62,158 nt of DNA. Source: a virus. The position numbers and the translations under genes are program-made. The stretch spans positions 1 to 62,158 of IMG/VR virus record IMGVR_UViG_3300013113_000455; one strand, given 5' to 3'. Of the stretch, positions 1 to 62,158 are shown piece after piece (position 1 is the stretch's first letter; every line of letters begins with the position of its first letter). The notes below the pieces were generated by a model. That model was not told the DNA's origin. It did no database searches and saw only the letters and a program-made list of their open reading frames with translations.

Positions 1-1
1 A

Positions 2-424
2 ATGTATTTCGGAAACATATACCCATACCTCACAGAGGAAGAGATAAGAACTGCTTTAATAAGGCAGATACAGGAGAACAATCTTAATTTTGTAATGCCT
101 GCTTTTGAGGAGGCTTGGCAGAGCAAGTTTTGGAGAGAGAAGGGTTATGATGGCGCTACGTTTATCCAAGATAAGACTCATCCTAGCGTGGATGCTTTTT
201 TACACGATTGGGGTTATAGAGTGTACGGTGGAAACAAGTATGATGATTATGTTTTTTACAAACTTCAAAAGATCTTAAAAGATAAAGCTAAACGCAACTA
301 TGCAGGAGTAAGACTTGGTGGATTCTTTTTAAGAATGAAAAACAAATATATACAGAAGAAGCCAGGAACTTCTACTGATAGTCTTATAAGGCTATATGAG
401 ATATTAAAAAAAATTAAAATATAA
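2..424 (+). CDS. hypothetical phage protein (possibly 5'-truncated)
   Basis: The reading frame is open to the window edge, so the ATG at base 2 may be internal and the protein longer. About 140 residues are visible, rich in aromatic and charged residues, with a basic C-terminal half (lysines and arginines after residue 90). I recognise no family. It reads plus and directly precedes the lysis genes, so it is probably a late gene lying between the tail fibres and the lysis module. Confidence 0.7.
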   Translation: MYFGNIYPYLTEEEIRTALIRQIQENNLNFVMPAFEEAWQSKFWREKGYDGATFIQDKTHPSVDAFLHDWGYRVYGGNKYDDYVFYKLQKILKDKAKRNYAGVRLGGFFLRMKNKYIQKKPGTSTDSLIRLYEILKKIKI

Positions 425-429
425 TTAAA

Positions 430-597
430 ATGGAAGAATTAACAGAACAGAACAACGCTTATATTCATATAATAAAGCTTTTAGATGCTGCTACCCAAAG
501 AGGTGCTTTTTCTAGACATGAGGTTTTATCGTATAATAAAGCATTAGGTATATTGGATAAGCTTTTTGTAGATGAAAGCAAGCAGCCTGAAGATTAG
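430..597 (+). CDS. small hypothetical protein, 55 aa
   Basis: Short frame starting MEELTEQNN and ending KQPED, located 6 nt after the previous stop and preceded by an A-rich leader typical of this genome. It is helical-looking and mixed-charge, with no known domain. Position and spacing suggest co-transcription with its neighbours. Confidence 0.6.
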   Translation: MEELTEQNNAYIHIIKLLDAATQRGAFSRHEVLSYNKALGILDKLFVDESKQPED

Positions 598-675
598 ATT
601 TAACTTTAAGCTGTGTCTTACGTTGTAAAAAGCAAAAGATTTTATTTTTCTATCTTTATGCGAAATGAAAATATA

Positions 676-945
676 ATGGAGAACACTAATTTGGGTATTT
701 TTATAAATACTGTTTTTTCTTTTTTCGGGTGGGGATGTTTAAGTCAAAATGTAGAAACGATAAAAGACAGCATTCCTTCATTAGATTATCTAAAGATTAT
801 AGTAACTCCTGCTGCCGAATCAGGCATAGATGCAACAAGTAAAATATCTGTATTAGTACTAACTTTCCTTTCTATAATCACCTCATCTATTACAATAGGT
901 CAATTTGTTTATAAAATTTTTAAGCAAAAAAGTAACAAAAAATAA
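676..945 (+). CDS. small membrane protein, 89 aa
   Basis: The start at MENTNLG is chosen over an upstream in-frame ATG at 613 because it follows an A-rich stretch and drops a strange basic leader. There are hydrophobic segments near residues 8-20 and 55-80, then a lysine-rich tail ending KSNKK. Small membrane proteins beside an endolysin are often holins or antiholins, but a holin candidate also exists at 1996, so the exact role is open. Confidence 0.55.
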   Translation: MENTNLGIFINTVFSFFGWGCLSQNVETIKDSIPSLDYLKIIVTPAAESGIDATSKISVLVLTFLSIITSSITIGQFVYKIFKQKSNKK

Positions 946-1016
946 AAAATGTTGTAGACACACCGTCTATGACGAAAGCCATATTATTTATATTATATGT
1001 CCACAGGTATAGAGCC

Positions 1017-1121
1017 ATGAAACTAATTAGTTTTATGATTATTATCTGTATGATTTTAATTACAGTCTCTATTAAAATATCAAAATTCATAGACGAGTTT
1101 TTAAAGTTTTATTTTGAATAG
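1017..1121 (+). CDS. membrane microprotein, 34 aa
   Basis: ATG at 1017 opens a 34-residue frame, MKLISFMIII followed by more hydrophobic residues, ending FLKFYFE. It is a single membrane helix with a short charged tail. It lies between a membrane protein gene and the next gene and overlaps that gene's TTG start by 8 nt. It could be a spanin-like or antiholin peptide; that is inference from size and location only. Confidence 0.4.
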   Translation: MKLISFMIIICMILITVSIKISKFIDEFLKFYFE

Positions 1122-1512
1122 AAGTATTTTAGATTATAGAGTTATTGGGGATACTTGTGTTTTTACATGTGGTAAGAATATAGTTATAGACGATAATTTT
1201 GCTAGTAGGATAGTCAGGTTAAAAAACATTTATCAAAGCAGGCACAACATAACAAAGTTTGTGGTAATAGTAAACTGGTCTTATGTAAAGACTAAAGACT
1301 TAGATGTTTCTTCCTTTGCTAAAGATGAGTCTTTAGAGGGTGTGTATTCTATTGCCTTAGTGAACTTTACTAAAAATAACATTAAGAGATTTTTTTATAT
1401 CTTAACTTGTGTCATGGTGAATTATTTGATCTGTATTATCAAGACAAAAGGAATAAAAATTAAGTTTTTCACTAACATAAAAAAAGCAATAGCTTGGTCA
1501 AATGAAATATGA
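1114..1512 (+). CDS. putative STAS/SpoIIAA-like protein (DUF7793-type), 132 aa
   Basis: Begins with TTG at 1114, with no nearby ATG in frame. The fold pattern, alternating beta segments with a C-terminal strand and helix reading IKFFTNIKKAIAW, resembles SpoIIAA-like/DUF7793 proteins of Bacteroidetes, whose last motif is a phenylalanine, a short spacer and an A-x-x-W helix. Such proteins are small regulators of unknown partner. The similarity is from memory, so confidence is modest. It overlaps the endolysin start by 11 nt, so the two are probably translated together. Confidence 0.5.
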   Translation: MNRSILDYRVIGDTCVFTCGKNIVIDDNFASRIVRLKNIYQSRHNITKFVVIVNWSYVKTKDLDVSSFAKDESLEGVYSIALVNFTKNNIKRFFYILTCVMVNYLICIIKTKGIKIKFFTNIKKAIAWSNEI

Positions 1513-1999
1513 ATGGAGCAAAAGGAGTATAGGTGTTTTAAAAACACTTCATCCTGATTTACAATTAACAATGAATTTAGCTATCCAGAGAACCTCTGTT
1601 GATATTGTTTTAGTAGAGGGAGCTAGAGATGTAGCTAGTCAAAGAAGGTATTATAAAGACGGTTTAAGTAAAATAAACCCAGATAAATATAGGTCTGAGG
1701 AGGAGTTGTGTAGGGTTGCAAAGCACATAACTATTCAGGATCATCCTGTGTATAATTATTCAAGGGCTGTAGATTTCTGTGCGTATGCTTTTCACAACGG
1801 CAAAAACTTGAGCTACGACATGACACACTTAGTATATATCTCCACTGTAATAGAACAGTGTGCAAAAGACTTATATTCAAGGGGTGTTATATCTCATATA
1901 ATAAGAACGGGAGTGAATTGGGATATGGACGGTATATTAAAGTTTGACCAATCGTTTTTAGATGCTCCTCATGTTGAAATAATAAAACCAGAGTCATGA
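1502..1999 (+). CDS. endolysin, M15-type L,D/D,D-peptidase
   Basis: 165 aa. Peptidases of the M15/VanY group cut the peptide stems of the cell wall at lysis. Visible are a GARD segment (40-43), an H81 ... SRAVD (87-91) zinc-binding block, NWDMDG (139-144) and a terminal DAPHVEI in which H157 would be the third zinc ligand. The spacing between H81 and D91 is longer than the usual S-x-H-x-x-G-x-A-x-D, a variation I have seen in phage versions. No signal peptide is present, so a holin must release it. The gene overlaps the holin gene by 4 nt. Confidence 0.8.
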   Translation: MKYEWSKRSIGVLKTLHPDLQLTMNLAIQRTSVDIVLVEGARDVASQRRYYKDGLSKINPDKYRSEEELCRVAKHITIQDHPVYNYSRAVDFCAYAFHNGKNLSYDMTHLVYISTVIEQCAKDLYSRGVISHIIRTGVNWDMDGILKFDQSFLDAPHVEIIKPES

Positions 2000-2472
2000 A
2001 AAAGTTTAATGGATTTTTAAAGAAAGCTAAGGGATTTTTAGCCACTAAAGGTAAAGATGTGGGTCAGTTAGCTATTAATGCCGCCACAGGTAATTTTAAA
2101 GGCGTTATAAAAGAGATTGGAGATGTGTTGGGTACTGACTTATCAGAAGAAGGTAAAGCTCTGTCAGAAGAGTTCCAATTAAAGATTAAGGAGTTTGAGG
2201 TAGAGCATGAGAGATTAATGATGGAAGATAGGAAGTCTGCTAGAGATATGCAGAAAGAATCTTTAAAACAAAATGGAAAGCTTGCTAGAAACTTTATTTA
2301 TTATTTAGCTGCTTTTTGGAGTGTTGTTGGAGCTACCTTTATGATATTTTCTTTTTTCATAGTTGTTCCAGAAGGTAACACGCATTTAGTAGATACTCTA
2401 GAAGGGTTTATACTTGGTAATATAGTAGCTTCTATTATAGCGTTCTTTTATGGAGGGATGAATCAGAATTAA
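1996..2472 (+). CDS. holin of the 3TM / gene-transfer-agent type
   Basis: 158 aa. An amphipathic N-terminus is followed by a charged helical stretch with the DRKSAR motif (about 80-85), then membrane helices around 100-122 and 133-152, ending GGMNQN. This is the layout of the GTA-type holin family (PF11351). It would form the inner-membrane lesion that lets the endolysin out. The start overlaps the endolysin stop (ATGA), the usual lysis-cassette coupling. It is the last plus-strand gene before convergent minus genes. Confidence 0.8.
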   Translation: MKKFNGFLKKAKGFLATKGKDVGQLAINAATGNFKGVIKEIGDVLGTDLSEEGKALSEEFQLKIKEFEVEHERLMMEDRKSARDMQKESLKQNGKLARNFIYYLAAFWSVVGATFMIFSFFIVVPEGNTHLVDTLEGFILGNIVASIIAFFYGGMNQN

Positions 2473-2786
2473 TCGTCACCAAATAATTTACAGTAAAGCA
2501 AGTAGTTATGTTCTCTGACTATTTGCTTTTTTGTTTTGGACCAAGTAAAGTTTCTTTTAGTTTCTAGATCTCCTGTTTCCCATTCCATGTGGTGTTCTGG
2601 ACATAGAAGCTCTATATTGTCTTTGTTTAATCTAAGCTCAGGTGTTCTTCCTTTGGTTAGTATATGAGAAAAGAATATTGGTTGAGGTTTGTTTCCTAGC
2701 TTTTTACCACAGTTAGCGCATACATGTTTTCGTTCTTTCCATATCTCCATAAACATTTCCCATTCTCCTGTTTTTTTTCTACTCAT
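2469..2786 (-). CDS. HNH-type nuclease or zinc protein
   Basis: 105 aa. CANC (23-26) forms half of a zinc site, SHILTKG and LCPEHHMEWE supply the HNH-like histidines and second zinc pair, matching compact HNH endonucleases. It is convergent with the holin and overlaps it by 4 nt. It could be a homing-type endonuclease or a packaging-associated nickase. It sits far from the terminase in this window, but if the genome is circular its function in packaging is still possible. Confidence 0.65.
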   Translation of the reverse strand: MSRKKTGEWEMFMEIWKERKHVCANCGKKLGNKPQPIFFSHILTKGRTPELRLNKDNIELLCPEHHMEWETGDLETKRNFTWSKTKKQIVREHNYLLYCKLFGDD

Positions 2787-2986
2787 TAAAACATGTTCTT
2801 TTTATGGTCAGGATTAGATTTAAAATGCTCGTCTTTTATCTCTACTGATTTATGTATATAAAATGTGTAACCATCAGGAGAGGTGTTTTTACAAGTAACA
2901 AATGCTTCATCAATCTTACACACTTCGTATTCTTCTCCTTTGTAGGTAAAGACATCTCCTTTTTTTAAATGTAAAATTTTACTCAT
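2786..2986 (-). CDS. hypothetical small beta-rich protein, 66 aa
   Basis: Begins MSKILHLKKGDVFTYKGEEY, a GD-x-x-x-Y-K-G-x-E-Y pattern common in small SH3-like barrels. It shares one base with the downstream HNH gene's start, so the pair is translationally coupled. No known family is recognised. Confidence 0.6.
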   Translation of the reverse strand: MSKILHLKKGDVFTYKGEEYEVCKIDEAFVTCKNTSPDGYTFYIHKSVEIKDEHFKSNPDHKKNMF

Positions 2987-2995
2987 AGCTAACTG

Positions 2996-3022
2996 TATAA
3001 AAAGAGGGTGTTACCCCTCTTT
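2996..3022 (-). terminator. intrinsic terminator of the replication operon
   Basis: An 8-bp stem AAAGAGGG / CCCTCTTT (3001-3008 with 3015-3022), loop 6 nt, followed on the minus strand by a T-rich run. It overlaps the stop codon of the YqaJ-type nuclease gene. It probably ends or attenuates the leftward replication transcript before the two small genes. Confidence 0.65.
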
Positions 3023-4156
3023 GTAATTTTTAATATTAACTCTAAAAGTAGCTCTTTTTCCTTCGGGGCGTTTATTAAGTATTCTCCCGTTATCTCCAAA
3101 AGAGATTACCTCTTCGTATTTAGAGAAGGCTAGTATTTTCTGCTTAAGCTTTTCTTTGGTTTTTTCAAGTTCAGCAATTTTATCAGTACAGGTTTTGTAT
3201 TGCACAGCTATATCCCATTCTTCGTCTTCTCCTGCCCTAAGTGTGTCCTCATAAGATGTTTTATACTTGTCTTTGTAAAACTCAATATAAGCTTCGTTTC
3301 CTGAAGGCTCTGGCTCTATATCTGTTATCTGCTTGTCTATATCCAACTCTTCACCTTCGGAGTTGTATATATCTCTAGCCATAGTCACACGATTCCAGAA
3401 CTCATAAGACCTTACAATAATCTCTTGACATAATTCTAGGTCCATATCTAAGGGTAATACATTAAAGTCCACACCTGCTACTAGGTATGCAAGTTCAGAG
3501 TATGTAATACCTAACACTATCATTTGAAGGTTTGTTTGAACTACGTACCTGTGTGGTATTCCTAGTTCATACTTTTCTGCTGCGAACTGTGAAACCATCT
3601 TTATTTCTAGAGAAGCGTCTGACTCGATTACCTCACCTGTAAAGGGTGAAACCTGTCCTCCTGGGATAAAGAAGTCTAAGGAAGCTGATAAATGCGGATA
3701 GTTGATGTTTACAGCGTAACAAGGGATAGGAACTTTAGTTCTAATCTTTTTTGCTTGCGTCCAGTTATCTACCCAACCTGTTTCAGTTCCATCGTAGAAC
3801 TCCCATAGGTCTGATATTTTCTCTTCAAAATGCAATCCGTTTACAGTAAACTTTGTTGCAAAGGGAGGTATGTCGTAATCTATCTTACTTCTAAAAAGCT
3901 TTACAGCATCACCATACTCATCCATGTCTATAATCGTAGCTATCTCTGATGATCCTATTGTATTTTTTCTAAACGAATACCAATCTTCATTTCTTTTACC
4001 TTCAATAAACTGAGGGATAAAAAAACCGTATACATCTTCTTTTATTTGTTTAGCGTACTTAGCGTATTCTTCTAAGTGTGCGATTTCCTCTGGTAGGTTA
4101 CACCCAAGATTATCTGATGATAAATCTATTTTATTTATTTCCAATGTTGTTGACAT
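3011..4156 (-). CDS. YqaJ-type viral recombinase / exonuclease
   Basis: 381 aa. Carries the lambda-exonuclease/YqaJ pattern: GSSE (68-71), E111 in HFEE, D161 in the SLDF strand, the LEIK catalytic pair (E184, K186) and Q207 in the following helix. Known members resect double-stranded ends 5' to 3' to feed a single-strand annealing protein. A C-terminal charged helical region follows. The annealing-protein candidate lies at 7919 in the same operon and an SSB-tailed protein at 4237, so a complete recombination set is present. Confidence 0.85.
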   Translation of the reverse strand: MSTTLEINKIDLSSDNLGCNLPEEIAHLEEYAKYAKQIKEDVYGFFIPQFIEGKRNEDWYSFRKNTIGSSEIATIIDMDEYGDAVKLFRSKIDYDIPPFATKFTVNGLHFEEKISDLWEFYDGTETGWVDNWTQAKKIRTKVPIPCYAVNINYPHLSASLDFFIPGGQVSPFTGEVIESDASLEIKMVSQFAAEKYELGIPHRYVVQTNLQMIVLGITYSELAYLVAGVDFNVLPLDMDLELCQEIIVRSYEFWNRVTMARDIYNSEGEELDIDKQITDIEPEPSGNEAYIEFYKDKYKTSYEDTLRAGEDEEWDIAVQYKTCTDKIAELEKTKEKLKQKILAFSKYEEVISFGDNGRILNKRPEGKRATFRVNIKNYKEG

Positions 4157-4174
4157 ATTAATTGTAGATTAAAG

Positions 4175-4199
4175 AAACGGGCTTCACCTACTCCCGTTT
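4175..4199. terminator. hairpin between SSB-like and YqaJ genes
   Basis: Perfect 7-bp inverted repeat AAACGGG / CCCGTTT with an 11-nt loop, in the 80-nt gap between two co-directional genes. Only a short T-run follows, so it may attenuate instead of fully terminating. Confidence 0.4.
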
Positions 4200-4236
4200 T
4201 GAATTAAGGCTTCTTTGTAACTACTACGTGAAATCA

Positions 4237-4896
4237 TTAAAAGGGTAAATCGTCATCCTCCTCATACGAAGGCTGTTCTTGTTTTGTTTCTAAAGTCTGA
4301 GATTTTAAATAACCATCTACTTGTTCCGCTGCTTGTTGTAGCTCAGGAGAAACGGTGTTAAGTATATTGTCCTCAGCAGGCTTTAAATTAGAACACATTT
4401 CTTTAAGCTTTTGATGAAGCTCGAAACGGTCATAGTCTGTTCTATCTCTAAGCTTTGTTATCTTAGTCAAATCCATTTGCTCTTCGATACTAAGTTTCCA
4501 CTTAGGTCTGTCATCTCCGTTTATTGTTAGGTAAGCTGTTGGAAATGATTTACCGTCTTTAGATCTTGTTGCTAATGAAATCTTAATCAATCCTAACTCA
4601 GTGTAAGAGCAAAGTGTATTAAGAATACCTCTACCCACCATACTTAGTGATGACTCAATAACATAGTCCATACCGTCATCGGTAATGGTAAGATTAAAAA
4701 CTTCTGTTTTGTCGCCTTTATATTCATTAACCTGAAAGTTAATAGATTTAAAATAGCCACTAACAAATGTTTCGTTTTGTGTGTGCTGATACTTTCCTGT
4801 TTCAGCGTTCTTCTGATAAACCTTAAACACTGGCTTTTCTTCTTTAGTGTTTAGCTTTAAATAAGTCTTCGGAGCATTATCTCTTCCTAGTCCCAT
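4237..4896 (-). CDS. phage single-stranded DNA-binding protein
   Basis: 219 aa. The N-terminal 130 residues are beta-rich. The last residues EEDDDLPF copy the acidic, hydrophobic-ended tail of bacterial SSB that recruits repair and replication proteins. No classical OB signature is recognised, so the DNA-binding call rests on the tail and on location between the primase-helicase and the exonuclease genes. It likely coats single strands during replication and recombination. Confidence 0.6.
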   Translation of the reverse strand: MGLGRDNAPKTYLKLNTKEEKPVFKVYQKNAETGKYQHTQNETFVSGYFKSINFQVNEYKGDKTEVFNLTITDDGMDYVIESSLSMVGRGILNTLCSYTELGLIKISLATRSKDGKSFPTAYLTINGDDRPKWKLSIEEQMDLTKITKLRDRTDYDRFELHQKLKEMCSNLKPAEDNILNTVSPELQQAAEQVDGYLKSQTLETKQEQPSYEEDDDLPF

Positions 4897-4923
4897 AATA
4901 TATAAAATTTAATTGTTTACTAA

Positions 4924-6972
4924 TTAATAAGGAGGCTCTTCGGCAGGTCTGCTGCCTTTAAAAACCGTCCCCTTGTTGTAGTTGTTAATGTCCTCTGCTT
5001 CAGAGGTTTCTTGCTGTTCAAATACGTAATCATCAAAGCTTGGCTTTTCATCTTCCGTACTGACAAATTTCTCTCCTAAGATAGTCTTTTTAAACCATCC
5101 TCGCAAAGGACTTTCGTTGTCAGAATCATAAAAACTAAAAAAATCTCTATACTTTCCTCTACCCATATTCAGGAGTACAGGACTGTCCATTGGAGTTTCT
5201 AAACCACCAGTATGTTTTGACTTTACTTTTTTAACAGCTATCTGTGTTTGGTTTCTTAATTCCTCAACAAACTTGTATCTATGAACTAATAACATGTGGG
5301 TGCATTTGTTTTCCCATACTACACCATCTGCAAGGTCAGCAGCATTCAACGGAGAAGGATTACCCTTTAAATCTCCTGACTGATGAACTCTTCGTGCTGA
5401 CTCTGTATTGGAGTGCATGCCTATGTATAAAGACATATTCTTATGCTTACACCACTTCTGTAGCTTGGTAGCCACCTGAAGTGTGTATTGGTATGTATTA
5501 AGCTTTCTGTCTACCTCTGTATAATCTACAGTTAAAGCGTTCCAAGGGTCTATAAACAGATAATCAAACTTACCTTTTTTAGCCTCTATCTTTTCAACCA
5601 TACTAAGAATATCTAGGTAGCTTAACATGTCTTCTGTTTCTATAAAAGCAAAGTTTTTGTCAAGGTATTTCAATCCTTTGTCTATGTGTTGTTTGGGTAT
5701 ATCCTTAACCTTTTCACCATACAAAAACTCAAGAACAAATACCTTAAGTTCCCATGCAGGGTTCTCGGTGCTGTATATGATGACACGCTTACCATGAAGG
5801 GCATTAGCTAGAGCAAAAAGAAAACAAGCGATAGTAGTTTTACCTAAACCTGCTGTACCTCCTATAATATCAAAAGCTTGGTCCTTAAACCTATAATGCC
5901 TATCTAAGTCTTTATACCCTGTTGATAGTCCCATTGGTATCTTGCCACTAGCAAAATCATGTATATAAGTGTTGACTTCATCACCTACAATAAACTCATG
6001 GGTATTATCAATATCAACAGGCTCATCTTTGGTTTTATACTTAGACTCTGGATTAGTTCCGTAGCCCATATCTCTAAGCTCCCTAGCAGCTTGTTTAGGG
6101 TCTCCTCCGCATTGTAGTACTGTGTATATCCCAAAAGGACTATATGATCTATTGCTATCAAATATTGAAGAAGTGCTAAACACTCTTAATAGGTTGTGTG
6201 CTATTGAGAAGTTACCCGATGTAGGACTGTTGCTTCCTGGTCTTACAACTGGTATCTTCTCATTCTTAACGTCTTTTAATTCCCAGCCATGACTTTCCAT
6301 AACCATTTTCCAATGGTGGTTGTCGTCGTTATAAGCATCCCAAGGCGGTATCCCTACGCTGTTATATACAACTTGTGGCTTCTCTTGAAATACGGGAGGT
6401 AGAATCTCATCAAAAGTTCTACAACAAGCAAAAAGAGTATCTCTTTCTTTTTGGGTAATTAACTTTAGATTAAGAAGCTTACCTTGTTCTATCTCGTAAC
6501 CTTCAGAAGGGTGGCAAACAACATAAGCGTTGGCTGACCTAGTTTCTAAAAGCACTAGCCTTTTTTGCCCTTCTTCAGCTTCCTTTTTAGTAGGTTCTCT
6601 TTGAGCAAGTTTAACGCTTCCTTCTTGTTTTCCTTCGACTTTGTATAAGAGGTGAAAGCCTTTGTTTTTTGTTGTCGATATAGTTAGCTTTTTCCAAAGT
6701 CCAGGACAGAAGAGTTCTACTCTGTCTTCTAAAAGCTCCATAAAGTCACCTTCTCCTATCCAGTATTTAGCGTCTACATCTACAACCTGAACACCTGCTA
6801 TCTCACCTGTTACAAGTCCTACAGATTGAAACTCAGATATGTCGTCACCTAGTTTGTAAAGTTCTTTGGTGTATTTCTGCCAAGAACTTATGTTGGGTAT
6901 TTTATTTTTTTTAAGCGGTATTATGCTATACCCTCTACCTAAGAGGGATTCAAGTTTGTCTCTAGTAATCAT
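4924..6972 (-). CDS. primase-polymerase / replicative helicase fusion
   Basis: 682 aa. The N-terminal third looks like the bifunctional primase-polymerase domain: GYSIIPL (14-20), VVDVDAK with a DxD pair (65-67) and GFHLLY (105-110). The C-terminal half is a RecA-fold helicase: Walker A GGTAGLGKT (371-379), Walker B FDYLFIDPWN (D475) and a later TKLQKWCKHKNMSLYIGMH-like strand. It would unwind and prime the phage genome. Its start overlaps the stop of the next gene upstream by one base. No DNA polymerase is seen in the window, so the phage either uses the host enzyme or encodes one elsewhere. Confidence 0.85.
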   Translation of the reverse strand: MITRDKLESLLGRGYSIIPLKKNKIPNISSWQKYTKELYKLGDDISEFQSVGLVTGEIAGVQVVDVDAKYWIGEGDFMELLEDRVELFCPGLWKKLTISTTKNKGFHLLYKVEGKQEGSVKLAQREPTKKEAEEGQKRLVLLETRSANAYVVCHPSEGYEIEQGKLLNLKLITQKERDTLFACCRTFDEILPPVFQEKPQVVYNSVGIPPWDAYNDDNHHWKMVMESHGWELKDVKNEKIPVVRPGSNSPTSGNFSIAHNLLRVFSTSSIFDSNRSYSPFGIYTVLQCGGDPKQAARELRDMGYGTNPESKYKTKDEPVDIDNTHEFIVGDEVNTYIHDFASGKIPMGLSTGYKDLDRHYRFKDQAFDIIGGTAGLGKTTIACFLFALANALHGKRVIIYSTENPAWELKVFVLEFLYGEKVKDIPKQHIDKGLKYLDKNFAFIETEDMLSYLDILSMVEKIEAKKGKFDYLFIDPWNALTVDYTEVDRKLNTYQYTLQVATKLQKWCKHKNMSLYIGMHSNTESARRVHQSGDLKGNPSPLNAADLADGVVWENKCTHMLLVHRYKFVEELRNQTQIAVKKVKSKHTGGLETPMDSPVLLNMGRGKYRDFFSFYDSDNESPLRGWFKKTILGEKFVSTEDEKPSFDDYVFEQQETSEAEDINNYNKGTVFKGSRPAEEPPY

Positions 6973-7277
6973 TATTTATATTTTTCTGCAAACTTTCTTA
7001 AACCATTAATCTCCTCTTCTTCTATATTACCTTCGTTATCTATTTTATTAATAAACTCTAGCAGCCCTTCTGATAGTAGTACATGTTGTTTAAGCAGTTC
7101 TGATACGGCTTCTACGTACCTTAATCTAAACTCTGCTTCTTTTTTATATCTATTGTAGGCTTTAGGGTTTGTCGGGGTAAATTTTCCTTTCTCTAACGCT
7201 CCTAATGAGTTAAGCTTTGCTTCACATTGGTCAATTAAGTAATCGTTACCTTTTTGGATTTTATCTATTAAGTTCAC
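6972..7277 (-). CDS. hypothetical helical protein, 101 aa
   Basis: Charged, predicted all-helical protein starting MNLIDKIQKGN. It lies 3 nt downstream of the 7281 gene and overlaps the primase-helicase start by one base, so it is coupled to replication. No family recognised. Confidence 0.65.
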   Translation of the reverse strand: MNLIDKIQKGNDYLIDQCEAKLNSLGALEKGKFTPTNPKAYNRYKKEAEFRLRYVEAVSELLKQHVLLSEGLLEFINKIDNEGNIEEEEINGLRKFAEKYK

Positions 7278-7280
7278 TGT

Positions 7281-7922
7281 CTATTCTTTTTTATCAAACT
7301 CATAAAAATAACCATCTTCTACAGCCCATTTGTGAGCATTCTCACAGAAGAACTCATGGGTGCTTACCTTGAAGTCTGGCGGAGTTAATTTATTTGATGT
7401 CAAAGACTGATCATAGAATAGAACCCTGTTGTTGGGTTGAGCAGCAAACTGACCGTTATCCATCTTAATAATATTAAAAGACTTATGTTCGTTAGGTGTT
7501 TGCGAAAGGCTCACATTTAATTCATTAGGCTCTGAATGACAGCTATCAATAGTAAATAGATAATAACCCTTGTGGAACTTTTTATCTTTCATATATACCT
7601 GACAGTCTATATTCTTTAATATCGTTTTTTCAATGACAGTTATATTATACGAAAAACAATCCCATATTTGCAAGTAATCAAGTGGAACAAATGTATCAAC
7701 ATCAACATCTGTTTTCCAGACAAAAGCTGATATAGGTAGTTTATCATATAAAGCTCCGTATTCAGTTAGGTAGGCTTCAATGTAAAGTGCTTTTCCTAAT
7801 ATGGACTTTACACTTACCCAATAACATGGTTCATAATCTCCATGTCCTTCGTCAAAATCATACAGGTATTCTCTTCTGACATAACACTGTATCTGTGGTA
7901 GGTTGGCTACTAGATAACTCAT
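7281..7922 (-). CDS. hypothetical protein in replication operon, 213 aa
   Basis: Mixed alpha/beta protein rich in Tyr, Phe and acidic residues, with no recognised motif. The 4-nt start overlap with the stop of the annealing-protein gene points to translational coupling and a role in the same pathway. Confidence 0.65.
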   Translation of the reverse strand: MSYLVANLPQIQCYVRREYLYDFDEGHGDYEPCYWVSVKSILGKALYIEAYLTEYGALYDKLPISAFVWKTDVDVDTFVPLDYLQIWDCFSYNITVIEKTILKNIDCQVYMKDKKFHKGYYLFTIDSCHSEPNELNVSLSQTPNEHKSFNIIKMDNGQFAAQPNNRVLFYDQSLTSNKLTPPDFKVSTHEFFCENAHKWAVEDGYFYEFDKKE

Positions 7923-8551
7923 TTTTTATTATTGACAACATATTCAGTAATAAACGTTTTCAGCTCTTCGGTAGGCATAGTAACCATAAACTCTGCTAGG
8001 TCTTTGTATTTACCCTCTTGGTCGTATCTTTTAAAAGCAGGAGTTAATTGTAGTTTGGTAATACCGAACATCTTTAATCCGTCAGCTATCTTTTTTAAGT
8101 CAGATACTTTTCTGTCATCTGTAATAAAACTAAAGTCTAACTTCTTGGTGTTTTTCTTAGCTTTCTCTGTAAGGGATTTTCCTTTAGAAACTTTTTCTTG
8201 CTTCTCAACAGTGCCTAACTTTTCTTTAGCGTTACTAACTTCTTCTTTAGAGGCGTAGTTTTCGTTATCACCAATCCCTAATGCTCTGAACGCCCTTCCT
8301 ATCGCAGAGGTCTCGGCATTCTCTACCCAGCTTGTTTTGTTAATGTTGTTAGTGCCTTCTCTTTCAGAGGCTATTCCTGTTGCTACAACCTTGCCTGAGC
8401 CATTGAGTATCTCACACTTAATAATAACCTGATGCTTACCGTCAATAATACAGGTGTCTAGTAAGTGTGTGGTGATTTTATGGGTTGCATAATCTTTTTT
8501 AAATATAGCTTGTCGTTCAGCTACTTTCTGATAGTCTTCATTATAGGTCAT
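7919..8551 (-). CDS. ERF/Sak-like single-strand annealing protein
   Basis: 210 aa. The central block TSWVENAETSAIGRAFRALGIG followed by ASKEEVSNA (in pieces, about residues 72-110) matches a motif shared by many phage ERF-type recombination proteins. The N-terminal beta region and charged, lysine-rich middle fit. With the YqaJ-type nuclease and SSB-tailed protein it would form a Red-like recombination system. Members of this motif family are often annotated only as phage proteins, so the annealing role is an inference. Confidence 0.6.
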   Translation of the reverse strand: MTYNEDYQKVAERQAIFKKDYATHKITTHLLDTCIIDGKHQVIIKCEILNGSGKVVATGIASEREGTNNINKTSWVENAETSAIGRAFRALGIGDNENYASKEEVSNAKEKLGTVEKQEKVSKGKSLTEKAKKNTKKLDFSFITDDRKVSDLKKIADGLKMFGITKLQLTPAFKRYDQEGKYKDLAEFMVTMPTEELKTFITEYVVNNKK

Positions 8552-8675
8552 AAGTCTTTTTGATTGATTTACGTATTAATTTAGCAACAGATACCTTCTT
8601 TTGTTTTGCTAGTTCTTTCAGCTTAACAATCACATCTCCCTCTATCCTTATCTGGAACTTTGTATCTTTATTCAT
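8541..8675 (-). CDS. ribbon-helix-helix (Arc/CopG-type) microprotein, 44 aa
   Basis: Translation begins MNKDTKFQIRIEGDVIVKLK and continues with an AKQKKVSVAKLIRKSIKK helix pair, which is the Arc/CopG pattern: one beta strand (FQIRI), helix, turn, helix. Such proteins are dimeric DNA-binding repressors. Its end overlaps the start of the annealing-protein gene by 11 nt, so it may autoregulate the recombination genes. Confidence 0.65.
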   Translation of the reverse strand: MNKDTKFQIRIEGDVIVKLKELAKQKKVSVAKLIRKSIKKTYDL

Positions 8676-8676
8676 T

Positions 8677-9054
8677 TTATTTTTGATTAACTTTCTTAAT
8701 TTTCATAGCCTCTTCTTTCGTCACTTTGATTACATCTCCTGAGATGAGGTCTTTAACAAAATACTTAAGATCTATTAACTGGTCAATATTGATGTTGGCC
8801 ATATCTTTAAAGATTTCTTCATAGATTGTTTGAATCTCTTGAACTACCTTAACTTCTTTTTCGTTTTTGTGCATAGAACGTTCTACGGGAAGTGTTTTCT
8901 TTTCAAGCTCTGAAAGAAATTTATTTCCATAATACTTTAGTTCTCTGGACCATATTGGGGTGTCTTTAAGGTCTTCAATGTTTTCCAACATTATAATAGC
9001 GTTGGACATAAAAGAGGTGCATAGCCTCTTGTGTTTGTTAATAGCTGCTTCCAT
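8677..9054 (-). CDS. hypothetical helical protein, 125 aa
   Basis: Charged helical protein beginning MEAAINKHKR. It starts inside the end of the zinc-ribbon gene (17-nt overlap) and stops one base before the ribbon-helix-helix start, a tight operon. No family recognised. Confidence 0.6.
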   Translation of the reverse strand: MEAAINKHKRLCTSFMSNAIIMLENIEDLKDTPIWSRELKYYGNKFLSELEKKTLPVERSMHKNEKEVKVVQEIQTIYEEIFKDMANINIDQLIDLKYFVKDLISGDVIKVTKEEAMKIKKVNQK

Positions 9055-9205
9055 ATTTATTCATATTTCCAAGATTGGGTTTACTGATTTTTTTACTCAT
9101 AATTGTGTCACATTTAGGACACTTCACTTCTGTTTTGTAAGACTGAACTAACTTGTCGTTAACTTCTGTTTTGCATTTTTTGCAAACGTAATCGAATATA
9201 GGCAT
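9038..9205 (-). CDS. FmdB-like zinc-ribbon microprotein, 55 aa
   Basis: MPIFDYVCKKCKTEV at the start and CPKCDTIMSKK later give two CxxC knuckles (C8/C11 and C29/C32) spaced as in FmdB-type zinc ribbons. Likely a small nucleic-acid- or protein-binding factor. It lies in the tightly packed leftward operon. Confidence 0.6.
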   Translation of the reverse strand: MPIFDYVCKKCKTEVNDKLVQSYKTEVKCPKCDTIMSKKISKPNLGNMNKYGSSY

Positions 9206-9207
9206 AT

Positions 9208-9354
9208 TTAATTGTTTGTTGCTTGGTACATAAATATAATTTCAATAGTGACATCTTTTTTACACTCGTCGCAGATGAACTTTGTATCCTCTACGTGCCA
9301 ACCTGAGTCACAGCATTCGGTTTTAATTTTTTTTAAGGCTTTCTCTGCATCCAC
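9208..9354 (-). CDS. putative zinc-binding microprotein with GTG start, 48 aa
   Basis: Frame with ECCDSGWHVED then ICDEC gives paired cysteines like a zinc ribbon. There is no in-frame ATG upstream; the GTG at 9354 is the best start after a stop. It sits between two well-supported genes with the same orientation. Moderate to low certainty. Confidence 0.45.
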   Translation of the reverse strand: MDAEKALKKIKTECCDSGWHVEDTKFICDECKKDVTIEIIFMYQATNN

Positions 9355-9365
9355 TACACTTGTGT

Positions 9366-9704
9366 TTACTTGTATACGACAATTTTAAACTCCTTCCCTG
9401 ACATGTCTTTAGCGTCTAACATTGACGGCATCTTGTTAATACAATTAATATAAGCAACTTCACCGCAAACACTAGGAGTTGTAATTTCGTACCAGGTGGC
9501 TTCACCGTTTACAGACTCATAAGCGTATAGCTTTTCTGATTCATAAGATTCAGATCCTAGTTTGTTCAATTCGTCACCCGTTGCAAAAGTCATTTTAGTT
9601 TGTTTGCCATCAAAGCTTTTATGCTCTCTCAAGTAAACATCAAAGGTGCATATTGCTGATGCTTTAAATCCAATAATTAAAAATAATGCCGTTAGTTTTT
9701 TCAT
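9366..9704 (-). CDS. secreted or periplasmic small protein with signal peptide, 112 aa
   Basis: The start at MKKLTALFLIIGFKASAICT is chosen because it gives a clean signal peptide and overlaps the upstream stop by 4 nt (ATGA). A longer frame from 9845 lies over the upstream gene and is unlikely. The mature part has two further cysteines (VCGEVAYINC) that could form a disulphide. Unknown function; export suggests an envelope role such as superinfection exclusion. Confidence 0.65.
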   Translation of the reverse strand: MKKLTALFLIIGFKASAICTFDVYLREHKSFDGKQTKMTFATGDELNKLGSESYESEKLYAYESVNGEATWYEITTPSVCGEVAYINCINKMPSMLDAKDMSGKEFKIVVYK

Positions 9705-9988
9705 AATTCTTTTTCTTGTATTATTACTACTAATTCCTCTAATAGTTTCTTTTGAGCGTCCTCGTATCCTTTGCAGTATGGATACTTTGTGTCTATTGTG
9801 TTTTTTGGTCTGTGATAAGTACCTCTTGCATATATTTTGTAGCAATATTCACTACCTGTTTTTTCTATCCAAGAAACATACCCCCATCTTCTTCTGAACC
9901 AATCAAAGACCTTGCAGTATGTTACATTATCATCGTACCCTAATTGTCTGACTAAAGACAACTCTTTAGAAGTTATTACATCGCTCAT
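9701..9988 (-). CDS. hypothetical phage protein, 95 aa
   Basis: MSDVITSKELSLVRQLGYDD start, then Trp/Tyr-rich core with KVFDWFRRRWGYVSWIE and a helical end. It looks like small phage proteins of the type that contain a Y-x-x-A-x-x-K-x-L tail. Coupled by ATGA overlap to the signal-peptide gene downstream. Confidence 0.65.
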   Translation of the reverse strand: MSDVITSKELSLVRQLGYDDNVTYCKVFDWFRRRWGYVSWIEKTGSEYCYKIYARGTYHRPKNTIDTKYPYCKGYEDAQKKLLEELVVIIQEKEL

Positions 9989-9999
9989 TTTTTATTTTT

Positions 10000-10026
10000 T
10001 TAAAAAACCCCCTCAATAAATGAGGG
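10000..10026 (-). terminator. intrinsic terminator after the PII-Amt-porin operon
   Basis: Stem CCCTCA / TGAGGG (10010-10015 with 10021-10026), 5-nt loop, followed on the minus strand by GG and a run of six Ts. It ends leftward transcription coming from the porin gene and insulates the ammonium operon from the genes below it. Confidence 0.75.
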
Positions 10027-10034
10027 AGTCTTAA

Positions 10035-10103
10035 TTAATCTAGTTCACTATCAATGATTGATTCTGTTGCTAAATCATCAATATAATCTTCTAAAAAGCA
10101 CAT
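10035..10103 (-). CDS. possible 22-aa acidic microprotein
   Basis: ATG at 10103 follows the porin stop by one base and encodes MCFLEDYIDDLATESIIDSE plus two residues. It is placed before the terminator. It may be a real acidic peptide of the ammonium operon or chance; the tight spacing is the only support. Confidence 0.25.
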   Translation of the reverse strand: MCFLEDYIDDLATESIIDSELD

Positions 10104-10104
10104 T

Positions 10105-11094
10105 TTAAAAGGAGTATACCGCTGCCAAAACTATGCTTGACAGGTTATCCTTTTGCTCAAATACTTGCTCACTTGCTTTGTCTAATCTATACTCTAACTT
10201 TAGATTCATATTCTCTATTGCATAATCCAAAGTAGTGGTAAAGTTTATAACATTAGCGTCTGCTCCAATTGCTCCAACTCCGTCTCCAACTTCAGCGAAG
10301 TACTCACCTCTTAAACCTGCGGTTAATTTACCAAAAGAATATTGAGGATACAAAGCTGCTCCATAAAAACCGTTGCCATCAGTGTCATTATATGTAGAAT
10401 TTATTCCTAAATAAAATTTTTCTGATAAATTATATCCTCCCGTTAAGTCAACTTGAAAAGTAGCTTCAGAGCTAGGATCTTGTTTTCCTAATAAGAAGTT
10501 CAAATACGTATTCTTGTATGCTAACACAGCACCTAGCGTACTAAAATTAGACGGGTTGAAATCCGTTGCATCAGTAGCGTTTAAAACAGCAAGCATAGCG
10601 GTAAAGTTTTCAGACAAAGCAATGTCTGCCTTTAACCCAGAGTGGGAGAATGGACCGTAGCTAAACATATAGGATGTAGAGTAGTTAAAGTTCCCTGTTG
10701 GACTGATTACTTCATATCCTAGGAAAGTATTAAAGTTACCCATAGTCAAGGTCACACTTTTACTAACGTCCCAATAAGCATAAAGCTGATTAATGATGTT
10801 AGAACTTCCAGTAGATAGAAAAACAGCGTCTTCTCCTCTAGGTCCAAAAACTAAGTCTGCAACAACACCTGTGTTCTTTGTATCGTAAGAACTAATAAGG
10901 TTGAACATACCCAAACTGAAACCGTTTAAGTTAGCAAACGATGTAGCAGGAGCTAAATCTGTTTTTGCTGTACTAAGGTTTCTTCTGTAATAAACGTCTA
11001 CACTTCCCTCTAAAGAAAGGTTTGACTTCAAGCTATCTTGACCGTAAGATAGTATTGTAGTAGCTAATAATATAAATGTAAATAGTTTTTTCAT
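10105..11094 (-). CDS. outer-membrane porin (BBP2/OmpL-like) of the ammonium operon
   Basis: 329 aa. N-terminal signal peptide MKKLFTFILLATTILSYGQ, then alternating aromatic/polar beta strands of a 14-18 strand barrel, ending in the aromatic VLAAVYSF that outer-membrane barrels need for assembly. Bacteroidetes often pair such a porin with amt and glnB/glnK genes, and here it directly follows amt. It would let ammonium or small nitrogen solutes cross the outer membrane. As a phage gene it is unusual and appears host-derived. A hairpin precedes it and may reduce its level relative to amt. Confidence 0.8.
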   Translation of the reverse strand: MKKLFTFILLATTILSYGQDSLKSNLSLEGSVDVYYRRNLSTAKTDLAPATSFANLNGFSLGMFNLISSYDTKNTGVVADLVFGPRGEDAVFLSTGSSNIINQLYAYWDVSKSVTLTMGNFNTFLGYEVISPTGNFNYSTSYMFSYGPFSHSGLKADIALSENFTAMLAVLNATDATDFNPSNFSTLGAVLAYKNTYLNFLLGKQDPSSEATFQVDLTGGYNLSEKFYLGINSTYNDTDGNGFYGAALYPQYSFGKLTAGLRGEYFAEVGDGVGAIGADANVINFTTTLDYAIENMNLKLEYRLDKASEQVFEQKDNLSSIVLAAVYSF

Positions 11095-11106
11095 TTTTGT
11101 AAAATT

Positions 11107-11125
11107 AAGGGGGTGATTAGCCCCC
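11107..11125 (-). promoter_or_regulatory. intercistronic hairpin between amt and porin genes
   Basis: AGGGGG / CCCCCT inverted repeat (11107-11112 and 11120-11125) with a 7-nt loop in the 38-nt gap. On the minus strand it is followed by TTAATTTT, so it could be a leaky terminator or a transcript-end stabiliser giving unequal expression. Confidence 0.5.
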
Positions 11126-11132
11126 TGTGTTA

Positions 11133-12362
11133 TTAATGTTGATTTAATCTGAAATCTGGATAAGCACTCATGCCATGCTCGGCACTGTCTAGTCCTTCAA
11201 GTTCTTCTCTTTTTGGAACTCTAAGTCCCATAATTTTCTTTATGGTAAATAGAATTAAGAAAGAACTAATTAGACAGAAAGCTCCGATTACGGCAACCCC
11301 TATAAGCTGTGTAAGAAATTGACTACCACTAGCTAATTCTCCGAAGATTCCTACTGCTAATGTTCCCCATATTCCACATCCAAGGTGAACAGCGATAGCA
11401 CCTACTGGATCATCTAGTTTAAGTTTGTCTAACAGAGCAACCGCAAAGACTACTATAATACCTCCAATAAGACCTACAACAACAGATTCGTTTGGACTCA
11501 TTTGGTCAGCACCTGCCGTAATAGCGACAAGTCCTCCTAAGATTCCGTTAAGAAACATTGTTAAGTCTAATGTCTTATTCTTAAGATAAGATGTAATAGC
11601 AGCTCCAAAACCTCCTGCTGCTGCCGCAAGGCAAGTAGTAACAAGAGTTAAAGAAGTTAATGCAGCGTCAGCACTTAAAACAGAACCTCCGTTAAATCCA
11701 AACCAACCTAGCCACAAGATTAATACTCCTGCCGTAGCAAAAGGAATATTGTGTCCTAGAATAGCAAAAGATTTACCCTCTTTAAACTTACCTAGTCTAG
11801 CACCAAGTAGCCATACAGCTACTAATGCAGCCCATCCTCCTACAGAGTGAACAAGAGTACTTCCAGCGAAGTCATAGAATCCCATATTATCAAGGAATCC
11901 TCCTCCCCACTTCCAGCTACCTACTATAGGGTATACAAGCCCTACATAGATAACGCTGAAAATCATAAAGCTACTAAGCTTAATTCTTTCAGCTACTGCT
12001 CCTGAGACAATTGTAGCAGCGGTTGCAGCGAACATTCCTTGGAACAAGAAATCAGTCCACCAAGTATAGCCACCGTCAGCATAATCGGCAGTCATTCCAT
12101 TTACAGGTGCATCAATTCCGAAACCTGCAAACTTAAGAACTCCCATGCTACCCTCTTCAAACCCAGGATACATGAGATTAAATCCTCCTATGTAATAGAC
12201 CAAAAGCCCCATACAAATAATGAAGATATTTTTGAACAGGATATTGATGGTATTTTTTTGTCTTGTCAGTCCTATCTCCAACAAGCTAAATCCTAAGTGC
12301 ATAAAGAACACCAAACCTGTACAGACCATCATCCACAGGTTATTTACTGTTAACATTTCCAT
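11133..12362 (-). CDS. amt: ammonium transporter
   Basis: 409 aa, full length for the Amt family, with about eleven membrane helices. The conduction twin histidines are present as H172 (in STLVHSVGG) and H326 (in AVHLGCG), with the conserved aspartate D164 just before. The C-terminal GLRVPKREELEG and EHGMSAYPD match the cytoplasmic tail that docks PII. The N-terminus lacks the usual proline-glycine after helix 1 and reads MHLGFSLLEIG, as in some Bacteroidetes Amt proteins. It imports ammonium through the inner membrane. PII lies 8 nt upstream, so channel and regulator are co-expressed. All key residues are intact. Confidence 0.93.
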   Translation of the reverse strand: MEMLTVNNLWMMVCTGLVFFMHLGFSLLEIGLTRQKNTINILFKNIFIICMGLLVYYIGGFNLMYPGFEEGSMGVLKFAGFGIDAPVNGMTADYADGGYTWWTDFLFQGMFAATAATIVSGAVAERIKLSSFMIFSVIYVGLVYPIVGSWKWGGGFLDNMGFYDFAGSTLVHSVGGWAALVAVWLLGARLGKFKEGKSFAILGHNIPFATAGVLILWLGWFGFNGGSVLSADAALTSLTLVTTCLAAAAGGFGAAITSYLKNKTLDLTMFLNGILGGLVAITAGADQMSPNESVVVGLIGGIIVVFAVALLDKLKLDDPVGAIAVHLGCGIWGTLAVGIFGELASGSQFLTQLIGVAVIGAFCLISSFLILFTIKKIMGLRVPKREELEGLDSAEHGMSAYPDFRLNQH

Positions 12363-12370
12363 TTCTTCTT

Positions 12371-12709
12371 CTAATTAAGTGTTTGATTACCTCTTTCTTT
12401 GGTTCGGATTCGATATGCTTCCTGCACATCGCTGACAAAAATTTTACCATCTCCGACTTCTCCTGTGTAGGCAGAATCAAGAATAGCGTTAATTGTCCTT
12501 TCTAAAAACTCGTCACTAACGACGATTGAAAGATACCTCCTCTGAATTTCAGAAGTAGAATATGGAATACCTCGATACTTCCTATCGAGCTGCTCGTTAC
12601 CAACTCCTGTACAGTCCCAATAACTAAAGAAAGTTACCTTAACTGCCAATAGAGCCGATTTCACCTCATCAAATTGAGCTTTTCTGATGATGCAATCCAC
12701 CTTTTTCAT
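12371..12709 (-). CDS. glnK: nitrogen regulatory protein PII (GlnB/GlnK family)
   Basis: 112 aa, the standard PII length. Hallmarks: MKKVDCIIRK start, T-loop with YRGIPY (45-50; Y50 is equivalent to the uridylylated tyrosine), EIQRRYLSIVV, and the ATP-binding TGEVGDGKIFV block plus RIRTKERG. PII trimers sense ATP/ADP and 2-oxoglutarate and block Amt when nitrogen is plentiful. The position equal to glutamine 39, which contacts 2-oxoglutarate, reads N38-E39-Q40 with a one-residue shorter loop, so ligand response may differ. It is the first gene of the operon, directly before amt. Confidence 0.93.
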   Translation of the reverse strand: MKKVDCIIRKAQFDEVKSALLAVKVTFFSYWDCTGVGNEQLDRKYRGIPYSTSEIQRRYLSIVVSDEFLERTINAILDSAYTGEVGDGKIFVSDVQEAYRIRTKERGNQTLN

Positions 12710-12741
12710 AGCGATTATTTATTGGTTAAAAATTAAAAATG

Positions 12742-12778
12742 CAAAGTTAAACTAAAACCTCTTTGGTTTTTTGACAAA
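12742..12778 (-). promoter_or_regulatory. Bacteroidetes-type promoter of the PII-Amt-porin operon
   Basis: On the minus strand a TTTG (12775-12778) is followed after 25 nt by TAACTTTG (12742-12749), an exact match to the -7 element TAnnTTTG. The spacer is a little long. The start codon of PII lies 33 nt downstream, as expected. Confidence 0.55.
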
Positions 12779-12783
12779 ATCTA

Positions 12784-12957
12784 TTAATGATCATCGTCAT
12801 TTTGTTTGTCTTTTACTTTTACTGTTTTGATAAATTCTTTTTCGTTAGTCTGAGGGTAAAAATAATACAGGTCTATTTCTCCTGTTCTTAATACTGATAT
12901 TATTTCTTTTCTACCAGTTCTTTCTAGGGGTTTATACGCAAAGTTATATTTCTTCAT
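12784..12957 (-). CDS. small hypothetical protein, 57 aa
   Basis: Frame starting MKKYNFAYKPLERTGRKEII and ending KQNDDDH, basic then acidic. It overlaps the 12944 gene by 14 nt. It ends just before the PII promoter, so PII is read from its own promoter. No family recognised. Confidence 0.6.
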   Translation of the reverse strand: MKKYNFAYKPLERTGRKEIISVLRTGEIDLYYFYPQTNEKEFIKTVKVKDKQNDDDH

Positions 12958-13195
12958 CTGTATAGGCTTTTAATATTTTATTTAAGTTTAGATTTACTCT
13001 GTTCCAGTGAGTAGACAAAACAACCCTAGCTACATTTTCAGACTTAGTGATATTTTTAAATCGTTTTTCGTACTCATTTAATATTTTGTCGGTTAAGAAT
13101 ATAGATAAGTGAATAGCTTCTTTTTTATTTATGCTTATTCCTTTTACTTCCATAACCTCTTTGATAAGATTGTTAGCTTCTTCTTTTGGAGTCAT
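12944..13195 (-). CDS. hypothetical helical protein, 83 aa
   Basis: MTPKEEANNLIKEVMEVKG start, two or three helices, an isolated WNRVN turn. It resembles many phage helical proteins of unknown role. Overlaps both neighbours, indicating an operon. Confidence 0.6.
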   Translation of the reverse strand: MTPKEEANNLIKEVMEVKGISINKKEAIHLSIFLTDKILNEYEKRFKNITKSENVARVVLSTHWNRVNLNLNKILKAYTDEEI

Positions 13196-13298
13196 CTATA
13201 AACAGTTTGATTATGTACAGAAACGCTCTTTCTATGTAGTATAAACAAGAGTTAAACATTAGCAATAAGATTATCCATGCTGTTGATTTCTTTTTCAT
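13173..13298 (-). CDS. membrane or lipoprotein-like microprotein, 41 aa
   Basis: MKKKSTAWIILLLMFNSC begins with lysines, a hydrophobic stretch and a cysteine that could be a lipobox, followed by YYIERAFLYIIKLF and a basic tail. Either a tiny lipoprotein or a single-pass peptide. It overlaps the next gene by 23 nt. Confidence 0.4.
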   Translation of the reverse strand: MKKKSTAWIILLLMFNSCLYYIERAFLYIIKLFIDDSKRRS

Positions 13299-13389
13299 AA
13301 TTATTTATATATTAGGCTGATTTTTATTAGGTTAGGATATAGTTATTTGCTTCCAAAATATTTGAATTTTGTTTAAGAAGCTAATTTAA

Positions 13390-13409
13390 GTCATTACTTT
13401 TGTAATGAC
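13390..13409. promoter_or_regulatory. operator-like palindrome GTCATTAC / GTAATGAC
   Basis: Perfect 8-bp inverted repeat separated by TTTT. The same half-site inside TTTGTAATGACAAAA recurs upstream of the serine recombinase at 15998-16012. Likely bound by a phage regulator. The surrounding 13299-13418 stretch has no gene. Confidence 0.5.
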
Positions 13410-13418
13410 AAAATAAAT

Positions 13419-13571
13419 TTAATTATTTTGTGAAAGTTCCTCCATAAAGTCTAAAAGGAGTATGTCTAGCATGACGTTTATTGGCATCATTTGGCTCCAG
13501 GTAAGCTCTCCATCTTCGTAGCCTTCTTCTATAGCCAAAGACCTTCCGATCTTATATGTGTATTTTTCCAT
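13419..13571 (-). CDS. small acidic protein, 50 aa
   Basis: MEKYTYKIGRSLAIEEGYED then hydrophobic/acidic residues to SQNN. Overlaps the 13552 gene by 20 nt and therefore continues that transcript. Unknown function. Confidence 0.5.
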   Translation of the reverse strand: MEKYTYKIGRSLAIEEGYEDGELTWSQMMPINVMLDILLLDFMEELSQNN

Positions 13572-13899
13572 TACTAGCAGTTTTACCTCTCAATTTAATA
13601 AATTCAGATTTAATCTGTTTTATCTTTTGGTAAAGCTTTTCATCCTTTTTTACAAGGTACTGCTCGCTTAGGTTTTTGTGTTCTTTTTCTAATTGTGCAA
13701 TCTTCTCTCCTTTAGTTATTACACTGTTGAGATAGTCCCTGACTGCTTTAATAGAGTCTATTGTTTCGATAGAGAACTGCTTAGAAGGAATGTGTAATCC
13801 TTTGATGTAATATTCACCTACCATAATAGTTATTTTGTCAAACTTATCATTGGTTGTGATAACCGCATTTCCTTCTTTATCTAAAATTAATGTTCTCAT
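13552..13899 (-). CDS. hypothetical coiled-coil protein, 115 aa
   Basis: N-terminal beta part (MRTLILDKEGNAVITTND) and a C-terminal lysine-rich coiled coil from about residue 60. Its leader begins exactly at the R' end of the attC-like element at 13912, so the gene lies immediately downstream of the cassette insertion point. Confidence 0.6.
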   Translation of the reverse strand: MRTLILDKEGNAVITTNDKFDKITIMVGEYYIKGLHIPSKQFSIETIDSIKAVRDYLNSVITKGEKIAQLEKEHKNLSEQYLVKKDEKLYQKIKQIKSEFIKLRGKTASNGKIHI

Positions 13900-13911
13900 A
13901 TTTTTTATAAA

Positions 13912-13983
13912 AATTAACAGGTTGTAAACGCAACCTCGTTCCTCGGTAGTCGCTCAAGCTCGTTTACAAGGGCGTTACCCACC
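13912..13983 (-). repeat. integron-like attC site A
   Basis: On the minus strand: R''-like GGTGGGTAAC, then an imperfect hairpin whose outer arms are TTGTAAACG (13922-13930) and CGTTTACAA (13961-13969), then R'-like GTTAATT. R'' is the exact complement of the cassette's own first bases GTTACCCACC, located 200 bp upstream at attC B, which is the defining feature of an integron gene cassette. The central loop is closely related to that of site C at 18.5 kb. The core bases do not fully obey the RYYYAAC/GTTRRRY consensus. Confidence 0.65.
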
Positions 13984-13984
13984 A

Positions 13985-14176
13985 TTAAGGCAGTTCGGTA
14001 ATGATATAGTTTATAGCCATGTTTATTTCAGTTTCAATCTGAAATTGAAAACCTTTGAAATCATAGACTTTTTTATCCTTTACTTTTTCAAGGCTATACT
14101 TTTGCAATAGTTCATATATCTCAGATAGTGAGATGTTATTCACGTTTGCTTTTATGTTTAAGTTTATTGTCATCAT
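13985..14176 (-). CDS. cassette-borne hypothetical protein, 63 aa
   Basis: Sole gene of the cassette bounded by attC-like sites B and A. The start at MMTINLNIKANVNN is preferred, because an upstream GTG at 14203 would lie in the recombination site itself. The protein is small, alpha/beta, with a KDKKVYDFKGFQFQIETEI strand pattern. No family recognised. One short promoterless gene, its end touching the attC, is typical of integron cassettes. Confidence 0.6.
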   Translation of the reverse strand: MMTINLNIKANVNNISLSEIYELLQKYSLEKVKDKKVYDFKGFQFQIETEINMAINYIITELP

Positions 14177-14191
14177 ATCTATAAAGTTAAC

Positions 14192-14256
14192 GGTGGGTAA
14201 CACTGTATAAAAACAAGCTCGTACCTCACCAGATTTTTATACTCAACGTTAACAAG
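14192..14256 (-). repeat. integron-like attC site B
   Basis: Minus-strand reading: CTTGTTAAC (R'' side, overlapping the stop codon of the GroES-like gene), hairpin arms GTATAAAAA / TTTTTATAC (14205-14213 and 14234-14242, 9 bp perfect), loop with GAGGTACGAGCTTG, and GTTACCCACC (R' side), which opens the next cassette. The loop sequence matches site C. Confidence 0.65.
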
Positions 14257-14896
14257 TCTGAACACCAAAAATATCATCTTCATGGATAACCACATAATCT
14301 TCACCTTCTATCTTAAGATCAACAGCACCCAGAGGTTTAACAACAATCACATCACCTTTACTAACTTCATCAGCAATAAATCTTGAAGGAGCAACCACCT
14401 CTAATAAATCTTCTGTTTTTTTATTCTTAAGGTAGTCTGGAATTATTAAGGTTGTGGATTGAAATATGTTTTTATACTTCTTACAAATGGACCACTTGTG
14501 TATTGGGATTATCTCTCCGTCTACAATCTTACAATATGAGCTAGTAGCATACTTAGCAATCATATCCCTAAAGAACCGAAAGAAAAACTTACCGTCTTCT
14601 GTTCTTCTCTCAAAGTTCACTACATGATGATGAAAGTAAACAACATCACCTTCATCTATTTCATCCAGAGTTATTTGGTCTTTCTTAACCACACTACTAA
14701 GTCCTCTTGGTTTTCCTACTACTGTCCCCTTGTGAGGTATCAAAGAAGGATCTAAAGGAGCAGTGCCGTCTTCTTCCATTCTGGAGAATATAGTATCCAT
14801 GTAAAGCTCTACTTCTTTTTCTCCTAATTTTATGGTTTTTTTCAAATGCTGTTTTAGGTCAATATCAACAAGCATAAAATCTTTTACGTATATCAT
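14249..14896 (-). CDS. GroES-like co-chaperonin with an internal insertion
   Basis: 215 aa. The last 40 residues, KGDVIVVKPLGAVDLKIEGE followed by DYVVIHEDDIFGVQ, match the GroES C-terminal half (GDxVLxxxxxGxxVxxxGxEYxIxxExDIxAV). A similar half at the start contains a GDVVYFHHH strand. The middle 70 residues, including a basic FFFRFFRDMIAKY segment, are an insertion. The length is about twice GroES (97 aa), so it may be a phage co-chaperonin like T4 gp31 or a tandem/expanded form. Such proteins help fold the capsid protein with host GroEL. It sits just upstream of cassette array A/B, its stop codon in attC B. Confidence 0.6.
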   Translation of the reverse strand: MIYVKDFMLVDIDLKQHLKKTIKLGEKEVELYMDTIFSRMEEDGTAPLDPSLIPHKGTVVGKPRGLSSVVKKDQITLDEIDEGDVVYFHHHVVNFERRTEDGKFFFRFFRDMIAKYATSSYCKIVDGEIIPIHKWSICKKYKNIFQSTTLIIPDYLKNKKTEDLLEVVAPSRFIADEVSKGDVIVVKPLGAVDLKIEGEDYVVIHEDDIFGVQTC

Positions 14897-14912
14897 TTAA
14901 TTTTTTATAAAG

Positions 14913-15167
14913 TTAAAAATCATTGTACATATCTTTCACTCTTTCGTTTAGCTGCTCTAAAATATCATCGTTATCTGTTAGCGACTCAAACATCTCAGTA
15001 ACATCAACTGGTGGGCTTAAAGGTCTTAAACAGGTTAAAACTTTATTGTACCCTATCACACCACCTTCGTATGGAGGGGTGTAATAATCCCCAGGGCAGC
15101 TTTCTTCTATTTCCACATCTGTAAATGTGTACTCTATTCCTTTAAATGATAAATCTATATCCGTCAT
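14913..15167 (-). CDS. hypothetical acidic protein, 84 aa
   Basis: Short acidic protein with a CPGDYYTPPYEGG turn, seen in several small phage proteins. Located 16 nt upstream of the GroES-like gene. Unknown role. Confidence 0.6.
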   Translation of the reverse strand: MTDIDLSFKGIEYTFTDVEIEESCPGDYYTPPYEGGVIGYNKVLTCLRPLSPPVDVTEMFESLTDNDDILEQLNERVKDMYNDF

Positions 15168-15173
15168 TTTAAT

Positions 15174-15317
15174 TTAATTTTCGTTATTACTTTTTATTTT
15201 TTTATCTCTTTCGTTTAGCTTTTTTTGACACTCCACAGAGCAAACCGTAAAAATAGTGGTTATTTTACGGTTACATATTACGCAGTTACCAGGGAACAAA
15301 CTTACTTGTAATTTCAT
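15174..15317 (-). CDS. zinc-finger microprotein, 47 aa
   Basis: MKLQVSLFPGNCVICNRKIT followed by VCSVEC gives two cysteine pairs (C12/C15 and C26/C30). Its start overlaps the serine-recombinase stop as ATGA, so it could be co-translated. Probably a DNA- or RNA-binding zinc knuckle. Confidence 0.55.
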   Translation of the reverse strand: MKLQVSLFPGNCVICNRKITTIFTVCSVECQKKLNERDKKIKSNNEN

Positions 15318-15979
15318 ATATGGTCTTTATAAAAATCCTTATCTCTAATGATTCTACTTACAATGTTGTAGCCTAACACTAGGTCGATTGATAACTTCCT
15401 CTTAGAGCGTGTCTGGTGCAACATAATAACCTTCCTAACCTTATCCAAATCTTTTTCCACAGGGATAAGCTTTTTACCTCTTTTTTTAAATCCAAAAGGT
15501 GCTTTTCTACTGTAGACTTCTAAGTTCTTTTTTTTGTTTTGAAGAATTGTAGATGTTCTCTCAGAGATAATACCTCTCTCCATTTCGTTAAGAGATAGCA
15601 TTAATGATATAAAGAACTTTCCTGTTGCTGTATTGGTATCTATTGATTCACCATTTAAGTCTAGGATTGACATTCCTATTCCTTCTTTATTAAGTGTGTC
15701 AATAAAAGTAAGACCGTCTATTACTTTTCTGGATATACGATCAAGCTTCCATGATACAACGTGGTTTATCTCTTTGTTGTCGATTCTTTCCTTAAGGACA
15801 GAACCTCCTGGTCTTTTGAATATTTTAGAGCCTCCTGAGATGTCTTCGTCAATAATTATATCAACTACCTCATAATCTTTTTCTTTGCAGAACAGGACAC
15901 ATTTATCCCTCTGCATCTCTAATGAGTTATCTTGTTTGTTTGTAGATACTCTAATGTAAATAATTGCTTGGGTTTTCAT
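15314..15979 (-). CDS. small serine recombinase (resolvase/invertase family)
   Basis: 221 aa from the ATG at 15979; a longer TTG start is unlikely. Catalytic S12 lies in IYIRVSTNKQ, the WKLDRISR block (77-84) carries the active arginines, and the ERTSTIL helix follows. After about residue 150 comes a short APFGFKKRGKKLIP segment like the beginning of the Recombinase domain, with no zinc-ribbon or coiled coil, so it is not a full large serine integrase. It may invert or resolve DNA, or possibly act on nearby sites. It lies between the two attC-like clusters. Confidence 0.75.
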   Translation of the reverse strand: MKTQAIIYIRVSTNKQDNSLEMQRDKCVLFCKEKDYEVVDIIIDEDISGGSKIFKRPGGSVLKERIDNKEINHVVSWKLDRISRKVIDGLTFIDTLNKEGIGMSILDLNGESIDTNTATGKFFISLMLSLNEMERGIISERTSTILQNKKKNLEVYSRKAPFGFKKRGKKLIPVEKDLDKVRKVIMLHQTRSKRKLSIDLVLGYNIVSRIIRDKDFYKDHI

Positions 15980-15997
15980 AATGACTAATTTAATTAT

Positions 15998-16012
15998 TTG
16001 TAATGACAAAAC
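15998..16012 (-). promoter_or_regulatory. operator-like TTTGTAATGACAAAA upstream of the recombinase gene
   Basis: The 15-bp string at 15998-16012 is also found at 13399-13413 and precedes the recombinase start by about 20 nt. A second TAATGAC half-site lies at 15979-15985, overlapping the start codon. Suggests shared repression of both loci. Confidence 0.45.
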
Positions 16013-16118
16013 ATATTTAAAGTATGTTTTTTTTGAACAGGGTATAGAAGTAGTAGTTAGATTAATTCATCTATTATTCGATTGGACAAAAATGGTACAA
16101 GTCTAGAACGAAGTGATA

Positions 16119-16910
16119 CTACGAACACTTAATCCCCAAACTAAACTTAGATAGATAAGAAGTATACATCATATCTAATTTAAAGAGGAACCTCGAATCG
16201 TAGTCATCACCTCCTTGGTAGAACTTTGAATCTGGAACGTATTGATGTTTTTCTACATCAACCTTTAAAAAAGTAATTAGATTATTTAACTTCTTATATA
16301 TCTTCCCTTTTTTGTGAAAGATAGTGGGATCATCGTATGCTCTTCTCAAAGCAGCAGCTCTCTGCTCGTCGCCTTTATATATCATTCCTGCCCTTTTCCT
16401 GTCAGAGATAACTCTATGACGAGCCAGAGCGTTTAATGACCTTGAAGCGTCAATAAGGGAGCAACCCCAAATTTCTGCACATTTCTCTCTTGAGGCAGTT
16501 ACCTCTAAGCTTCTAAAAAACTGCGAATGCTCTTGTAATTCTTCTGGAGAATTGAGTAACCAAGCTTTGAGACCTTTTATCCCAAAGCTATTAAGGTACT
16601 TCGTTGACTTCTTGCTTGCTTTTCTTAATGCTTTTGTTTCTTGAGCAGAAATGTGTTCTCTTAGAGACTCAGCTCTAAGTAATTCTTTTATCGTATATAT
16701 TTTACTTGATTGGTGTCTTTTTTTCTTTGGTTTATTATCGTTATATCTGCAGTCTACTGACTTGCATATTTTTTTCAGTGATCTAAGGTAGATGTTTGGA
16801 CCTTTTATGTCTATCCATCCTAAGCTTTGAAGAGCTTGTAGTCTTCTGTTGATAGTTTTAACAGAGAGTTGGGTATCCATTTCAAGGACAACCATTTCAT
16901 AATCTTTCAC
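16119..16910 (-). CDS. winged-helix-type replication or regulatory protein, N-terminus uncertain
   Basis: 263 aa from a GTG at 16910. Residues 15-45 (LSVKTINRRLQALQSLGWID) form a clear helix-turn-helix/winged helix. A basic centre and C-terminal helices follow. The frame stays open for 59 more codons upstream to 17087 with well-formed protein-like sequence (for example KYISLTQITLVPGLAKAI) but no ATG, GTG or TTG. It may start at a non-canonical codon or be a gene whose 5' end is damaged. Directly follows the DnaA-like gene in the same frame. Confidence 0.55.
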   Translation of the reverse strand: MKDYEMVVLEMDTQLSVKTINRRLQALQSLGWIDIKGPNIYLRSLKKICKSVDCRYNDNKPKKKRHQSSKIYTIKELLRAESLREHISAQETKALRKASKKSTKYLNSFGIKGLKAWLLNSPEELQEHSQFFRSLEVTASREKCAEIWGCSLIDASRSLNALARHRVISDRKRAGMIYKGDEQRAAALRRAYDDPTIFHKKGKIYKKLNNLITFLKVDVEKHQYVPDSKFYQGGDDYDSRFLFKLDMMYTSYLSKFSLGIKCS

Positions 16911-17099
16911 ACAGCCGCTGTATTCTAGTGTCTTTAAATAGCAGTAGAACTCGAAATCTTTAACTTTTTTCTTGTTAAGAATAGCTTTTGCTAACCCAGG
17001 AACTAGGGTTATTTGTGTGAGTGATATATATTTATTATATTTGATAACGTTTGTAAGCTTTAAATTCTTATATGGTTTTTCAGGTCGCTAATGTAAGAA

Positions 17100-18005
17100 T
17101 TAAAACCCAGATTTATAACACTTTTGTTTAGAGCATTTTTGTTTAGTCTGGGTTTCTTTTTTTCTAATCCTTTCATTTTCTAACAGAATATCAAATATTA
17201 TTTTCTCGTATTTACTAGCAACTTTTCTAAGCGTAGTAGCTGTGGGGTATATGCTAAAGTGTTTATTAATTTCTTCAAACGTATATCCCTTTTCGATTTT
17301 ATTTTTAAAACTTTTCTTGTAGGTTTCTAAAATAATAGACAATCTGGTTCGGTAGCTACTTCTTATAAATTTAGTGTATTTTTTCTCTTCTAGTGCAAAA
17401 AACTTTTTAACATTTCTATGGTCATTAAAGAAAAAGTATTTTCTATTTAATTCTTTGTATGACATAAAATTATTGTATATGTCGTGTATGATTGCTTCTT
17501 TGTTTTTTTCAAAGTTTTCTCTTCCTTGGCAGTCTTTTTTAATTTTTTCTTTTACTATCAGGAGTTCTTCAGAAACATCTTCGTTAAGGATTTTACCTTT
17601 TAGTATCAGGAAGTGATTAGCAATGTAGTTGTTTTTACATTTTCTTTTATCAACTAGGTGTTGTTCATCTTCGTACATTTTGGTGTAGTGATAGAATGTG
17701 CATCTTGTTTTTTTAGTGATAATTGAAAATGTTTCGTGAACATTTTTTGCTTTGTAATCACCAAGAAGTTCGTGTATAAGGTATGTAAATACCGCCATTG
17801 GAGCGATATGTTCAGAGCTTCTAGATCTACTAACTAGGGTATCTACTTTAAAATATTCTTTAACTTGTTCGGCTAATTCTTTTATTCTTTTTCCTTGGTC
17901 TGTTAATTTATATTTAAGCGATATAATATTTTTGGCTTCTTCTAGGCTTTCACCACAATTAATGAGTTGAACTATTTCGTTTAGTTCTTTTTCAGTATAT
18001 GTCAT
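17100..18005 (-). CDS. DnaA-domain-IV-like replication initiation protein
   Basis: 301 aa. Residues 57-115 resemble the C-terminal DNA-binding domain of DnaA: SRSRSSEHIAPMAVFTYLIH, then a GDY...VHETFSIITKKTR loop and helix, TFYHYTKMYEDE, which parallels the RSREIVxARQxAMYLxRE...RDHSTVxHAxxKIE signature. The remaining two thirds are lysine-rich helices with a second possible helix-turn-helix near 255-275. No ATPase domain, so it would bind DNA but not act as a full DnaA. Possible phage origin- or regulator-binding protein. Confidence 0.5.
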   Translation of the reverse strand: MTYTEKELNEIVQLINCGESLEEAKNIISLKYKLTDQGKRIKELAEQVKEYFKVDTLVSRSRSSEHIAPMAVFTYLIHELLGDYKAKNVHETFSIITKKTRCTFYHYTKMYEDEQHLVDKRKCKNNYIANHFLILKGKILNEDVSEELLIVKEKIKKDCQGRENFEKNKEAIIHDIYNNFMSYKELNRKYFFFNDHRNVKKFFALEEKKYTKFIRSSYRTRLSIILETYKKSFKNKIEKGYTFEEINKHFSIYPTATTLRKVASKYEKIIFDILLENERIRKKETQTKQKCSKQKCYKSGF

Positions 18006-18033
18006 TTTAATTTTAATATAGGGTGGTTAAGGA

Positions 18034-18276
18034 TTATCTTTTTTTCCCTTTGTGCAAACCATGTTTAGCGTGTTGCTTGCCTTGTTTGGTTGCTGCTCTT
18101 TTTTTTCTGTTTGCCGCTGCTAGTTTTTTTCTACCTGCGGCAGTTGATTTAAGTTTTGTGATTGTTTTTTTAGGAGCGTAAACTTCTCCTGTTTCAGAAG
18201 ATTTTTTTCCTGAAGCGGTTGTCCATTTTTGTTTGGTCCACCTGTCTAAACTTTTCTGAGATTTAGTTTTAGCCAT
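18034..18276 (-). CDS. basic DUF5872-type protein
   Basis: 80 aa, strongly basic. SLDRWTKQKWTTASGKKSSE, a YAPKKTI segment and a KKRAATKQGKQHAKH tail match the DUF5872 pattern (W-T-K-Q-x-W, then a basic tail). Its family role is unknown; basic charge suggests nucleic-acid binding. Pairs with the next gene, with only 4 nt between them. Confidence 0.7.
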   Translation of the reverse strand: MAKTKSQKSLDRWTKQKWTTASGKKSSETGEVYAPKKTITKLKSTAAGRKKLAAANRKKRAATKQGKQHAKHGLHKGKKR

Positions 18277-18280
18277 TTAA

Positions 18281-18469
18281 TTATTTTTTAGATTTATAAC
18301 CTCCTCCTTTAGCTTTATACTGTTTAGCAAGCATTTGAGCTTTTCTTGCTGACCACTGTCCTGGATTACCTCCTTTAGATCCTGCTTTTATTTGATTAAA
18401 AAGCTTTTTTCTCATTGTTGGTTTTGTATAGTTACCAGCTTTGTTTACTGTGCTTTTTTTAGTTGCCAT
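18281..18469 (-). CDS. basic DUF6321-type protein
   Basis: 62 aa. The core KAGSKGGNPGQWSARKAQML then AKQYKAKGGGYKSKK is a recurring small phage/bacterial protein (assigned by memory to DUF6321). Often found beside DUF5872 proteins. Its leader begins at the R' end of attC C, so it is the first non-cassette gene after the array. Confidence 0.65.
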   Translation of the reverse strand: MATKKSTVNKAGNYTKPTMRKKLFNQIKAGSKGGNPGQWSARKAQMLAKQYKAKGGGYKSKK

Positions 18470-18506
18470 CTTTTAGTATTTATTTTTTTCAATATACGAA
18501 AAAATA

Positions 18507-18579
18507 CTTATTAACAAATTGTAATTGCAAGCTCGTGCCTCGCCAGTCGCACAAGCTCAATTACAATTACGTTAGGCAC
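18507..18579 (-). repeat. integron-like attC site C
   Basis: Minus-strand reading: R'' GTGCCTAAC (consensus RYYYAAC), arms AATTGTAATTG / CAATTACAATT (18517-18527 with 18558-18568, 11 bp perfect), inner imperfect stem of CAAGCTCGTGC against GCACAAGCT with bulged bases, and R' GTTAATAAG. The R'' complements the cassette's own start GTTAGGCAC. The loop is about 80% identical to site A. Confidence 0.75.
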
Positions 18580-18581
18580 AA

Positions 18582-18797
18582 TTAAAAATCCATACCACTT
18601 AACCCACGTTCAAATTCATAATCGTTTGGGTCATATTTGTTTTCAGGTTTACAAACGCTATCAAATACGTCATATCCTTCACCATATACTTTATATGCGT
18701 GTCCTTTTCCATCAGCAACAGCAAGTGTCCTTTTGTTGTTTGTAATAATATAAATCGGTCTGTTTTCTCTACCGTCTTTGGGGCATTTTCCTTCCAT
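18582..18797 (-). CDS. cassette-borne hypothetical protein, 71 aa
   Basis: Sole gene between attC-like sites D and C. MEGKCPKDGRENRPIYIITN start, then a YKVYGEGYDVFDSVC turn and acidic end. Two cysteines. No family recognised. Its stop abuts attC C and its start lies 9 nt from attC D, as in integron cassettes. Confidence 0.65.
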   Translation of the reverse strand: MEGKCPKDGRENRPIYIITNNKRTLAVADGKGHAYKVYGEGYDVFDSVCKPENKYDPNDYEFERGLSGMDF

Positions 18798-18805
18798 AAT
18801 TAAAA

Positions 18806-18932
18806 GTGCCTAACAATGTGTATAAGCAATAGCCGTTAGGCGTTTTTACTATTGCAGTTGTTAATTTTTAAGTTTGTTTCTATTCACTATCATTCGTGTA
18901 GGCTACTGCTCATACACTCGTCCGTTAGGCAG
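18806..18932 (-). repeat. integron-like attC site D (VCR-like length)
   Basis: 127 bp bounded by GCCTAAC and GTTAGGC, both perfect RYYYAAC/GTTRRRY. Long arms TGTGTATAAGCAATAGCC (18817-18834) and the related complement at 18901-18918 pair at 15 of 18 positions. An additional internal GTTAGGCG occurs at 18835-18842, perhaps a remnant of an older insertion. The R' end GTTAGGCACTTTTAATTA is the cassette start and is repeated at attC E. Confidence 0.75.
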
Positions 18933-18934
18933 AA

Positions 18935-19573
18935 TTAAAACAAACTGCCTTGATTGTTTTTATTCGCCTTAATTATGCCTTTAGCCCTTTCTAATATGTG
19001 CAAACCTAAATCAGCGTTTACCATATTACGATCTGCTAATGGTTTACTACAAGCCTTATTACCATTTTTATTAACCCCCTTCCAATTTTTACTGTGCTTG
19101 CTGTTTTTGTGCATCATATTACCAACCTCATTATTAGGTTGTTTTATTGGTGGTATTTTAAAATTTGCCCATAAATAATGTCTACCTATTTCAGCGGTTG
19201 GTGGTATAAAATGTTCATAGTATGCTTTTACATTTTCAACACAAAATTTACCCTTGCAAAATGTTTTTAAAAATATTATCTCTTGCCATAATTCCATTTT
19301 TGGATATCTGCTTTCTGTAATGTAGTTTATAAAATAGTTTGCTTTACTATGAGTTTGGCAAGGTGGAGAAGTCCAAATAAACCCATCTTCAAACTCTGTA
19401 TAATTTTTTAAAAGGTACTCGTGAGCATCTGCCACAATTACTTTATCATTAGGGTAAAGCTCTTGGTATTTTTCTGCTACTTTATCATCAAACTCGACCG
19501 CTGTTATTTCGTGTTTATCTCCCCATAATCTACGATTTCCCCCTATTCCAGCATATAAATTAAGTATCTTCAT
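18935..19573 (-). CDS. compact DNA C5-cytosine methyltransferase in a cassette
   Basis: 212 aa. Motif I NLYAGIGG (5-12), motif IV TSPPCQTHS with catalytic C72, and motif VI ENVK (E113) are present. It lacks clear motifs VIII and X and a target recognition domain, so it is shorter than typical Dcm-type enzymes (300+ aa). The N-terminal half looks intact, the rest reduced; similar short forms exist in phages. It lies as a single gene between attC E and attC D. Likely protects phage DNA from restriction, if active. Confidence 0.7.
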   Translation of the reverse strand: MKILNLYAGIGGNRRLWGDKHEITAVEFDDKVAEKYQELYPNDKVIVADAHEYLLKNYTEFEDGFIWTSPPCQTHSKANYFINYITESRYPKMELWQEIIFLKTFCKGKFCVENVKAYYEHFIPPTAEIGRHYLWANFKIPPIKQPNNEVGNMMHKNSKHSKNWKGVNKNGNKACSKPLADRNMVNADLGLHILERAKGIIKANKNNQGSLF

Positions 19574-19600
19574 TCTATTATCTTTATCGGTTAATTAAAA

Positions 19601-19656
19601 GTGCCTAACAATATGTAACAGGCATTAAAACGACCTGTTACACGACCTCGTTATCT
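19601..19656 (-). repeat. integron-like attC site E
   Basis: GTGCCTAAC (19601-19609) with the following arms TGTAACAGG / CCTGTTACA (19614-19622 and 19634-19642, 9 bp perfect) and a right end CGTTATCT that only partly fits GTTRRRY. It shares the cassette-start sequence TAATTAAAAGTGCCTAACAA with site D. The right end probably marks the join to phage backbone DNA; 19657-19715 has no gene. Confidence 0.65.
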
Positions 19657-19715
19657 AGATCTTAATGCTAAACAAGCGATTAAGAATTTTAATATTAAGA
19701 ATCCTATAAAGTAAA

Positions 19716-20204
19716 TCATAGTCCTTTGATTTGAATAATTCCAAAGTTACTTTCGTAATTAAATCTTTCACACTCTTTTGGTATGTTAATTGGGGGTATA
19801 TATCCTGCGTGTATTGTTATTACCTCTCCGTTGAATACGTATGCTATACCTTTACCCTTTTTGTAACAGTCAGGAGTGTTTTCTGGCATCACTGCGTATC
19901 CTTCATTAATAAAACCGATAGGGTTTTGTTTGAAGAAGTGAACCATTTCTTCTCTAAATACTGTTTGTTGTTTTCTTTGTTTGTCAAGGTTTCCCAACCA
20001 TGTTTTAATTATTTTCTTGATAGTCATTTTTGCTGTTGTATAAGTTTTAGATCTTCTGACTAAAGGATTAATTTGTATTCCTTTGTCGTTTATTAACACA
20101 CCTACGTTCATCATTTTGTCGATGTCTTTTTGTTGGTCCAGGTGTTCTTGTGAATTTTTTTTAATTGTGAGTCCTTGTTTGAACTCTTGAAATAAGTTTT
20201 CCAT
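19716..20204 (-). CDS. hypothetical phage protein, 162 aa
   Basis: Begins MENLFQEFKQGLTIKKNSQE. Basic central helix (SKTYTTAKMTIKKIIKTW), then a beta-rich C-terminal part with a NGEVITIHAGYIPPIN strand. No family recognised. Lies just upstream of the cassette array. Confidence 0.65.
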   Translation of the reverse strand: MENLFQEFKQGLTIKKNSQEHLDQQKDIDKMMNVGVLINDKGIQINPLVRRSKTYTTAKMTIKKIIKTWLGNLDKQRKQQTVFREEMVHFFKQNPIGFINEGYAVMPENTPDCYKKGKGIAYVFNGEVITIHAGYIPPINIPKECERFNYESNFGIIQIKGL

Positions 20205-20220
20205 GATTTTGTTTTTTAGA

Positions 20221-20370
20221 TTAAGGTGTTAATACACCCTTATAATGTTGCTGTTTATATTTTTTAATTTTAGTTGAATAACAGCAGGGACATCTTTTGT
20301 TTTCATCACCAACACTTATTGTTGTTGGTTCTTGAAATTCTTCGTTACATTCTTTGCAATAATATTCCAT
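20221..20370 (-). CDS. zinc-ribbon microprotein, 49 aa
   Basis: MEYYCKECNEEFQEP at the start and KRCPCCYSTKIKKY later give CxxC (C5/C8) and CPCC. Small zinc ribbon, probably nucleic-acid binding. Spaced 16 nt before the next gene. Confidence 0.55.
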   Translation of the reverse strand: MEYYCKECNEEFQEPTTISVGDENKRCPCCYSTKIKKYKQQHYKGVLTP

Positions 20371-20392
20371 GATTTTTCAGTTTTAATTGTTT

Positions 20393-20536
20393 TTATTTTA
20401 GGTATAATCGTTTGTATAATTTGTAGCTTGATATGTAACTAATTGTGCAAGCTCCGAGGAACATCCATATATTAAATAAGAATGGAGCAGAGATTGTTGA
20501 TATTAGCCATATTGCTATTAGTATGTTGTTAACCAT
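20393..20536 (-). CDS. membrane microprotein, 47 aa
   Basis: MVNNILIAIWLISTISAPFL then further hydrophobic residues and a basic tail YKLYKRLYLK; two membrane helices. Overlaps the upstream gene by 8 nt. Contains by chance a string resembling the attC loop. Confidence 0.5.
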   Translation of the reverse strand: MVNNILIAIWLISTISAPFLFNIWMFLGACTISYISSYKLYKRLYLK

Positions 20537-20687
20537 AAGCTTTCCAGTTTAGTACTCTTTTGACATCGTATCCTTCTATTTGAAGGAGGGTTTTAATGTC
20601 GTAATAAGATTGTTGTTTTTTTGTTTTAATCACTTCCCATTTCATTTGGAAGGAACTGTCTATAAATTTAATAACAAAGGTTTTCAT
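20529..20687 (-). CDS. small hypothetical protein, 52 aa
   Basis: MKTFVIKFIDSSFQMKWEVI start, then KKQQSYYDIKTLLQIEGYDV and a VLNWKAYG end. Alpha/beta mini-domain of unknown function. Located between the methyltransferase and the membrane microprotein. Confidence 0.5.
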   Translation of the reverse strand: MKTFVIKFIDSSFQMKWEVIKTKKQQSYYDIKTLLQIEGYDVKRVLNWKAYG

Positions 20688-20701
20688 ATTGATTTTAAGC
20701 A

Positions 20702-21589
20702 TTATGTTAGTGGTATATTTTTAAAGATGTGTGCTATTACGTCAACTGTCCAACCGTTGCCTATCATTTTTTTTCTTTGATTGTCAGAAACACCTTTGGT
20801 ATATCCTTCTGGTATTGTTTGTAACTTTTCTATTTCTGTTATGTTTAGCTTGTATATTTTAAAGTCTTTTACAAATCCGTAGTTACAGGCGGTATTTAAA
20901 GTGTTTATTTTTCCTTTAGAAACTCTACCTCTTCTAGTTTTAGATTTAGGAAAATCTAAGTTTACACCGTCTCCGTTTTCTGCTATTAAATATCCTTTTT
21001 TTGTAGCGTTTCTAACGTAAACACCTTTATCGTCTGTTTTTAATATTAAGTCTTTATCAAGGTATTCTTTTCTATCAGAGTCGATTAAAACATCACTAAG
21101 TGTGATACCTTTGTCTAAGGGTTGTTCTATATTAGGTATGTTGGTCCAGTATAGCCTTTCTCTTTTTTGAGCAGACACTAGACTACTATTTATTAAAATA
21201 CAGTCTACTCCTAATTCTTTTGTTATTATATGCTCCCATTCTTTTTTCATAAGCACATTTTCTAGAAGAAAGTATTTAGGTTTTGTTTCTTTTAATAATC
21301 TTAAAAATTCCCAAAACAATTTGCTTTTACCGTCGAATCCGCTTCCGTCACCTGATCTACTAAAACTTTGGCAAGGGCTACCACCAAAAAGTAAATCAAT
21401 CTTTGGCAAATCTTCTGCTTTTACATCAACTACATTACCAATTTGTTTAGTGTTGGGGTAGTTCTTTTGTGTTATTTGTATAGCGTGTTTGTCAATCTCG
21501 CTTGCAAAGTAATTATCATAATTAATCCCTAGCTTGTTGAGTGCTATCTGTCCGCAACTCATGCCGTCAAATAAACTTAATACATTCAT
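20702..21589 (-). CDS. DNA C5-cytosine methyltransferase
   Basis: 295 aa with the canonical order of motifs: LSLFDGMSCG (I, 4-13), GGSPCQSFS (IV, catalytic C73), LLENV (VI, E110), QKRERLYW (VIII) and GNGWTVDVIAHIF (X). A target-recognition region lies between VIII and X. The start DGMSCG is typical of phage enzymes. It would methylate cytosine in phage DNA against host restriction. A second, shorter C5 enzyme is carried in a cassette at 18935. Confidence 0.9.
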   Translation of the reverse strand: MNVLSLFDGMSCGQIALNKLGINYDNYFASEIDKHAIQITQKNYPNTKQIGNVVDVKAEDLPKIDLLFGGSPCQSFSRSGDGSGFDGKSKLFWEFLRLLKETKPKYFLLENVLMKKEWEHIITKELGVDCILINSSLVSAQKRERLYWTNIPNIEQPLDKGITLSDVLIDSDRKEYLDKDLILKTDDKGVYVRNATKKGYLIAENGDGVNLDFPKSKTRRGRVSKGKINTLNTACNYGFVKDFKIYKLNITEIEKLQTIPEGYTKGVSDNQRKKMIGNGWTVDVIAHIFKNIPLT

Positions 21590-21600
21590 TTTTTAAAAAT

Positions 21601-21633
21601 TTAATTATACGTTTTTATTGTTTTCTTTTCCAT
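21601..21633 (-). CDS. possible 10-aa leader peptide before the methyltransferase
   Basis: ATG at 21633 gives MEKKTIKTYN and a stop, 12 nt upstream of the methyltransferase start. It sits where other genes of this region begin and has the same leader, so ribosomes may load there; could also be chance. Confidence 0.2.
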   Translation of the reverse strand: MEKKTIKTYN

Positions 21634-21647
21634 GATTAATTGTTTTT

Positions 21648-21665
21648 AAGGTTACACATTTATTA
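21648..21665 (-). repeat. intergenic repeat AAGGTTACACATTTATTA
   Basis: One of a family found between gene stops and next starts at 21648, 23024, 23704, 23997, 25331, 25939 and 26363, with a weaker copy at 26274. The minus-strand reading is TAATAAATGTGTAACCTT, beginning at the upstream gene's stop codon. Function unknown: regulator site, RNA processing element or cassette-boundary remnant. Confidence 0.7.
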
Positions 21666-22205
21666 TATGGCTCTATAATATATAAAAGCCTTTATCCTAT
21701 CACATATAGACTGTTCTAGTTCAGATGCCAGGTCATATCCGTTATTGCCTAAATTACCTAGGCAACCGTCTGAAAATATATTAAAATAAAACTCAGGTGT
21801 TAGTGTTTCGTATAGTCCTTCGTTAATCTTTCTTGATACAATAGATATATCTAGCCTTTGTCTTATCTCCAATTGTTTTACGCTTTCAGTATCTATTGTT
21901 TTATACATTTCAAAGCTAACTTTAACGTGGTTATTACCTTGTGTAAATTCAGCAAATGGAATCCTGTGTCCGTTGTCATCTACCCAATCAAAGTCACATC
22001 CTTCAATATCAGCTTCTGTTATCTTAGAATATATTTTACTGATTGTTTGTCTGAGCATATCTTCAAACTGGTTAAGAATAGTTTTATTGATCTTGTTAGC
22101 GGTTTCTTTTTTCTGTTCAATTTCAGAATGAGTTTTAGAAATTGTTGTGAAGATGTTGTCACTTGCAACATCTTGTTCTTCAAAATTTAAAATTATTGTT
22201 TTCAT
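21663..22205 (-). CDS. hypothetical takeover-region protein, 180 aa
   Basis: MKTIILNFEEQDVASDNIFT start, coiled-coil-like middle, GCDFDWVDDNGHRIPFAEF strand block and a helical end. First of the run of small genes each beginning MK after a CAATCATG-type leader. Family not recognised. Confidence 0.65.
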   Translation of the reverse strand: MKTIILNFEEQDVASDNIFTTISKTHSEIEQKKETANKINKTILNQFEDMLRQTISKIYSKITEADIEGCDFDWVDDNGHRIPFAEFTQGNNHVKVSFEMYKTIDTESVKQLEIRQRLDISIVSRKINEGLYETLTPEFYFNIFSDGCLGNLGNNGYDLASELEQSICDRIKAFIYYRAI

Positions 22206-22216
22206 GATTGATTGTT

Positions 22217-22537
22217 TTAGAAATTTATAATAATTACTCTTTTGTTATCCATGTGAACCCATATATGAGATCTAGTTCTTCCGCATTCAAATTCTACATT
22301 TGATTCTTTTGCGTATTTACTATTACAGAAAGTTCTGCAATCTATTAATAGCATATCTAATATGAAATCATCGTAAACTGTTTTTCTAGATTTTTCGTTT
22401 GTTTCTTTACTTCCGTATTCTCCAGTTATGTTTTTAGAGTATACGTCTATACCTTCTCTGTTCCAATAATTAACACAGTCTATTATGTTAGATGTAACAT
22501 AATTTTTTTCTCCTTCTAATTCGTATTTAGCTTTCAT
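22217..22537 (-). CDS. hypothetical takeover-region protein, 106 aa
   Basis: MKAKYELEGEKNYVTSNIID start; small alpha/beta protein with three cysteines and a RTRSHIWVHMDNKRV strand. Unknown function. Confidence 0.6.
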   Translation of the reverse strand: MKAKYELEGEKNYVTSNIIDCVNYWNREGIDVYSKNITGEYGSKETNEKSRKTVYDDFILDMLLIDCRTFCNSKYAKESNVEFECGRTRSHIWVHMDNKRVIIINF

Positions 22538-22556
22538 GATTGATTGATTTTAATTG

Positions 22557-22853
22557 TTATCTACTTTTAATGTTATCAATTTTTTTAGTTCCAGAATTAA
22601 TCATCCTGAATACTTCGTCCCAATTGTTGTCATCAGCTTCCCACTCTATGTCATCTTTATCAAATTTTATTTGAAAGTTTCTATAAGAATCTCTATGAGA
22701 GTTAAGTTTAAAATCACCGTCATCATTTTTCTTGAGGGTAATTTTATGTCTGTTATCACACATACAAGATATAAGGTTAATAACTACTTCTCTTGCATTT
22801 TCTTTTACCTCCAGCTTAGGAGGGTTGTTTAGTAATTCTGTGTATTTGTCCAT
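22557..22853 (-). CDS. hypothetical takeover-region protein, 98 aa
   Basis: MDKYTELLNNPPKLEVKENA start; acidic, with ISCMCDNRHKITLKKNDDGD. Unknown function. The CAATCATG leader is present. Confidence 0.6.
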   Translation of the reverse strand: MDKYTELLNNPPKLEVKENAREVVINLISCMCDNRHKITLKKNDDGDFKLNSHRDSYRNFQIKFDKDDIEWEADDNNWDEVFRMINSGTKKIDNIKSR

Positions 22854-22865
22854 GATTGTTTGTTT

Positions 22866-23009
22866 TTATTGTTCTATTGTTATTTCTAATAATGTTTCTT
22901 CGTTGTCTACCATTACAACCCAGGTGTCGTATAATTCTTCTCCTTTGTTTAAGGCACTCAACATATCTTCTATGTCGTATCTTGTAAATTCTATTTTAAT
23001 TTTTTTCAT
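22866..23009 (-). CDS. small acidic protein, 47 aa
   Basis: MKKIKIEFTRYDIEDMLSAL then NKGEELYDTWVVMVDNEETLL. Small alpha/beta domain, acidic. Between two takeover genes with standard leader spacing. Confidence 0.6.
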   Translation of the reverse strand: MKKIKIEFTRYDIEDMLSALNKGEELYDTWVVMVDNEETLLEITIEQ

Positions 23010-23023
23010 GACTGTTTGTTTTT

Positions 23024-23042
23024 AAGGTTACACATTTATTAA
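23024..23042 (-). repeat. intergenic repeat, GGTTACACATTTA family
   Basis: Copy at the boundary between the 201-aa gene (stop inside the repeat) and the 47-aa gene start. Confidence 0.7.
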
Positions 23043-23644
23043 TATTGTTCTCCATCTTCTGTAAACTCATACTCATTAGCTATAATACTTTCCTCTATAG
23101 CTTCTCTAGAAGTATAGTACTCGTATTCTTGTTCTAGTGAATGGTATATCTTGTTACATATATCTTCGTAGTGTTCTCTTATTTCATATAAGATGTCTTC
23201 GCAGATGTCTTCTATATTAGAATAGTTCTTACCATACCAGTCATTAGTCATTTCAGCATCTAAGTTATCTGAATAACTTTTTGAATGGTAGTAATGTCCA
23301 TGATGTTTGAAGCTGCCGTATATGTTTATATCACCGTTTTTAATTAGCTTGATAACTCTGGACCAATTTTTTTGATATTGTTGGTTGTTATATCCTGGAG
23401 TTATGAAGTTTAGTATATCTTCGTTTGGTGATCCTTCAAACATAGCTCCATCACCTTGAGAGGCGAATCCACTGAAATATATTTTATCAATATCGAATCC
23501 TGTTTCATCTTCTTTGTACATTTCGTATACGTGTTCCCACCAATCATAATGTGTATTGATGTCGTGAAATTTCTCGATTGCTTTTTCTTGTGCTTTTTCA
23601 CTAAGTTCCTCGAACTTGTAAATTTTAATTGTTTCTGTTCTCAT
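23039..23644 (-). CDS. conserved phage protein, 201 aa
   Basis: MRTETIKIYKFEELSEKAQE start, with an AIEKFHDINTHYDWWEHVY helix and a FSGFASQGDGAMFEG motif. This combination (F-x-E-L-S-x-x-A-x-x-K-A, Y-D-W-W-E, GFxxQGDGA) recurs in many phages and has no assigned role. Its leader begins with GTTACACACTTAATTAA and its end carries the complementary repeat, as a gene cassette would. Confidence 0.75.
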   Translation of the reverse strand: MRTETIKIYKFEELSEKAQEKAIEKFHDINTHYDWWEHVYEMYKEDETGFDIDKIYFSGFASQGDGAMFEGSPNEDILNFITPGYNNQQYQKNWSRVIKLIKNGDINIYGSFKHHGHYYHSKSYSDNLDAEMTNDWYGKNYSNIEDICEDILYEIREHYEDICNKIYHSLEQEYEYYTSREAIEESIIANEYEFTEDGEQY

Positions 23645-23669
23645 GATATTTATATTTTATCCTCATTTA

Positions 23670-23719
23670 ATTAAGTGTGTAACCTTGAGCGAGGATGTTA
23701 CTCAAGGTCACACATTTAT
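23670..23719 (-). repeat. miniature attC-like hairpin of the GTTACACA family
   Basis: On the plus strand GTGTGTAACCTTGAG and CTCAAGGTCACACA pair with one A/C mismatch across an 11-nt loop. The minus strand reads R''-like TGTGTGAC, stem CTTGAG...CTCAAG, R'-like GTTACACA. The right-hand half is the start of the 23039-23644 unit, whose other end carries the matching repeat, so this looks like a short attC. Confidence 0.5.
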
Positions 23720-23721
23720 TA

Positions 23722-23982
23722 TTAGCAACAATTGCATTCACTCCAATCTTTACCATTACGGCAAGTGAGTCCCATAACAGAAGCAACGAATAGATATTCG
23801 TCAGTTCCAAAACAGTAGTATATGTCTATACCGTTCACTGTGTCTTCATATTGGATATTTGCAATTGTTTGTTCGTTGTAGTCTACTTCTGTCCAATCAA
23901 GGCTTTTAGCGTACTCTTTAGCTTTTTCAATTCCGTCGTATCCTGGGATACTTGCTTCAAAAAATTCTTCTGTAACTTTCAT
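23722..23982 (-). CDS. hypothetical takeover-region protein, 86 aa
   Basis: MKVTEEFFEASIPGYDGIEK start, VNGIDIYYCFGTDEYLFVA strand pair and a cysteine-rich end DWSECNCC. Unknown function. Confidence 0.6.
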   Translation of the reverse strand: MKVTEEFFEASIPGYDGIEKAKEYAKSLDWTEVDYNEQTIANIQYEDTVNGIDIYYCFGTDEYLFVASVMGLTCRNGKDWSECNCC

Positions 23983-23996
23983 GATTGATTTTTTTT

Positions 23997-24015
23997 AAGG
24001 TTACACATTTATTAA
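23997..24015 (-). repeat. intergenic repeat, GGTTACACATTTA family
   Basis: Overlaps the stop codon of the 237-aa gene and precedes the 86-aa gene start by a CAATCATG-type leader. Confidence 0.7.
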
Positions 24016-24725
24016 TAAACACAAGGATCTTCCATTATCATTAATTCAACTTCCCATCCTTGATTAGGTTTTACATTTTCTTCTAGCCAATCATTGTCAA
24101 CATATTCGTCTGAACCGTCTTTATGATTGTATAAACTAATTTCATTAGGGTATCTAATATCTATAGATAGGCTTTCACGTTTGTTATTATATAGTGTGTG
24201 TTCTACAAAGCCAGTTAAGAAGCCTTCTAGCTTGAATAGTTGTACGTCTGAGTACCCACCTCTGACATCAGCACCTAGATGAAGCTGCAATAATACGTAT
24301 GGTTCACCATCTATAGTAACCCACTGACCTTGGAATACGTGGTCTGTGTTGTATTCTCCGTTGTAAGTGTTCCATTGTTCACTTTTGAACTCTACCTCAT
24401 AATAATCTGAGAAAGTCGCTATATGGCCTTCTAAATCGTTTTCATCAACTTCTCCTACCCAATGTATATTGTTTTCACGTAGGTATTCATTTACAAATTC
24501 ACACACTTCGTCATATTCTAGTACTTTTTTGAAGTAATGGTAAGTGTTTATAGTTACGTATTGGAACTCATCATTCCAATATTCTATAGTCGCTTCAGGC
24601 TCTGACTCGAAGTCACGTTTTTGATTTTTTTGCCAAGCTCTACCGTCAGTTCCACCACTATCTAAAAGGTGTTTTCCTGTGTTTTCTGTAAAAAGTTCTT
24701 GTAATACTTGTTCTATTGTTTTCAT
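24012..24725 (-). CDS. conserved phage protein, 237 aa
   Basis: The block NTGKHLLDSGGTDGRAWQKN near residues 15-34 is a signature I associate with a widespread phage family of unknown function. Later NTDHVFQGQWVTIDGEPYVL and LHLGADVRGGYSDVQLF are also typical. Probably cytoplasmic. It overlaps the upstream stop (ATGA). Confidence 0.7.
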   Translation of the reverse strand: MKTIEQVLQELFTENTGKHLLDSGGTDGRAWQKNQKRDFESEPEATIEYWNDEFQYVTINTYHYFKKVLEYDEVCEFVNEYLRENNIHWVGEVDENDLEGHIATFSDYYEVEFKSEQWNTYNGEYNTDHVFQGQWVTIDGEPYVLLQLHLGADVRGGYSDVQLFKLEGFLTGFVEHTLYNNKRESLSIDIRYPNEISLYNHKDGSDEYVDNDWLEENVKPNQGWEVELMIMEDPCVY

Positions 24726-25006
24726 GATTGATTGTTTTTGTGTTTTTCGTATTCATAAATAGCGAGTTCCAAACATTCACTAAAGTTTTCACTATTGTTT
24801 TGAAACTCTTTTATTTTTAAGTCTTCGACATTGTCTAGGTTAAAAATATATTTGTTCCAATCTCCTGTTATTTCAGGCTCCTCGTAAATTTCTTCGTAGG
24901 TTCTATCTTCCCATACATCAAACCATATTTTTAGATTGTTTTCTGTCTCTATTTGGACACTTGAAACTATTCCAGTAGTCTCTAATTCTATTTTAATTAC
25001 CTTCAT
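24722..25006 (-). CDS. hypothetical takeover-region protein, 94 aa
   Basis: Start at MKVIKIELETTGIVSSVQIE (25006) is preferred, as it follows the CAATCAATCATG leader; an upstream start exists at 25033. Beta-rich N-terminus, acidic, helical end with YEYEKHKNNQS. Unknown function. Confidence 0.6.
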   Translation of the reverse strand: MKVIKIELETTGIVSSVQIETENNLKIWFDVWEDRTYEEIYEEPEITGDWNKYIFNLDNVEDLKIKEFQNNSENFSECLELAIYEYEKHKNNQS

Positions 25007-25025
25007 GATTGATTGTTTTTGATTG

Positions 25026-25316
25026 TTATGCAAATTTTACTGTCCATTCGAAAAGAATCCATTCAATTTCCTTTAGTTCGTCAATAGTTTTAGCTTCGTA
25101 TGTAGCTCTGTCTACTGATAGGTAGAATGAATCGTCTTTTATTTCTATGTGAAAAAGGTTATCGTAGACGTAAACTTTTCCGTTGTGACATTCAGGATCA
25201 CAGAATCCGATTTTATTGTACTCCTCTACCGTCATTAATTTTCGTGACTGTTGAAACTCTTTAAAGTACTTTTGTTTTTCTTTTCTTGCTTTTTCGTGTA
25301 TGTATTCTGTTTTCAT
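25026..25316 (-). CDS. hypothetical takeover-region protein, 96 aa
   Basis: MKTEYIHEKARKEKQKYFKE start; a FCDPECHNGKVYVYD segment with cysteines, then acidic helix. Unknown function. Confidence 0.6.
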   Translation of the reverse strand: MKTEYIHEKARKEKQKYFKEFQQSRKLMTVEEYNKIGFCDPECHNGKVYVYDNLFHIEIKDDSFYLSVDRATYEAKTIDELKEIEWILFEWTVKFA

Positions 25317-25330
25317 GATTGATTGTTTTT

Positions 25331-25350
25331 AAGGTCACACATTTATTATA
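25331..25350 (-). repeat. intergenic repeat, GGTCACACATTTA family
   Basis: AAGGTCACACATTTATTATA between the 96-aa start and the 101-aa stop codon. Confidence 0.7.
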
Positions 25351-25651
25351 AGGCAGGGTGGTCATCATTAACCACGTATATATGTACATGACTAGCATTT
25401 TTAGGTCTCCATTTGCCAGTATAGTTTATGTTTACATATTTCATTTCGCTACGGTTTTCTACCCAATCCATGACTTTATACGCTTGAACACTGTTTTTAC
25501 AAGCCCATGCACATTTGGAACCGCCTTTTCCATGTCCCCAGCCTGACATAAATTTATCTGTTGCTGTGATTAGGATTTTGTGTGTTTCTAATTGTTGTTC
25601 TGTTCTGTCGTCAACTAGTATAGTTTGACCGTTGTTGTACGTTGTTTCCAT
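25346..25651 (-). CDS. conserved phage protein, 101 aa
   Basis: TATDKFMSGWGHGKGGSKCA with following WAC, a motif common in small phage proteins of unknown role, then a NASHVHIYVVNDDHPAL end. No known domain assigned. Confidence 0.7.
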   Translation of the reverse strand: METTYNNGQTILVDDRTEQQLETHKILITATDKFMSGWGHGKGGSKCAWACKNSVQAYKVMDWVENRSEMKYVNINYTGKWRPKNASHVHIYVVNDDHPAL

Positions 25652-25713
25652 TGTAATAGAGTTTTATATTATAGGTTCATTTTATAGGCTGAACACAATT
25701 ACCTTTTACTAAG

Positions 25714-25926
25714 TTAATTATTTTCTTTTGTACTGACAATAGTAAAATTACTAAAGTTTGTTTTTATTATTAAATCCGTTCTTTTTTCTTCTATCCATTT
25801 TTTAAACCAGGATTGTAGAAATTTCGGTGCAGGCTGCATGTCGCTACCTTGTTCGATATAGAATGTATCGTTTACTTTGTAAATCGGATTGTTTCTAAGA
25901 TCTTTGTATACTTCAAAATTTTTCAT
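25714..25926 (-). CDS. hypothetical takeover-region protein, 70 aa
   Basis: Start at MKNFEVYKDLRNNPIYKVND; an upstream GTG lies in the repeat. Contains PAPKFLQSWFKKWIEEKRTD. Unknown function. Confidence 0.55.
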   Translation of the reverse strand: MKNFEVYKDLRNNPIYKVNDTFYIEQGSDMQPAPKFLQSWFKKWIEEKRTDLIIKTNFSNFTIVSTKENN

Positions 25927-25938
25927 GTTTTCAAATTT

Positions 25939-25954
25939 AAGGTTACACATTTAC
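25939..25954 (-). repeat. intergenic repeat, GGTTACACATTTA family
   Basis: Copy reading AAGGTTACACATTTAC, upstream of the 70-aa gene. Confidence 0.65.
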
Positions 25955-25967
25955 TCTAATTACCATT

Positions 25968-26084
25968 TTAAATTCTGTTAATTATTAATAAACTCATTAC
26001 TATTAAGGCTGAGCCAAAACAAATTATAAATTCATAGTTTATTTGCCCGTCTGTAGTTTTAAAACTGTCAATAATCTTTTTCAT
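25968..26084 (-). CDS. membrane microprotein, 38 aa
   Basis: MKKIIDSFKTTDGQINYEFI then IICFGSALIVMSLLIINRI. Single membrane helix. Small and in line with its operon. Confidence 0.45.
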   Translation of the reverse strand: MKKIIDSFKTTDGQINYEFIICFGSALIVMSLLIINRI

Positions 26085-26096
26085 TTTTGTTTGTTT

Positions 26097-26252
26097 TTAA
26101 AGTTCAAATGTTTTGTAAATTCCTGTGTTAAAAGGTAGCCAAACGTAAAAAGTTTTATCTTTTTTGTTGTTAAAAATAGTTACCGCAAAAACTGTTTTTT
26201 GCTTCATTTTTTTTGTTATGCCCGTATGCATAAAGATTCTGATCTTTTTCAT
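26097..26252 (-). CDS. small basic protein, 51 aa
   Basis: MKKIRIFMHTGITKKMKQKT start; beta-strands AVTIFNNKKDKTFYVWLPF. A longer start at 26285 lies in the repeat and is less likely. Confidence 0.5.
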   Translation of the reverse strand: MKKIRIFMHTGITKKMKQKTVFAVTIFNNKKDKTFYVWLPFNTGIYKTFEL

Positions 26253-26294
26253 TTTGTTTGTTTTAGTTTGTGCAACGTCGCACATTTAATGTAG

Positions 26295-26352
26295 AAACCC
26301 TCTAGAGATTTGAACTCTACAAGAGACACCATATAAAATTTGTCTGAGGGTT
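26295..26352 (-). ncRNA. tRNA-like structure lacking a D-arm
   Basis: Minus strand, 58 nt. A 7-bp acceptor-like stem AACCCTC / GAGGGTT, a canonical T-arm (TAGAG, loop TTCAAAT, CTCTA) and a 5-bp AGACA / TGTCT arm with a 12-nt loop in place of the D and anticodon arms. No CCA end. May be a degenerate tRNA, an attachment-site remnant or a structured RNA. Confidence 0.4.
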
Positions 26353-26362
26353 TTAATTTAAC

Positions 26363-26392
26363 AAGGTGACACATTTAGAATAATGTCACCTT
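26363..26392. repeat. inverted copy of the GGTGACACATTTA motif
   Basis: AAGGTGACA (26363-26371) and TGTCACCTT (26384-26392) form a 9-bp stem, loop 12 nt. Last member of the repeat family before the promoters. Confidence 0.65.
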
Positions 26393-26538
26393 ATCAAATA
26401 ACATATATACTAATAAGCTATAATAAGCAATAAACACAAACCTAAAAACATTGGTTATTAATTAGGGCGTATTATTGCCGTCCTACTTATTAGATAAGTC
26501 TTAAACATTTCAGTATTTGTTGTGGTCCTCATCCGTAT

Positions 26539-26567
26539 CAAATCTACTAGCCTTTTCAAGATGTCAA
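26539..26567 (-). promoter_or_regulatory. Bacteroidetes-type promoter of the takeover operon (P1)
   Basis: Minus strand TTG (26565-26567, inside TTTTTTGACA), 18-nt spacer, TAGATTTG (26539-26546), a perfect TAnnTTTG. Lies just upstream of the tRNA-like element and the small-gene run. Confidence 0.6.
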
Positions 26568-26603
26568 AAAACATAGGGCGTTGAATTTAAAACATTAGAG
26601 CAA

Positions 26604-26633
26604 CAAATTTGCACATGTTTAAAATTTTGTCAA
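26604..26633 (-). promoter_or_regulatory. possible second promoter (P2)
   Basis: TTG (26631-26633), 19-nt spacer, CAAATTTG (26604-26611), one mismatch to TAnnTTTG. Same leading sequence TTTTTTGACATCTTG occurs before P1, so the two may be duplicates. Confidence 0.4.
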
Positions 26634-26658
26634 GATGTCAAAAAACGTGTATTATTGG

Positions 26659-26703
26659 AACGGGCAAAGGATTTGCACCTTTTTAAAGCACTGCGCGCCC
26701 GTT
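26659..26703 (-). ncRNA. second tRNA-like acceptor plus T-arm hairpin
   Basis: Minus strand. AACGGGC / GCCCGTT 7-bp stem enclosing AAAGG, loop TGCAAAT, CCTTT. It has the geometry of a tRNA acceptor and T-arm without D and anticodon arms. It might simply be a transcription terminator for the gene at 26714, though no T-run follows. Confidence 0.3.
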
Positions 26704-26713
26704 AAAATTGTTG

Positions 26714-27184
26714 TTATGCTGTGAAATCTTCAAAAATGTCTTTCACATTATAACCGTTCAATATATCCTTAATCTCATGGAAAAAACGCCCTTTTGCTTT
26801 GTTTAGGTCTTGTTTGCTTCCTTGTTTGTAATTGTAGGCCTTAACCGTTCCACTTTCTTCAATTGCAAGTACAATTTTGCGCGAATTATTCCACGTTAAA
26901 ACAATTTCCAAAGGCTTGCTAATTTGAATAGGATTAAAAGGTCTTAAGCCGTCCTTTTTACGTTGTTTTTCACGTTCTATTATTGCATAAGTCCCGTTGA
27001 CAATTGCAAGAAGTGACTTTTTTTGGTTAAATTTTGTTTCTGTTTCAAAGTCCCAAGTCTTTAAAGGTATTTTAACCGAACTTGTCACCTTGTCTTTTGT
27101 TTGCTCTTTTTTTGTTGTAACTACATTTTGAGTCTGAGCGATTACAATTCGTAAATTGTTTGTTTTGTTTTCTGAATTTTTCAT
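26714..27184 (-). CDS. hypothetical basic protein, 156 aa
   Basis: MKNSENKTNNLRIVIAQTQN start, basic N-terminal region, beta-rich centre (LEIVLTWNNSRKIVLAIEE) and helical end KDILNGYNVKDIFEDFTA. First leftward gene from the divergence region. Could be an early regulator. No family recognised. Confidence 0.6.
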   Translation of the reverse strand: MKNSENKTNNLRIVIAQTQNVVTTKKEQTKDKVTSSVKIPLKTWDFETETKFNQKKSLLAIVNGTYAIIEREKQRKKDGLRPFNPIQISKPLEIVLTWNNSRKIVLAIEESGTVKAYNYKQGSKQDLNKAKGRFFHEIKDILNGYNVKDIFEDFTA

Positions 27185-27244
27185 TTTAATAAAGTTTAAA
27201 TTGTGGTTAACTAAAAAACGGTGTTAACCTTGACCGTATAAATA

Positions 27245-27276
27245 CAAAGTACGTTTAAATTATTGGTTAAATCAAA
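27245..27276 (-). promoter_or_regulatory. leftward promoter for the 26714 gene
   Basis: Minus strand TTTG (27273-27276), 21-nt spacer, TACTTTG (27245-27251), close to TAnnTTTG with one base missing. About 60 nt upstream of the start codon. Confidence 0.45.
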
Positions 27277-27699
27277 TCTTAAGACTAAAAAAATTAAACT
27301 TTTTTTTCAATTAATTTGTAATTTATTGATTATCAACTAATTACATTTAATTAATAGTATTAAATAAACTAAAGGAAATTTAAAAAAAAGGGTTCAAGGT
27401 GACACGATTAATAAAAAGAAACAATATCAATAATACTCTATAAGAGAAGACAAAGAAAGAAAAGGGAATCTAAAAAGCTGCTTTCCAGGTGAGGAGCTAA
27501 AAAAAAGTACTGTCTAGTGTTAAACAACCTTTTTAAATAGATACAAAGTTTTTTAAAACTCTTAACCGTTTGAACTTTCCTAAATCGAAAACAAAAAACA
27601 AAGTTTTCTTAAACGTTCGATAAGGTAAGCGTAAAGGATTGATTAATAAACAGTTAACACCAGCTAACAAAAATAAAAAACAGTTAAGAGGGACAGGAG

Positions 27700-27795
27700 A
27701 AAACGAAAAACGCACCCACCCCCCAAAAGTTTTGCGCCTCCCCCAGGAACGATCACCCCCGACGCACACCCCTATAACCCCACTCCCTTAACCCC
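27700..27795. other. C-rich tract, G-quadruplex potential on the minus strand
   Basis: At least six runs of three or more C within 96 bp of otherwise AT-rich DNA. The minus strand thus has repeated GGG/GGGG runs with short loops. May hinder polymerases or act as a replication or packaging signal. Confidence 0.55.
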
Positions 27796-27884
27796 GTAGA
27801 TTTCAGCCAGTTATGTGGTCTATACTGGAGTATTCTAAAATTCGCTGTAACTTTTTATTGTTGTAGGTGTATGTTTTATTACCT

Positions 27885-27904
27885 AACCGTAATGATTTAC
27901 GGTT
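27885..27904. promoter_or_regulatory. palindrome AACCGTAA / TTACGGTT
   Basis: Perfect 8-bp inverted repeat, 4-nt spacer, 140 nt upstream of the XRE-like gene. Looks like an operator. Confidence 0.45.
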
Positions 27905-27970
27905 TGTATAAGATTGGTTGATTATTCATGTGTAGGAATTGGTTTTTTGTGGGATAAAGTTGTTATATTA

Positions 27971-27983
27971 GTAATTCAATTAC
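27971..27983. promoter_or_regulatory. palindrome GTAATT-C-AATTAC
   Basis: Perfect 13-bp palindrome 60 nt upstream of the regulator gene. Candidate operator for it. Confidence 0.4.
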
Positions 27984-28043
27984 CTCATGGCTGTGCAAAT
28001 ATTATCGTGTTTTCTCGGGTCAAGGGGTTTAAAGTAGTGTAAA

Positions 28044-28337
28044 ATGGCATATAAAGGTTATAAGAAGGAGCCAGAGCGAAGGAAGAAGTATGATCCTTTG
28101 TATTTGGATTGGTTGGACAGGTATCGTCAGTTGCGTTGTTTACGGAATGTAAGCAGGAAGTATATGGCTAAGGAGTTGGGTTTAACGTATCGGACGTATT
28201 ATAAGAAGGAGGTTTGTATATCTAGTTTCACTTTTTATGAGTTGGTAAAGGCGTTTCGTATTTTGGGTTATGATATGCGGATTGTGGTTGATGATGTTTT
28301 CAGTCATGATAAGAGGGGAAGGCGAATAGATTATTGA
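28044..28337 (+). CDS. XRE/Cro-like transcription regulator
   Basis: 97 aa. A helix-turn-helix with VSRKYMAKELGLTYRTYYKK (36-55) and a recognition helix followed by FYELVKAFRILGYDMRIVVD, typical of small C1/Cro/XRE proteins. First gene of the rightward arm, with two palindromes just upstream, so it may control both arms. Unusually G/T-rich sense strand. Confidence 0.7.
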   Translation: MAYKGYKKEPERRKKYDPLYLDWLDRYRQLRCLRNVSRKYMAKELGLTYRTYYKKEVCISSFTFYELVKAFRILGYDMRIVVDDVFSHDKRGRRIDY

Positions 28338-28404
28338 TTAGTCGGTTTTTTTAGCTAAGGTTTTAAAGGGGAAAGGTTTAGTTTAGTAATTAAAAAGCGG
28401 TTAT

Positions 28405-28767
28405 ATGTTTGTTAGGAGTAAGGGTGTTGGAGTTTATGTTGTTACGGAGGTGACTAGTAGTGGTCATAGTTTGCTGGGTGTTTATATTTCTTTGGATTTG
28501 GTATGGAGGGGTATAGATGATTATTTTGGTGGTTATGGCAGTTATGATATTGTGAGTCGGTATGAGATTAAGGAGAGGGGTGTTGAGTATATTGTGGACA
28601 TTAGTTTTGGTGGTAAGAGTTCGAGGGTTTTGGTAAGGCGTTGTGTGTTGGGTGGCAGTGTTGGAAGTTCTTTGGTTCGCAGGGATGTTGTTGAGGTCTT
28701 TTTTTGGGTATTGATGGTGTTGTTATTTTTTGTTTCATTTTTCAATTTTATGGTATGTCTGGAGTGA
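28405..28767 (+). CDS. hypothetical protein with C-terminal membrane segment, 120 aa
   Basis: MFVRSKGVGVYVVTEVTSSG start; beta-rich, then a VFFWVLMVLLFFVSFFNFMV membrane helix at the end. Overlaps the next gene by 13 nt. G/T-rich like neighbours. Unknown role. Confidence 0.5.
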   Translation: MFVRSKGVGVYVVTEVTSSGHSLLGVYISLDLVWRGIDDYFGGYGSYDIVSRYEIKERGVEYIVDISFGGKSSRVLVRRCVLGGSVGSSLVRRDVVEVFFWVLMVLLFFVSFFNFMVCLE

Positions 28768-28964
28768 GGCATTTGGATGTTAATGGTGACAGGGTTGTTT
28801 GGACGAGTCGTCATCATTTGAGTTTTCATTTGGAGGATTTGCATGACAAGCATTTGTTGGCTATTTATCGGAATCAGATAAGGAGTAAGCCTGACAATCC
28901 TGTTTTGGATTATGTATGGGCTGAGATAGAGTTTAGGGGTTTGGAGGATTCGGTAGAGTTGTAA
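28755..28964 (+). CDS. hypothetical protein, 69 aa
   Basis: Start MSGVRHLDVNGDRVVWTSRH. Contains HLSFHLEDLHDKHLLAIYRN and a DYVWAEIEFRGLE end. Unknown, possibly DNA-related. The 28704 start was not used because it reaches far into the preceding gene. Confidence 0.55.
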   Translation: MSGVRHLDVNGDRVVWTSRHHLSFHLEDLHDKHLLAIYRNQIRSKPDNPVLDYVWAEIEFRGLEDSVEL

Positions 28965-29005
28965 CAAAAAGTTTTAAAAAGGAGTTAATAGGGGTTTAGT
29001 ATATT

Positions 29006-29206
29006 TTGGTAGGAAGGATTTTAGATAGGGATAAGTTTTTGGAGTCTCATAGGCAGGCGGTTTTGTTTAGTGTTGGGAGGGTTCGTGATGCTTATTTGGA
29101 TAGGTTGAAGGAGTATGCTTTTGATAATGGGTTAAAGATATGTCGAAACTGTTATAGGGTTTATGAGAAAGATTGTGCCGAGTGTGGCAAAGGAGTTGAA
29201 TATTAA
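29006..29206 (+). CDS. zinc-ribbon-type small protein, TTG start, 66 aa
   Basis: Helical N-terminal part, then ICRNC and DCAECGKG, two CxxC pairs near the end. No ATG; TTG at 29006 fits operon spacing. Overlaps the nuclease candidate by about 44 nt. Confidence 0.5.
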   Translation: MVGRILDRDKFLESHRQAVLFSVGRVRDAYLDRLKEYAFDNGLKICRNCYRVYEKDCAECGKGVEY

Positions 29207-29765
29207 TTTTCCAGAGATAGAGTTGGGTAATTTACGTTCTGATGAGGAGTTTTTTTATTTGTGTTGGTTGAGTGAGTTGTGTAATGCTGGTTATGTTGAT
29301 AATGTATGGTATGAGTATACTACGTTTGAGTTGTATGGTGGTTATGATAAGTTGTATGAGCAGCGTTTAAAGACTAAGGTTAATCATAAGTGTGAGACGT
29401 TGATAAAGCCTACTGTTTATACTCCTGATTTCAAGGTTGAGTGGACGGAGAAGGCGGAGGGGGTTTTTTATTATGATTATGTGGATAAGGAGAGGTTGAC
29501 GAGTAATAATAAGCCTTTGTATCATTTGGGTAGTAATTTGGTGAGTCATGTAGAGATAAAGCCTGTTCATAATCAGAATAATATGACGAGTTATGCACAG
29601 TTGAAGATTAATTGGTTGTTTGCCACACAGGGTGTTTATGTGAATATGTTTAAGATACCGACTATGTTTGGGTTAAATTTTTATCCAGGAGAGTATTTGG
29701 TTACGGATGTAAAGCGTTCACCTCGGAATGTTGGGTTTCCTGTTATTGGGGATTACTTAAAATAA
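29163..29765 (+). CDS. putative PD-(D/E)xK nuclease, 200 aa
   Basis: The TYTPDF-like element (VYTPDFKVEW, near residue 86) and the later HVEIKPVHN strand (near 130) make the PD...ExK catalytic pair, followed by SYAQLKINWLFATQGVYVN, as in phage junction resolvases and small nucleases. Could trim branched DNA before packaging. A shorter start near 29196 would remove most of the overlap with the previous gene. Role inferred from motifs only. Confidence 0.5.
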   Translation: MRKIVPSVAKELNINFPEIELGNLRSDEEFFYLCWLSELCNAGYVDNVWYEYTTFELYGGYDKLYEQRLKTKVNHKCETLIKPTVYTPDFKVEWTEKAEGVFYYDYVDKERLTSNNKPLYHLGSNLVSHVEIKPVHNQNNMTSYAQLKINWLFATQGVYVNMFKIPTMFGLNFYPGEYLVTDVKRSPRNVGFPVIGDYLK

Positions 29766-29809
29766 AATGTTTATATTGGCTTAAGGGTTTATATATTGAT
29801 TGATTGGGA

Positions 29810-29846
29810 AGGGGAGTGTTTTTTGTTTGTCACTTCCCTTTTTTTT
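29810..29846 (+). terminator. intrinsic terminator
   Basis: AGGGGAGTG / CACTTCCCT (29810-29818 and 29831-29839; 9 bp including one G-T), then a T-run. Ends transcription of the small regulator/nuclease genes. Confidence 0.75.
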
Positions 29847-29896
29847 GTTTGTGGTGTCACATTTAGGGTAAAAAATAATTGTTATATATTTACAGT

Positions 29897-30181
29897 ATGG
29901 ACAGAGATGTTGTTGACAATGTGTATCAGTTGATAGTTTTGAATAAGACATTGGGTGATACTCCTGGATTTGTTTGGCAGGTGGGTAAGAATTATCGGGT
30001 TGCTGGTAGAAGTTTTGAGTGTTCTAGGATATTGCATGATGACACAGCGTTTCATTTTAACGGTCAGAGTCGTTGGGTAGTTTTTTTGAAAGCGCCTAAT
30101 GGTGAAGAGTTCAAGCATGCTTATTATGAGAATGCTAGTTTAGAGGTTAAGAGGGGAGTTCCAGAGCATTTATTAGTTTAG
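29897..30181 (+). CDS. hypothetical phage protein, 94 aa
   Basis: Start MDRDVVDNVYQLIVLNKTLG; a small beta-rich protein with GKNYRVAGRSFECSRILHDD. It follows a terminator and a motif copy GGTGTCACATTTA, with its own leader, so has its own promoter. Unknown role. Confidence 0.6.
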   Translation: MDRDVVDNVYQLIVLNKTLGDTPGFVWQVGKNYRVAGRSFECSRILHDDTAFHFNGQSRWVVFLKAPNGEEFKHAYYENASLEVKRGVPEHLLV

Positions 30182-30204
30182 TATAAATTTTAAAAAAAGA
30201 AATA

Positions 30205-30903
30205 ATGGCAATTACATTAAGTACGTTAAATATTGTTGGTAAGGACGGTAATACTACTACTGTTTTATCGGACAAGGTAAAGGCGGTAAACTCTTTTCAG
30301 GGTGACGTTGATGTGGAGATTGATGTTTATGGTCAAGATCCTCAGATTATTAAGACAGAAAATACGGCAGCTACGGGTAGTGTTACTTTGAACTCAGGTT
30401 CGGGAACTATCACAGATTTGACTGTAAACTCTGTAAGTATTTTTGATACTGCTACGGCTGTATCGGGTTCTTCGTTGGCAGAGCTTGCTGCTAATTTGGT
30501 TATAGCGGTAAATTCGTTTACGAGTGTTCCTAATTATACGGCTAGTGCGGCAGGTGCGGTTGTGACTATCTCTGCTGATAAGGCTGCTGCTGATGGTCCG
30601 AATACTTATGTGGTTGCTTCTACGGTTACTGGTACATTGGCTAAGACGGATGTGAATTTGTCAGGAGGTACTAATCAGAAGAGTCTTATAGACGCAGCGT
30701 TGACAAGCTTTAGCATTAATGTTACTTTGGAGAATGGTTCTACCAAGGCGTTAAATGTTTTAAGAATCAGGTCTGTAAATCAGCAGCCAGGTGGAGGAAG
30801 TTTGATTTATTATAATGGTGAGGGTAACACTTTCCAAAAAGTTGAGGAGGTTGTTTGCACTGAATCTTTTTCTGCTGTTAAGACTTTGATAGACGCATTA
30901 TAG
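30205..30903 (+). CDS. structural protein with repeated beta module
   Basis: 232 aa. Residues 60-155 (TGSVTLNSGSGTITDLTVNS ... VVASTVTG) form a module also present in the protein at 41842 (about residues 50-155) and, less clearly, in 60427. Such modules are typical of phage fibre or decoration proteins. Located ahead of the terminase. Ends in an intrinsic terminator. Confidence 0.6.
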   Translation: MAITLSTLNIVGKDGNTTTVLSDKVKAVNSFQGDVDVEIDVYGQDPQIIKTENTAATGSVTLNSGSGTITDLTVNSVSIFDTATAVSGSSLAELAANLVIAVNSFTSVPNYTASAAGAVVTISADKAAADGPNTYVVASTVTGTLAKTDVNLSGGTNQKSLIDAALTSFSINVTLENGSTKALNVLRIRSVNQQPGGGSLIYYNGEGNTFQKVEEVVCTESFSAVKTLIDAL

Positions 30904-30945
30904 GATTTTCCATTTTGTATTGATTTATATTTTTAATTGTTATGG

Positions 30946-30972
30946 CCCTAACTTTCATAGTTAGGGTTTTTT
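30946..30972 (+). terminator. intrinsic terminator
   Basis: CCCTAACT / AGTTAGGG (30946-30953, 30959-30966), 5-nt loop, then TTTTTT. Separates the structural gene from the terminase genes. Confidence 0.8.
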
Positions 30973-31005
30973 ATTATATTGTGTTTAAATAAAATTAAAA
31001 TTAAA

Positions 31006-31365
31006 ATGAAACTAGAGGATATTAAGGACGTAAAGGTTCGCAAGTATGTGCGTGGTCTTCAGCTAAAGCTTGAGGAGTTTGAGGCAAATACTACTAAGGT
31101 TAAATCTTTTTTAGCTTTAAAAAACTTTATTACGCAGAACAATAAGCTGCTGACTAATTATCGAGTATCGGATTCAGCGGATGAGCTTTCAGACAAGGAG
31201 GATAAAGCGTTGGAAAGGGGTTTAAAATTTTCGGAGAAGCTTGATTATCTACAGACGTTGTTGGATAAGATGTACGGAGAGATAGGAGAGATTCCTGAAG
31301 AACAGGGGAAACAAAAAGCTGCTTCAGCGTATGAGCAGGTAATGAGGGATTTGCGAAATGGGTAA
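31006..31365 (+). CDS. candidate terminase small subunit
   Basis: 119 aa from MKLEDIKDVKVRKYVRGLQL. All-helical with coiled-coil charge pattern; overlaps the large-subunit start by 8 nt, the usual place of the small subunit. No helix-turn-helix is clear. Function by position only. Has the common A-rich leader. Confidence 0.5.
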   Translation: MKLEDIKDVKVRKYVRGLQLKLEEFEANTTKVKSFLALKNFITQNNKLLTNYRVSDSADELSDKEDKALERGLKFSEKLDYLQTLLDKMYGEIGEIPEEQGKQKAASAYEQVMRDLRNG

Positions 31366-33445
31366 GCTGTCTACAAGGGCGATGCGGTCCGTTAATTTTA
31401 AAAGAGTTAGAGAGATAACGTTAAATGGGAATATTGAGTTTACTGTTCATCTTCCTAGTCCTCCTGCATATTATAAGATTGCTAATTGGGATAAAAAAAT
31501 AAAGGATCAAAAGTGGATGATTCCTGATTGGGTTTTATCTCAACGGGATTTTGACATGCTTGACATGGATAATCAGCTTGATTATTTAAAGCAGGTCACT
31601 TACCACAGGATAAATGGGTATTGGTTTTACAACAAGGGTACGATAGAGTATTTGACAGGCGACCATTTTTTTTATTTAGCATTTTGGAGGATTGATGGGA
31701 TTGTTCCTTATTGGAAGGATAGCGATGCTACGTTTTTTTATATCGAGCGTCATTGTCAGATGTTGGATTCTTGTTTGGGTTGGATGCAGGTTACTAATCG
31801 TAGGGACGGTAAGACGGGTAAGGCTACTTCTATTATTTACAATCGGATTACGTTGAACTATGATGCCAATGGAGGTATTCAGAGTAAGACGAATAAGGAT
31901 GCCAGTATGATCTTCAAGAAGATGGTCAAGAGTTGGCAGAAGTTGCCTGATTATTTAAAGCCTGAAGATTCGGGTGACACTAATCCTAGTTCAGCGTTAA
32001 AGTTTGAAGAACCAGCCAAGAGGAGTACTAAGGGTGGTAAGAAGATTTACAAGGAGGTTTTAAACTCAATGATTGATTACAAGCCTTCTGTTGAGAATGC
32101 TTATGACGGTAATAAGTTGAAGTATTACTATGATGATGAGTATGGGAAGACTACTGAGGTGGATGTTAATGACCGTTGGCAGATTGTCAAGGAGTGTTTG
32201 GTTCAGGGAAAGAATATTGTAGGAAAGAGCTTGCATACTACTACTGCCGAGGAGATGGAGGATAAGGGTGGAGCTGCTGCTAAGGACATGTGGGATGACT
32301 CTAATATTTTGGAGGCTGAGGTTCAGGGCAGGGAGTTTACTGTTTCGGGATTGTTGAGGTGGTTTAAGCCTGCCACTCATGGTTTGGAGGGGTTTATAGA
32401 TAAGTATGGATATAGTGTTGTTGAAGACCCTGTAAAGCCTGTTGTTGGCATTGACGGAAAGAAGATAGAGATAGGTAGTCTTACTTACATTAATCGCAGG
32501 AGAAAGGGGTTAACGGGAAACAAGTTAGCAGGAGAGAAGAGGAAGTATCCTTTGACTATTGATGAGGCTTTTATTGAGGAGGGGAAGTTGAGTCCTTTTG
32601 ATATTATTAAGTTGAATGATCAAATATCTTATAATGGCACACTTAATAATAAGGTCATACAAGGAAACTTCGTATGGATAGACAGACATAATTTAGAGGT
32701 TGGTTGGCAGCCTTCGGTCCATGGAAGGTGGAAGGTGTTATGGATGCCAGTTGTTGATGACAGGAATAAGACGATACAAACTTCTAGGGGTTTAAAGCCT
32801 CGTAACTTTGATAAGTTTGTAGCAGGGTGTGACCCTTTTGACCATAAGGTAACTACGGATAATAAGAAGTCCAATGGAGCTAGTTATGTGTATAGGAAGT
32901 TAGACCCTTTTGACCAGGAGCATAGTGATACTTTTGTTTGTGAGTATGTTAATCGTCCTGCCACTCCTGATATGTTTTACGAGGACATGATAAAGCAGTG
33001 TATTTTTTATGGTTGTGAGTTGTTGTGTGAGAACAACAAGATTGGTTTAATAAATTGGTTTGAGAACAATGGCTATGGTGGTTACTTAATGGACAGACCA
33101 GATTTCACTCATACTGATTATAGTAGGAAACGTCAGAAGGAGAAGGGAATACCCATGAACTCGGAGGCTGTTAGGCAGAGGGCTATAGAGGTTACTGAAA
33201 GTTTTGTGTATGCTAATACTGGTTATGACTTTGAGAACAATGTTTACGGGAAGGTATTTTTCAATGATTTATTAAAGTGTTGGATAAAGTTCAATCCTCA
33301 GAAGTGGACAGATTATGATGAGTTTGTTGCTGCGGCTTTGTGTTTGTTTGGCAAGGAAAGGTATGTAAGAAAAAAGACTCGAAAAAGCACTCGTTCTGTG
33401 GGTAGATTCATTAAAACATATAACAGGCGTGGGGGTTTCAAGTGA
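31358..33445 (+). CDS. terL: terminase large subunit
   Basis: 695 aa. Packaging motor: Walker A RRDGKT (148-153), Walker B strand KYYYDDEYGK with D259/D260/E261, and a nuclease domain with AGCDPFDH (D492) and a later EFVAAALCLFG helix. The layout agrees with terminases of Bacteroidetes phages. It translocates DNA into the prohead using ATP and cuts concatemers. Sense-strand G/T-rich, unlike the portal gene after it. Confidence 0.9.
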   Translation: MGKLSTRAMRSVNFKRVREITLNGNIEFTVHLPSPPAYYKIANWDKKIKDQKWMIPDWVLSQRDFDMLDMDNQLDYLKQVTYHRINGYWFYNKGTIEYLTGDHFFYLAFWRIDGIVPYWKDSDATFFYIERHCQMLDSCLGWMQVTNRRDGKTGKATSIIYNRITLNYDANGGIQSKTNKDASMIFKKMVKSWQKLPDYLKPEDSGDTNPSSALKFEEPAKRSTKGGKKIYKEVLNSMIDYKPSVENAYDGNKLKYYYDDEYGKTTEVDVNDRWQIVKECLVQGKNIVGKSLHTTTAEEMEDKGGAAAKDMWDDSNILEAEVQGREFTVSGLLRWFKPATHGLEGFIDKYGYSVVEDPVKPVVGIDGKKIEIGSLTYINRRRKGLTGNKLAGEKRKYPLTIDEAFIEEGKLSPFDIIKLNDQISYNGTLNNKVIQGNFVWIDRHNLEVGWQPSVHGRWKVLWMPVVDDRNKTIQTSRGLKPRNFDKFVAGCDPFDHKVTTDNKKSNGASYVYRKLDPFDQEHSDTFVCEYVNRPATPDMFYEDMIKQCIFYGCELLCENNKIGLINWFENNGYGGYLMDRPDFTHTDYSRKRQKEKGIPMNSEAVRQRAIEVTESFVYANTGYDFENNVYGKVFFNDLLKCWIKFNPQKWTDYDEFVAAALCLFGKERYVRKKTRKSTRSVGRFIKTYNRRGGFK

Positions 33446-33468
33446 GTTAAAATAATTGCTTACATTTG
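33436..33468 (+). promoter_or_regulatory. possible promoter before portal gene
   Basis: TACATTTG at 33461-33468 is an exact TAnnTTTG. The -33 region is weak (TTTC near 33436). It lies between terminase and portal genes, at the point where base composition changes. Confidence 0.35.
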
Positions 33469-33495
33469 TTAGTATAACTATTTTTTAGTAAGAGA

Positions 33496-35880
33496 ATGAC
33501 AAAATCAAATACTAAGCTGCCTAACTTTCCGAATCCTACTTTATCTAAAGAGGAGAAGTCAGACAAAAAATACGGGTTAGGTTGTGCAAAAGCTATATAT
33601 GGGAGACATCGAGGTACTGATTGGTCTATTTATAATAAAATTGCAAGGTTTGTAGAAAACAGAAAAGCTGCGGAAGGTTTGTCTAGCGTTGATAAGTTCA
33701 AGGATTTGCTTGACTTAAATGGAGATGCCTCTTACTTAAATTTGGATTGGCAGTCGGTATCTGTAATTCCTAAGTTTGTTCAGTTGGTAGTTGGTGAAAT
33801 GATTAACCAAGAGTTTAAGGTTAATGCAATAGCTATGGATGAATCCTCTATGGAGAAATTCGAGGAGGAGAAGAACAAGATATATGCCAATATGTTGATG
33901 GCTGATTTCTCTAAACAAATGGAGGCTGAAACAGGATTCTCTTTAGTTGACAAATCTATTCCTATTCCTAAAGACTTAGAAGAGGCGGATGTTTTAATAG
34001 AGACAACTTTAAAACAGGCTGTAGAAATAGCTATGGAGGTTTGTATTTCTTTTGTTTTACAAGCCAATAATTTTGAGAAAGAGATAAAGGAAAGGTTAAT
34101 CAGGGATTTAATAGTTATAAAAATTTGTGCTACAAGAACTTATTTTGATGACAACAATGACATTAGGGTAAGGTATGTAGATCCTGCTAATTTGGTTTTG
34201 CCGTATTCAAAAGACCCTTACTTCAGGGATAGTCTTTACACTGGTGAGATTGTAAAAATGGGATTCCATGATTTTGTTGCCTTGGTTGGCGACGAGATGA
34301 CAGAGGAGCAGTATTATGATATTGCTAAAAAAATCGGAAAGAAAGATGTTAGTGTTAACGGTCTTACTCAGGAAAATGGTAGGTACTATCAGTCTCCTTA
34401 TTATGGTAGTGGTCGTGTAGATGACTTTTACATTGAGGTTTTAGACTTTGAGATGAGGTCCACTAATTATGAATTGACTTACGAGCAGAAGTACATTAGC
34501 AAAGGAAATTTTTTCTTAAACAAAAAGAAAACGGGTTACGAGCCTAAGAAGTATAGTAAGAAGAAAAGGGAGGTAACCAGAAAGAAGGTAGAGGTTTTTT
34601 ATGAAGGTTTATATGTCATAGGTTCTGATTATATCTTTAAGTATGGTCTTCAGGAAAACATGAATAGACCTAAGAAGAGTGGTGCTTACTGCTCAGAGGT
34701 TAAGAGTAGATATAGCGTTATAGCTCCAGGTATGTATGACATGGAGAATAAGGCTATGGTAGAGCAGATGTTGCCTTTTGATAATCAGATGACTTTAGCT
34801 TATTTAAAGCTTCAGCAACAAATGATTAAGGCTAGACCAGCAGGTTTGGCTGTGGACGCTTCTTCTTTGGAGGATGTGTTAAAAGGCAGAGGTGAGGATT
34901 TCCTAGACCCGACTGATATTGTAGAGATCTTTGATCAGACGGGTAACTTATATTACAGAAGTGAGGACTCTGAGTTTGGTGGAATGATTAATCAGAAACC
35001 AATCCAGGAGCTTGCTAATGGACTTAGTTCAAGTGCTTTGTATTTTGTTGAGGTGTGGAATCACAACTTAAATATGATAAGGACAATTACGGGGTTGAAT
35101 GAAGCTAGGGATGGTTCTACTCCTTCTTCTAAAGCTTTAGTTGGTGTTCAGAAAATGGCTGTAAATATGAGCCGTAATGCTACTAGATCTTTAAATGAGG
35201 CTTATTTACATAGTTTTAAGTCTTTGGCTGACAATATAGCTATGATGGTTCAGAACAAGGCTGTTGCAGATAAGTTAAGAGGTTTTGAGCTAGCTCTTGG
35301 GAAAGAGGTTGTTGATGTTGTCAACATAGTAAAAGATTTAAGTTTAGCAGAGTTGGGTATTGAGATTGAGATACTTCCAACTGCTGAAGAAATGCAAGAG
35401 TTGAATATTTTAATTGAGAAAGCGATAACGGCTCAATCAATAGAGTTGGAAGACGCTATGGAGGTTAAGGACGTTGCTAAGGTTAACATCAAGAAGGCGA
35501 CACACTTATTAAAGAAAAGAAGAAAAGAGAAAGAAGAGTCTGATATGGCTAAAGCGGCAAATGCTTCACAGCAAAACGCTCAAGCTCAGATACAATCTCA
35601 ACAATCAGCGGCTCAGTCTGAGATGCAACTAAAACAAATGGAGCATCAGATGGATATGGAAAGGCTTCAAATGGAGTATCAGTTAAAGATGCAGTTAGAG
35701 CAGATGAAAGCCAGAACAAAAGGTATGGCAGACGCAGAGGTTGCTATGATTAATAATGATGAAAAGTTAAAGCAGATAGATGCTGCTAAAAAGAATAATA
35801 TTGATGATACTTCCATAGGTAATTCGGTGAGAGAACCTCAAGTATTTAGAGGAGTGGGAGATAGCAGAAAATTGGATTAA
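33496..35880 (+). CDS. portal protein
   Basis: 794 aa, the usual position after terminase. Features: VPKFVQLVVGEM-like helix, a long beta/alpha core, the RYVDPANLVLPYSKDPYFRD loop and a C-terminal Gln-rich coiled coil (from about 680). Forms the dodecameric channel for DNA entry. Resembles large portals of crAss-like phages; call rests on position, length and pattern. Confidence 0.8.
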   Translation: MTKSNTKLPNFPNPTLSKEEKSDKKYGLGCAKAIYGRHRGTDWSIYNKIARFVENRKAAEGLSSVDKFKDLLDLNGDASYLNLDWQSVSVIPKFVQLVVGEMINQEFKVNAIAMDESSMEKFEEEKNKIYANMLMADFSKQMEAETGFSLVDKSIPIPKDLEEADVLIETTLKQAVEIAMEVCISFVLQANNFEKEIKERLIRDLIVIKICATRTYFDDNNDIRVRYVDPANLVLPYSKDPYFRDSLYTGEIVKMGFHDFVALVGDEMTEEQYYDIAKKIGKKDVSVNGLTQENGRYYQSPYYGSGRVDDFYIEVLDFEMRSTNYELTYEQKYISKGNFFLNKKKTGYEPKKYSKKKREVTRKKVEVFYEGLYVIGSDYIFKYGLQENMNRPKKSGAYCSEVKSRYSVIAPGMYDMENKAMVEQMLPFDNQMTLAYLKLQQQMIKARPAGLAVDASSLEDVLKGRGEDFLDPTDIVEIFDQTGNLYYRSEDSEFGGMINQKPIQELANGLSSSALYFVEVWNHNLNMIRTITGLNEARDGSTPSSKALVGVQKMAVNMSRNATRSLNEAYLHSFKSLADNIAMMVQNKAVADKLRGFELALGKEVVDVVNIVKDLSLAELGIEIEILPTAEEMQELNILIEKAITAQSIELEDAMEVKDVAKVNIKKATHLLKKRRKEKEESDMAKAANASQQNAQAQIQSQQSAAQSEMQLKQMEHQMDMERLQMEYQLKMQLEQMKARTKGMADAEVAMINNDEKLKQIDAAKKNNIDDTSIGNSVREPQVFRGVGDSRKLD

Positions 35881-35923
35881 AAATTTTTATTATATATTAG
35901 TTAAACCGTAAATTAAAATTAAA

Positions 35924-37015
35924 ATGAGTTTTGAAGATTTATTAAAAGCCCAAGGGCTTGAAGTTGTTGGTTCTGGAGATGCGTCAAGAGAAGAGCAACC
36001 AAAACAAGAAGTTGAATCTGAAGCTGAAGTAAAATCTGAAGCTGAAGAGGTAAAAGATAAAGAGGAAACCCCTCAGCCAGAAGCGAAAGCAGAGGCAGAA
36101 GAAAAGAGCTTCGAGGATTCTTTTAAAGAGAAATACGGTTCTTTAGAAGACTTGGAAGCTAAGTTAAGTTCTTTGGAAGAAAAGGCAAGTGCTTCAAAAT
36201 TTGAAGACAAGTACGAGTCTGATAGTATAGATAGACTAGAAAAGGTGTTGGAGTCTGGATTTTCTTGGGAAAAGATTAAAGAGATTGCAGATATTAAGAC
36301 GCTAAATGTTGATTCATTAGATGGTCGTCAAGCATTATCTAAGATGTTAGAAATGAAAGACGGTTTATCCACAGCGGAGATAAATGCGAAGTTAAGGGAG
36401 TATGACAAACTTAAAGACGCAGATGTTGACTTAATGGATGACGATGAGAAAATCGAACATAAAGCAGCTTTAGCACGTTATGATAGGCTACAAAAGGAAA
36501 GTAAAGATTTCTTAAATTCTGTAAAGAATGATGAGAAGTATTCTTTACCAGACTTGAAAAAACCTACAGATGACAAGGAACTAATAGAGAAGCAACAAAA
36601 AGAATTTGAAGAATTGAAGAATCGTTATGAGTCTTCTGTTTCAGAATCGTTAAAAGAATTTAATTCAGTAAGCTTTAAACTCGGAGAGGATAATGAATTT
36701 ACGTTTGAGTTGAATGATGAGATGAAGCAAAAGGTTCAGGAAAGGATGAATGGTATCAATGAGTATTATACCAACTTCGTTAGTGCTAACGGTGTGGATT
36801 ATAATAATATGAAGGAGACTATTGCCAAAGAACTTTTTTTCGATCAAATATTGAAGTCGGCAGTTGAGTCTAACATTAACAAAGGCGAGATAAATGCTGT
36901 GAAGGAGATTAACAACGTAGTTGATAAATCTAAAAAATCACAAGCACCATCTTCTAATGCTAGTGTTCAGGACCAAATAATTGACGGTTTCTTAAAAGGT
37001 CAAGGAATTAGATAA
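35924..37015 (+). CDS. scaffold-like protein
   Basis: 363 aa, highly charged, acidic, repeated E/K runs in the first 60 residues, coiled-coil throughout, no cysteine. It sits between portal and capsid genes, the typical scaffold position; probably assembles the prohead and leaves before maturation. Confidence 0.7.
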   Translation: MSFEDLLKAQGLEVVGSGDASREEQPKQEVESEAEVKSEAEEVKDKEETPQPEAKAEAEEKSFEDSFKEKYGSLEDLEAKLSSLEEKASASKFEDKYESDSIDRLEKVLESGFSWEKIKEIADIKTLNVDSLDGRQALSKMLEMKDGLSTAEINAKLREYDKLKDADVDLMDDDEKIEHKAALARYDRLQKESKDFLNSVKNDEKYSLPDLKKPTDDKELIEKQQKEFEELKNRYESSVSESLKEFNSVSFKLGEDNEFTFELNDEMKQKVQERMNGINEYYTNFVSANGVDYNNMKETIAKELFFDQILKSAVESNINKGEINAVKEINNVVDKSKKSQAPSSNASVQDQIIDGFLKGQGIR

Positions 37016-37033
37016 TTTTAAAAACTAAAAAAA

Positions 37034-38470
37034 ATGGCATTACCATATCAAGGAGGTAGTTTTAACAGAGTTGGAGATTATAACTTTGTAACTACAATGG
37101 ATTTACACAAGCCAGAGATTGAGTCAGAATTAACTCAAACTTTTGGTAATCAAATGTTAACAGGAATGTTATCAATGATTGGAGCAGAAAAAGGTGTTTC
37201 TGCTTTGGAATATACTCACTACGAGGAAGAAAGAATTTACCCTAAGCTTTACGCTACTAACGGTGGAGCAGGTGGAGCAGGAGCGCAAGTAACCTTCACA
37301 ATGGACGCATCATCTAAGTATAGCGTTCCAGAAAATGCTTCTCCTTATGACGGAAGTAATACTTCTTCTATCACTATTCCAAGAAGAGGTGAGTTGATTT
37401 TAATTAAGCCTGCATCAGGAATTGTTTCTGCTGACAGATACATTAAAGCTATTATAGATGGTGTTAATGAAGCTGCTGGAACTTTTACTGCATCGCCTTT
37501 GGATTCTACAGAAAGTATTCCTGCGATAGGTTCAGCTCAAGAAATCGTTATCTACGGTAACGCTTACGGAGAGGGTTCTATGCAGCCAAACGCTAGACAG
37601 ACTACAGTTAAAAAAGAAGTTAACCAAATTCAGACTGTAAAAGGAACTTATGAAGTTACTTCAACAGAAAGAGATATGTTGTCTTGGGTTGAGTTTGTTG
37701 GTAAAGACGGTAAGGCAGGTAGAATGTATTACCTAAAAGGAGAGGCTGATGAGTATAAAAACTTTATGTCTCAAAAAGAATTGACTTTACTTTTGGGTGA
37801 AAAATTAGCTAACGATACTGTTGCTAATGCTTGGGTTACTAACGCTGGTAACGATAACAACTATGGTCCACTTTCTTTAACAGAAGGTCTAATCCCAGGT
37901 ATCCTATCAAAAGGAAATACTTCTGCTTACGCTCAAAACACAGGTTGGGATAAGCAAGATGCTGAGTCTTTAGTTAAGGTTTTAGATAAGCAAAAAGGTT
38001 CTAAGAGCAACCTATTAGCTCCAGGAATTGACTTATCTATTCAGATTGACAATACTCTAGCTTCTTACAAGACAGCAGGTGCTATTACTTATGGTAACTA
38101 CACTTTCTCTGAAGAGGCAAGCGTAAACTTCCAGTTTGACAAGTTTAAGATTGATGACTACATCTTCTCTAAGAAGAAGTTTGATTCTTTCAACGACCTT
38201 CAGACTTTAGGTGCTGATGGTTTTGGTTTCACAAACGAAGGTCTTGTTATCCCAATGGATCAGACTAGAGATGCTGGGACAGGAGAGAAGACTAATCACT
38301 TAAGACTTCGTTACTTGGTTAATCCTGCTACAGGAGAAAGAAACCAAAGATCAGAGATTATTGATAACTACAAAATCACTGGTAAGGATACTTATAGCGT
38401 ATTCTACAAGGACAATGTAGGTCTAGAGTCTTTCTGTTTGAATAAGTTCGCTTACATCAAGCAAGGATAA
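37034..38470 (+). CDS. major capsid protein
   Basis: 478 aa beginning MALPYQGGSFNRVGDYNFVT. Pattern of mixed alpha/beta with a long N-terminal arm, no signal peptide, and codon usage of a strongly expressed gene (terminator directly after it). The order scaffold then this gene, and the length, match the HK97-fold capsid protein of crAss-like phages. Confidence 0.8.
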   Translation: MALPYQGGSFNRVGDYNFVTTMDLHKPEIESELTQTFGNQMLTGMLSMIGAEKGVSALEYTHYEEERIYPKLYATNGGAGGAGAQVTFTMDASSKYSVPENASPYDGSNTSSITIPRRGELILIKPASGIVSADRYIKAIIDGVNEAAGTFTASPLDSTESIPAIGSAQEIVIYGNAYGEGSMQPNARQTTVKKEVNQIQTVKGTYEVTSTERDMLSWVEFVGKDGKAGRMYYLKGEADEYKNFMSQKELTLLLGEKLANDTVANAWVTNAGNDNNYGPLSLTEGLIPGILSKGNTSAYAQNTGWDKQDAESLVKVLDKQKGSKSNLLAPGIDLSIQIDNTLASYKTAGAITYGNYTFSEEASVNFQFDKFKIDDYIFSKKKFDSFNDLQTLGADGFGFTNEGLVIPMDQTRDAGTGEKTNHLRLRYLVNPATGERNQRSEIIDNYKITGKDTYSVFYKDNVGLESFCLNKFAYIKQG

Positions 38471-38489
38471 TTCTACAAGAATTGAAAAA

Positions 38490-38518
38490 AAGAGGGGTGT
38501 TAGTTCATCCCTCTTTTA
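38490..38518 (+). terminator. intrinsic terminator after capsid gene
   Basis: AAGAGGGGTG / CATCCCTCTT (38490-38499 and 38506-38515), 10 bp with one G-T, then Ts. May boost relative capsid transcript by limiting downstream reading. Confidence 0.8.
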
Positions 38519-38542
38519 ATATTAACACTAAGCTTAATTCGT

Positions 38543-38800
38543 ATGGCTACTAGAAAACCAGCAAAAGGTAAAAGATTTGTAAAAGTTGTAAAAGACAGTA
38601 AGACAGGAAGAACAAGAAAAGTTTCTTATGGTCAGGCAGGAAAAACAAAAAGCGGTAAAGACAGAATAAGTCCTGGAACTAAAAAGGGTGATGCTTATTG
38701 TGCTAGGTCTGCTAAGATTAAAAAATGTAAAAAACCGCCCTGTGCAAATGACTTATCAAGAAAAAAATGGAAGTGTAGAGGTAAAAAATCAATGAAGTAA
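38543..38800 (+). CDS. small basic cysteine-containing protein, 85 aa
   Basis: Basic throughout; KKCKKPPCANDLSRKKWKCR with three cysteines near the end (plus one earlier). Similar small proteins with the NDLSRKKWKC motif occur in phage structural operons. May bind virion DNA or act as a minor head protein. Confidence 0.65.
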   Translation: MATRKPAKGKRFVKVVKDSKTGRTRKVSYGQAGKTKSGKDRISPGTKKGDAYCARSAKIKKCKKPPCANDLSRKKWKCRGKKSMK

Positions 38801-38837
38801 GTCTTAGGACTTTAAATTAATTAAAACTAAAATTAAA

Positions 38838-39956
38838 ATGGCAAAATTAGCAAAAGAGCCTAAACAGGCTGTAAATTCAGGAATGCGTAATGTCGTATAT
38901 ACGCTAGTTAAATCAAAAAACGGAAAGTACCCTCCTTTTTATCAAATCCCAGCAGAGGATGAAGTTTATATGGAGTGGGAAGATGATTTCGGGAATCAAG
39001 AATCAGGGTTAAGAAGAATTAGATATTCAATTGGTGAGACATCTATATTTGTAGATGAGCAATCAGAAACTGCCGAAAAAAGAAGAGGTGTTTTATTGTT
39101 CAACGATGGTCATTTAATCTCTCACCCAATGGAGGTTACTAAGCAAAAGTACCTAGAGTATACTAATCACAATATTTCTAACCATGAAGAGGGAACTGCT
39201 GCACCTAATAAGTCAGCTATCTTTAGGTCTAATTCTAATCAGTATAAGACAAATTTAAAACTACAGAGACAAGAGAAGATTTTATCTTTATCTCAAATTG
39301 TAAATGACATGTCTACTGAGGAAATAGAAGGTTTGGCAATTACTTTAAATGTAGCTTTTGACAATACTAATAATGACACAATTATTAATAGTATAAAGAG
39401 TGCAAGAAGCGTATTCTTTGATATGATAAACTATGACCCTCTTAGGTTTGAAAAGGAGCTAGAGTCAGAGACTAGAAGATTCAAAGAGGTGTTGTCTTTA
39501 GCATTAAGAGATAATGTTATTTCTTATGACAAAGCAGGTAGATCTTTCTACAACAACATTGGTGGTAAAACAAGAATACTTGATGTACCTTCTTATGCAG
39601 AGCCTTTAGATTTCTTTGTAGACTTAGCTACAACAAGAACAGAAATAAAAGAGGCTTATAAGTCAATTAAGGACGCTGTAGAGAACAACAAGAAGCCAGC
39701 TAAAGAGAAGTTTGAAGGAACTAAGGAATATAAGATGCTTAGAAAAGCTTTAAAGTTCAAAGTTTGTAAAAACGCCTTTGGTAGTATTTCGGCTAACAAT
39801 ATTGGTATGTTAGGAGAACGAGGTACAGGAATAAAGGGAGCTACTCAGTACTTAGAGTTTAATCCTGATGTTTATAAGCAGATAGAGAAAATGGTGGTTG
39901 AGTGTGAAAACCAAAAGCTTTTAGAAGAGGAGAAAGAAGAGGCTTCTAAAAAGTAG
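38838..39956 (+). CDS. putative head protein, 372 aa
   Basis: Sequence with YSIGETSIFVDEQSETAEKR and a RGVLLFNDGHLISHPMEVTK strand block, then lysine-rich helical C-terminal half. Located among head genes. Function not recognised; structural role inferred. Confidence 0.6.
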   Translation: MAKLAKEPKQAVNSGMRNVVYTLVKSKNGKYPPFYQIPAEDEVYMEWEDDFGNQESGLRRIRYSIGETSIFVDEQSETAEKRRGVLLFNDGHLISHPMEVTKQKYLEYTNHNISNHEEGTAAPNKSAIFRSNSNQYKTNLKLQRQEKILSLSQIVNDMSTEEIEGLAITLNVAFDNTNNDTIINSIKSARSVFFDMINYDPLRFEKELESETRRFKEVLSLALRDNVISYDKAGRSFYNNIGGKTRILDVPSYAEPLDFFVDLATTRTEIKEAYKSIKDAVENNKKPAKEKFEGTKEYKMLRKALKFKVCKNAFGSISANNIGMLGERGTGIKGATQYLEFNPDVYKQIEKMVVECENQKLLEEEKEEASKK

Positions 39957-39977
39957 AATTTTTTATATATTAATAGC

Positions 39978-40010
39978 AAAAGAGAGGTCAAAAAAGCCTC
40001 TCTTTTTTTT
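39978..40010 (+). terminator. intrinsic terminator
   Basis: AAAAGAGAGG / CCTCTCTTTT (39978-39987 and 39997-40006), 10 bp, T-run. Ends the head transcript. Confidence 0.8.
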
Positions 40011-40048
40011 TATGTATATTTACTAATCAATAACGTTATTATAAAAAA

Positions 40049-41842
40049 ATGGCTTTAACAACAACAGATTTTAATGTATCGTTTTTATTGGGTGGTAGCC
40101 CAAAAGTCTTTAAATTTACTGATATAACAGACTACACTTCTCAAAGTGTAGCTTTAGCTGATGTAACAGGTAGGATTAAAATTACGGCTCCAAGTGGAGT
40201 AAATGTTTACGATAACTTAAGTGGATCAGCAGACATAACAGGTTCAACTTCAAGAGTTAATACAACTTCAATAAATGTACCCCTGTTGTCAGGAGGAACA
40301 CCAGAGGTAGGTCTTTATACTTTTGAGTATAGAGCCACAGTAGGCAGTGACACTGTTTCTAAAATTAAGACTTTTACTTACTCATACACAAAACCGAAAG
40401 CAACTAATCAATTAACAGCGGATTGTTTATCACCCGAGCTAAAGGGTTCTGACACTACTAACTATTTAGTTAATGCTGTCACACCAAACGACAGGTTTGC
40501 AATATCAGCAGCAAGTTCTTCAGCAAACACTTTTAGTGTTTCAGGAGAAAAGGTTGGTTTTTTTACTGTTGGCAATAAGTTTGATGTAATAGGTTCAACG
40601 GGTAATAATGGTCAATACACTATAACGGGTGTTAATTATGACCAAAGTTTAGACACTACGGTTGTAAGTGTTGCTAATGTGTCAAACAACGAAGGGGATG
40701 GGACAATAGTTCAAAGAAGAACTACACTATATTTTACTTCAGTTCCAGGTATAGCTCCTTTAGTGGGGTATAGTCCTATTTTAACTACCAATTCTTTTTA
40801 CAGTCAACTACAATCTTTCTCTTTTGAGGCTCATGTTTTATATGATTTTGGAGGTGGGATAACTTTATCAGATTCTTTCTCTTCTTCGGATTCAATAAAT
40901 GTAGATTGTGATAACAACCTTTGTGATGTATTCTGTTGTGTTAATACTGTTTTTGGAGAATACATGAAGTATAAGTGTACTAATAAAACTTTAGCAGACT
41001 TAGCTTTACAAAGATACACTATAATAACTTCTCATTTAGCTTCTTTAAGAACTGCTTATGAGTGTGGAGACTCTACCGCTATCACTAAATTGACGGAACA
41101 AATAAAGGATGTTGCTCAATGTAATGATGAATGTGATTGTTCTTCAGGAGACCCTATTCCAATTACAGGAACAGGAGGTGCTACTGCGGTTGTTGCTTCA
41201 GGAGGTAATGGTGTTAATGTTTCTACTAATGTTAGTGGCAACACAACAACATACACCCTTACACTTGCTCCATCTATTATAAATGACATAGCTAATGCAA
41301 CAGCAACAAGCTCTGTTGTTTCTTCTGATGCAACTATAACAGTAACCTCTTCAACTACAGGTACTAATACAGAGTATGATATAAAAATACCTCCAGCAAC
41401 TCCAATTGTTTCTCCGAAAGAAACAATGGTTATGAAGTTAGAGATAGATCATGATAACACAACAGGTGTTAGGACTTTTACTCCTCAAAATGTTACTATA
41501 CAAAATCCAACGAATTTACAACAGCCAACAACTTTTACAGAACTTACAGTTGTTAACCCTTGGGATTTGTATACGTTAAGAGTTTCAGGTTTCCAAGCGT
41601 CTGCTAATACAAGTTATAAGGTGGATATTAGTACTTATCACCAAGAGTACAAGCCTATTGGTTCGACTGGTATTAACTCTACGGAAAAAGCATACGGAGC
41701 ATACGAGCTTGGTTCAAGAGTTGTAAAGATAGACTCTGGTTCTTTTGATATAATTTTTTCCGAGCCAGACGGAACTTACGCAGTTGACGCAGCACTTAAT
41801 CAATACTCAAAAATTTATCTAACTATTAAAATATACGAATAA
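40049..41842 (+). CDS. virion protein with cysteine-rich centre, 597 aa
   Basis: Beta-rich domains at both ends with Ig-like and Thr/Ser repeats. The centre (about 285-370) carries many cysteines (CDNNLCDVFCC, CNDECDCSSG), suggesting metal or disulphide stabilisation outside the cell. Probably a head fibre or surface protein. Family not recognised. Confidence 0.6.
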   Translation: MALTTTDFNVSFLLGGSPKVFKFTDITDYTSQSVALADVTGRIKITAPSGVNVYDNLSGSADITGSTSRVNTTSINVPLLSGGTPEVGLYTFEYRATVGSDTVSKIKTFTYSYTKPKATNQLTADCLSPELKGSDTTNYLVNAVTPNDRFAISAASSSANTFSVSGEKVGFFTVGNKFDVIGSTGNNGQYTITGVNYDQSLDTTVVSVANVSNNEGDGTIVQRRTTLYFTSVPGIAPLVGYSPILTTNSFYSQLQSFSFEAHVLYDFGGGITLSDSFSSSDSINVDCDNNLCDVFCCVNTVFGEYMKYKCTNKTLADLALQRYTIITSHLASLRTAYECGDSTAITKLTEQIKDVAQCNDECDCSSGDPIPITGTGGATAVVASGGNGVNVSTNVSGNTTTYTLTLAPSIINDIANATATSSVVSSDATITVTSSTTGTNTEYDIKIPPATPIVSPKETMVMKLEIDHDNTTGVRTFTPQNVTIQNPTNLQQPTTFTELTVVNPWDLYTLRVSGFQASANTSYKVDISTYHQEYKPIGSTGINSTEKAYGAYELGSRVVKIDSGSFDIIFSEPDGTYAVDAALNQYSKIYLTIKIYE

Positions 41843-43701
41843 TGTCAGTTAGTTCAGAATTAGCAAAATTAGGTTCAGGAGTAGGTAGGATTTATCTTAC
41901 AGACTCTAATGGAACACTAACAGGATTAGAGTTTTTAAATGATAAAAGAGGAAGAGAGGCTGCTGAAAAGGCTATGGTTGTTTCAGCTACTTTAAGTTCT
42001 AATATATCAGCTACTTCAGCAGTAGTAATAACTTCAGCAGGTGGTAACATAACAAACTTATCCTATAATGGAGTTTCTGTTTTTAATACAGCATCTCCTA
42101 TAACAGGAGCAACAACAACAGATTTAGCAACAGCTTTAGCTTTAGCTATAAATTCTCATGTTAGTACTCCAGAATATGTAGCTACATCTTCAGGTAACAA
42201 TGTAATAGTTTATTTAGACGCTGCACAAGGAAGCTCTTTGAATGGTACTGTCGCTGCTTTTTCAACAACAGCAACAGCGGCAATGACTGCCACAAATTTA
42301 GATGGAGGTGCTTATCCAACAGAGCTTGTTGACGCTCAGATAGGTTATAAAATGTATATAAACGCTTCTGTTTCTGCTCCAACAAATAGTTTAGTAGGAG
42401 CTACAGATATAACCACAGGTGTTTTAAGAAAGGCTGCTAGTTCTCCTTACTCTGTAAAAGACGTTCAAATATCTTCGGGGTCTGTATCAATAGATAGAGA
42501 TGGAGGTTTTACTGTAGCTAGTATTCAAACAGAAGGAGCTGTGGCTGCCGATGATTTGACATCCATAGACGCAGGCATTTTTAATGATGGGGATTTTCTT
42601 GTAATACGAGGTAAAGAATCAGGTAAGGTTACAACGGTAAAAGAAGGTGGCAACATAGAGTTAGCTAACAATGCTGATTTTCTTACAGCTACAAAAGATT
42701 ACGCTATAACTCTTCAGTATAGTACTTCAGATAATAAATGGTACGAGGTGTCTAGAAGCCCAGGAAACAACTTGTCGGTTGCTTCGTTAAGGTCTGCTAG
42801 TATTGCAACTCCTGTTCAAGGTGTTCAAACAACAACGCTAAGTACAGGGGGAGGAGCTAATACTGTTCAACCAGGTGTTGATAAGGGTCATATAGTTCTT
42901 ACAGGTACAGGTACTTTGACTGGTCCTTGGAGTTACAATTTAGGTGGAACTCCTATAGATGGTGACACATTTATTGTTGACTACAAAGGAACATTTACTC
43001 CAAGTGGGAATAGCATAACTATATTTGGTGTTTCGTTAACTGATTCTCAAATATCAGGAGAAAATGTTACTGTAAAAGCTACTTATGCTTCATCTTCTGC
43101 TTCTTGGTCTACTACTACGACAAGAGATACTTCTGGTGTAGACTTAGCAGATACGACAGATTTAGCAACTAAAGAAAACTCTTTAGGTAATCCAGCGGCT
43201 AATGGGTATATATTATCATCTACCACAACAGGAACAAGATCTTGGATTACTAATGCTTATGCTCAAACCTTAGACACTCAGTTAACTATATTTAATTCTA
43301 CTTCAGGATTAGAAACTGCTTATACATATACCATAGGTTCTGGTACTTTTTTACCAGGAGAAAGTTTAGACTTAGAGATTAGCGGTTATTTTAATGGTAC
43401 TGCTAACGCTAAAGTGTTTTCTGTTTTATTTGGAGCAACTACTATCTTAGCAAATACGGTTTTAACATCCCCTAATAATGTTTTGTTTAAAGCAAAGGTT
43501 ACATTGTTTAATATTTCCAATACAGGTCTTAGTACTGATGGTGTTTTACATTTAAACGGAAATAATCCAGAAATAGAATATGACTCTATTTCGGCTTTAG
43601 ATTTTACATCTAATAACTATGATTTAAAAGTAAACTCTACCACTTCAGCGGCTAATGATATTTCGATTAGAAGTGTTAGACTTGTTAAATACAGTGCTTA
43701 A
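41842..43701 (+). CDS. structural protein with beta module (fibre or decoration), 619 aa
   Basis: Starts one base into the previous stop. A module at 50-155 resembles the one in the 30205 protein. The rest is Thr/Ser/Gly-rich beta structure. Likely a surface-exposed fibre or decoration protein. Confidence 0.6.
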   Translation: MSVSSELAKLGSGVGRIYLTDSNGTLTGLEFLNDKRGREAAEKAMVVSATLSSNISATSAVVITSAGGNITNLSYNGVSVFNTASPITGATTTDLATALALAINSHVSTPEYVATSSGNNVIVYLDAAQGSSLNGTVAAFSTTATAAMTATNLDGGAYPTELVDAQIGYKMYINASVSAPTNSLVGATDITTGVLRKAASSPYSVKDVQISSGSVSIDRDGGFTVASIQTEGAVAADDLTSIDAGIFNDGDFLVIRGKESGKVTTVKEGGNIELANNADFLTATKDYAITLQYSTSDNKWYEVSRSPGNNLSVASLRSASIATPVQGVQTTTLSTGGGANTVQPGVDKGHIVLTGTGTLTGPWSYNLGGTPIDGDTFIVDYKGTFTPSGNSITIFGVSLTDSQISGENVTVKATYASSSASWSTTTTRDTSGVDLADTTDLATKENSLGNPAANGYILSSTTTGTRSWITNAYAQTLDTQLTIFNSTSGLETAYTYTIGSGTFLPGESLDLEISGYFNGTANAKVFSVLFGATTILANTVLTSPNNVLFKAKVTLFNISNTGLSTDGVLHLNGNNPEIEYDSISALDFTSNNYDLKVNSTTSAANDISIRSVRLVKYSA

Positions 43702-44399
43702 TGGATATAAATAAGGTATACGATTTTTTAAAATATTTAGCTGATAAGGACCAATCTGGTAACATCACCCCTAAAGAATTTAATTTGTCTATAGACCGAG
43801 CTTTTTCCGAGTGGACTATGAAGCGTTATAATAATCTAAAAGATAACACTCAAAATAAAACTGGTTGGCAAAAGAATCAAAAAGTAACGGACGATTTAAA
43901 GTTTTTATTAGTTAGGAAAGATGTTTCTACTATTGGTAGTGACGGTAAGCTTGTTTTGCCAACAGACTATTTGCATTTATCAAGTTTGGTATATAATTAT
44001 AAGTTTGAAGAAAATGGAGAAACAGTTGTTGTGCCTAGTCAAGTTGATATTGTCAACGATAACGAGATTTCTTCCTTTTTAGGCTCTAGTATTTACGCAA
44101 AGCGTATTAAGGCTAAAAAATATGTCATAGCGGCTTTTTATAAAGACCACATACAGATATATCCAAAAAATATAGGTGTAGTAGACTTTACTTACTTAAG
44201 GCAGCCTGTAAGCCCTTATTGGGCTTTTACATTAGAAAACGGTAGACCTGTTTACGATGCTGCAAATTCTGTTGATTTAGAAGCTCCTGACGAGGTTGTA
44301 AATGAAATAATAATGATGTGTGCTTCATACTTAGGAATTAACTTGAGAGAGCCTCAGTTGATTCAGTATGCCGAACAAATGAAACAACAAGGAGTATAA
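43701..44399 (+). CDS. ring/connector protein 1
   Basis: 232 aa. Start overlaps the previous stop. The opening pattern, a helix then DKDQSGNITPKEFNLSIDRA, resembles the NG-x-I-x-P-x-x-F-N motif of crAss-like ring/tail hub proteins. The apparent EF-hand is probably coincidence. Builds part of the tail hub. Confidence 0.55.
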   Translation: MDINKVYDFLKYLADKDQSGNITPKEFNLSIDRAFSEWTMKRYNNLKDNTQNKTGWQKNQKVTDDLKFLLVRKDVSTIGSDGKLVLPTDYLHLSSLVYNYKFEENGETVVVPSQVDIVNDNEISSFLGSSIYAKRIKAKKYVIAAFYKDHIQIYPKNIGVVDFTYLRQPVSPYWAFTLENGRPVYDAANSVDLEAPDEVVNEIIMMCASYLGINLREPQLIQYAEQMKQQGV

Positions 44400-44411
44400 C
44401 ACATTTAAGAA

Positions 44412-45041
44412 ATGACAAGGGATACTAGAGAAATAATAGCAGAACAGGCACAAAGGATTATAGAGGGTGGTACTCCTACTCCAGACTCTGAGGTTAGAAA
44501 AGATGAGTTAATGATCTATGTGGACCAAGCTTTTGGCCAAATGATAAAACAAAGTTTTTATCAAAACAAGGCGGAGGGTGTTAGTTGGCTAGACGGTGGT
44601 TTTGTTTACACATTTATAGAAGAAGTAAAAGAAGATAAGACAAGGGGAATGAAGTATGTTAAAATACCTTCTACTTATGTTGGTCTTCCATTAGGAATGG
44701 GTATAGTCCATGTTTCAAATGTTACTTCAGAGATGGATACTTTCGTTCCTTCAAACCCAAACTTTTTAGGATTGTCTAGAGGTTTGTTGGTTGCTAACTT
44801 AGGAGGTAGGAGAGGTTATTTTGTTGAGAACACAAAGATGTATTTTATTAATTTAAAACCTTCTGATTGTGTTGATAGTGTTTTAATAAAATTAGCAGGT
44901 GGTATCCAGTCAGAGGAGATAGATCCTGAAGTTGATATTCCTTTAGACATGCAGCAAGCTTTAGTAGGGTTTACAGTAGAGCTTTACAGACAGCAAAGAC
45001 AGATGCCTAAAGATGATATAAACGATAACAACAAAGACTAA
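44412..45041 (+). CDS. ring/connector protein 2
   Basis: 209 aa, DTREIIAEQAQRIIEGGTPT opening; helical then beta. Its position between two connector-like genes and before the large tail protein fits the second ring of crAss-like tails. Overlaps the next gene by one base. Confidence 0.55.
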   Translation: MTRDTREIIAEQAQRIIEGGTPTPDSEVRKDELMIYVDQAFGQMIKQSFYQNKAEGVSWLDGGFVYTFIEEVKEDKTRGMKYVKIPSTYVGLPLGMGIVHVSNVTSEMDTFVPSNPNFLGLSRGLLVANLGGRRGYFVENTKMYFINLKPSDCVDSVLIKLAGGIQSEEIDPEVDIPLDMQQALVGFTVELYRQQRQMPKDDINDNNKD

Positions 45042-45802
45042 TGGAATTAGAAAAAGTAGTTAGAGAGTTTTTGATAGAAACAGGAAGAACAGAGCATAGG
45101 TTTGTTCAGGCGCTTCAATTAGGTATAGCTTGCTTAAGAGAGCTTCATTATGATGTTATTGGTGTTCCTGTAATAAAAGAGCTTACTGTTTCGGAGATAG
45201 ACACAGTAGACCTTCCCAACGACTACTTAAATTATATACGTATAGGCTACACAGATTCATACGGTTGTTTTAGAGAGATAGGTGTAAATGACGGTATAGC
45301 CTTGAATAGAACTTTAGACGATTGTGGAAAAAGGATTGCAAGGAAGAAAAGTACAGATGATAATTCTTCTTCTAGTAATTATAATATCAGTAATGTTGAA
45401 TACTCTTCAGTGCATTATAGAAATAATGAAAACGTTGGTAGATATTATGGTTTAGGGGGTGGAAACAATTTGAACGGTAGCTTTAAAATAGATAAGAATT
45501 ACCAGCAAATTCAGTTGTCTCAATATAAAGGGGGAGCTACTGTTACTTTAGAGTATTTGGCAGACCCTAACAAAACGAATGGTGAGTTTACAGTTCATCC
45601 ATTTGCTGTAGAAACTATTAAATCTTGGATAGACTGGAAGTTGAATGAGAACAATGCTAACATCGGAGCTGGTGTTTCGGAAAGAAAAAGACAGCTTTAT
45701 GGTAGTAATAAAAAACTTTTAAGGTCTAGAATGTCATCTAAAAGTGTTCAAGACCTTTTACAAGCGTTTAGAAAAGGTAATAAAGCATCACCTAAATTTT
45801 AA
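45041..45802 (+). CDS. ring/connector protein 3
   Basis: 253 aa. Opening MELEKVVREFLIETGRTEHR, a VDLPNDYLNYIRIGYTDSYG segment and a helical end. Like other crAss-type tubular/ring proteins. Only 3 nt before the large tail gene. Confidence 0.55.
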   Translation: MELEKVVREFLIETGRTEHRFVQALQLGIACLRELHYDVIGVPVIKELTVSEIDTVDLPNDYLNYIRIGYTDSYGCFREIGVNDGIALNRTLDDCGKRIARKKSTDDNSSSSNYNISNVEYSSVHYRNNENVGRYYGLGGGNNLNGSFKIDKNYQQIQLSQYKGGATVTLEYLADPNKTNGEFTVHPFAVETIKSWIDWKLNENNANIGAGVSERKRQLYGSNKKLLRSRMSSKSVQDLLQAFRKGNKASPKF

Positions 45803-45805
45803 AAA

Positions 45806-48800
45806 ATGGGTTACGAGAAAAGACAGTTTTTATACGGTATGGATTTGGATACCGAAGAGAGGTTAATAGAGCCTGGTTTTTCACGAAAGAATGTTAATGT
45901 ACGAATAGGTTCTTCTACCGATAACGGTGTTTATTCTGCTGAAAATATTCAAGGTAACACATTTATACCAAATACAGAACTACCTTCAGGAACTAATAAG
46001 GTTATAGGCTCATGCTGGGATAAGCTAAGAGACTTAAGTTATTACTTTGTATATAACTCAGAGGGAAATCATGGTATATTCGAGTATAACCATGTAGAGG
46101 GCAAGATAGACAAGGTTATGATTGCAAGTGTCTTAAACTTTCAATCTGAAGAATTAATAACAGGTCATAATGTTATAGAGTTTGATGAAAACAATCACTT
46201 GCTTTACTTTACTGATGGATTTAACCCTCCTCGTAAAATAAACATACAAAAGGCAAAGGCAGGTTCTTATATAGAGCCAATAAAAGAAGAAGTAATAGAC
46301 GCTATTAAGTACCCACCTTTAAAGCCGCCAACTTTTAAGTTTGAATTAGACGAAAATCAGCTTGTTAATCATTTAACAGATAAAATAGTTCAATTCAAAG
46401 CGGCTTATGTTTATGATGATCAAGAAGAAAGTGCTTATTCACCTATATCTATTCAGGCTATTCCTGGTGATAATAATGTTATAGAGGTTACTATACCTAA
46501 AGGAGGAGAACTTGTAAAAAGAGTTATAGTCGCTTTTAGGTTTGGTAATATAGGAGATTTTTTAGAGGCAGAGGATAAAGACGCTTCTGATTATGATACG
46601 GATGCAGACGGGAATTATTTGTATAAATTCAAAAATGAAAAAAACTACAATAGTATTTTTCTACCTAAGTCTAATAAGCTTTTTGATTCTCTTCCTCAGT
46701 TAGCACAAGCACAAGAGTACATAGAGGGCAATAGGATAGCTTATGGAAACATAACGGAGGGTTATGATAATGTAGATGTCAATTTAGATTTAGAAGTCGG
46801 TTATGAACCTGAGTTTTCAACTAGTGAAAACACAATAAAAGGTTTTTTAAGGATTTCAAATGCGAGACAACCTTCGGATAAACCTTACAGCAGGTATCAA
46901 CCTATAACTAGGACTGGAGACTCCTCTACTTATGCTTTTGGAGGTTTCGGAAAAAACGCCACAGTACCTAATACAGGTTTAAGGTCAAGCTATCAGCAGC
47001 AAATTCCTCTAGGTGGTTTTGTTATATATCTAGCAGGAACAGACTATTATTGTGTTTCTACTCAGATTCCAGAGGGAGGCTCAGGTTCAGGTTCGGCTGC
47101 TCCTCTTCAAGATGGAAGAGGTGTGTATCTTGCAACAAGCACAAACCAGAATAATAGAATTAGAAATGCTATAGAAGGACCAAGTGGGGGCGATACTCCT
47201 TACCCAGAATCAAGGGTTTTTTCAACGTGGGAGATGAATAACGTTCCAGATGGAACATATATAATGAGGGTAGCTTCTCATTGGACTACGGAGGCAGATT
47301 TGCAAGACCCAGAAAGGAGTTATCAAAAAACATCTACTTTTTTAAATAGAATAGGTTTTGGTGTCATTGATTTTCCAACAGGAGAAGTTCAACAACCTGT
47401 TAAAGAGTTACAAGTAACTGTTTCTAACGGTCAAATATTAGATAATATAGAGGTTATTATAGCAGATTTGTCCGACACTGTTGTTTTTGCAAATAATCTA
47501 CCTTTTAATAACGCAGGTTATGTTTGTGATTTCGTGCAAGATGATTACACTCAGTTTGTCAACCCTGCTTCTGTGGCGGAAGCTTTGGGACAAAAAAGAA
47601 TAGAGTTGTGCTTAGTGAATTATACTGGTCCTGACGGTTCATTTACTAATATTACTGACCATAACGGGTTCTTTTTTAGTTCGCCAAAAGATTCTACTTC
47701 TATTCAAAAAATAACTTCAGGCGTAGAACAATATTCTTTCAACACTGATGCGTATGATTTGTTAGACACGTCTACAAATCCAACATCTTCGTTTCCTAGT
47801 AATCTAACACCTGGATCTACTAAGTTTTGGGTGTTGCCAAATAAAAATACAGACTTAACTAAAAAATCAAGAACGAAGTTTACGGTTATAGTTAAGGATG
47901 CTTTAGGTATTCCCCAAAGTGATGTTAGTATCGTCAGTAGTCAGGGAGATGTTCAGGAAACAAATACAAATGGAGAAGCGCCATTCATCGCTTACGCTCC
48001 TGGAAACTCAGGTGGTTCCCTTTTTGAAAGAACTCTTAATTTTATTCCTACTTTAAATTATGGTGTTATTGGGAATTACAACCCTGTTCTTTTAACGGAT
48101 ACAGTAACTATAGGGAGTGTTGGTAATCAAAATGATGACACTAAAGACCTTGAAGATATAATCTTAACTATTCAATCAAGTCCAGACGCTTCTAAGTTGA
48201 AAAACGGTGGTGTTTATAATTTTGGTATAGTTTATTATGACAGGGCAAATAGAAGTGGAACTACAAATTTTGGTTATAACTTAGATTTACCTTTTTACGA
48301 TACTCAGATTACAACAGCTCCTGTAGTTAGTTGGGAAATCACAAACGCAGCTCCTAGTTGGGCTACTCATTATCAGATTGTTAGGACTTTAAACACAGAA
48401 TTAAGTAAATACATTCAATGGTTTACTTCAGATGTTTCTTATTCAGAAGGCGGTAATCCTTCAAACTTTAATGACGCTTCAATTATAGAATTTGATATTA
48501 CTAATTTAACTGATGAGTATAAGACATCTAATCCAGATTCTGTTTTAGTTTATGATTTTACCACAGGAGATAGAATGCGTCTTATTAAAGACGCTAATAA
48601 TAATTACTACGAAGATTATATAGATTTAAAGGTTGTTTCTTTTGAGGCTGGTATACTAAAGGTTAAAAACGATGTCCAGGATAAAGATTTATCTAGTGGC
48701 GCTTTTTTTGAGATATACACTCCAAAGCTTGATGTAGAACAAGAAATATATTATGAGATAGGAGAGTGTTACGATGTCTTAAAAGCTGTTGACCCTGTAA

Positions 48801-50335
48801 GTGGTGACACAATTAGTTATCACCAAGGCGGTACTCAGGACCAAGACCCGTTTAACTTGTCGGATGGAGCTAAGGGTGTTTTTATAGGTGGAGACACTTA
48901 CTACAGAACAAGAAATATAACAACTGCTCCTAGTGGTTTTTATAAAACAAATATAGATAGTCAGTTGGTTTCAGATTTCTTCCAATCTAAAGTATCAGAT
49001 ATAGGAAGACCTAATATTGTAGACCAAAACGCACAGAGAGTGAATAGGATAACATCTATTTATTATTCTGATAGATTCATACCAGAAACAAATATAAACG
49101 GCTTAAACAGCTTCTTTGATACCGCATTTGAAACTTATGACAGAAAGTATGGCTCTATCCAAAAGTTATTTTCTCAGGATAAGCGTTTAGACTGTTATCA
49201 GGAAACAAAAACAGGAAAGATATTAGTAGAGGAGAATGTTATTTTTGACCAATTTGACCAAGGAACTGTTGCTTCTTCAGCAAAGGTTTTATCAAAAATC
49301 ATATATTACAGCGGTGACTATGGTACTTTAAATCCAGAAAGCTTTGTAGAAAACGAGGGCAGAAGGTATTGGTTTGATGTTAGAAACGGTAAAGTATTAA
49401 GGTTGTCTAATGATGGTATTACTCCTTTATCTGATAAAAAGATGCACGCTTATTTTGAGAGCAAGAGTAATTTCTACTCGGCTTTTAATTTAATGCCTGA
49501 AGTTTGGGGTGTTTATGATGAAAACTTTGATGAGTATATAATCGCTTTTGGAAGTGTAAGCAGAGAAGAAGGGTTTACTCCTGATGAACTAGCTTTAGTT
49601 TCCTCACAAGCAGATCAGATTACAGAAACTAGGGATGGTCTCACATTTACCTTTGACATCTTATATACAGCTAACGAACAGGGAGTACCCACAGAGTTTG
49701 AGGTTGTAAGGGATTTATCTAACGGAACTTTTATTATAAACAGTGTTGCAGGAGATATATCTCTAGACAGACAAAAGCTTTTAACAATACCTGCTGAAAC
49801 GTTGGCTTTTTCTGAAAAGACAGGTCATTGGACTTCTTTCTACTCTTACGCTCCTGAGTGTATGGTTAGGATAGGTATTGATTTCTTAAGCTTTAGAAAT
49901 GGTCAAGCATATTTACACAACACCTCTGGAGCGAAAAGAAATAGCTTTTACGGAGAAGAAAGAGGTAGCGAGGTTTGGGCGGTGTTTAATCAAAACCCAA
50001 GTAATGTAAAAGTATTCCAAGCGTTAAGCGAGGAGTCTGATTCTGTGTGGCAAGTTAGGGATATATTTACTCAAGGAGGTCAGAGAAGTAATTTAATCAA
50101 AGACGATTTCTCTGTAGCTTATGGCCAAGGTCACACACTTTATAGTAAAGAAAACATCCATTACGCACCTCTATGGAAAGACGAGAACACACCTAATGTA
50201 GAAAACCCATTAATAGAAGGAGACTCTATGAGAGATGTGAGCATATTGCTTAAGTTAATTAACGATTCAACTAAAGAGGAAAGGTTGTTTGCTGTTAGCA
50301 TGAACTACTCACTTTCGGAGCGAAGTAATAGATAA
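45806..50335 (+). CDS. stabilisation/tail tubular protein, 1509 aa
   Basis: Very large beta-rich protein. The N-terminus GMDLDTEERLIEPGFSRKNV with NVRIGSSTDNGVYSAENIQG resembles the crAss-like stabilisation protein motif (GGMNxDxxxRLIxxGDY... VENIxGN). It likely forms the tail barrel or its fibre attachment. Contains the motif copy AAGGTAACACATTTAT at 45951. Confidence 0.65.
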   Translation: MGYEKRQFLYGMDLDTEERLIEPGFSRKNVNVRIGSSTDNGVYSAENIQGNTFIPNTELPSGTNKVIGSCWDKLRDLSYYFVYNSEGNHGIFEYNHVEGKIDKVMIASVLNFQSEELITGHNVIEFDENNHLLYFTDGFNPPRKINIQKAKAGSYIEPIKEEVIDAIKYPPLKPPTFKFELDENQLVNHLTDKIVQFKAAYVYDDQEESAYSPISIQAIPGDNNVIEVTIPKGGELVKRVIVAFRFGNIGDFLEAEDKDASDYDTDADGNYLYKFKNEKNYNSIFLPKSNKLFDSLPQLAQAQEYIEGNRIAYGNITEGYDNVDVNLDLEVGYEPEFSTSENTIKGFLRISNARQPSDKPYSRYQPITRTGDSSTYAFGGFGKNATVPNTGLRSSYQQQIPLGGFVIYLAGTDYYCVSTQIPEGGSGSGSAAPLQDGRGVYLATSTNQNNRIRNAIEGPSGGDTPYPESRVFSTWEMNNVPDGTYIMRVASHWTTEADLQDPERSYQKTSTFLNRIGFGVIDFPTGEVQQPVKELQVTVSNGQILDNIEVIIADLSDTVVFANNLPFNNAGYVCDFVQDDYTQFVNPASVAEALGQKRIELCLVNYTGPDGSFTNITDHNGFFFSSPKDSTSIQKITSGVEQYSFNTDAYDLLDTSTNPTSSFPSNLTPGSTKFWVLPNKNTDLTKKSRTKFTVIVKDALGIPQSDVSIVSSQGDVQETNTNGEAPFIAYAPGNSGGSLFERTLNFIPTLNYGVIGNYNPVLLTDTVTIGSVGNQNDDTKDLEDIILTIQSSPDASKLKNGGVYNFGIVYYDRANRSGTTNFGYNLDLPFYDTQITTAPVVSWEITNAAPSWATHYQIVRTLNTELSKYIQWFTSDVSYSEGGNPSNFNDASIIEFDITNLTDEYKTSNPDSVLVYDFTTGDRMRLIKDANNNYYEDYIDLKVVSFEAGILKVKNDVQDKDLSSGAFFEIYTPKLDVEQEIYYEIGECYDVLKAVDPVSGDTISYHQGGTQDQDPFNLSDGAKGVFIGGDTYYRTRNITTAPSGFYKTNIDSQLVSDFFQSKVSDIGRPNIVDQNAQRVNRITSIYYSDRFIPETNINGLNSFFDTAFETYDRKYGSIQKLFSQDKRLDCYQETKTGKILVEENVIFDQFDQGTVASSAKVLSKIIYYSGDYGTLNPESFVENEGRRYWFDVRNGKVLRLSNDGITPLSDKKMHAYFESKSNFYSAFNLMPEVWGVYDENFDEYIIAFGSVSREEGFTPDELALVSSQADQITETRDGLTFTFDILYTANEQGVPTEFEVVRDLSNGTFIINSVAGDISLDRQKLLTIPAETLAFSEKTGHWTSFYSYAPECMVRIGIDFLSFRNGQAYLHNTSGAKRNSFYGEERGSEVWAVFNQNPSNVKVFQALSEESDSVWQVRDIFTQGGQRSNLIKDDFSVAYGQGHTLYSKENIHYAPLWKDENTPNVENPLIEGDSMRDVSILLKLINDSTKEERLFAVSMNYSLSERSNR

Positions 50336-50369
50336 TATATATTTCATAAATTAGTAAAAAGAAAAAGAT

Positions 50370-51134
50370 ATGGCACTACCACTAGCACTAACATTAGCAC
50401 CAGCAGTAATCCAAACAGGAACAGGTATCTACCAAGCTGTAAGAGGTAATCAGTTGAGAAACTCTATGGATATGCCAACTTATGAAATCCCTCAAGAGAT
50501 TTTAGACAGTTTAACAGATGCTCAAATACAAGCTTTAAGAGGTATGCCTGCTGAACAAAAGCAACAGTATTTAAACAATATAATGAAAGCGCAACAAGCT
50601 TCTTTAGATGCTATGGGTGACAGAAAAGCAGGATTAGCAGGACTGCCTGGAGTTCAGCAAACGGCTTTGGAAGCTTATAGAGATATGCTTTCAATGGATG
50701 CTCAACAAAAACAGGCGAATGAGAAGGCTTTACAGAACACTAGAGGTGTTGTTGCAGGTTTTAAGGATAAAGAATTTGAGTACAACGAGGCTTTACCTTA
50801 TCAACAAACCATGACAGCGGCAGAAGGAATGACAGGAGCAGGAATGCAAAATATTATGACTGGTATTCAGGCAGGTTCTCAAATGGGATTAGATGCTATC
50901 CAATTTAATCAGTATATGAATGCTTTAGGTGGTTCGGGTAATACAACAACAACTACTACCCCACCAACAAGTGCTGTTCCATCCCAACCAGCCCCCCCTG
51001 CTCTAACAGCTTTTCAAAGAAATTACGGGAATAATATTTATAATGCAGGCTTAGGAGATGTATTTGCTCAAAGCTATCCTAATAGTGCTAATAGTGCATC
51101 AAAAACAATATACATGAGTCCTAATTTTAAATAA
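50370..51134 (+). CDS. internal virion / ejection protein, 254 aa
   Basis: Ala/Gln-rich, hydrophobic N-terminus (LALTLAPAVIQTGTGIY), helical, low-complexity Thr/Pro stretch near 190-210. Typical of small cargo proteins ejected first into the host. Role inferred from composition and place. Confidence 0.55.
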   Translation: MALPLALTLAPAVIQTGTGIYQAVRGNQLRNSMDMPTYEIPQEILDSLTDAQIQALRGMPAEQKQQYLNNIMKAQQASLDAMGDRKAGLAGLPGVQQTALEAYRDMLSMDAQQKQANEKALQNTRGVVAGFKDKEFEYNEALPYQQTMTAAEGMTGAGMQNIMTGIQAGSQMGLDAIQFNQYMNALGGSGNTTTTTTPPTSAVPSQPAPPALTAFQRNYGNNIYNAGLGDVFAQSYPNSANSASKTIYMSPNFK

Positions 51135-51135
51135 A

Positions 51136-51336
51136 ATGATTTCAGATAACTTAGGAATATATAATTCGTATAGAAGGGCAAAAGCTATGGATGAGGTAAG
51201 GTCTACACCTTTTTCTTCTCCGCAGGCTGAAAGTTCACCAGAGATGGGAGGTGATGATAAAACTAAAAAATTTACTCCAGAGGATCATAAAAGATACAAC
51301 GAGTTAAGAAGGCGTATGTCTATAAAAAGAAGGTAA
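51136..51336 (+). CDS. small virion protein, 66 aa
   Basis: MISDNLGIYNSYRRAKAMDE start, disordered acidic/basic centre, KRYNELRRRMSIKRR basic end. Follows the cargo protein by one base. Probably a minor internal protein. Confidence 0.5.
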   Translation: MISDNLGIYNSYRRAKAMDEVRSTPFSSPQAESSPEMGGDDKTKKFTPEDHKRYNELRRRMSIKRR

Positions 51337-51341
51337 CTATA

Positions 51342-53024
51342 ATGGCAAAGAAAAACAACCCTACAGGTTTATCTACAGGACAAGGAAAAGGTGCAGCTCA
51401 GGTTTTTGGGAGTACTTATAATCCTTATTTTAAGGAGAGGTTAGCTGAGGCAAAAAAGAAAGACGAAGAGGTTACTGACGCTATGGCTAAGGCTTCTGAT
51501 ATGAGTCAGTTATGGTCTAGGGATGTTGGTGCTTTTAAGCCAATGGTTAATGATTTACAGCAGTTTTATAGAGACAATGCTAGAGCAATAATTAAAGGAG
51601 ATTTTGATGCCACACTTAAGCTCAAGCAAATGCAGAATGATATGGCTCAATACGTCGTCTCTTCAAAAGATGCTCAAAAGTATGCTAACGAGATGTTGAA
51701 GTTGGTAAACAAGCCAGGTTCTAATTATACAGACGAGTCTAGACAGAAGGTTTTTGATTTTGTTAGTCAAGCCCAAGCTGGAAATTTTGATACTTCAGGG
51801 TTGATATTAAATGAAAAATATGATGCTTCAGATGCCTTGAAAGCTATATCGGACGAAGCTTATAAAATAGGTTATACAGCTCAAAAACCTTTTTATAATG
51901 ACCAAGGTATATTGGTAAATAGATTAGTTCAATCTAAAGAGGCAGTAGAAGAAATAGTTAAAAAAAGGAGAGATAACGACATTAAGCTTTATGGTGAAGA
52001 GGCTAAAAAGTTTTGGACAGATGAACAGACGCAAAAAACAATAGAGCAAACAGAAGCTTTATTAGGAGAAAAACAAGTAGCGTCAAGTAAACCAAGAGAT
52101 TATACTAAACCATTAATAACACAAGGCAAACAAGACTTAGTAGACGAAGCTACAAGAAGAAGAAAAATGGTAGCAACTTTCCTATTTGGAACTCCTGATG
52201 AAATAAAATCAGAGGCTGGGTCTGTAATGAATACTATAAATAAAAACGCACAACAAGGTAAGACAACCATAACTTCTGTAGATATTTTGGAGCCTGGTGA
52301 AGGAGGAGCAGTAAATAAAACGATACAATTTACTCTTAGTAATGGACTAAAAAAGAGTTTTGACACAACAGATGATTCATTTGAGTTTAACCTTAATAGG
52401 TATATAAGTGGTATGTCAGGTATGACGAGCCTTACTGATGCTCAATACTTAGAAGGAGAAGAGGCTTATTCGGAGGAAGATGGTAAAATAACTTATACGC
52501 CTGAAGGTGGTTCTGAAAAACTGGTTGATAAGCCAACAAGATTTGGTAATCAGTCAAATAAAGACGCTATTTCTACTTTAGGCTTTATTCAAAAATCTCT
52601 TGACGGTAAAGCGACTGGAGACTTCTTTGAGGATTTTGCAGAAAAAATTTCAAAGGATAGTAAGTTATATAATAGTTTCTATGATTCAGTTATATCACCA
52701 TTAAAAAGCAACATTCCTAGTCGGTCTAACTTTAAAAAAGATAATGCAGCAGCTTCTTTTGGTAAAGCTTATACAGCTTTATTTAAGGGTCAACCACTTG
52801 GAAATAGTGAAATATCTGAAGTAGATATTGAGATACCTAGTAGTGGTTCAGATAGGATGATAATAACGTTAAAAGACGGCACTACTAGAACTATAGAAAC
52901 AGACTCTGATGACTTTAAGAAAATAATAGACGGCACTTATTTTAACGAACAAGGTACTCAAAATAAAAAGCCTGTTACAGCTAAATCAGCGAAGAATAAA
53001 TATTTTGATAAAACAGAAGACTAA
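51342..53024 (+). CDS. internal virion protein, 560 aa
   Basis: Lysine-rich helical N-terminal half (YFKERLAEAKKKDEEVTDAM) and beta-rich C-terminal part. No enzymatic motif. Position between cargo proteins and the giant protein suggests an ejected protein. Confidence 0.55.
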   Translation: MAKKNNPTGLSTGQGKGAAQVFGSTYNPYFKERLAEAKKKDEEVTDAMAKASDMSQLWSRDVGAFKPMVNDLQQFYRDNARAIIKGDFDATLKLKQMQNDMAQYVVSSKDAQKYANEMLKLVNKPGSNYTDESRQKVFDFVSQAQAGNFDTSGLILNEKYDASDALKAISDEAYKIGYTAQKPFYNDQGILVNRLVQSKEAVEEIVKKRRDNDIKLYGEEAKKFWTDEQTQKTIEQTEALLGEKQVASSKPRDYTKPLITQGKQDLVDEATRRRKMVATFLFGTPDEIKSEAGSVMNTINKNAQQGKTTITSVDILEPGEGGAVNKTIQFTLSNGLKKSFDTTDDSFEFNLNRYISGMSGMTSLTDAQYLEGEEAYSEEDGKITYTPEGGSEKLVDKPTRFGNQSNKDAISTLGFIQKSLDGKATGDFFEDFAEKISKDSKLYNSFYDSVISPLKSNIPSRSNFKKDNAAASFGKAYTALFKGQPLGNSEISEVDIEIPSSGSDRMIITLKDGTTRTIETDSDDFKKIIDGTYFNEQGTQNKKPVTAKSAKNKYFDKTED

Positions 53025-56000
53025 ATGAACGAAGAATATATTAACGATATGTTTGCTCTAACAGGATTAGAGAAAGAAGGTGTTACTTTAGATGATTTTA
53101 AAGCAAAAGCTTTAGAAGGAGACTCTGCTTTTTTATCAGATATGTTTTCTTTAACAGGTTTAGAGCAAGAGGGAGTTACTTTTGATCAGTTTTCTACTGG
53201 TTTTCAAGATAGTAAAAAAAAAGTCCAAGAAGAGCCTCAAGAAGAAGTTCAGGAAGAACCTCAAGAGGTGGTTCAAGAAGATACGGAATCTGTATCGGAA
53301 GATGGTTCTTTGGAATCTCAAGATTGGAGGGGTGAGCAAGAGAAGTCAGTAACTCCTGTTGTAACTTCTGACGAAGAAACTTTTAAATCTTTAGAAGACC
53401 AAGGAAGATTATCAGAATCACCAAAAAAGACAACATTAGAAGACCTTGGGACACCTTTAACTGAAGATGAAAAGATAGAGGCTTACGAGAGTTATATTGC
53501 TCCAAAAATAGAAAAGGCAGAAGATGCGGTTTCTATTTTTTTAGAAAAAAACAAAATAAACTCCTTAGATGTTTTGCCTAATCAGCTTTCTGAATCAGTT
53601 AGAGAATTAAGCCCTGGTGCTTATACTTCGCATATAGAACAATCTTTATACTCTGCTAGAAACGAAGAAATAACAAACATTTCAAAATCTTATTTAGAAA
53701 ACAGAAAAAACGCTATTCAATCAGAAGAAGTTTCGGCTGGAAAAACAGAAGAGGAAGCTAAGAAAATAGCAGATTTAGAGATACAAGATGAAACTGGTAG
53801 AATTGGTATTTCTAGTCTAGGGTATGATGAAGACGAAATAAACCAATACAAAGGTGCGATAAAAAATAGGTCAAATGCTTTATTAAAAATAAGCAAGATA
53901 AAAAGAGACCCTAGTAAAAAAGCAGAGTTAGAAAAGTTACAGGAAATAGTTAAAGATTCTGATAAAAAAATATCTGAATTAAGGGAAAACTCAGACAAGG
54001 CTTTTATAGATGAAAACGGTGATTTAAACAAAGACCTTAAGGAGGATGTAGAACAAAGAGAAATAGGTTTTGAAAAAGAGTATAAATCAGATTACGTTAA
54101 GCTCCATGATAGACTTGCTTTAGAGATAGCCAAGAGAGATGCTATCACTCAAAGGCTTGCTGATGCAGAATTTGATTCAAACCCTGATTTTCACCATATT
54201 AAAGACATAAAAGAACAGTATAAAAGAGATGCTGAATATGCCATTTCTAGTTATTTAGGTGGTTGGAGTAAGTTCATGCCTGACACAGACCCTAGAGATT
54301 ATATAAGTAAAGAAAACTGGGGTAAGATGATGTCTTATAGGGAAATATATGACGATGCTGACAGAAACATCACAGCACTATCAAGGTTATTATTACTCAA
54401 TGAAGACCCTGCTGCTGTAGAAAGAGGTTGGGGTACTTTTTTTAACGCAGAGGATAGTGAGTTTTATATCCCAGGTTTAGACAAGTTCGGTGAGGTTGCT
54501 ACTTCTTTTGGTGAAACTTTCTTTGAAGAAATAACAGGAGTGGACTACAGCTCTGATTCTGATTTTAGGCAAAACGCTGTTAGAGTCCTTCAAGAAGAAG
54601 GAATGAAACTGACCGAAGAGCAAATAGAGGCAGGAGAAAAAAACTTTAAAGAAAAGTTAGGAGAGACTTTAGCGATTTCAGGGACGATAGGTTTAGAGAT
54701 TGCGGCAACTAGAGGTATGTTAGGTGGTGCTAGTAAGCTTTTAAATATGCCTAAATATTTGTCTAAAATTAGATATTTAAGAAAAAGCCCTAAGCTTGTT
54801 AATTTTTTAGACAACACAACACAAATAGTAACAGAAGGTTTAGCTTTTGAACTTGCTGATGGTAGAACAGATTTCTTCATGGGTGCGGCAGAGTCTACTT
54901 CAGCAAAAGGTTTTGATGCTTTAATAAGTAAGATTTCCAAGTCTAAGTATGGTAAGTTCCTAAAGTACTTAGATAATTACGCAGGTAGATTTGCAAAAGA
55001 GGTTACATCAAGAACGGTTGGTGGTGTTACAGAGGAGTATTTTGGTGATTTTGTTTCTGAAGGTGTTAAGAATGGGTTCTTCACAGAGGAGCAATTTAAA
55101 AATGTTTTTGGAGAGGGAGCAGAAGGTGTAGAGAAGTTTTTACTTACTCTAGGGTCTGTTGGGTTTATGACCTTCCCTACAGGATTTATAGAAGCTGCTA
55201 AGAAGAGAGCTGAAGGAGACCCTACGGGTTCTTTAGCACAAGCTATAGAGGCTTATGAGGCAGCTCAGAACCCAGAGGTTACTACTGAAAAAGTTAAAAA
55301 ATCAATAGATGAGCTTGTTAAAATTCAAAAAGGAGAAGATGTTGATTTAGAAGGTTTAACAGAGGAGGAAAAGTTAGAAATTGTTGGTTTAGATGTTTTA
55401 GATGAGGGACAAAGAGCAGTAGACGCTAAAGAGAAAGATGCTGAGATTGAGAAGATAGCAGGAGAAAAAGTGGAGTCAGAACCTCAAAGACTAGATGATA
55501 TGTCTGAAGAGGAGCTAGAGGTATACGCTAAGGAAAATGATATAGATGTATCAGAGTTAAAGAAAAAAGTAGAAGAGACGGAAACCACCGAAGTTGAACC
55601 TGGCGATATTGCCGCCAAGTCTGAAGAGGTTGTTGAAAGCGCAGAAGAAGTTACAACTGAAGAAACTACAACAGATGCAATTACTGAAGAAGATACTGAA
55701 TCAAAAAAACAATTAGAAACAAAGAAAAATCAACTAAAGGCAAAAGAAAAATTAGTCAAAAAAGAAGCGAGTCTAAAGGAGGCTGTAGACCCTGTTGGGA
55801 GTATGTTTACTGTGGGTGCGATAACAGGTGAAAGATCTAAAAGTCGTGCTGGAGAGCCTGTTACATTAGATACAGATGGTATTTCTAATTACGCAGATGG
55901 AGGTAGAAATGTTGTTGTTGATATAAAAATACCTGGAAAAGAAGAAGATATAGGTGTTAACAGAGCGCAAATAGTAAGAGGAGAATCTGGAACATATTAT

Positions 56001-59000
56001 ATGAAAGCTGTTTTTAGCAGTTTTACAGGTGAGGGTCTTGGTAGGTCAGAAGCTTTTTCTATTGTCACAGAAATAGGTAAAGATGTAGAAGGTCTACCTT
56101 TAGGAAAGCTTGCAGCAGATTATTACAATAATATGCGGAGGGTTCTTAATAGTAAGAATGTTAGAAAAAAAGAATTAACAGGTAGAGAAGCTTATAGTTA
56201 TGATGACTTTCAAAAGATAGCTCCGCAAGTGGGTGTTGCAATTAAGAAACAATGGGATATTGATATTAAAAAACATTTGTCTAATGAAAGAAAATCAATA
56301 AGTGATATTCAAAAAGAAATAAAATCTATTGAAGAAAGTGCAAAAAAAACAGAGGCTAGTAAAAGCGGTAAGAAAAAAGAATTAAAGGCGAAAGAGGCTA
56401 AAGGTGACACATTTACTCAAGAAGAATTAGACCAAGAGATAACCAAAGACAACTTACAATCAACAATAGATAAAATAGACTCTTTACAGAAAAAGATAAG
56501 AAGTACTACAAAATCTGATCTAGGTTTTTCTGCTGCTTTGGATGCTATTCTTACTCTTACAAAAGCAGGTTTAAAAACAGCTAAAACTTTTAGAGATGCT
56601 TATAATAGTGCTGTCGCTAAATTTAAAAACCAAGATGGTTATAAAAAACTAACTGATGAGCAAAAAAACAAATTAGATTCTTTTTCAGAAAAAGAATTTA
56701 CAGACGCTTTAAAAGAAGAGTCAGAGAAAGCAGTTGAGCGAGGTGGCACATTTAATAAAGCAAAAGAAGCATATAAGAAGGCTAGGAAATCAGGCTTAGA
56801 TATAAAAGAGTCAATTTCAGAATCTTTTAAAACAGTAGAAAGAGCAGACTGGTATAAGTCTTTAAGCAAAGAAGACCAACAAGAAATAAAAGCAGACTAT
56901 GTAAATAGGCTTGTTCCAAACTTTGAATCAAAAGGTAAAGCTCCTAAAAAGAACAGAAAAGGAATGCTTAAGGCTGATGAGTCTAAAAAGATTATAACCA
57001 CCGAAAAGCAACAGTTAAAAAAGAGATTAATAGAGCAGAGAAAAGGTGCTAACAACTTAAGGAAATCACAACAAAAAATGATTGATGATTTATTTAAGTC
57101 TATAGAAACCAATTCAAAAAGCTTAACAAAAGCACAGCTAAAAGCAGCCTTAAAAAGAGCAGCAAAAGCAGACCCTGCTAAGATTAATGATTTCTTAGAA
57201 TTAAGAGATAGCATAATCAAACAGCTAAAAAAAGGAGAGCTAAAAGAAAAGAAAGCTGAGGCAAAAAGAATACAGTCAAGATTAAAAAGAAAAGCTAAAA
57301 AAACTACAGGTTTTAGAAAGTCTTTAGCATTGGATTTGTCCAGGTTAAACATAAACAGAGTAGATGACATAGAAGCTTTCATAGATGCTGCTAATGGACT
57401 TATTGAGTCATTAGATGGTAAGGCTAGTATGAAAGATGTTAAAGCTCAAACACAAGACATAATAGCTAAAGCATTAGATGCAGAAACTAAGTTTAGAGAA
57501 AAAAAACAAGAACTTATTGAAGAAGCTTTAAAAGAAGAGTATGATGCGGCAAACCTTAGTATATCTTTTGATGAGTATAAAAAATTAAAAGAAGAGCAAT
57601 CTAAACAGGATGCCAAAGATAAAAAGTTAGAAGCAGCAGCCGAAGCTAGAGAGGATATGGTTAATTGGCTTAACTCTAGAATAGATAAGTTAAAAACTGA
57701 TTTTAATGACCTAACAGACGGAATGACTGAGAGGCAAAAGGCAATCGTAAAAGATTTAATTAATGCTAAAAATCTTCTTAATAAAAAAGACGGTAAGGGA
57801 GAATACTTGTTATTGGATAGTGAGTCTTTAATGGATTTGCATTCTGCAATAGATGAGGTTTTCACTTTTAATTCAACGGCAGGTGTTAATAAGATTGCAA
57901 CAGCTTTAAAGTCAATTAAAAAAGCAGAAATATTTAGGATTAAGCTAAACAATATGCTTGATGCTGGATTATTTAATAGTGAGTTCTTTTCTAAGAAAGT
58001 TGGAAACTTATCAGCTTACACTAAAGCAGCTACAATATCAGAAAGAGCTGCTAAAGATTTTGCATCTATTCTTTTTGGAGATTACAACAAGGGCTGGAAT
58101 AAATCTCAACAAGAAACAGAAGCATTTCTAAAAAGAAGAGCAGAAAAAAGAGATGAGCTAAAGATAAAAGAAAGACAGTCTAATAAAATTGGCGTTATAT
58201 CTTGGTTAACACAAGAAGATGAAGGATTGACTGTAGAGGAGTCTAACAAAAACTTAAAAGAAAAAATTGAATCTTTAAAGAATCAGATAAAAAAATTAAA
58301 AGAAGTTGGTAAGACAGAGGGGAAAAAGTCTTTATCAGAAAGATTTGGTATAAAAACAGCAGAAACAAGAAAGGCTGAATTATTAGAAAAAATAGTAAAA
58401 GACTTAAATTTAGAAAGCATAGAAACTAAGGTAGACCCTGTAACAGGAGAAAGTAATTTAGAAAATCTTTTAACACCTAACGAAAAGGAGTTTTTAAACT
58501 TCTTAAAAGACGAATTTGAGCAGTTGAAAGAGCCTTTAGCAGAATCTTATCTAAATGCTAAAGGAGAAGAAATTACTTTTGTAAAAAACTATCTACCTAC
58601 TTTTGCTAAAAACTTAGGTGCAAAGTCTGATGTAGATCTTGATAATGATTTTTCATCTACAGGTATGTCGGCAGACCCTTCTGGAAGGACTATTCAAAGA
58701 ACAAAAGTAGATACAACAGGAAATACTTCTTATAATTTTGATGTGTTAGGAACTACAGAGGCTGGTTATGGTCAAATATCAAATGACATTAATTCGCTTT
58801 TTGAAAAACAAGTTTTAATTAATGTTGTTAAATCTAAGCCTGTAAAAAAATTATATATAAGAGAAGGTCAAAATCTAGCTAAACAGTATGGGTTTTTACA
58901 AGAAAGAGTTAAAACATTAATAAATAAAAGGAGTTACACTTATGTAAGGGATATGGCTCTTTTAAATCAGATTAAAAAATTTGGTGAAAATATGATTAGA

Positions 59001-60377
59001 AACTCTATTGCTTTAAAGCTAAGAAATACCACTCAATTAGCGAAGCAGTTAGCTCCTATTATTTTAAATACGGCAATAAAGAACCCTGTGTATTTTGCTC
59101 AAGGCTTTAGTTTAGCAACTCTTTCAATGGGGAAAAACAGACAGTTTGTTGATACTTTGTTAAAGAAAGTGTCAAACACATCTTTAAGGGTGCTAGAAGG
59201 AGATGAGAGTTTAGCAAAAACAAAATCATTAGCTGAATACATTCAAGGTAAGTTGATGAGGGGTGAAACTCTAAGTAAAATAAATAAGAAGTTTTTATCT
59301 AAAATAGGGGGTGGTGCTTTAGCTTTCTCAGATAAATTAGCTAGTCAAGGTTCTTGGCTTTCTTTTTATATGGCAGAGAGAGCGAAACAAGAAAAAGGAA
59401 ATAAAGACTGGTCTTTTGACATAGAGGAGGAGTCTAAAAACCCAAACACAGCAGCGGCAGAGAAGGCTAATGTAGAATCGGATTGGGTCAACAATAAATC
59501 AGATGTTAGTACAGCACCAGAAGAGTGGATTAATGACAAGGATGTAGGTGCAAAGGTTAAGAGGTTGTTTTTCTTGTTTAAAAGTTTTGCTATTAATCAA
59601 TCTTATAACGCATTTTTGGATGCTAGAAACATAGCTTACGGTGCAGGCGGTAAAAGCAAGATGACTGCCAAGCAAAGACAGCAAGCTGTTAAAGCATCAT
59701 CAGCAGGTTTATTAGGTGCTTTAGCTTCTATGTGGGCGTTTGAAATGATTAAATCTTCTTTTGTAAATCCTTTATTAGATGAGGCGGCAGAAGCTTTATT
59801 TGACGTAGATGATCCAGATGAAGATAAAGAAGTTTTTGACAAAGAGTCTTTAAAAGAAAATAGTACCGACGCTTTATTAAAAGCTTCTTTAGATTTAGCT
59901 GTTGGTGGTGTTCCAGATGATTTAACTTTAGCTGTTAAAGAAGGACTAAATACCATTTATATAAAAAAAGCCAGAGAAGAATACGAGGAGTTAAAAGAAG
60001 AAGAGGAAGAGATGAAAAAACGTGGTAGGTACTCTGAAAGAGACAAGTTACAACCTTTTAACGAGTGGGAAAACAAGGTTTTTTATGATAAACATAATAC
60101 CCCTGGAGCTTATGGTGTTTTATTGTCTTATGGAGAAGAAACAATTAAAAACTTACAAATACTTTCAGGTGAAGAATATATACCTTCTTATGATGTTAGA
60201 GAGGGAGAGGAAGTCCTTGTTGGGTTGGGTGATGACGGTAAGAAAATGTCTCTCTTGAACCTTGCAGCGTTGTATATGCAAATTGGAGATTTAAAACTTC
60301 TTACAGACAGGGCTATTAAAAACAAAGAAAAACAAATAAAAAAGGAGTCAGAGGAGAGAAAGAAAGAAAATAAATAG
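53025..60377 (+). CDS. giant internal / ejection protein, 2450 aa
   Basis: Starts right after the previous stop. The first 60 residues hold a tandem duplication (MFALTGLEKEGVTLDDF / MFSLTGLEQEGVTFDQF). The middle is Lys/Glu-rich coiled coil with an ELKAKEAKGD region. Hydrophobic segments occur near 550-570, 710-735 and 2230-2255. No polymerase or peptidase signature (DxDxD, lysozyme) is evident. Likely an ejected internal protein that spans the periplasm on infection, as giant virion proteins of crAss-like phages do. Confidence 0.65.
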   Translation: MNEEYINDMFALTGLEKEGVTLDDFKAKALEGDSAFLSDMFSLTGLEQEGVTFDQFSTGFQDSKKKVQEEPQEEVQEEPQEVVQEDTESVSEDGSLESQDWRGEQEKSVTPVVTSDEETFKSLEDQGRLSESPKKTTLEDLGTPLTEDEKIEAYESYIAPKIEKAEDAVSIFLEKNKINSLDVLPNQLSESVRELSPGAYTSHIEQSLYSARNEEITNISKSYLENRKNAIQSEEVSAGKTEEEAKKIADLEIQDETGRIGISSLGYDEDEINQYKGAIKNRSNALLKISKIKRDPSKKAELEKLQEIVKDSDKKISELRENSDKAFIDENGDLNKDLKEDVEQREIGFEKEYKSDYVKLHDRLALEIAKRDAITQRLADAEFDSNPDFHHIKDIKEQYKRDAEYAISSYLGGWSKFMPDTDPRDYISKENWGKMMSYREIYDDADRNITALSRLLLLNEDPAAVERGWGTFFNAEDSEFYIPGLDKFGEVATSFGETFFEEITGVDYSSDSDFRQNAVRVLQEEGMKLTEEQIEAGEKNFKEKLGETLAISGTIGLEIAATRGMLGGASKLLNMPKYLSKIRYLRKSPKLVNFLDNTTQIVTEGLAFELADGRTDFFMGAAESTSAKGFDALISKISKSKYGKFLKYLDNYAGRFAKEVTSRTVGGVTEEYFGDFVSEGVKNGFFTEEQFKNVFGEGAEGVEKFLLTLGSVGFMTFPTGFIEAAKKRAEGDPTGSLAQAIEAYEAAQNPEVTTEKVKKSIDELVKIQKGEDVDLEGLTEEEKLEIVGLDVLDEGQRAVDAKEKDAEIEKIAGEKVESEPQRLDDMSEEELEVYAKENDIDVSELKKKVEETETTEVEPGDIAAKSEEVVESAEEVTTEETTTDAITEEDTESKKQLETKKNQLKAKEKLVKKEASLKEAVDPVGSMFTVGAITGERSKSRAGEPVTLDTDGISNYADGGRNVVVDIKIPGKEEDIGVNRAQIVRGESGTYYMKAVFSSFTGEGLGRSEAFSIVTEIGKDVEGLPLGKLAADYYNNMRRVLNSKNVRKKELTGREAYSYDDFQKIAPQVGVAIKKQWDIDIKKHLSNERKSISDIQKEIKSIEESAKKTEASKSGKKKELKAKEAKGDTFTQEELDQEITKDNLQSTIDKIDSLQKKIRSTTKSDLGFSAALDAILTLTKAGLKTAKTFRDAYNSAVAKFKNQDGYKKLTDEQKNKLDSFSEKEFTDALKEESEKAVERGGTFNKAKEAYKKARKSGLDIKESISESFKTVERADWYKSLSKEDQQEIKADYVNRLVPNFESKGKAPKKNRKGMLKADESKKIITTEKQQLKKRLIEQRKGANNLRKSQQKMIDDLFKSIETNSKSLTKAQLKAALKRAAKADPAKINDFLELRDSIIKQLKKGELKEKKAEAKRIQSRLKRKAKKTTGFRKSLALDLSRLNINRVDDIEAFIDAANGLIESLDGKASMKDVKAQTQDIIAKALDAETKFREKKQELIEEALKEEYDAANLSISFDEYKKLKEEQSKQDAKDKKLEAAAEAREDMVNWLNSRIDKLKTDFNDLTDGMTERQKAIVKDLINAKNLLNKKDGKGEYLLLDSESLMDLHSAIDEVFTFNSTAGVNKIATALKSIKKAEIFRIKLNNMLDAGLFNSEFFSKKVGNLSAYTKAATISERAAKDFASILFGDYNKGWNKSQQETEAFLKRRAEKRDELKIKERQSNKIGVISWLTQEDEGLTVEESNKNLKEKIESLKNQIKKLKEVGKTEGKKSLSERFGIKTAETRKAELLEKIVKDLNLESIETKVDPVTGESNLENLLTPNEKEFLNFLKDEFEQLKEPLAESYLNAKGEEITFVKNYLPTFAKNLGAKSDVDLDNDFSSTGMSADPSGRTIQRTKVDTTGNTSYNFDVLGTTEAGYGQISNDINSLFEKQVLINVVKSKPVKKLYIREGQNLAKQYGFLQERVKTLINKRSYTYVRDMALLNQIKKFGENMIRNSIALKLRNTTQLAKQLAPIILNTAIKNPVYFAQGFSLATLSMGKNRQFVDTLLKKVSNTSLRVLEGDESLAKTKSLAEYIQGKLMRGETLSKINKKFLSKIGGGALAFSDKLASQGSWLSFYMAERAKQEKGNKDWSFDIEEESKNPNTAAAEKANVESDWVNNKSDVSTAPEEWINDKDVGAKVKRLFFLFKSFAINQSYNAFLDARNIAYGAGGKSKMTAKQRQQAVKASSAGLLGALASMWAFEMIKSSFVNPLLDEAAEALFDVDDPDEDKEVFDKESLKENSTDALLKASLDLAVGGVPDDLTLAVKEGLNTIYIKKAREEYEELKEEEEEMKKRGRYSERDKLQPFNEWENKVFYDKHNTPGAYGVLLSYGEETIKNLQILSGEEYIPSYDVREGEEVLVGLGDDGKKMSLLNLAALYMQIGDLKLLTDRAIKNKEKQIKKESEERKKENK

Positions 60378-60426
60378 CCAAAAACTCAAAAATAAAAATT
60401 AACTATATTTATAAAAAATAATTAAG

Positions 60427-61083
60427 ATGATTCAAAGTAAACAATATCAAGCTCCTAAATCAGATGATGCGAGTGGAATGAGAGATATTAATAACGCAAT
60501 TGTAGATTCGGGTTATAGATTCGGTCAGCAAGTGTATCAATTAATTCTAAGACAAGAAGGAAATGCTACTCCTAATAATATAGACTTAGAGACTTACTCC
60601 AATGGCTTAACGGTCAAAGTAGGGTCTAGTACTATTTCAACTTCGTTCTCAACAGATACGGCAACTACGATTGCTGCTTTTGCTACAGATATTGCTTCTA
60701 ACGCTAATATAGAGTCAGCAGTTGTTGTAGGTCACACGATTAATATAAAGGTCGTAGAAAACACAGAAGTAGCATTAACAGACTCAGGAGTAACAGGAGG
60801 TACTATAAGAACATCTTTAACAGTAAAGTTAGTAGCTGACTTAAGAATAGTTCCTGCTATTGTTACAATAAACCAAGAGCCTGAACCATTAAGAATAGAT
60901 ACTGACAACCCTTCAGGAACTAATTACGTAGGCTTTGCAGAAATAGGTACTGCTAATGCTGATGCTAAATGGAGGATTAAAAAGACTGTAACGGCTGGAA
61001 CTGTAACTACAGTTACTTATGCAGACGGTAACAAGCTTTTTGACAATGTTTGGGACAACAGAACATCTTTAAGTTACTCTTAA
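60427..61083 (+). CDS. tail fibre or appendage protein, 218 aa
   Basis: MIQSKQYQAPKSDDASGMRD start, followed by LTVKVGSSTISTSFSTDTAT and a VVVGHTINIKVVEN strand, the same type of beta module as in 30205 and 41842. Beta-rich. Likely a small tail appendage. Confidence 0.55.
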   Translation: MIQSKQYQAPKSDDASGMRDINNAIVDSGYRFGQQVYQLILRQEGNATPNNIDLETYSNGLTVKVGSSTISTSFSTDTATTIAAFATDIASNANIESAVVVGHTINIKVVENTEVALTDSGVTGGTIRTSLTVKLVADLRIVPAIVTINQEPEPLRIDTDNPSGTNYVGFAEIGTANADAKWRIKKTVTAGTVTTVTYADGNKLFDNVWDNRTSLSYS

Positions 61084-61094
61084 AAAAATAAATT

Positions 61095-61784
61095 ATGGGA
61101 ATTAAGTTTGATTACGTATTAGGAAAATTAAGAGAATCTGACACTGGTGGCGGTGGTGGCGGAGGTACTGATGCGAATGCGGTACACGTTAACGCAGCAG
61201 GTGAGATAAACGGTATAACAGCTAAGGCTACTCCTACAAGTAGTGACTTATTGATTATTGAAGATGCTGCTGATAGTAATAACAAAAAGAAAATTACTAT
61301 TGGAAATTTACCAGCTACGAGTGATGCAAATGCTGTTCATGTAAATGCTGCTAATGAGATCACAGCGATAACTGAAAAAACAACAGTAGATAACCAAGAT
61401 GAATTTATTATTGAGGACAGTGGGGATTCTGGTAATAAAAAGAGCATTAAAAGGAAAAACATTGTAAGACCTATTGTAAACAGTACAACAACAACAGCTA
61501 CACTAACTCCTAATATTGATGAGTATGAGCAAGAGGATGTAACAGATTTAGCCAGTGCTATGACTATTGCAGCTCCAACAGGTACGCCATCAACAGGAAT
61601 GAAGTTGATATTTAGAATAACAGATGATGGTACAGCAAGAGCGTTAACATGGAATGTTATTTATAGGGCTATTGGGGTCACAATACCTACCACAACAACG
61701 GCAAATAAAATTTTGTATGTAGGTTGTATTTATGATGAAGCTGGTAGCAAATGGGATGTAGTAGCAGTTAAAGAAGAAGCGTAA
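61095..61784 (+). CDS. tail fibre protein with tandem repeat, 229 aa
   Basis: A glycine run (GGGGGGG) at 18-24 is followed by two copies of a DANAVHVNAAxEIxxITxK unit (25-75 and 78-125), then an aromatic C-terminal domain. The repeats and glycine hinge suggest a trimeric fibre. Confidence 0.65.
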   Translation: MGIKFDYVLGKLRESDTGGGGGGGTDANAVHVNAAGEINGITAKATPTSSDLLIIEDAADSNNKKKITIGNLPATSDANAVHVNAANEITAITEKTTVDNQDEFIIEDSGDSGNKKSIKRKNIVRPIVNSTTTTATLTPNIDEYEQEDVTDLASAMTIAAPTGTPSTGMKLIFRITDDGTARALTWNVIYRAIGVTIPTTTTANKILYVGCIYDEAGSKWDVVAVKEEA

Positions 61785-61785
61785 A

Positions 61786-62067
61786 ATGATTACAATTATT
61801 AGTAAAATAGAATTAGAAGGTACGGATAACCTTAAGTACACTGATATAGGACATACTCAAGATGTAGCTATTATTAATCAAATAAACGAGGATTATGATG
61901 CTACGCTAGGGAAGTTCTTAGGAGAAAACAGAACTAAGTTAGAGTTAGGAGAAGTATCAATTAGTACTTTTTTTAACGGTATTGATTCTGTTAATGAAGC
62001 TAGAACTCAAGTAGAAATTGTTGAAGATTTAAGTTTAACTGAAATTACTGATATAAGTCAACTATAA
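61786..62067 (+). CDS. fibre-associated protein, 93 aa
   Basis: MITIISKIELEGTDNLKYTD start, alternating strands and helices. One base before the next start (TAATG). Could be a fibre chaperone or cap. Unknown. Confidence 0.5.
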   Translation: MITIISKIELEGTDNLKYTDIGHTQDVAIINQINEDYDATLGKFLGENRTKLELGEVSISTFFNGIDSVNEARTQVEIVEDLSLTEITDISQL

Positions 62068-62158
62068 TGGCAGTACCAACTAAAGGAAATACTACAAGTG
62101 CTAATCCTACTCCAGGGGCTAATTTTAAAACCCAGTCCCACACGCATAATACAGGTAG
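62067..62158 (+). CDS. fibre/collar-type protein, 3'-truncated by window
   Basis: MAVPTKGNTTSANPTPGANF then KTQSHTHNTG at the end. The SHTH motif is frequent in phage collar and fibre tips. Thirty codons visible, rest beyond the window. Confidence 0.5.
   Translation, partial: MAVPTKGNTTSANPTPGANFKTQSHTHNTG

Follow-up and report, generated by a model that had tools for sequence, protein, structure and literature searches.

A stem-loop before a small phage gene as a candidate mobile RNA leader of early accessory genes

What is a stem-loop of 14 base pairs doing between two small phage genes, and to which of its neighbours, if either, does it belong? The window analysed here is a virus record of 62,158 bases, of which a structural protein and the terminase-like protein are distant kin of those of the Flavobacterium elemo phages and Cellulophaga phages; judging from these relatives, the host would lie within the Bacteroidia. 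Genes between about 27.2 and 2.5 kb run leftward, those from roughly 28.0 kb up to the end rightward, and the hairpin (23676–23714, minus strand) lies in the leftward block, among clustered small genes without known function. From its position and gene content, this block is probably expressed early. Downstream of the hairpin is a 201-aa gene (23039–23644, minus strand; phrog_5162, function unknown), for whose product the AlphaFold2 model (pLDDT 43) was too poor for use. Upstream is an 86-aa gene (23722–23982, minus strand; phrog_33881, function unknown) whose downstream neighbour varies among relatives.

On the plus strand, 13 of the 14 positions of the arms TGTGTAACCTTGAG (23676–23689) and CTCAAGGTCACACA (23701–23714) pair, with an 11-nt loop (23690–23700) between the arms, which confirms the inverted repeat of 14 positions with one mismatch described in the initial annotation of this locus. 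Read on the minus strand, the left arm TGTGTGACCTTGAG (23714–23701), the loop TAACATCCTCG (23700–23690) and the right arm CTCAAGGTTACACA (23689–23676) form a stem 1 of 14 pairs in which the lone mismatch is a G·U wobble. The same annotation had the gene at 23039–23644 beginning and ending with matching motifs; both are present, but GTTACACACTTAATTAA lies about 27 nt before the ATG and is the right arm of the hairpin, not the gene start, and TTAATAAATGTGTAAC overlaps the stop codon (both in minus-strand sense). This is the sole 14-bp inverted repeat (at most one mismatch, spacer 3–30) in the whole window, and six first-order Markov windows held 4, 0, 0, 0, 0 and 0 of the same class. For the 66-nt minus-strand RNA the predicted fold has −23.4 kcal/mol, with a z of −6.7, and none of 200 shuffles did as well. 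Rfam returned no match beyond two below threshold, both to RNA families of animals. Taken alone, the hairpin is only mildly unusual, and the sequence by itself leaves chance possible; the case therefore rests on comparison.

The left arm links the hairpin to a family of repeats at gene borders, a connection already drawn in the initial annotation that stands up well. The intergenic repeat at 23703–23724 (minus strand), made of stop codons plus TAAATGTGTGACCTTG, follows on the upstream gene's stop and supplies the left arm, which is a copy of TAAATGTGTNACCTT. Stand-alone copies were found on the same strand at 21645–21667, 23994–24016, 25328–25350, 25936–25958 and, after the 201-aa gene, at 23021–23043, where 29 nt separate TAAATG from the next ATG. 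The plain repeat sits at the upstream stop codon, and the distance of 29 nt to the next ATG recurs at most stand-alone junctions. The motif TAAATGTG has 8 same-strand copies in 21.6–26.4 kb; over its full length the window contains 19 on the minus strand, several of them antisense to late genes, and 1 on the plus strand. As far as the available text describes the intergenic repeats of halovirus HF2, those of class II are 29 bp long, and the HF2 repeats are proven archaeal promoters (PMC8707807). The two families are alike in being short repeats in gene gaps, with 29 bp there and 29 nt here, and differ in that no host-type promoter is found at the repeats of the window.

The 201-aa protein is also encoded on three related contigs, L007, L008 and L009 (G001–G003; 92, 87 and 83% identity), and the window and these contigs together hold seven copies of the hairpin module, six of them outside the window. 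Four copies precede the 201-aa gene, one a 323-aa gene and two an 80-aa gene, and these three genes are unrelated. The layout is the same in all seven: the stop codon or codons, a slightly varying TAAATGTGTNACCTTGAG, TAAYATCCTCR, a slightly varying CTCAAGGTTACACA, a spacer of 9–11 nt, GAGGAT, 15–16 nt and ATG. In each, the left arm is a copy of TAAATGTGTNACCTT and the right arm is GGTTACACA. The stem arms and spacer vary between copies, stem 1 having two unpaired cells in each of three copies and one in a further copy; both hexamers are invariant in all seven. A mini-ORF in the left arm (ATGTGTGACCTTGAGTAA in the window) is open in 7/7 copies, its codons being unconserved by eye. When 22 records, many of them fragments, were searched with a model of the element (R2), the 7 training sites were recovered in 4 records; the closest distant match, a weak one in G013 (E 0.0019), is a different hairpin, and weaker matches in G004–G006 and G018 were taken as stand-alone repeats or chance. 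Pattern scans of IMG/VR returned only the three known contigs, with patterns that demand the known letters and so would miss diverged copies. The GenBank phages held no module by pattern scan, and three exact pattern matches in a genome collection, all in unrelated organisms, were taken as chance. A descriptor scan of the upstream regions of 881 ORFs returned 5 rows, which stand for 4 distinct leaders since one of them was assigned to two ORFs, versus 0.33 per control pass; the descriptor disallows two stem mismatches and thus misses the other 3 leaders. Literature searches on related phage leaders, tRNA-like elements and elemovirus repeats yielded nothing on this element among the matches listed.

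In all seven copies the loop hexamer AUCCUC (23691–23696, minus strand) can pair with GAGGAU (23659–23664, minus strand), which lies just 5' of the start region, and the two would form the 5' and 3' strands of a second stem in an H-type pseudoknot layout. We infer such a pseudoknot, with GAGGAU 15–16 nt ahead of the AUG. Some 5' leaders control translation through H-type pseudoknots, as do the T4 gene 32 leader and the preQ1-I riboswitch; the predicted structure resembles these in that a hairpin loop pairs with sequence just 5' of the start codon, and differs from them in its longer stem 1, its movement between unrelated genes and a host that does not use Shine-Dalgarno sequences. For six distinct pairs of loop and downstream sequence (the L009 201-aa leader equals that of L008 over this stretch and was omitted), the duplex is predicted at −9.0 to −11.6 kcal/mol, with 0.0003–0.002 of shuffles as good, figures that must not be multiplied because the seven copies are related and not independent. 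A run of at least 6 pairs between the loop and downstream sequence arises in 1–16% of shuffles. The proposed pseudoknot pairs do not vary among the seven copies. Counted over all copies, 95% of cells are paired and one pair is changed on both sides, a result equalled in 248 of 500 shuffles, so covariation lends the hairpin at 23676–23714 weak support. Cells with G·U outnumber those with A·C on the mRNA strand by 6 to 3 in this hairpin and by 6 to 1 in a sister hairpin described below, an excess that leans towards a minus-strand RNA.

Among 114 ORFs, GAGGA is found 15–16 nt before the ATG only with this hairpin, and a Shine-Dalgarno-like motif within 20 nt of the start precedes just 12 of the 114, in 7 cases as part of this leader and at an unusual spacing. 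According to the available text of one study, Bacteroidia ribosomes do not recognise Shine-Dalgarno sequences (PMC9976891), and for this reason and for its long spacing GAGGAU is unlikely to be a normal Shine-Dalgarno sequence. Given such ribosomes in the probable host and the rarity of these motifs in the ORFs here, it is best seen as the second strand of the pseudoknot.

Ownership of the hairpin was judged from gene order in five genomes (G000–G004), with gene calls that are simple ATG ORFs of at least 40 aa; G005, a near-copy of G004, was excluded, as were gaps longer than 200 nt, a limit that drops a single spurious hairpin match, located in a gap of 2458 nt in G002. The hairpin was kept with the downstream gene in 6/6 genome pairs whose upstream neighbours differ, and with the upstream gene in 1/6 genome pairs whose downstream neighbours differ; the six pairs reflect perhaps three independent events. 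As it follows the downstream and not the upstream gene, the hairpin looks like a 5' leader rather than a terminator. A plain terminator was also rejected for want of a U tract, the stem being followed by CTTAATTAAATGAGG; a scan for terminator-like sites that accepts loops of 3–8 nt did not include this hairpin with its 11-nt loop. The plain repeat tends the other way, staying with the upstream gene in 10/14 cases and with the downstream gene in 6/15 (the hairpin left arm counted as a repeat). The hairpin thus seems to have two owners, the left arm being the end repeat of the upstream gene, and the loop, right arm and GAGGAT travelling with the downstream gene.

The segment from loop to GAGGAT is identical at 40/40 positions before the 201-aa and 80-aa genes of G003, and at 41/42 positions before two unrelated genes in different genomes, the 323-aa gene in G001 and the 80-aa gene in G002. 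Yet where the downstream genes are orthologous, as are the 80-aa genes in G002 and G003 (proteins 86% identical), the leaders agree at only 30/42. Subtypes of the leader thus fail to track the genes behind them, and the leader itself therefore moves, or undergoes conversion, separately from the gene. The initial annotation had proposed a gene cassette and pointed to relatives lacking the gene as a check. One such relative exists: G004 retains the 86-aa gene (92%) and a 180-aa gene (84%), and the space between these two is filled by a plain repeat and a 150-aa gene; in the window this space holds the hairpin and the 201-aa, 47-aa, 98-aa and 106-aa genes. Another gene occupies the interval and no empty site is restored, so the difference is a replacement and not an excision. 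The cassette idea holds in that the unit of hairpin and gene has varying upstream neighbours, but gene order is no more broken at the repeats than elsewhere: neighbours were kept at 20/60 repeat gaps versus 16/65 other gaps in the accessory block (p = 0.33), and a first tally over the whole region (20/65 versus 64/178) likewise revealed no excess of rearrangement.

The explanation we favour, and to which we give an even chance, is that the hairpin acts in cis as an RNA leader in the mRNA of the early minus-strand operon, belonging to the downstream 201-aa gene, and that the same module has been placed before other early accessory genes. It would have reached them by recombination or gene conversion, inside single phages as well as among related ones. 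Pairing of AUCCUC with GAGGAU would fold the edge of the ribosome landing site and leave a rigid structure bordering the initiation site on its 5' side. Only a few nucleotides separate the left arm from the stop codon or codons of the upstream gene, so that a ribosome terminating on that gene would melt the stem and the leader would serve as a translational gate or coupler for the downstream gene; it might instead set mRNA processing or stability. Translational gating or coupling is the likeliest role, with both the pseudoknot and the coupling deduced from sequence. We suggest more tentatively that a mobile pseudoknot leader of this kind could serve as a plug-in part: since its left arm is the end repeat of any upstream gene, recombination in the repeat would rebuild the hairpin and couple a new gene to its neighbour's translation, in hosts whose ribosomes pass over Shine-Dalgarno sequences. 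Small genes come and go quickly in phage early regions, and how the newcomers come to be properly expressed is seldom known; a short leader travelling between unrelated genes would, if real, be a direct answer for Bacteroidia phages whose hosts do not use Shine-Dalgarno sequences.

The PeSL cassettes of T4-type phages are reportedly treated by Arbiol 2010 and Comeau 2014. In the available text of one source, PeSLs (promoter early stem-loops) are mobile regulatory cassettes of these phages (PMC4503421), and on this model the element would be a composite of stem-loop and promoter, the stem-loop ending or attenuating upstream transcripts and GAGGATAAAAT being part of an early promoter. To the extent that the source describes them, the two systems share a short intergenic regulatory unit with a stem-loop, an AT-rich stretch and then the gene, repeated before different small early genes of a fluid accessory region, and combinations of module and gene that vary between relatives, here with three unrelated downstream genes. 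A sigma-70-like match lies at 23683–23654 (minus strand), but it is weak (9/12), and no Bacteroidetes-type promoter accompanies it, the host-type pattern TTG-N17-23-TAnnTTTG being absent from every repeat; in contrast to the T4 cassettes, neither a promoter nor a terminator could be shown. Promoter-like sites number 40 versus 33.4 in shuffles (sd 5.0), no clear excess, and the stem is not followed by a U tract. Further differences from the T4 cassettes are a loop that can pair with sequence before the start codon, an unrelated podovirus-like phage and, as counted above, no excess of rearrangement at the units. The complementarity between loop and GAGGAU is left unexplained by this model, which we regard as rather unlikely.

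We also consider it unlikely that the hairpin serves RNA processing or stability, either as a double-stranded stem that RNase III would cut or as a 5' cap that would keep exonucleases off and set the amount of downstream mRNA. Its place between genes, among early genes that all run in one direction, would suit such a function, and the operon leader also carries a sister hairpin and tRNA-like structures. For RNase III, a 14-bp stem with internal mismatches is a short substrate, and mismatches occur in 4/7 copies; nor would the conserved loop hexamer be required.

The sister hairpin (26356–26399, minus strand), in which the repeat forms the right arm, covaries strongly in 5 relatives. Pairing extends to 92.3% of its cells, and 6/16 pairs are changed on both sides; in G003 the repeat inside it has changed together with its partner arm. 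Three of five measures (cells paired, cells with a double change and covariation score) were reached in 0/500 shuffles, and the remaining two, pairs with a double change and number of pair types, in 3/500 and 223/500. The tRNA-like structures in the early-operon leader, at 26659–26703 and 26296–26352 (minus strand) with equivalents in L007/L069, L008, L009 and L068, consist of a 7-bp acceptor stem and a 5-bp T arm with T-loop sequence and lack the usual anticodon arm. Seven distinct ones with differing stem sequences occur in the phage clade and 0 in a Markov control; the scan also gave normal-length tRNA-like matches in unrelated loci. ARAGORN and Rfam returned nothing at these structures, which might be processing signals or tRNA mimics. 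Between the first of them and the sister hairpin, at 26567, lies the sole minus-strand host-type promoter match (TTG-N17-23-TAnnTTTG) in 20.5–29.5 kb. Directly after the second, a further TAAATGTG copy (26269–26290, minus strand) may form a small hairpin, TGTGC-GACGTT-GCACA.

It is improbable that TAAATGTGTNACCTT is a protein operator or RNA-binding site for a phage regulator, stoperator- or antitermination-like, with the hairpin as its paired version. The repeat is directional, found at many junctions and on one strand throughout the early block, and alone it tends to follow the upstream gene, as such a site might; the loop and GAGGAT would be left without explanation, and no regulator has been identified.

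Integron attC sites have R boxes RYYYAAC and GTTRRRY. The initial annotation's suggestion of an attC-like or stripped-down integrase site fails on several counts, and a site-specific recombination site, of this kind or for the phage serine recombinase, is very improbable. Like attC, the locus has an imperfect inverted repeat at gene borders and a cassette-like arrangement, with flanking direct and inverted repeats and one relative without the gene. The arms GTGTAAC and GTTACAC depart from the core-box consensus in having C at position 5 of GTTRRRY; the 14 pairs, one of them G·U on the gene strand, are free of bulges and extrahelical bases, and the spacer is 11 nt. Within the phage records searched an integron integrase is wanting, with tyrosine recombinase PF00589 found in 0/5 of them and in 14/14 controls. 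A serine recombinase (PF00239; 15314–16009, minus strand) is present in 6/7 related records tested, but G004, its near-copy G005 and G013 have it without the module, and clean excision was nowhere seen. An IS200/IS605-type end hairpin was rejected, as a Y1 HUH transposase (PF01797) is found in 0/5 records.

A search for a bS21 gene gave 0/5 phage records. Elsewhere in the leftward block, a 215-aa protein with a C-terminal Cpn10 (GroES-like) domain is encoded at 14249–14896 (minus strand). An ammonium transporter of full length (11133–12362, minus strand; PF00909, E 2.5e-117) adjoins a porin-like protein (PF07642; 10105–11094), possibly as a phage-borne nutrient-uptake pair.
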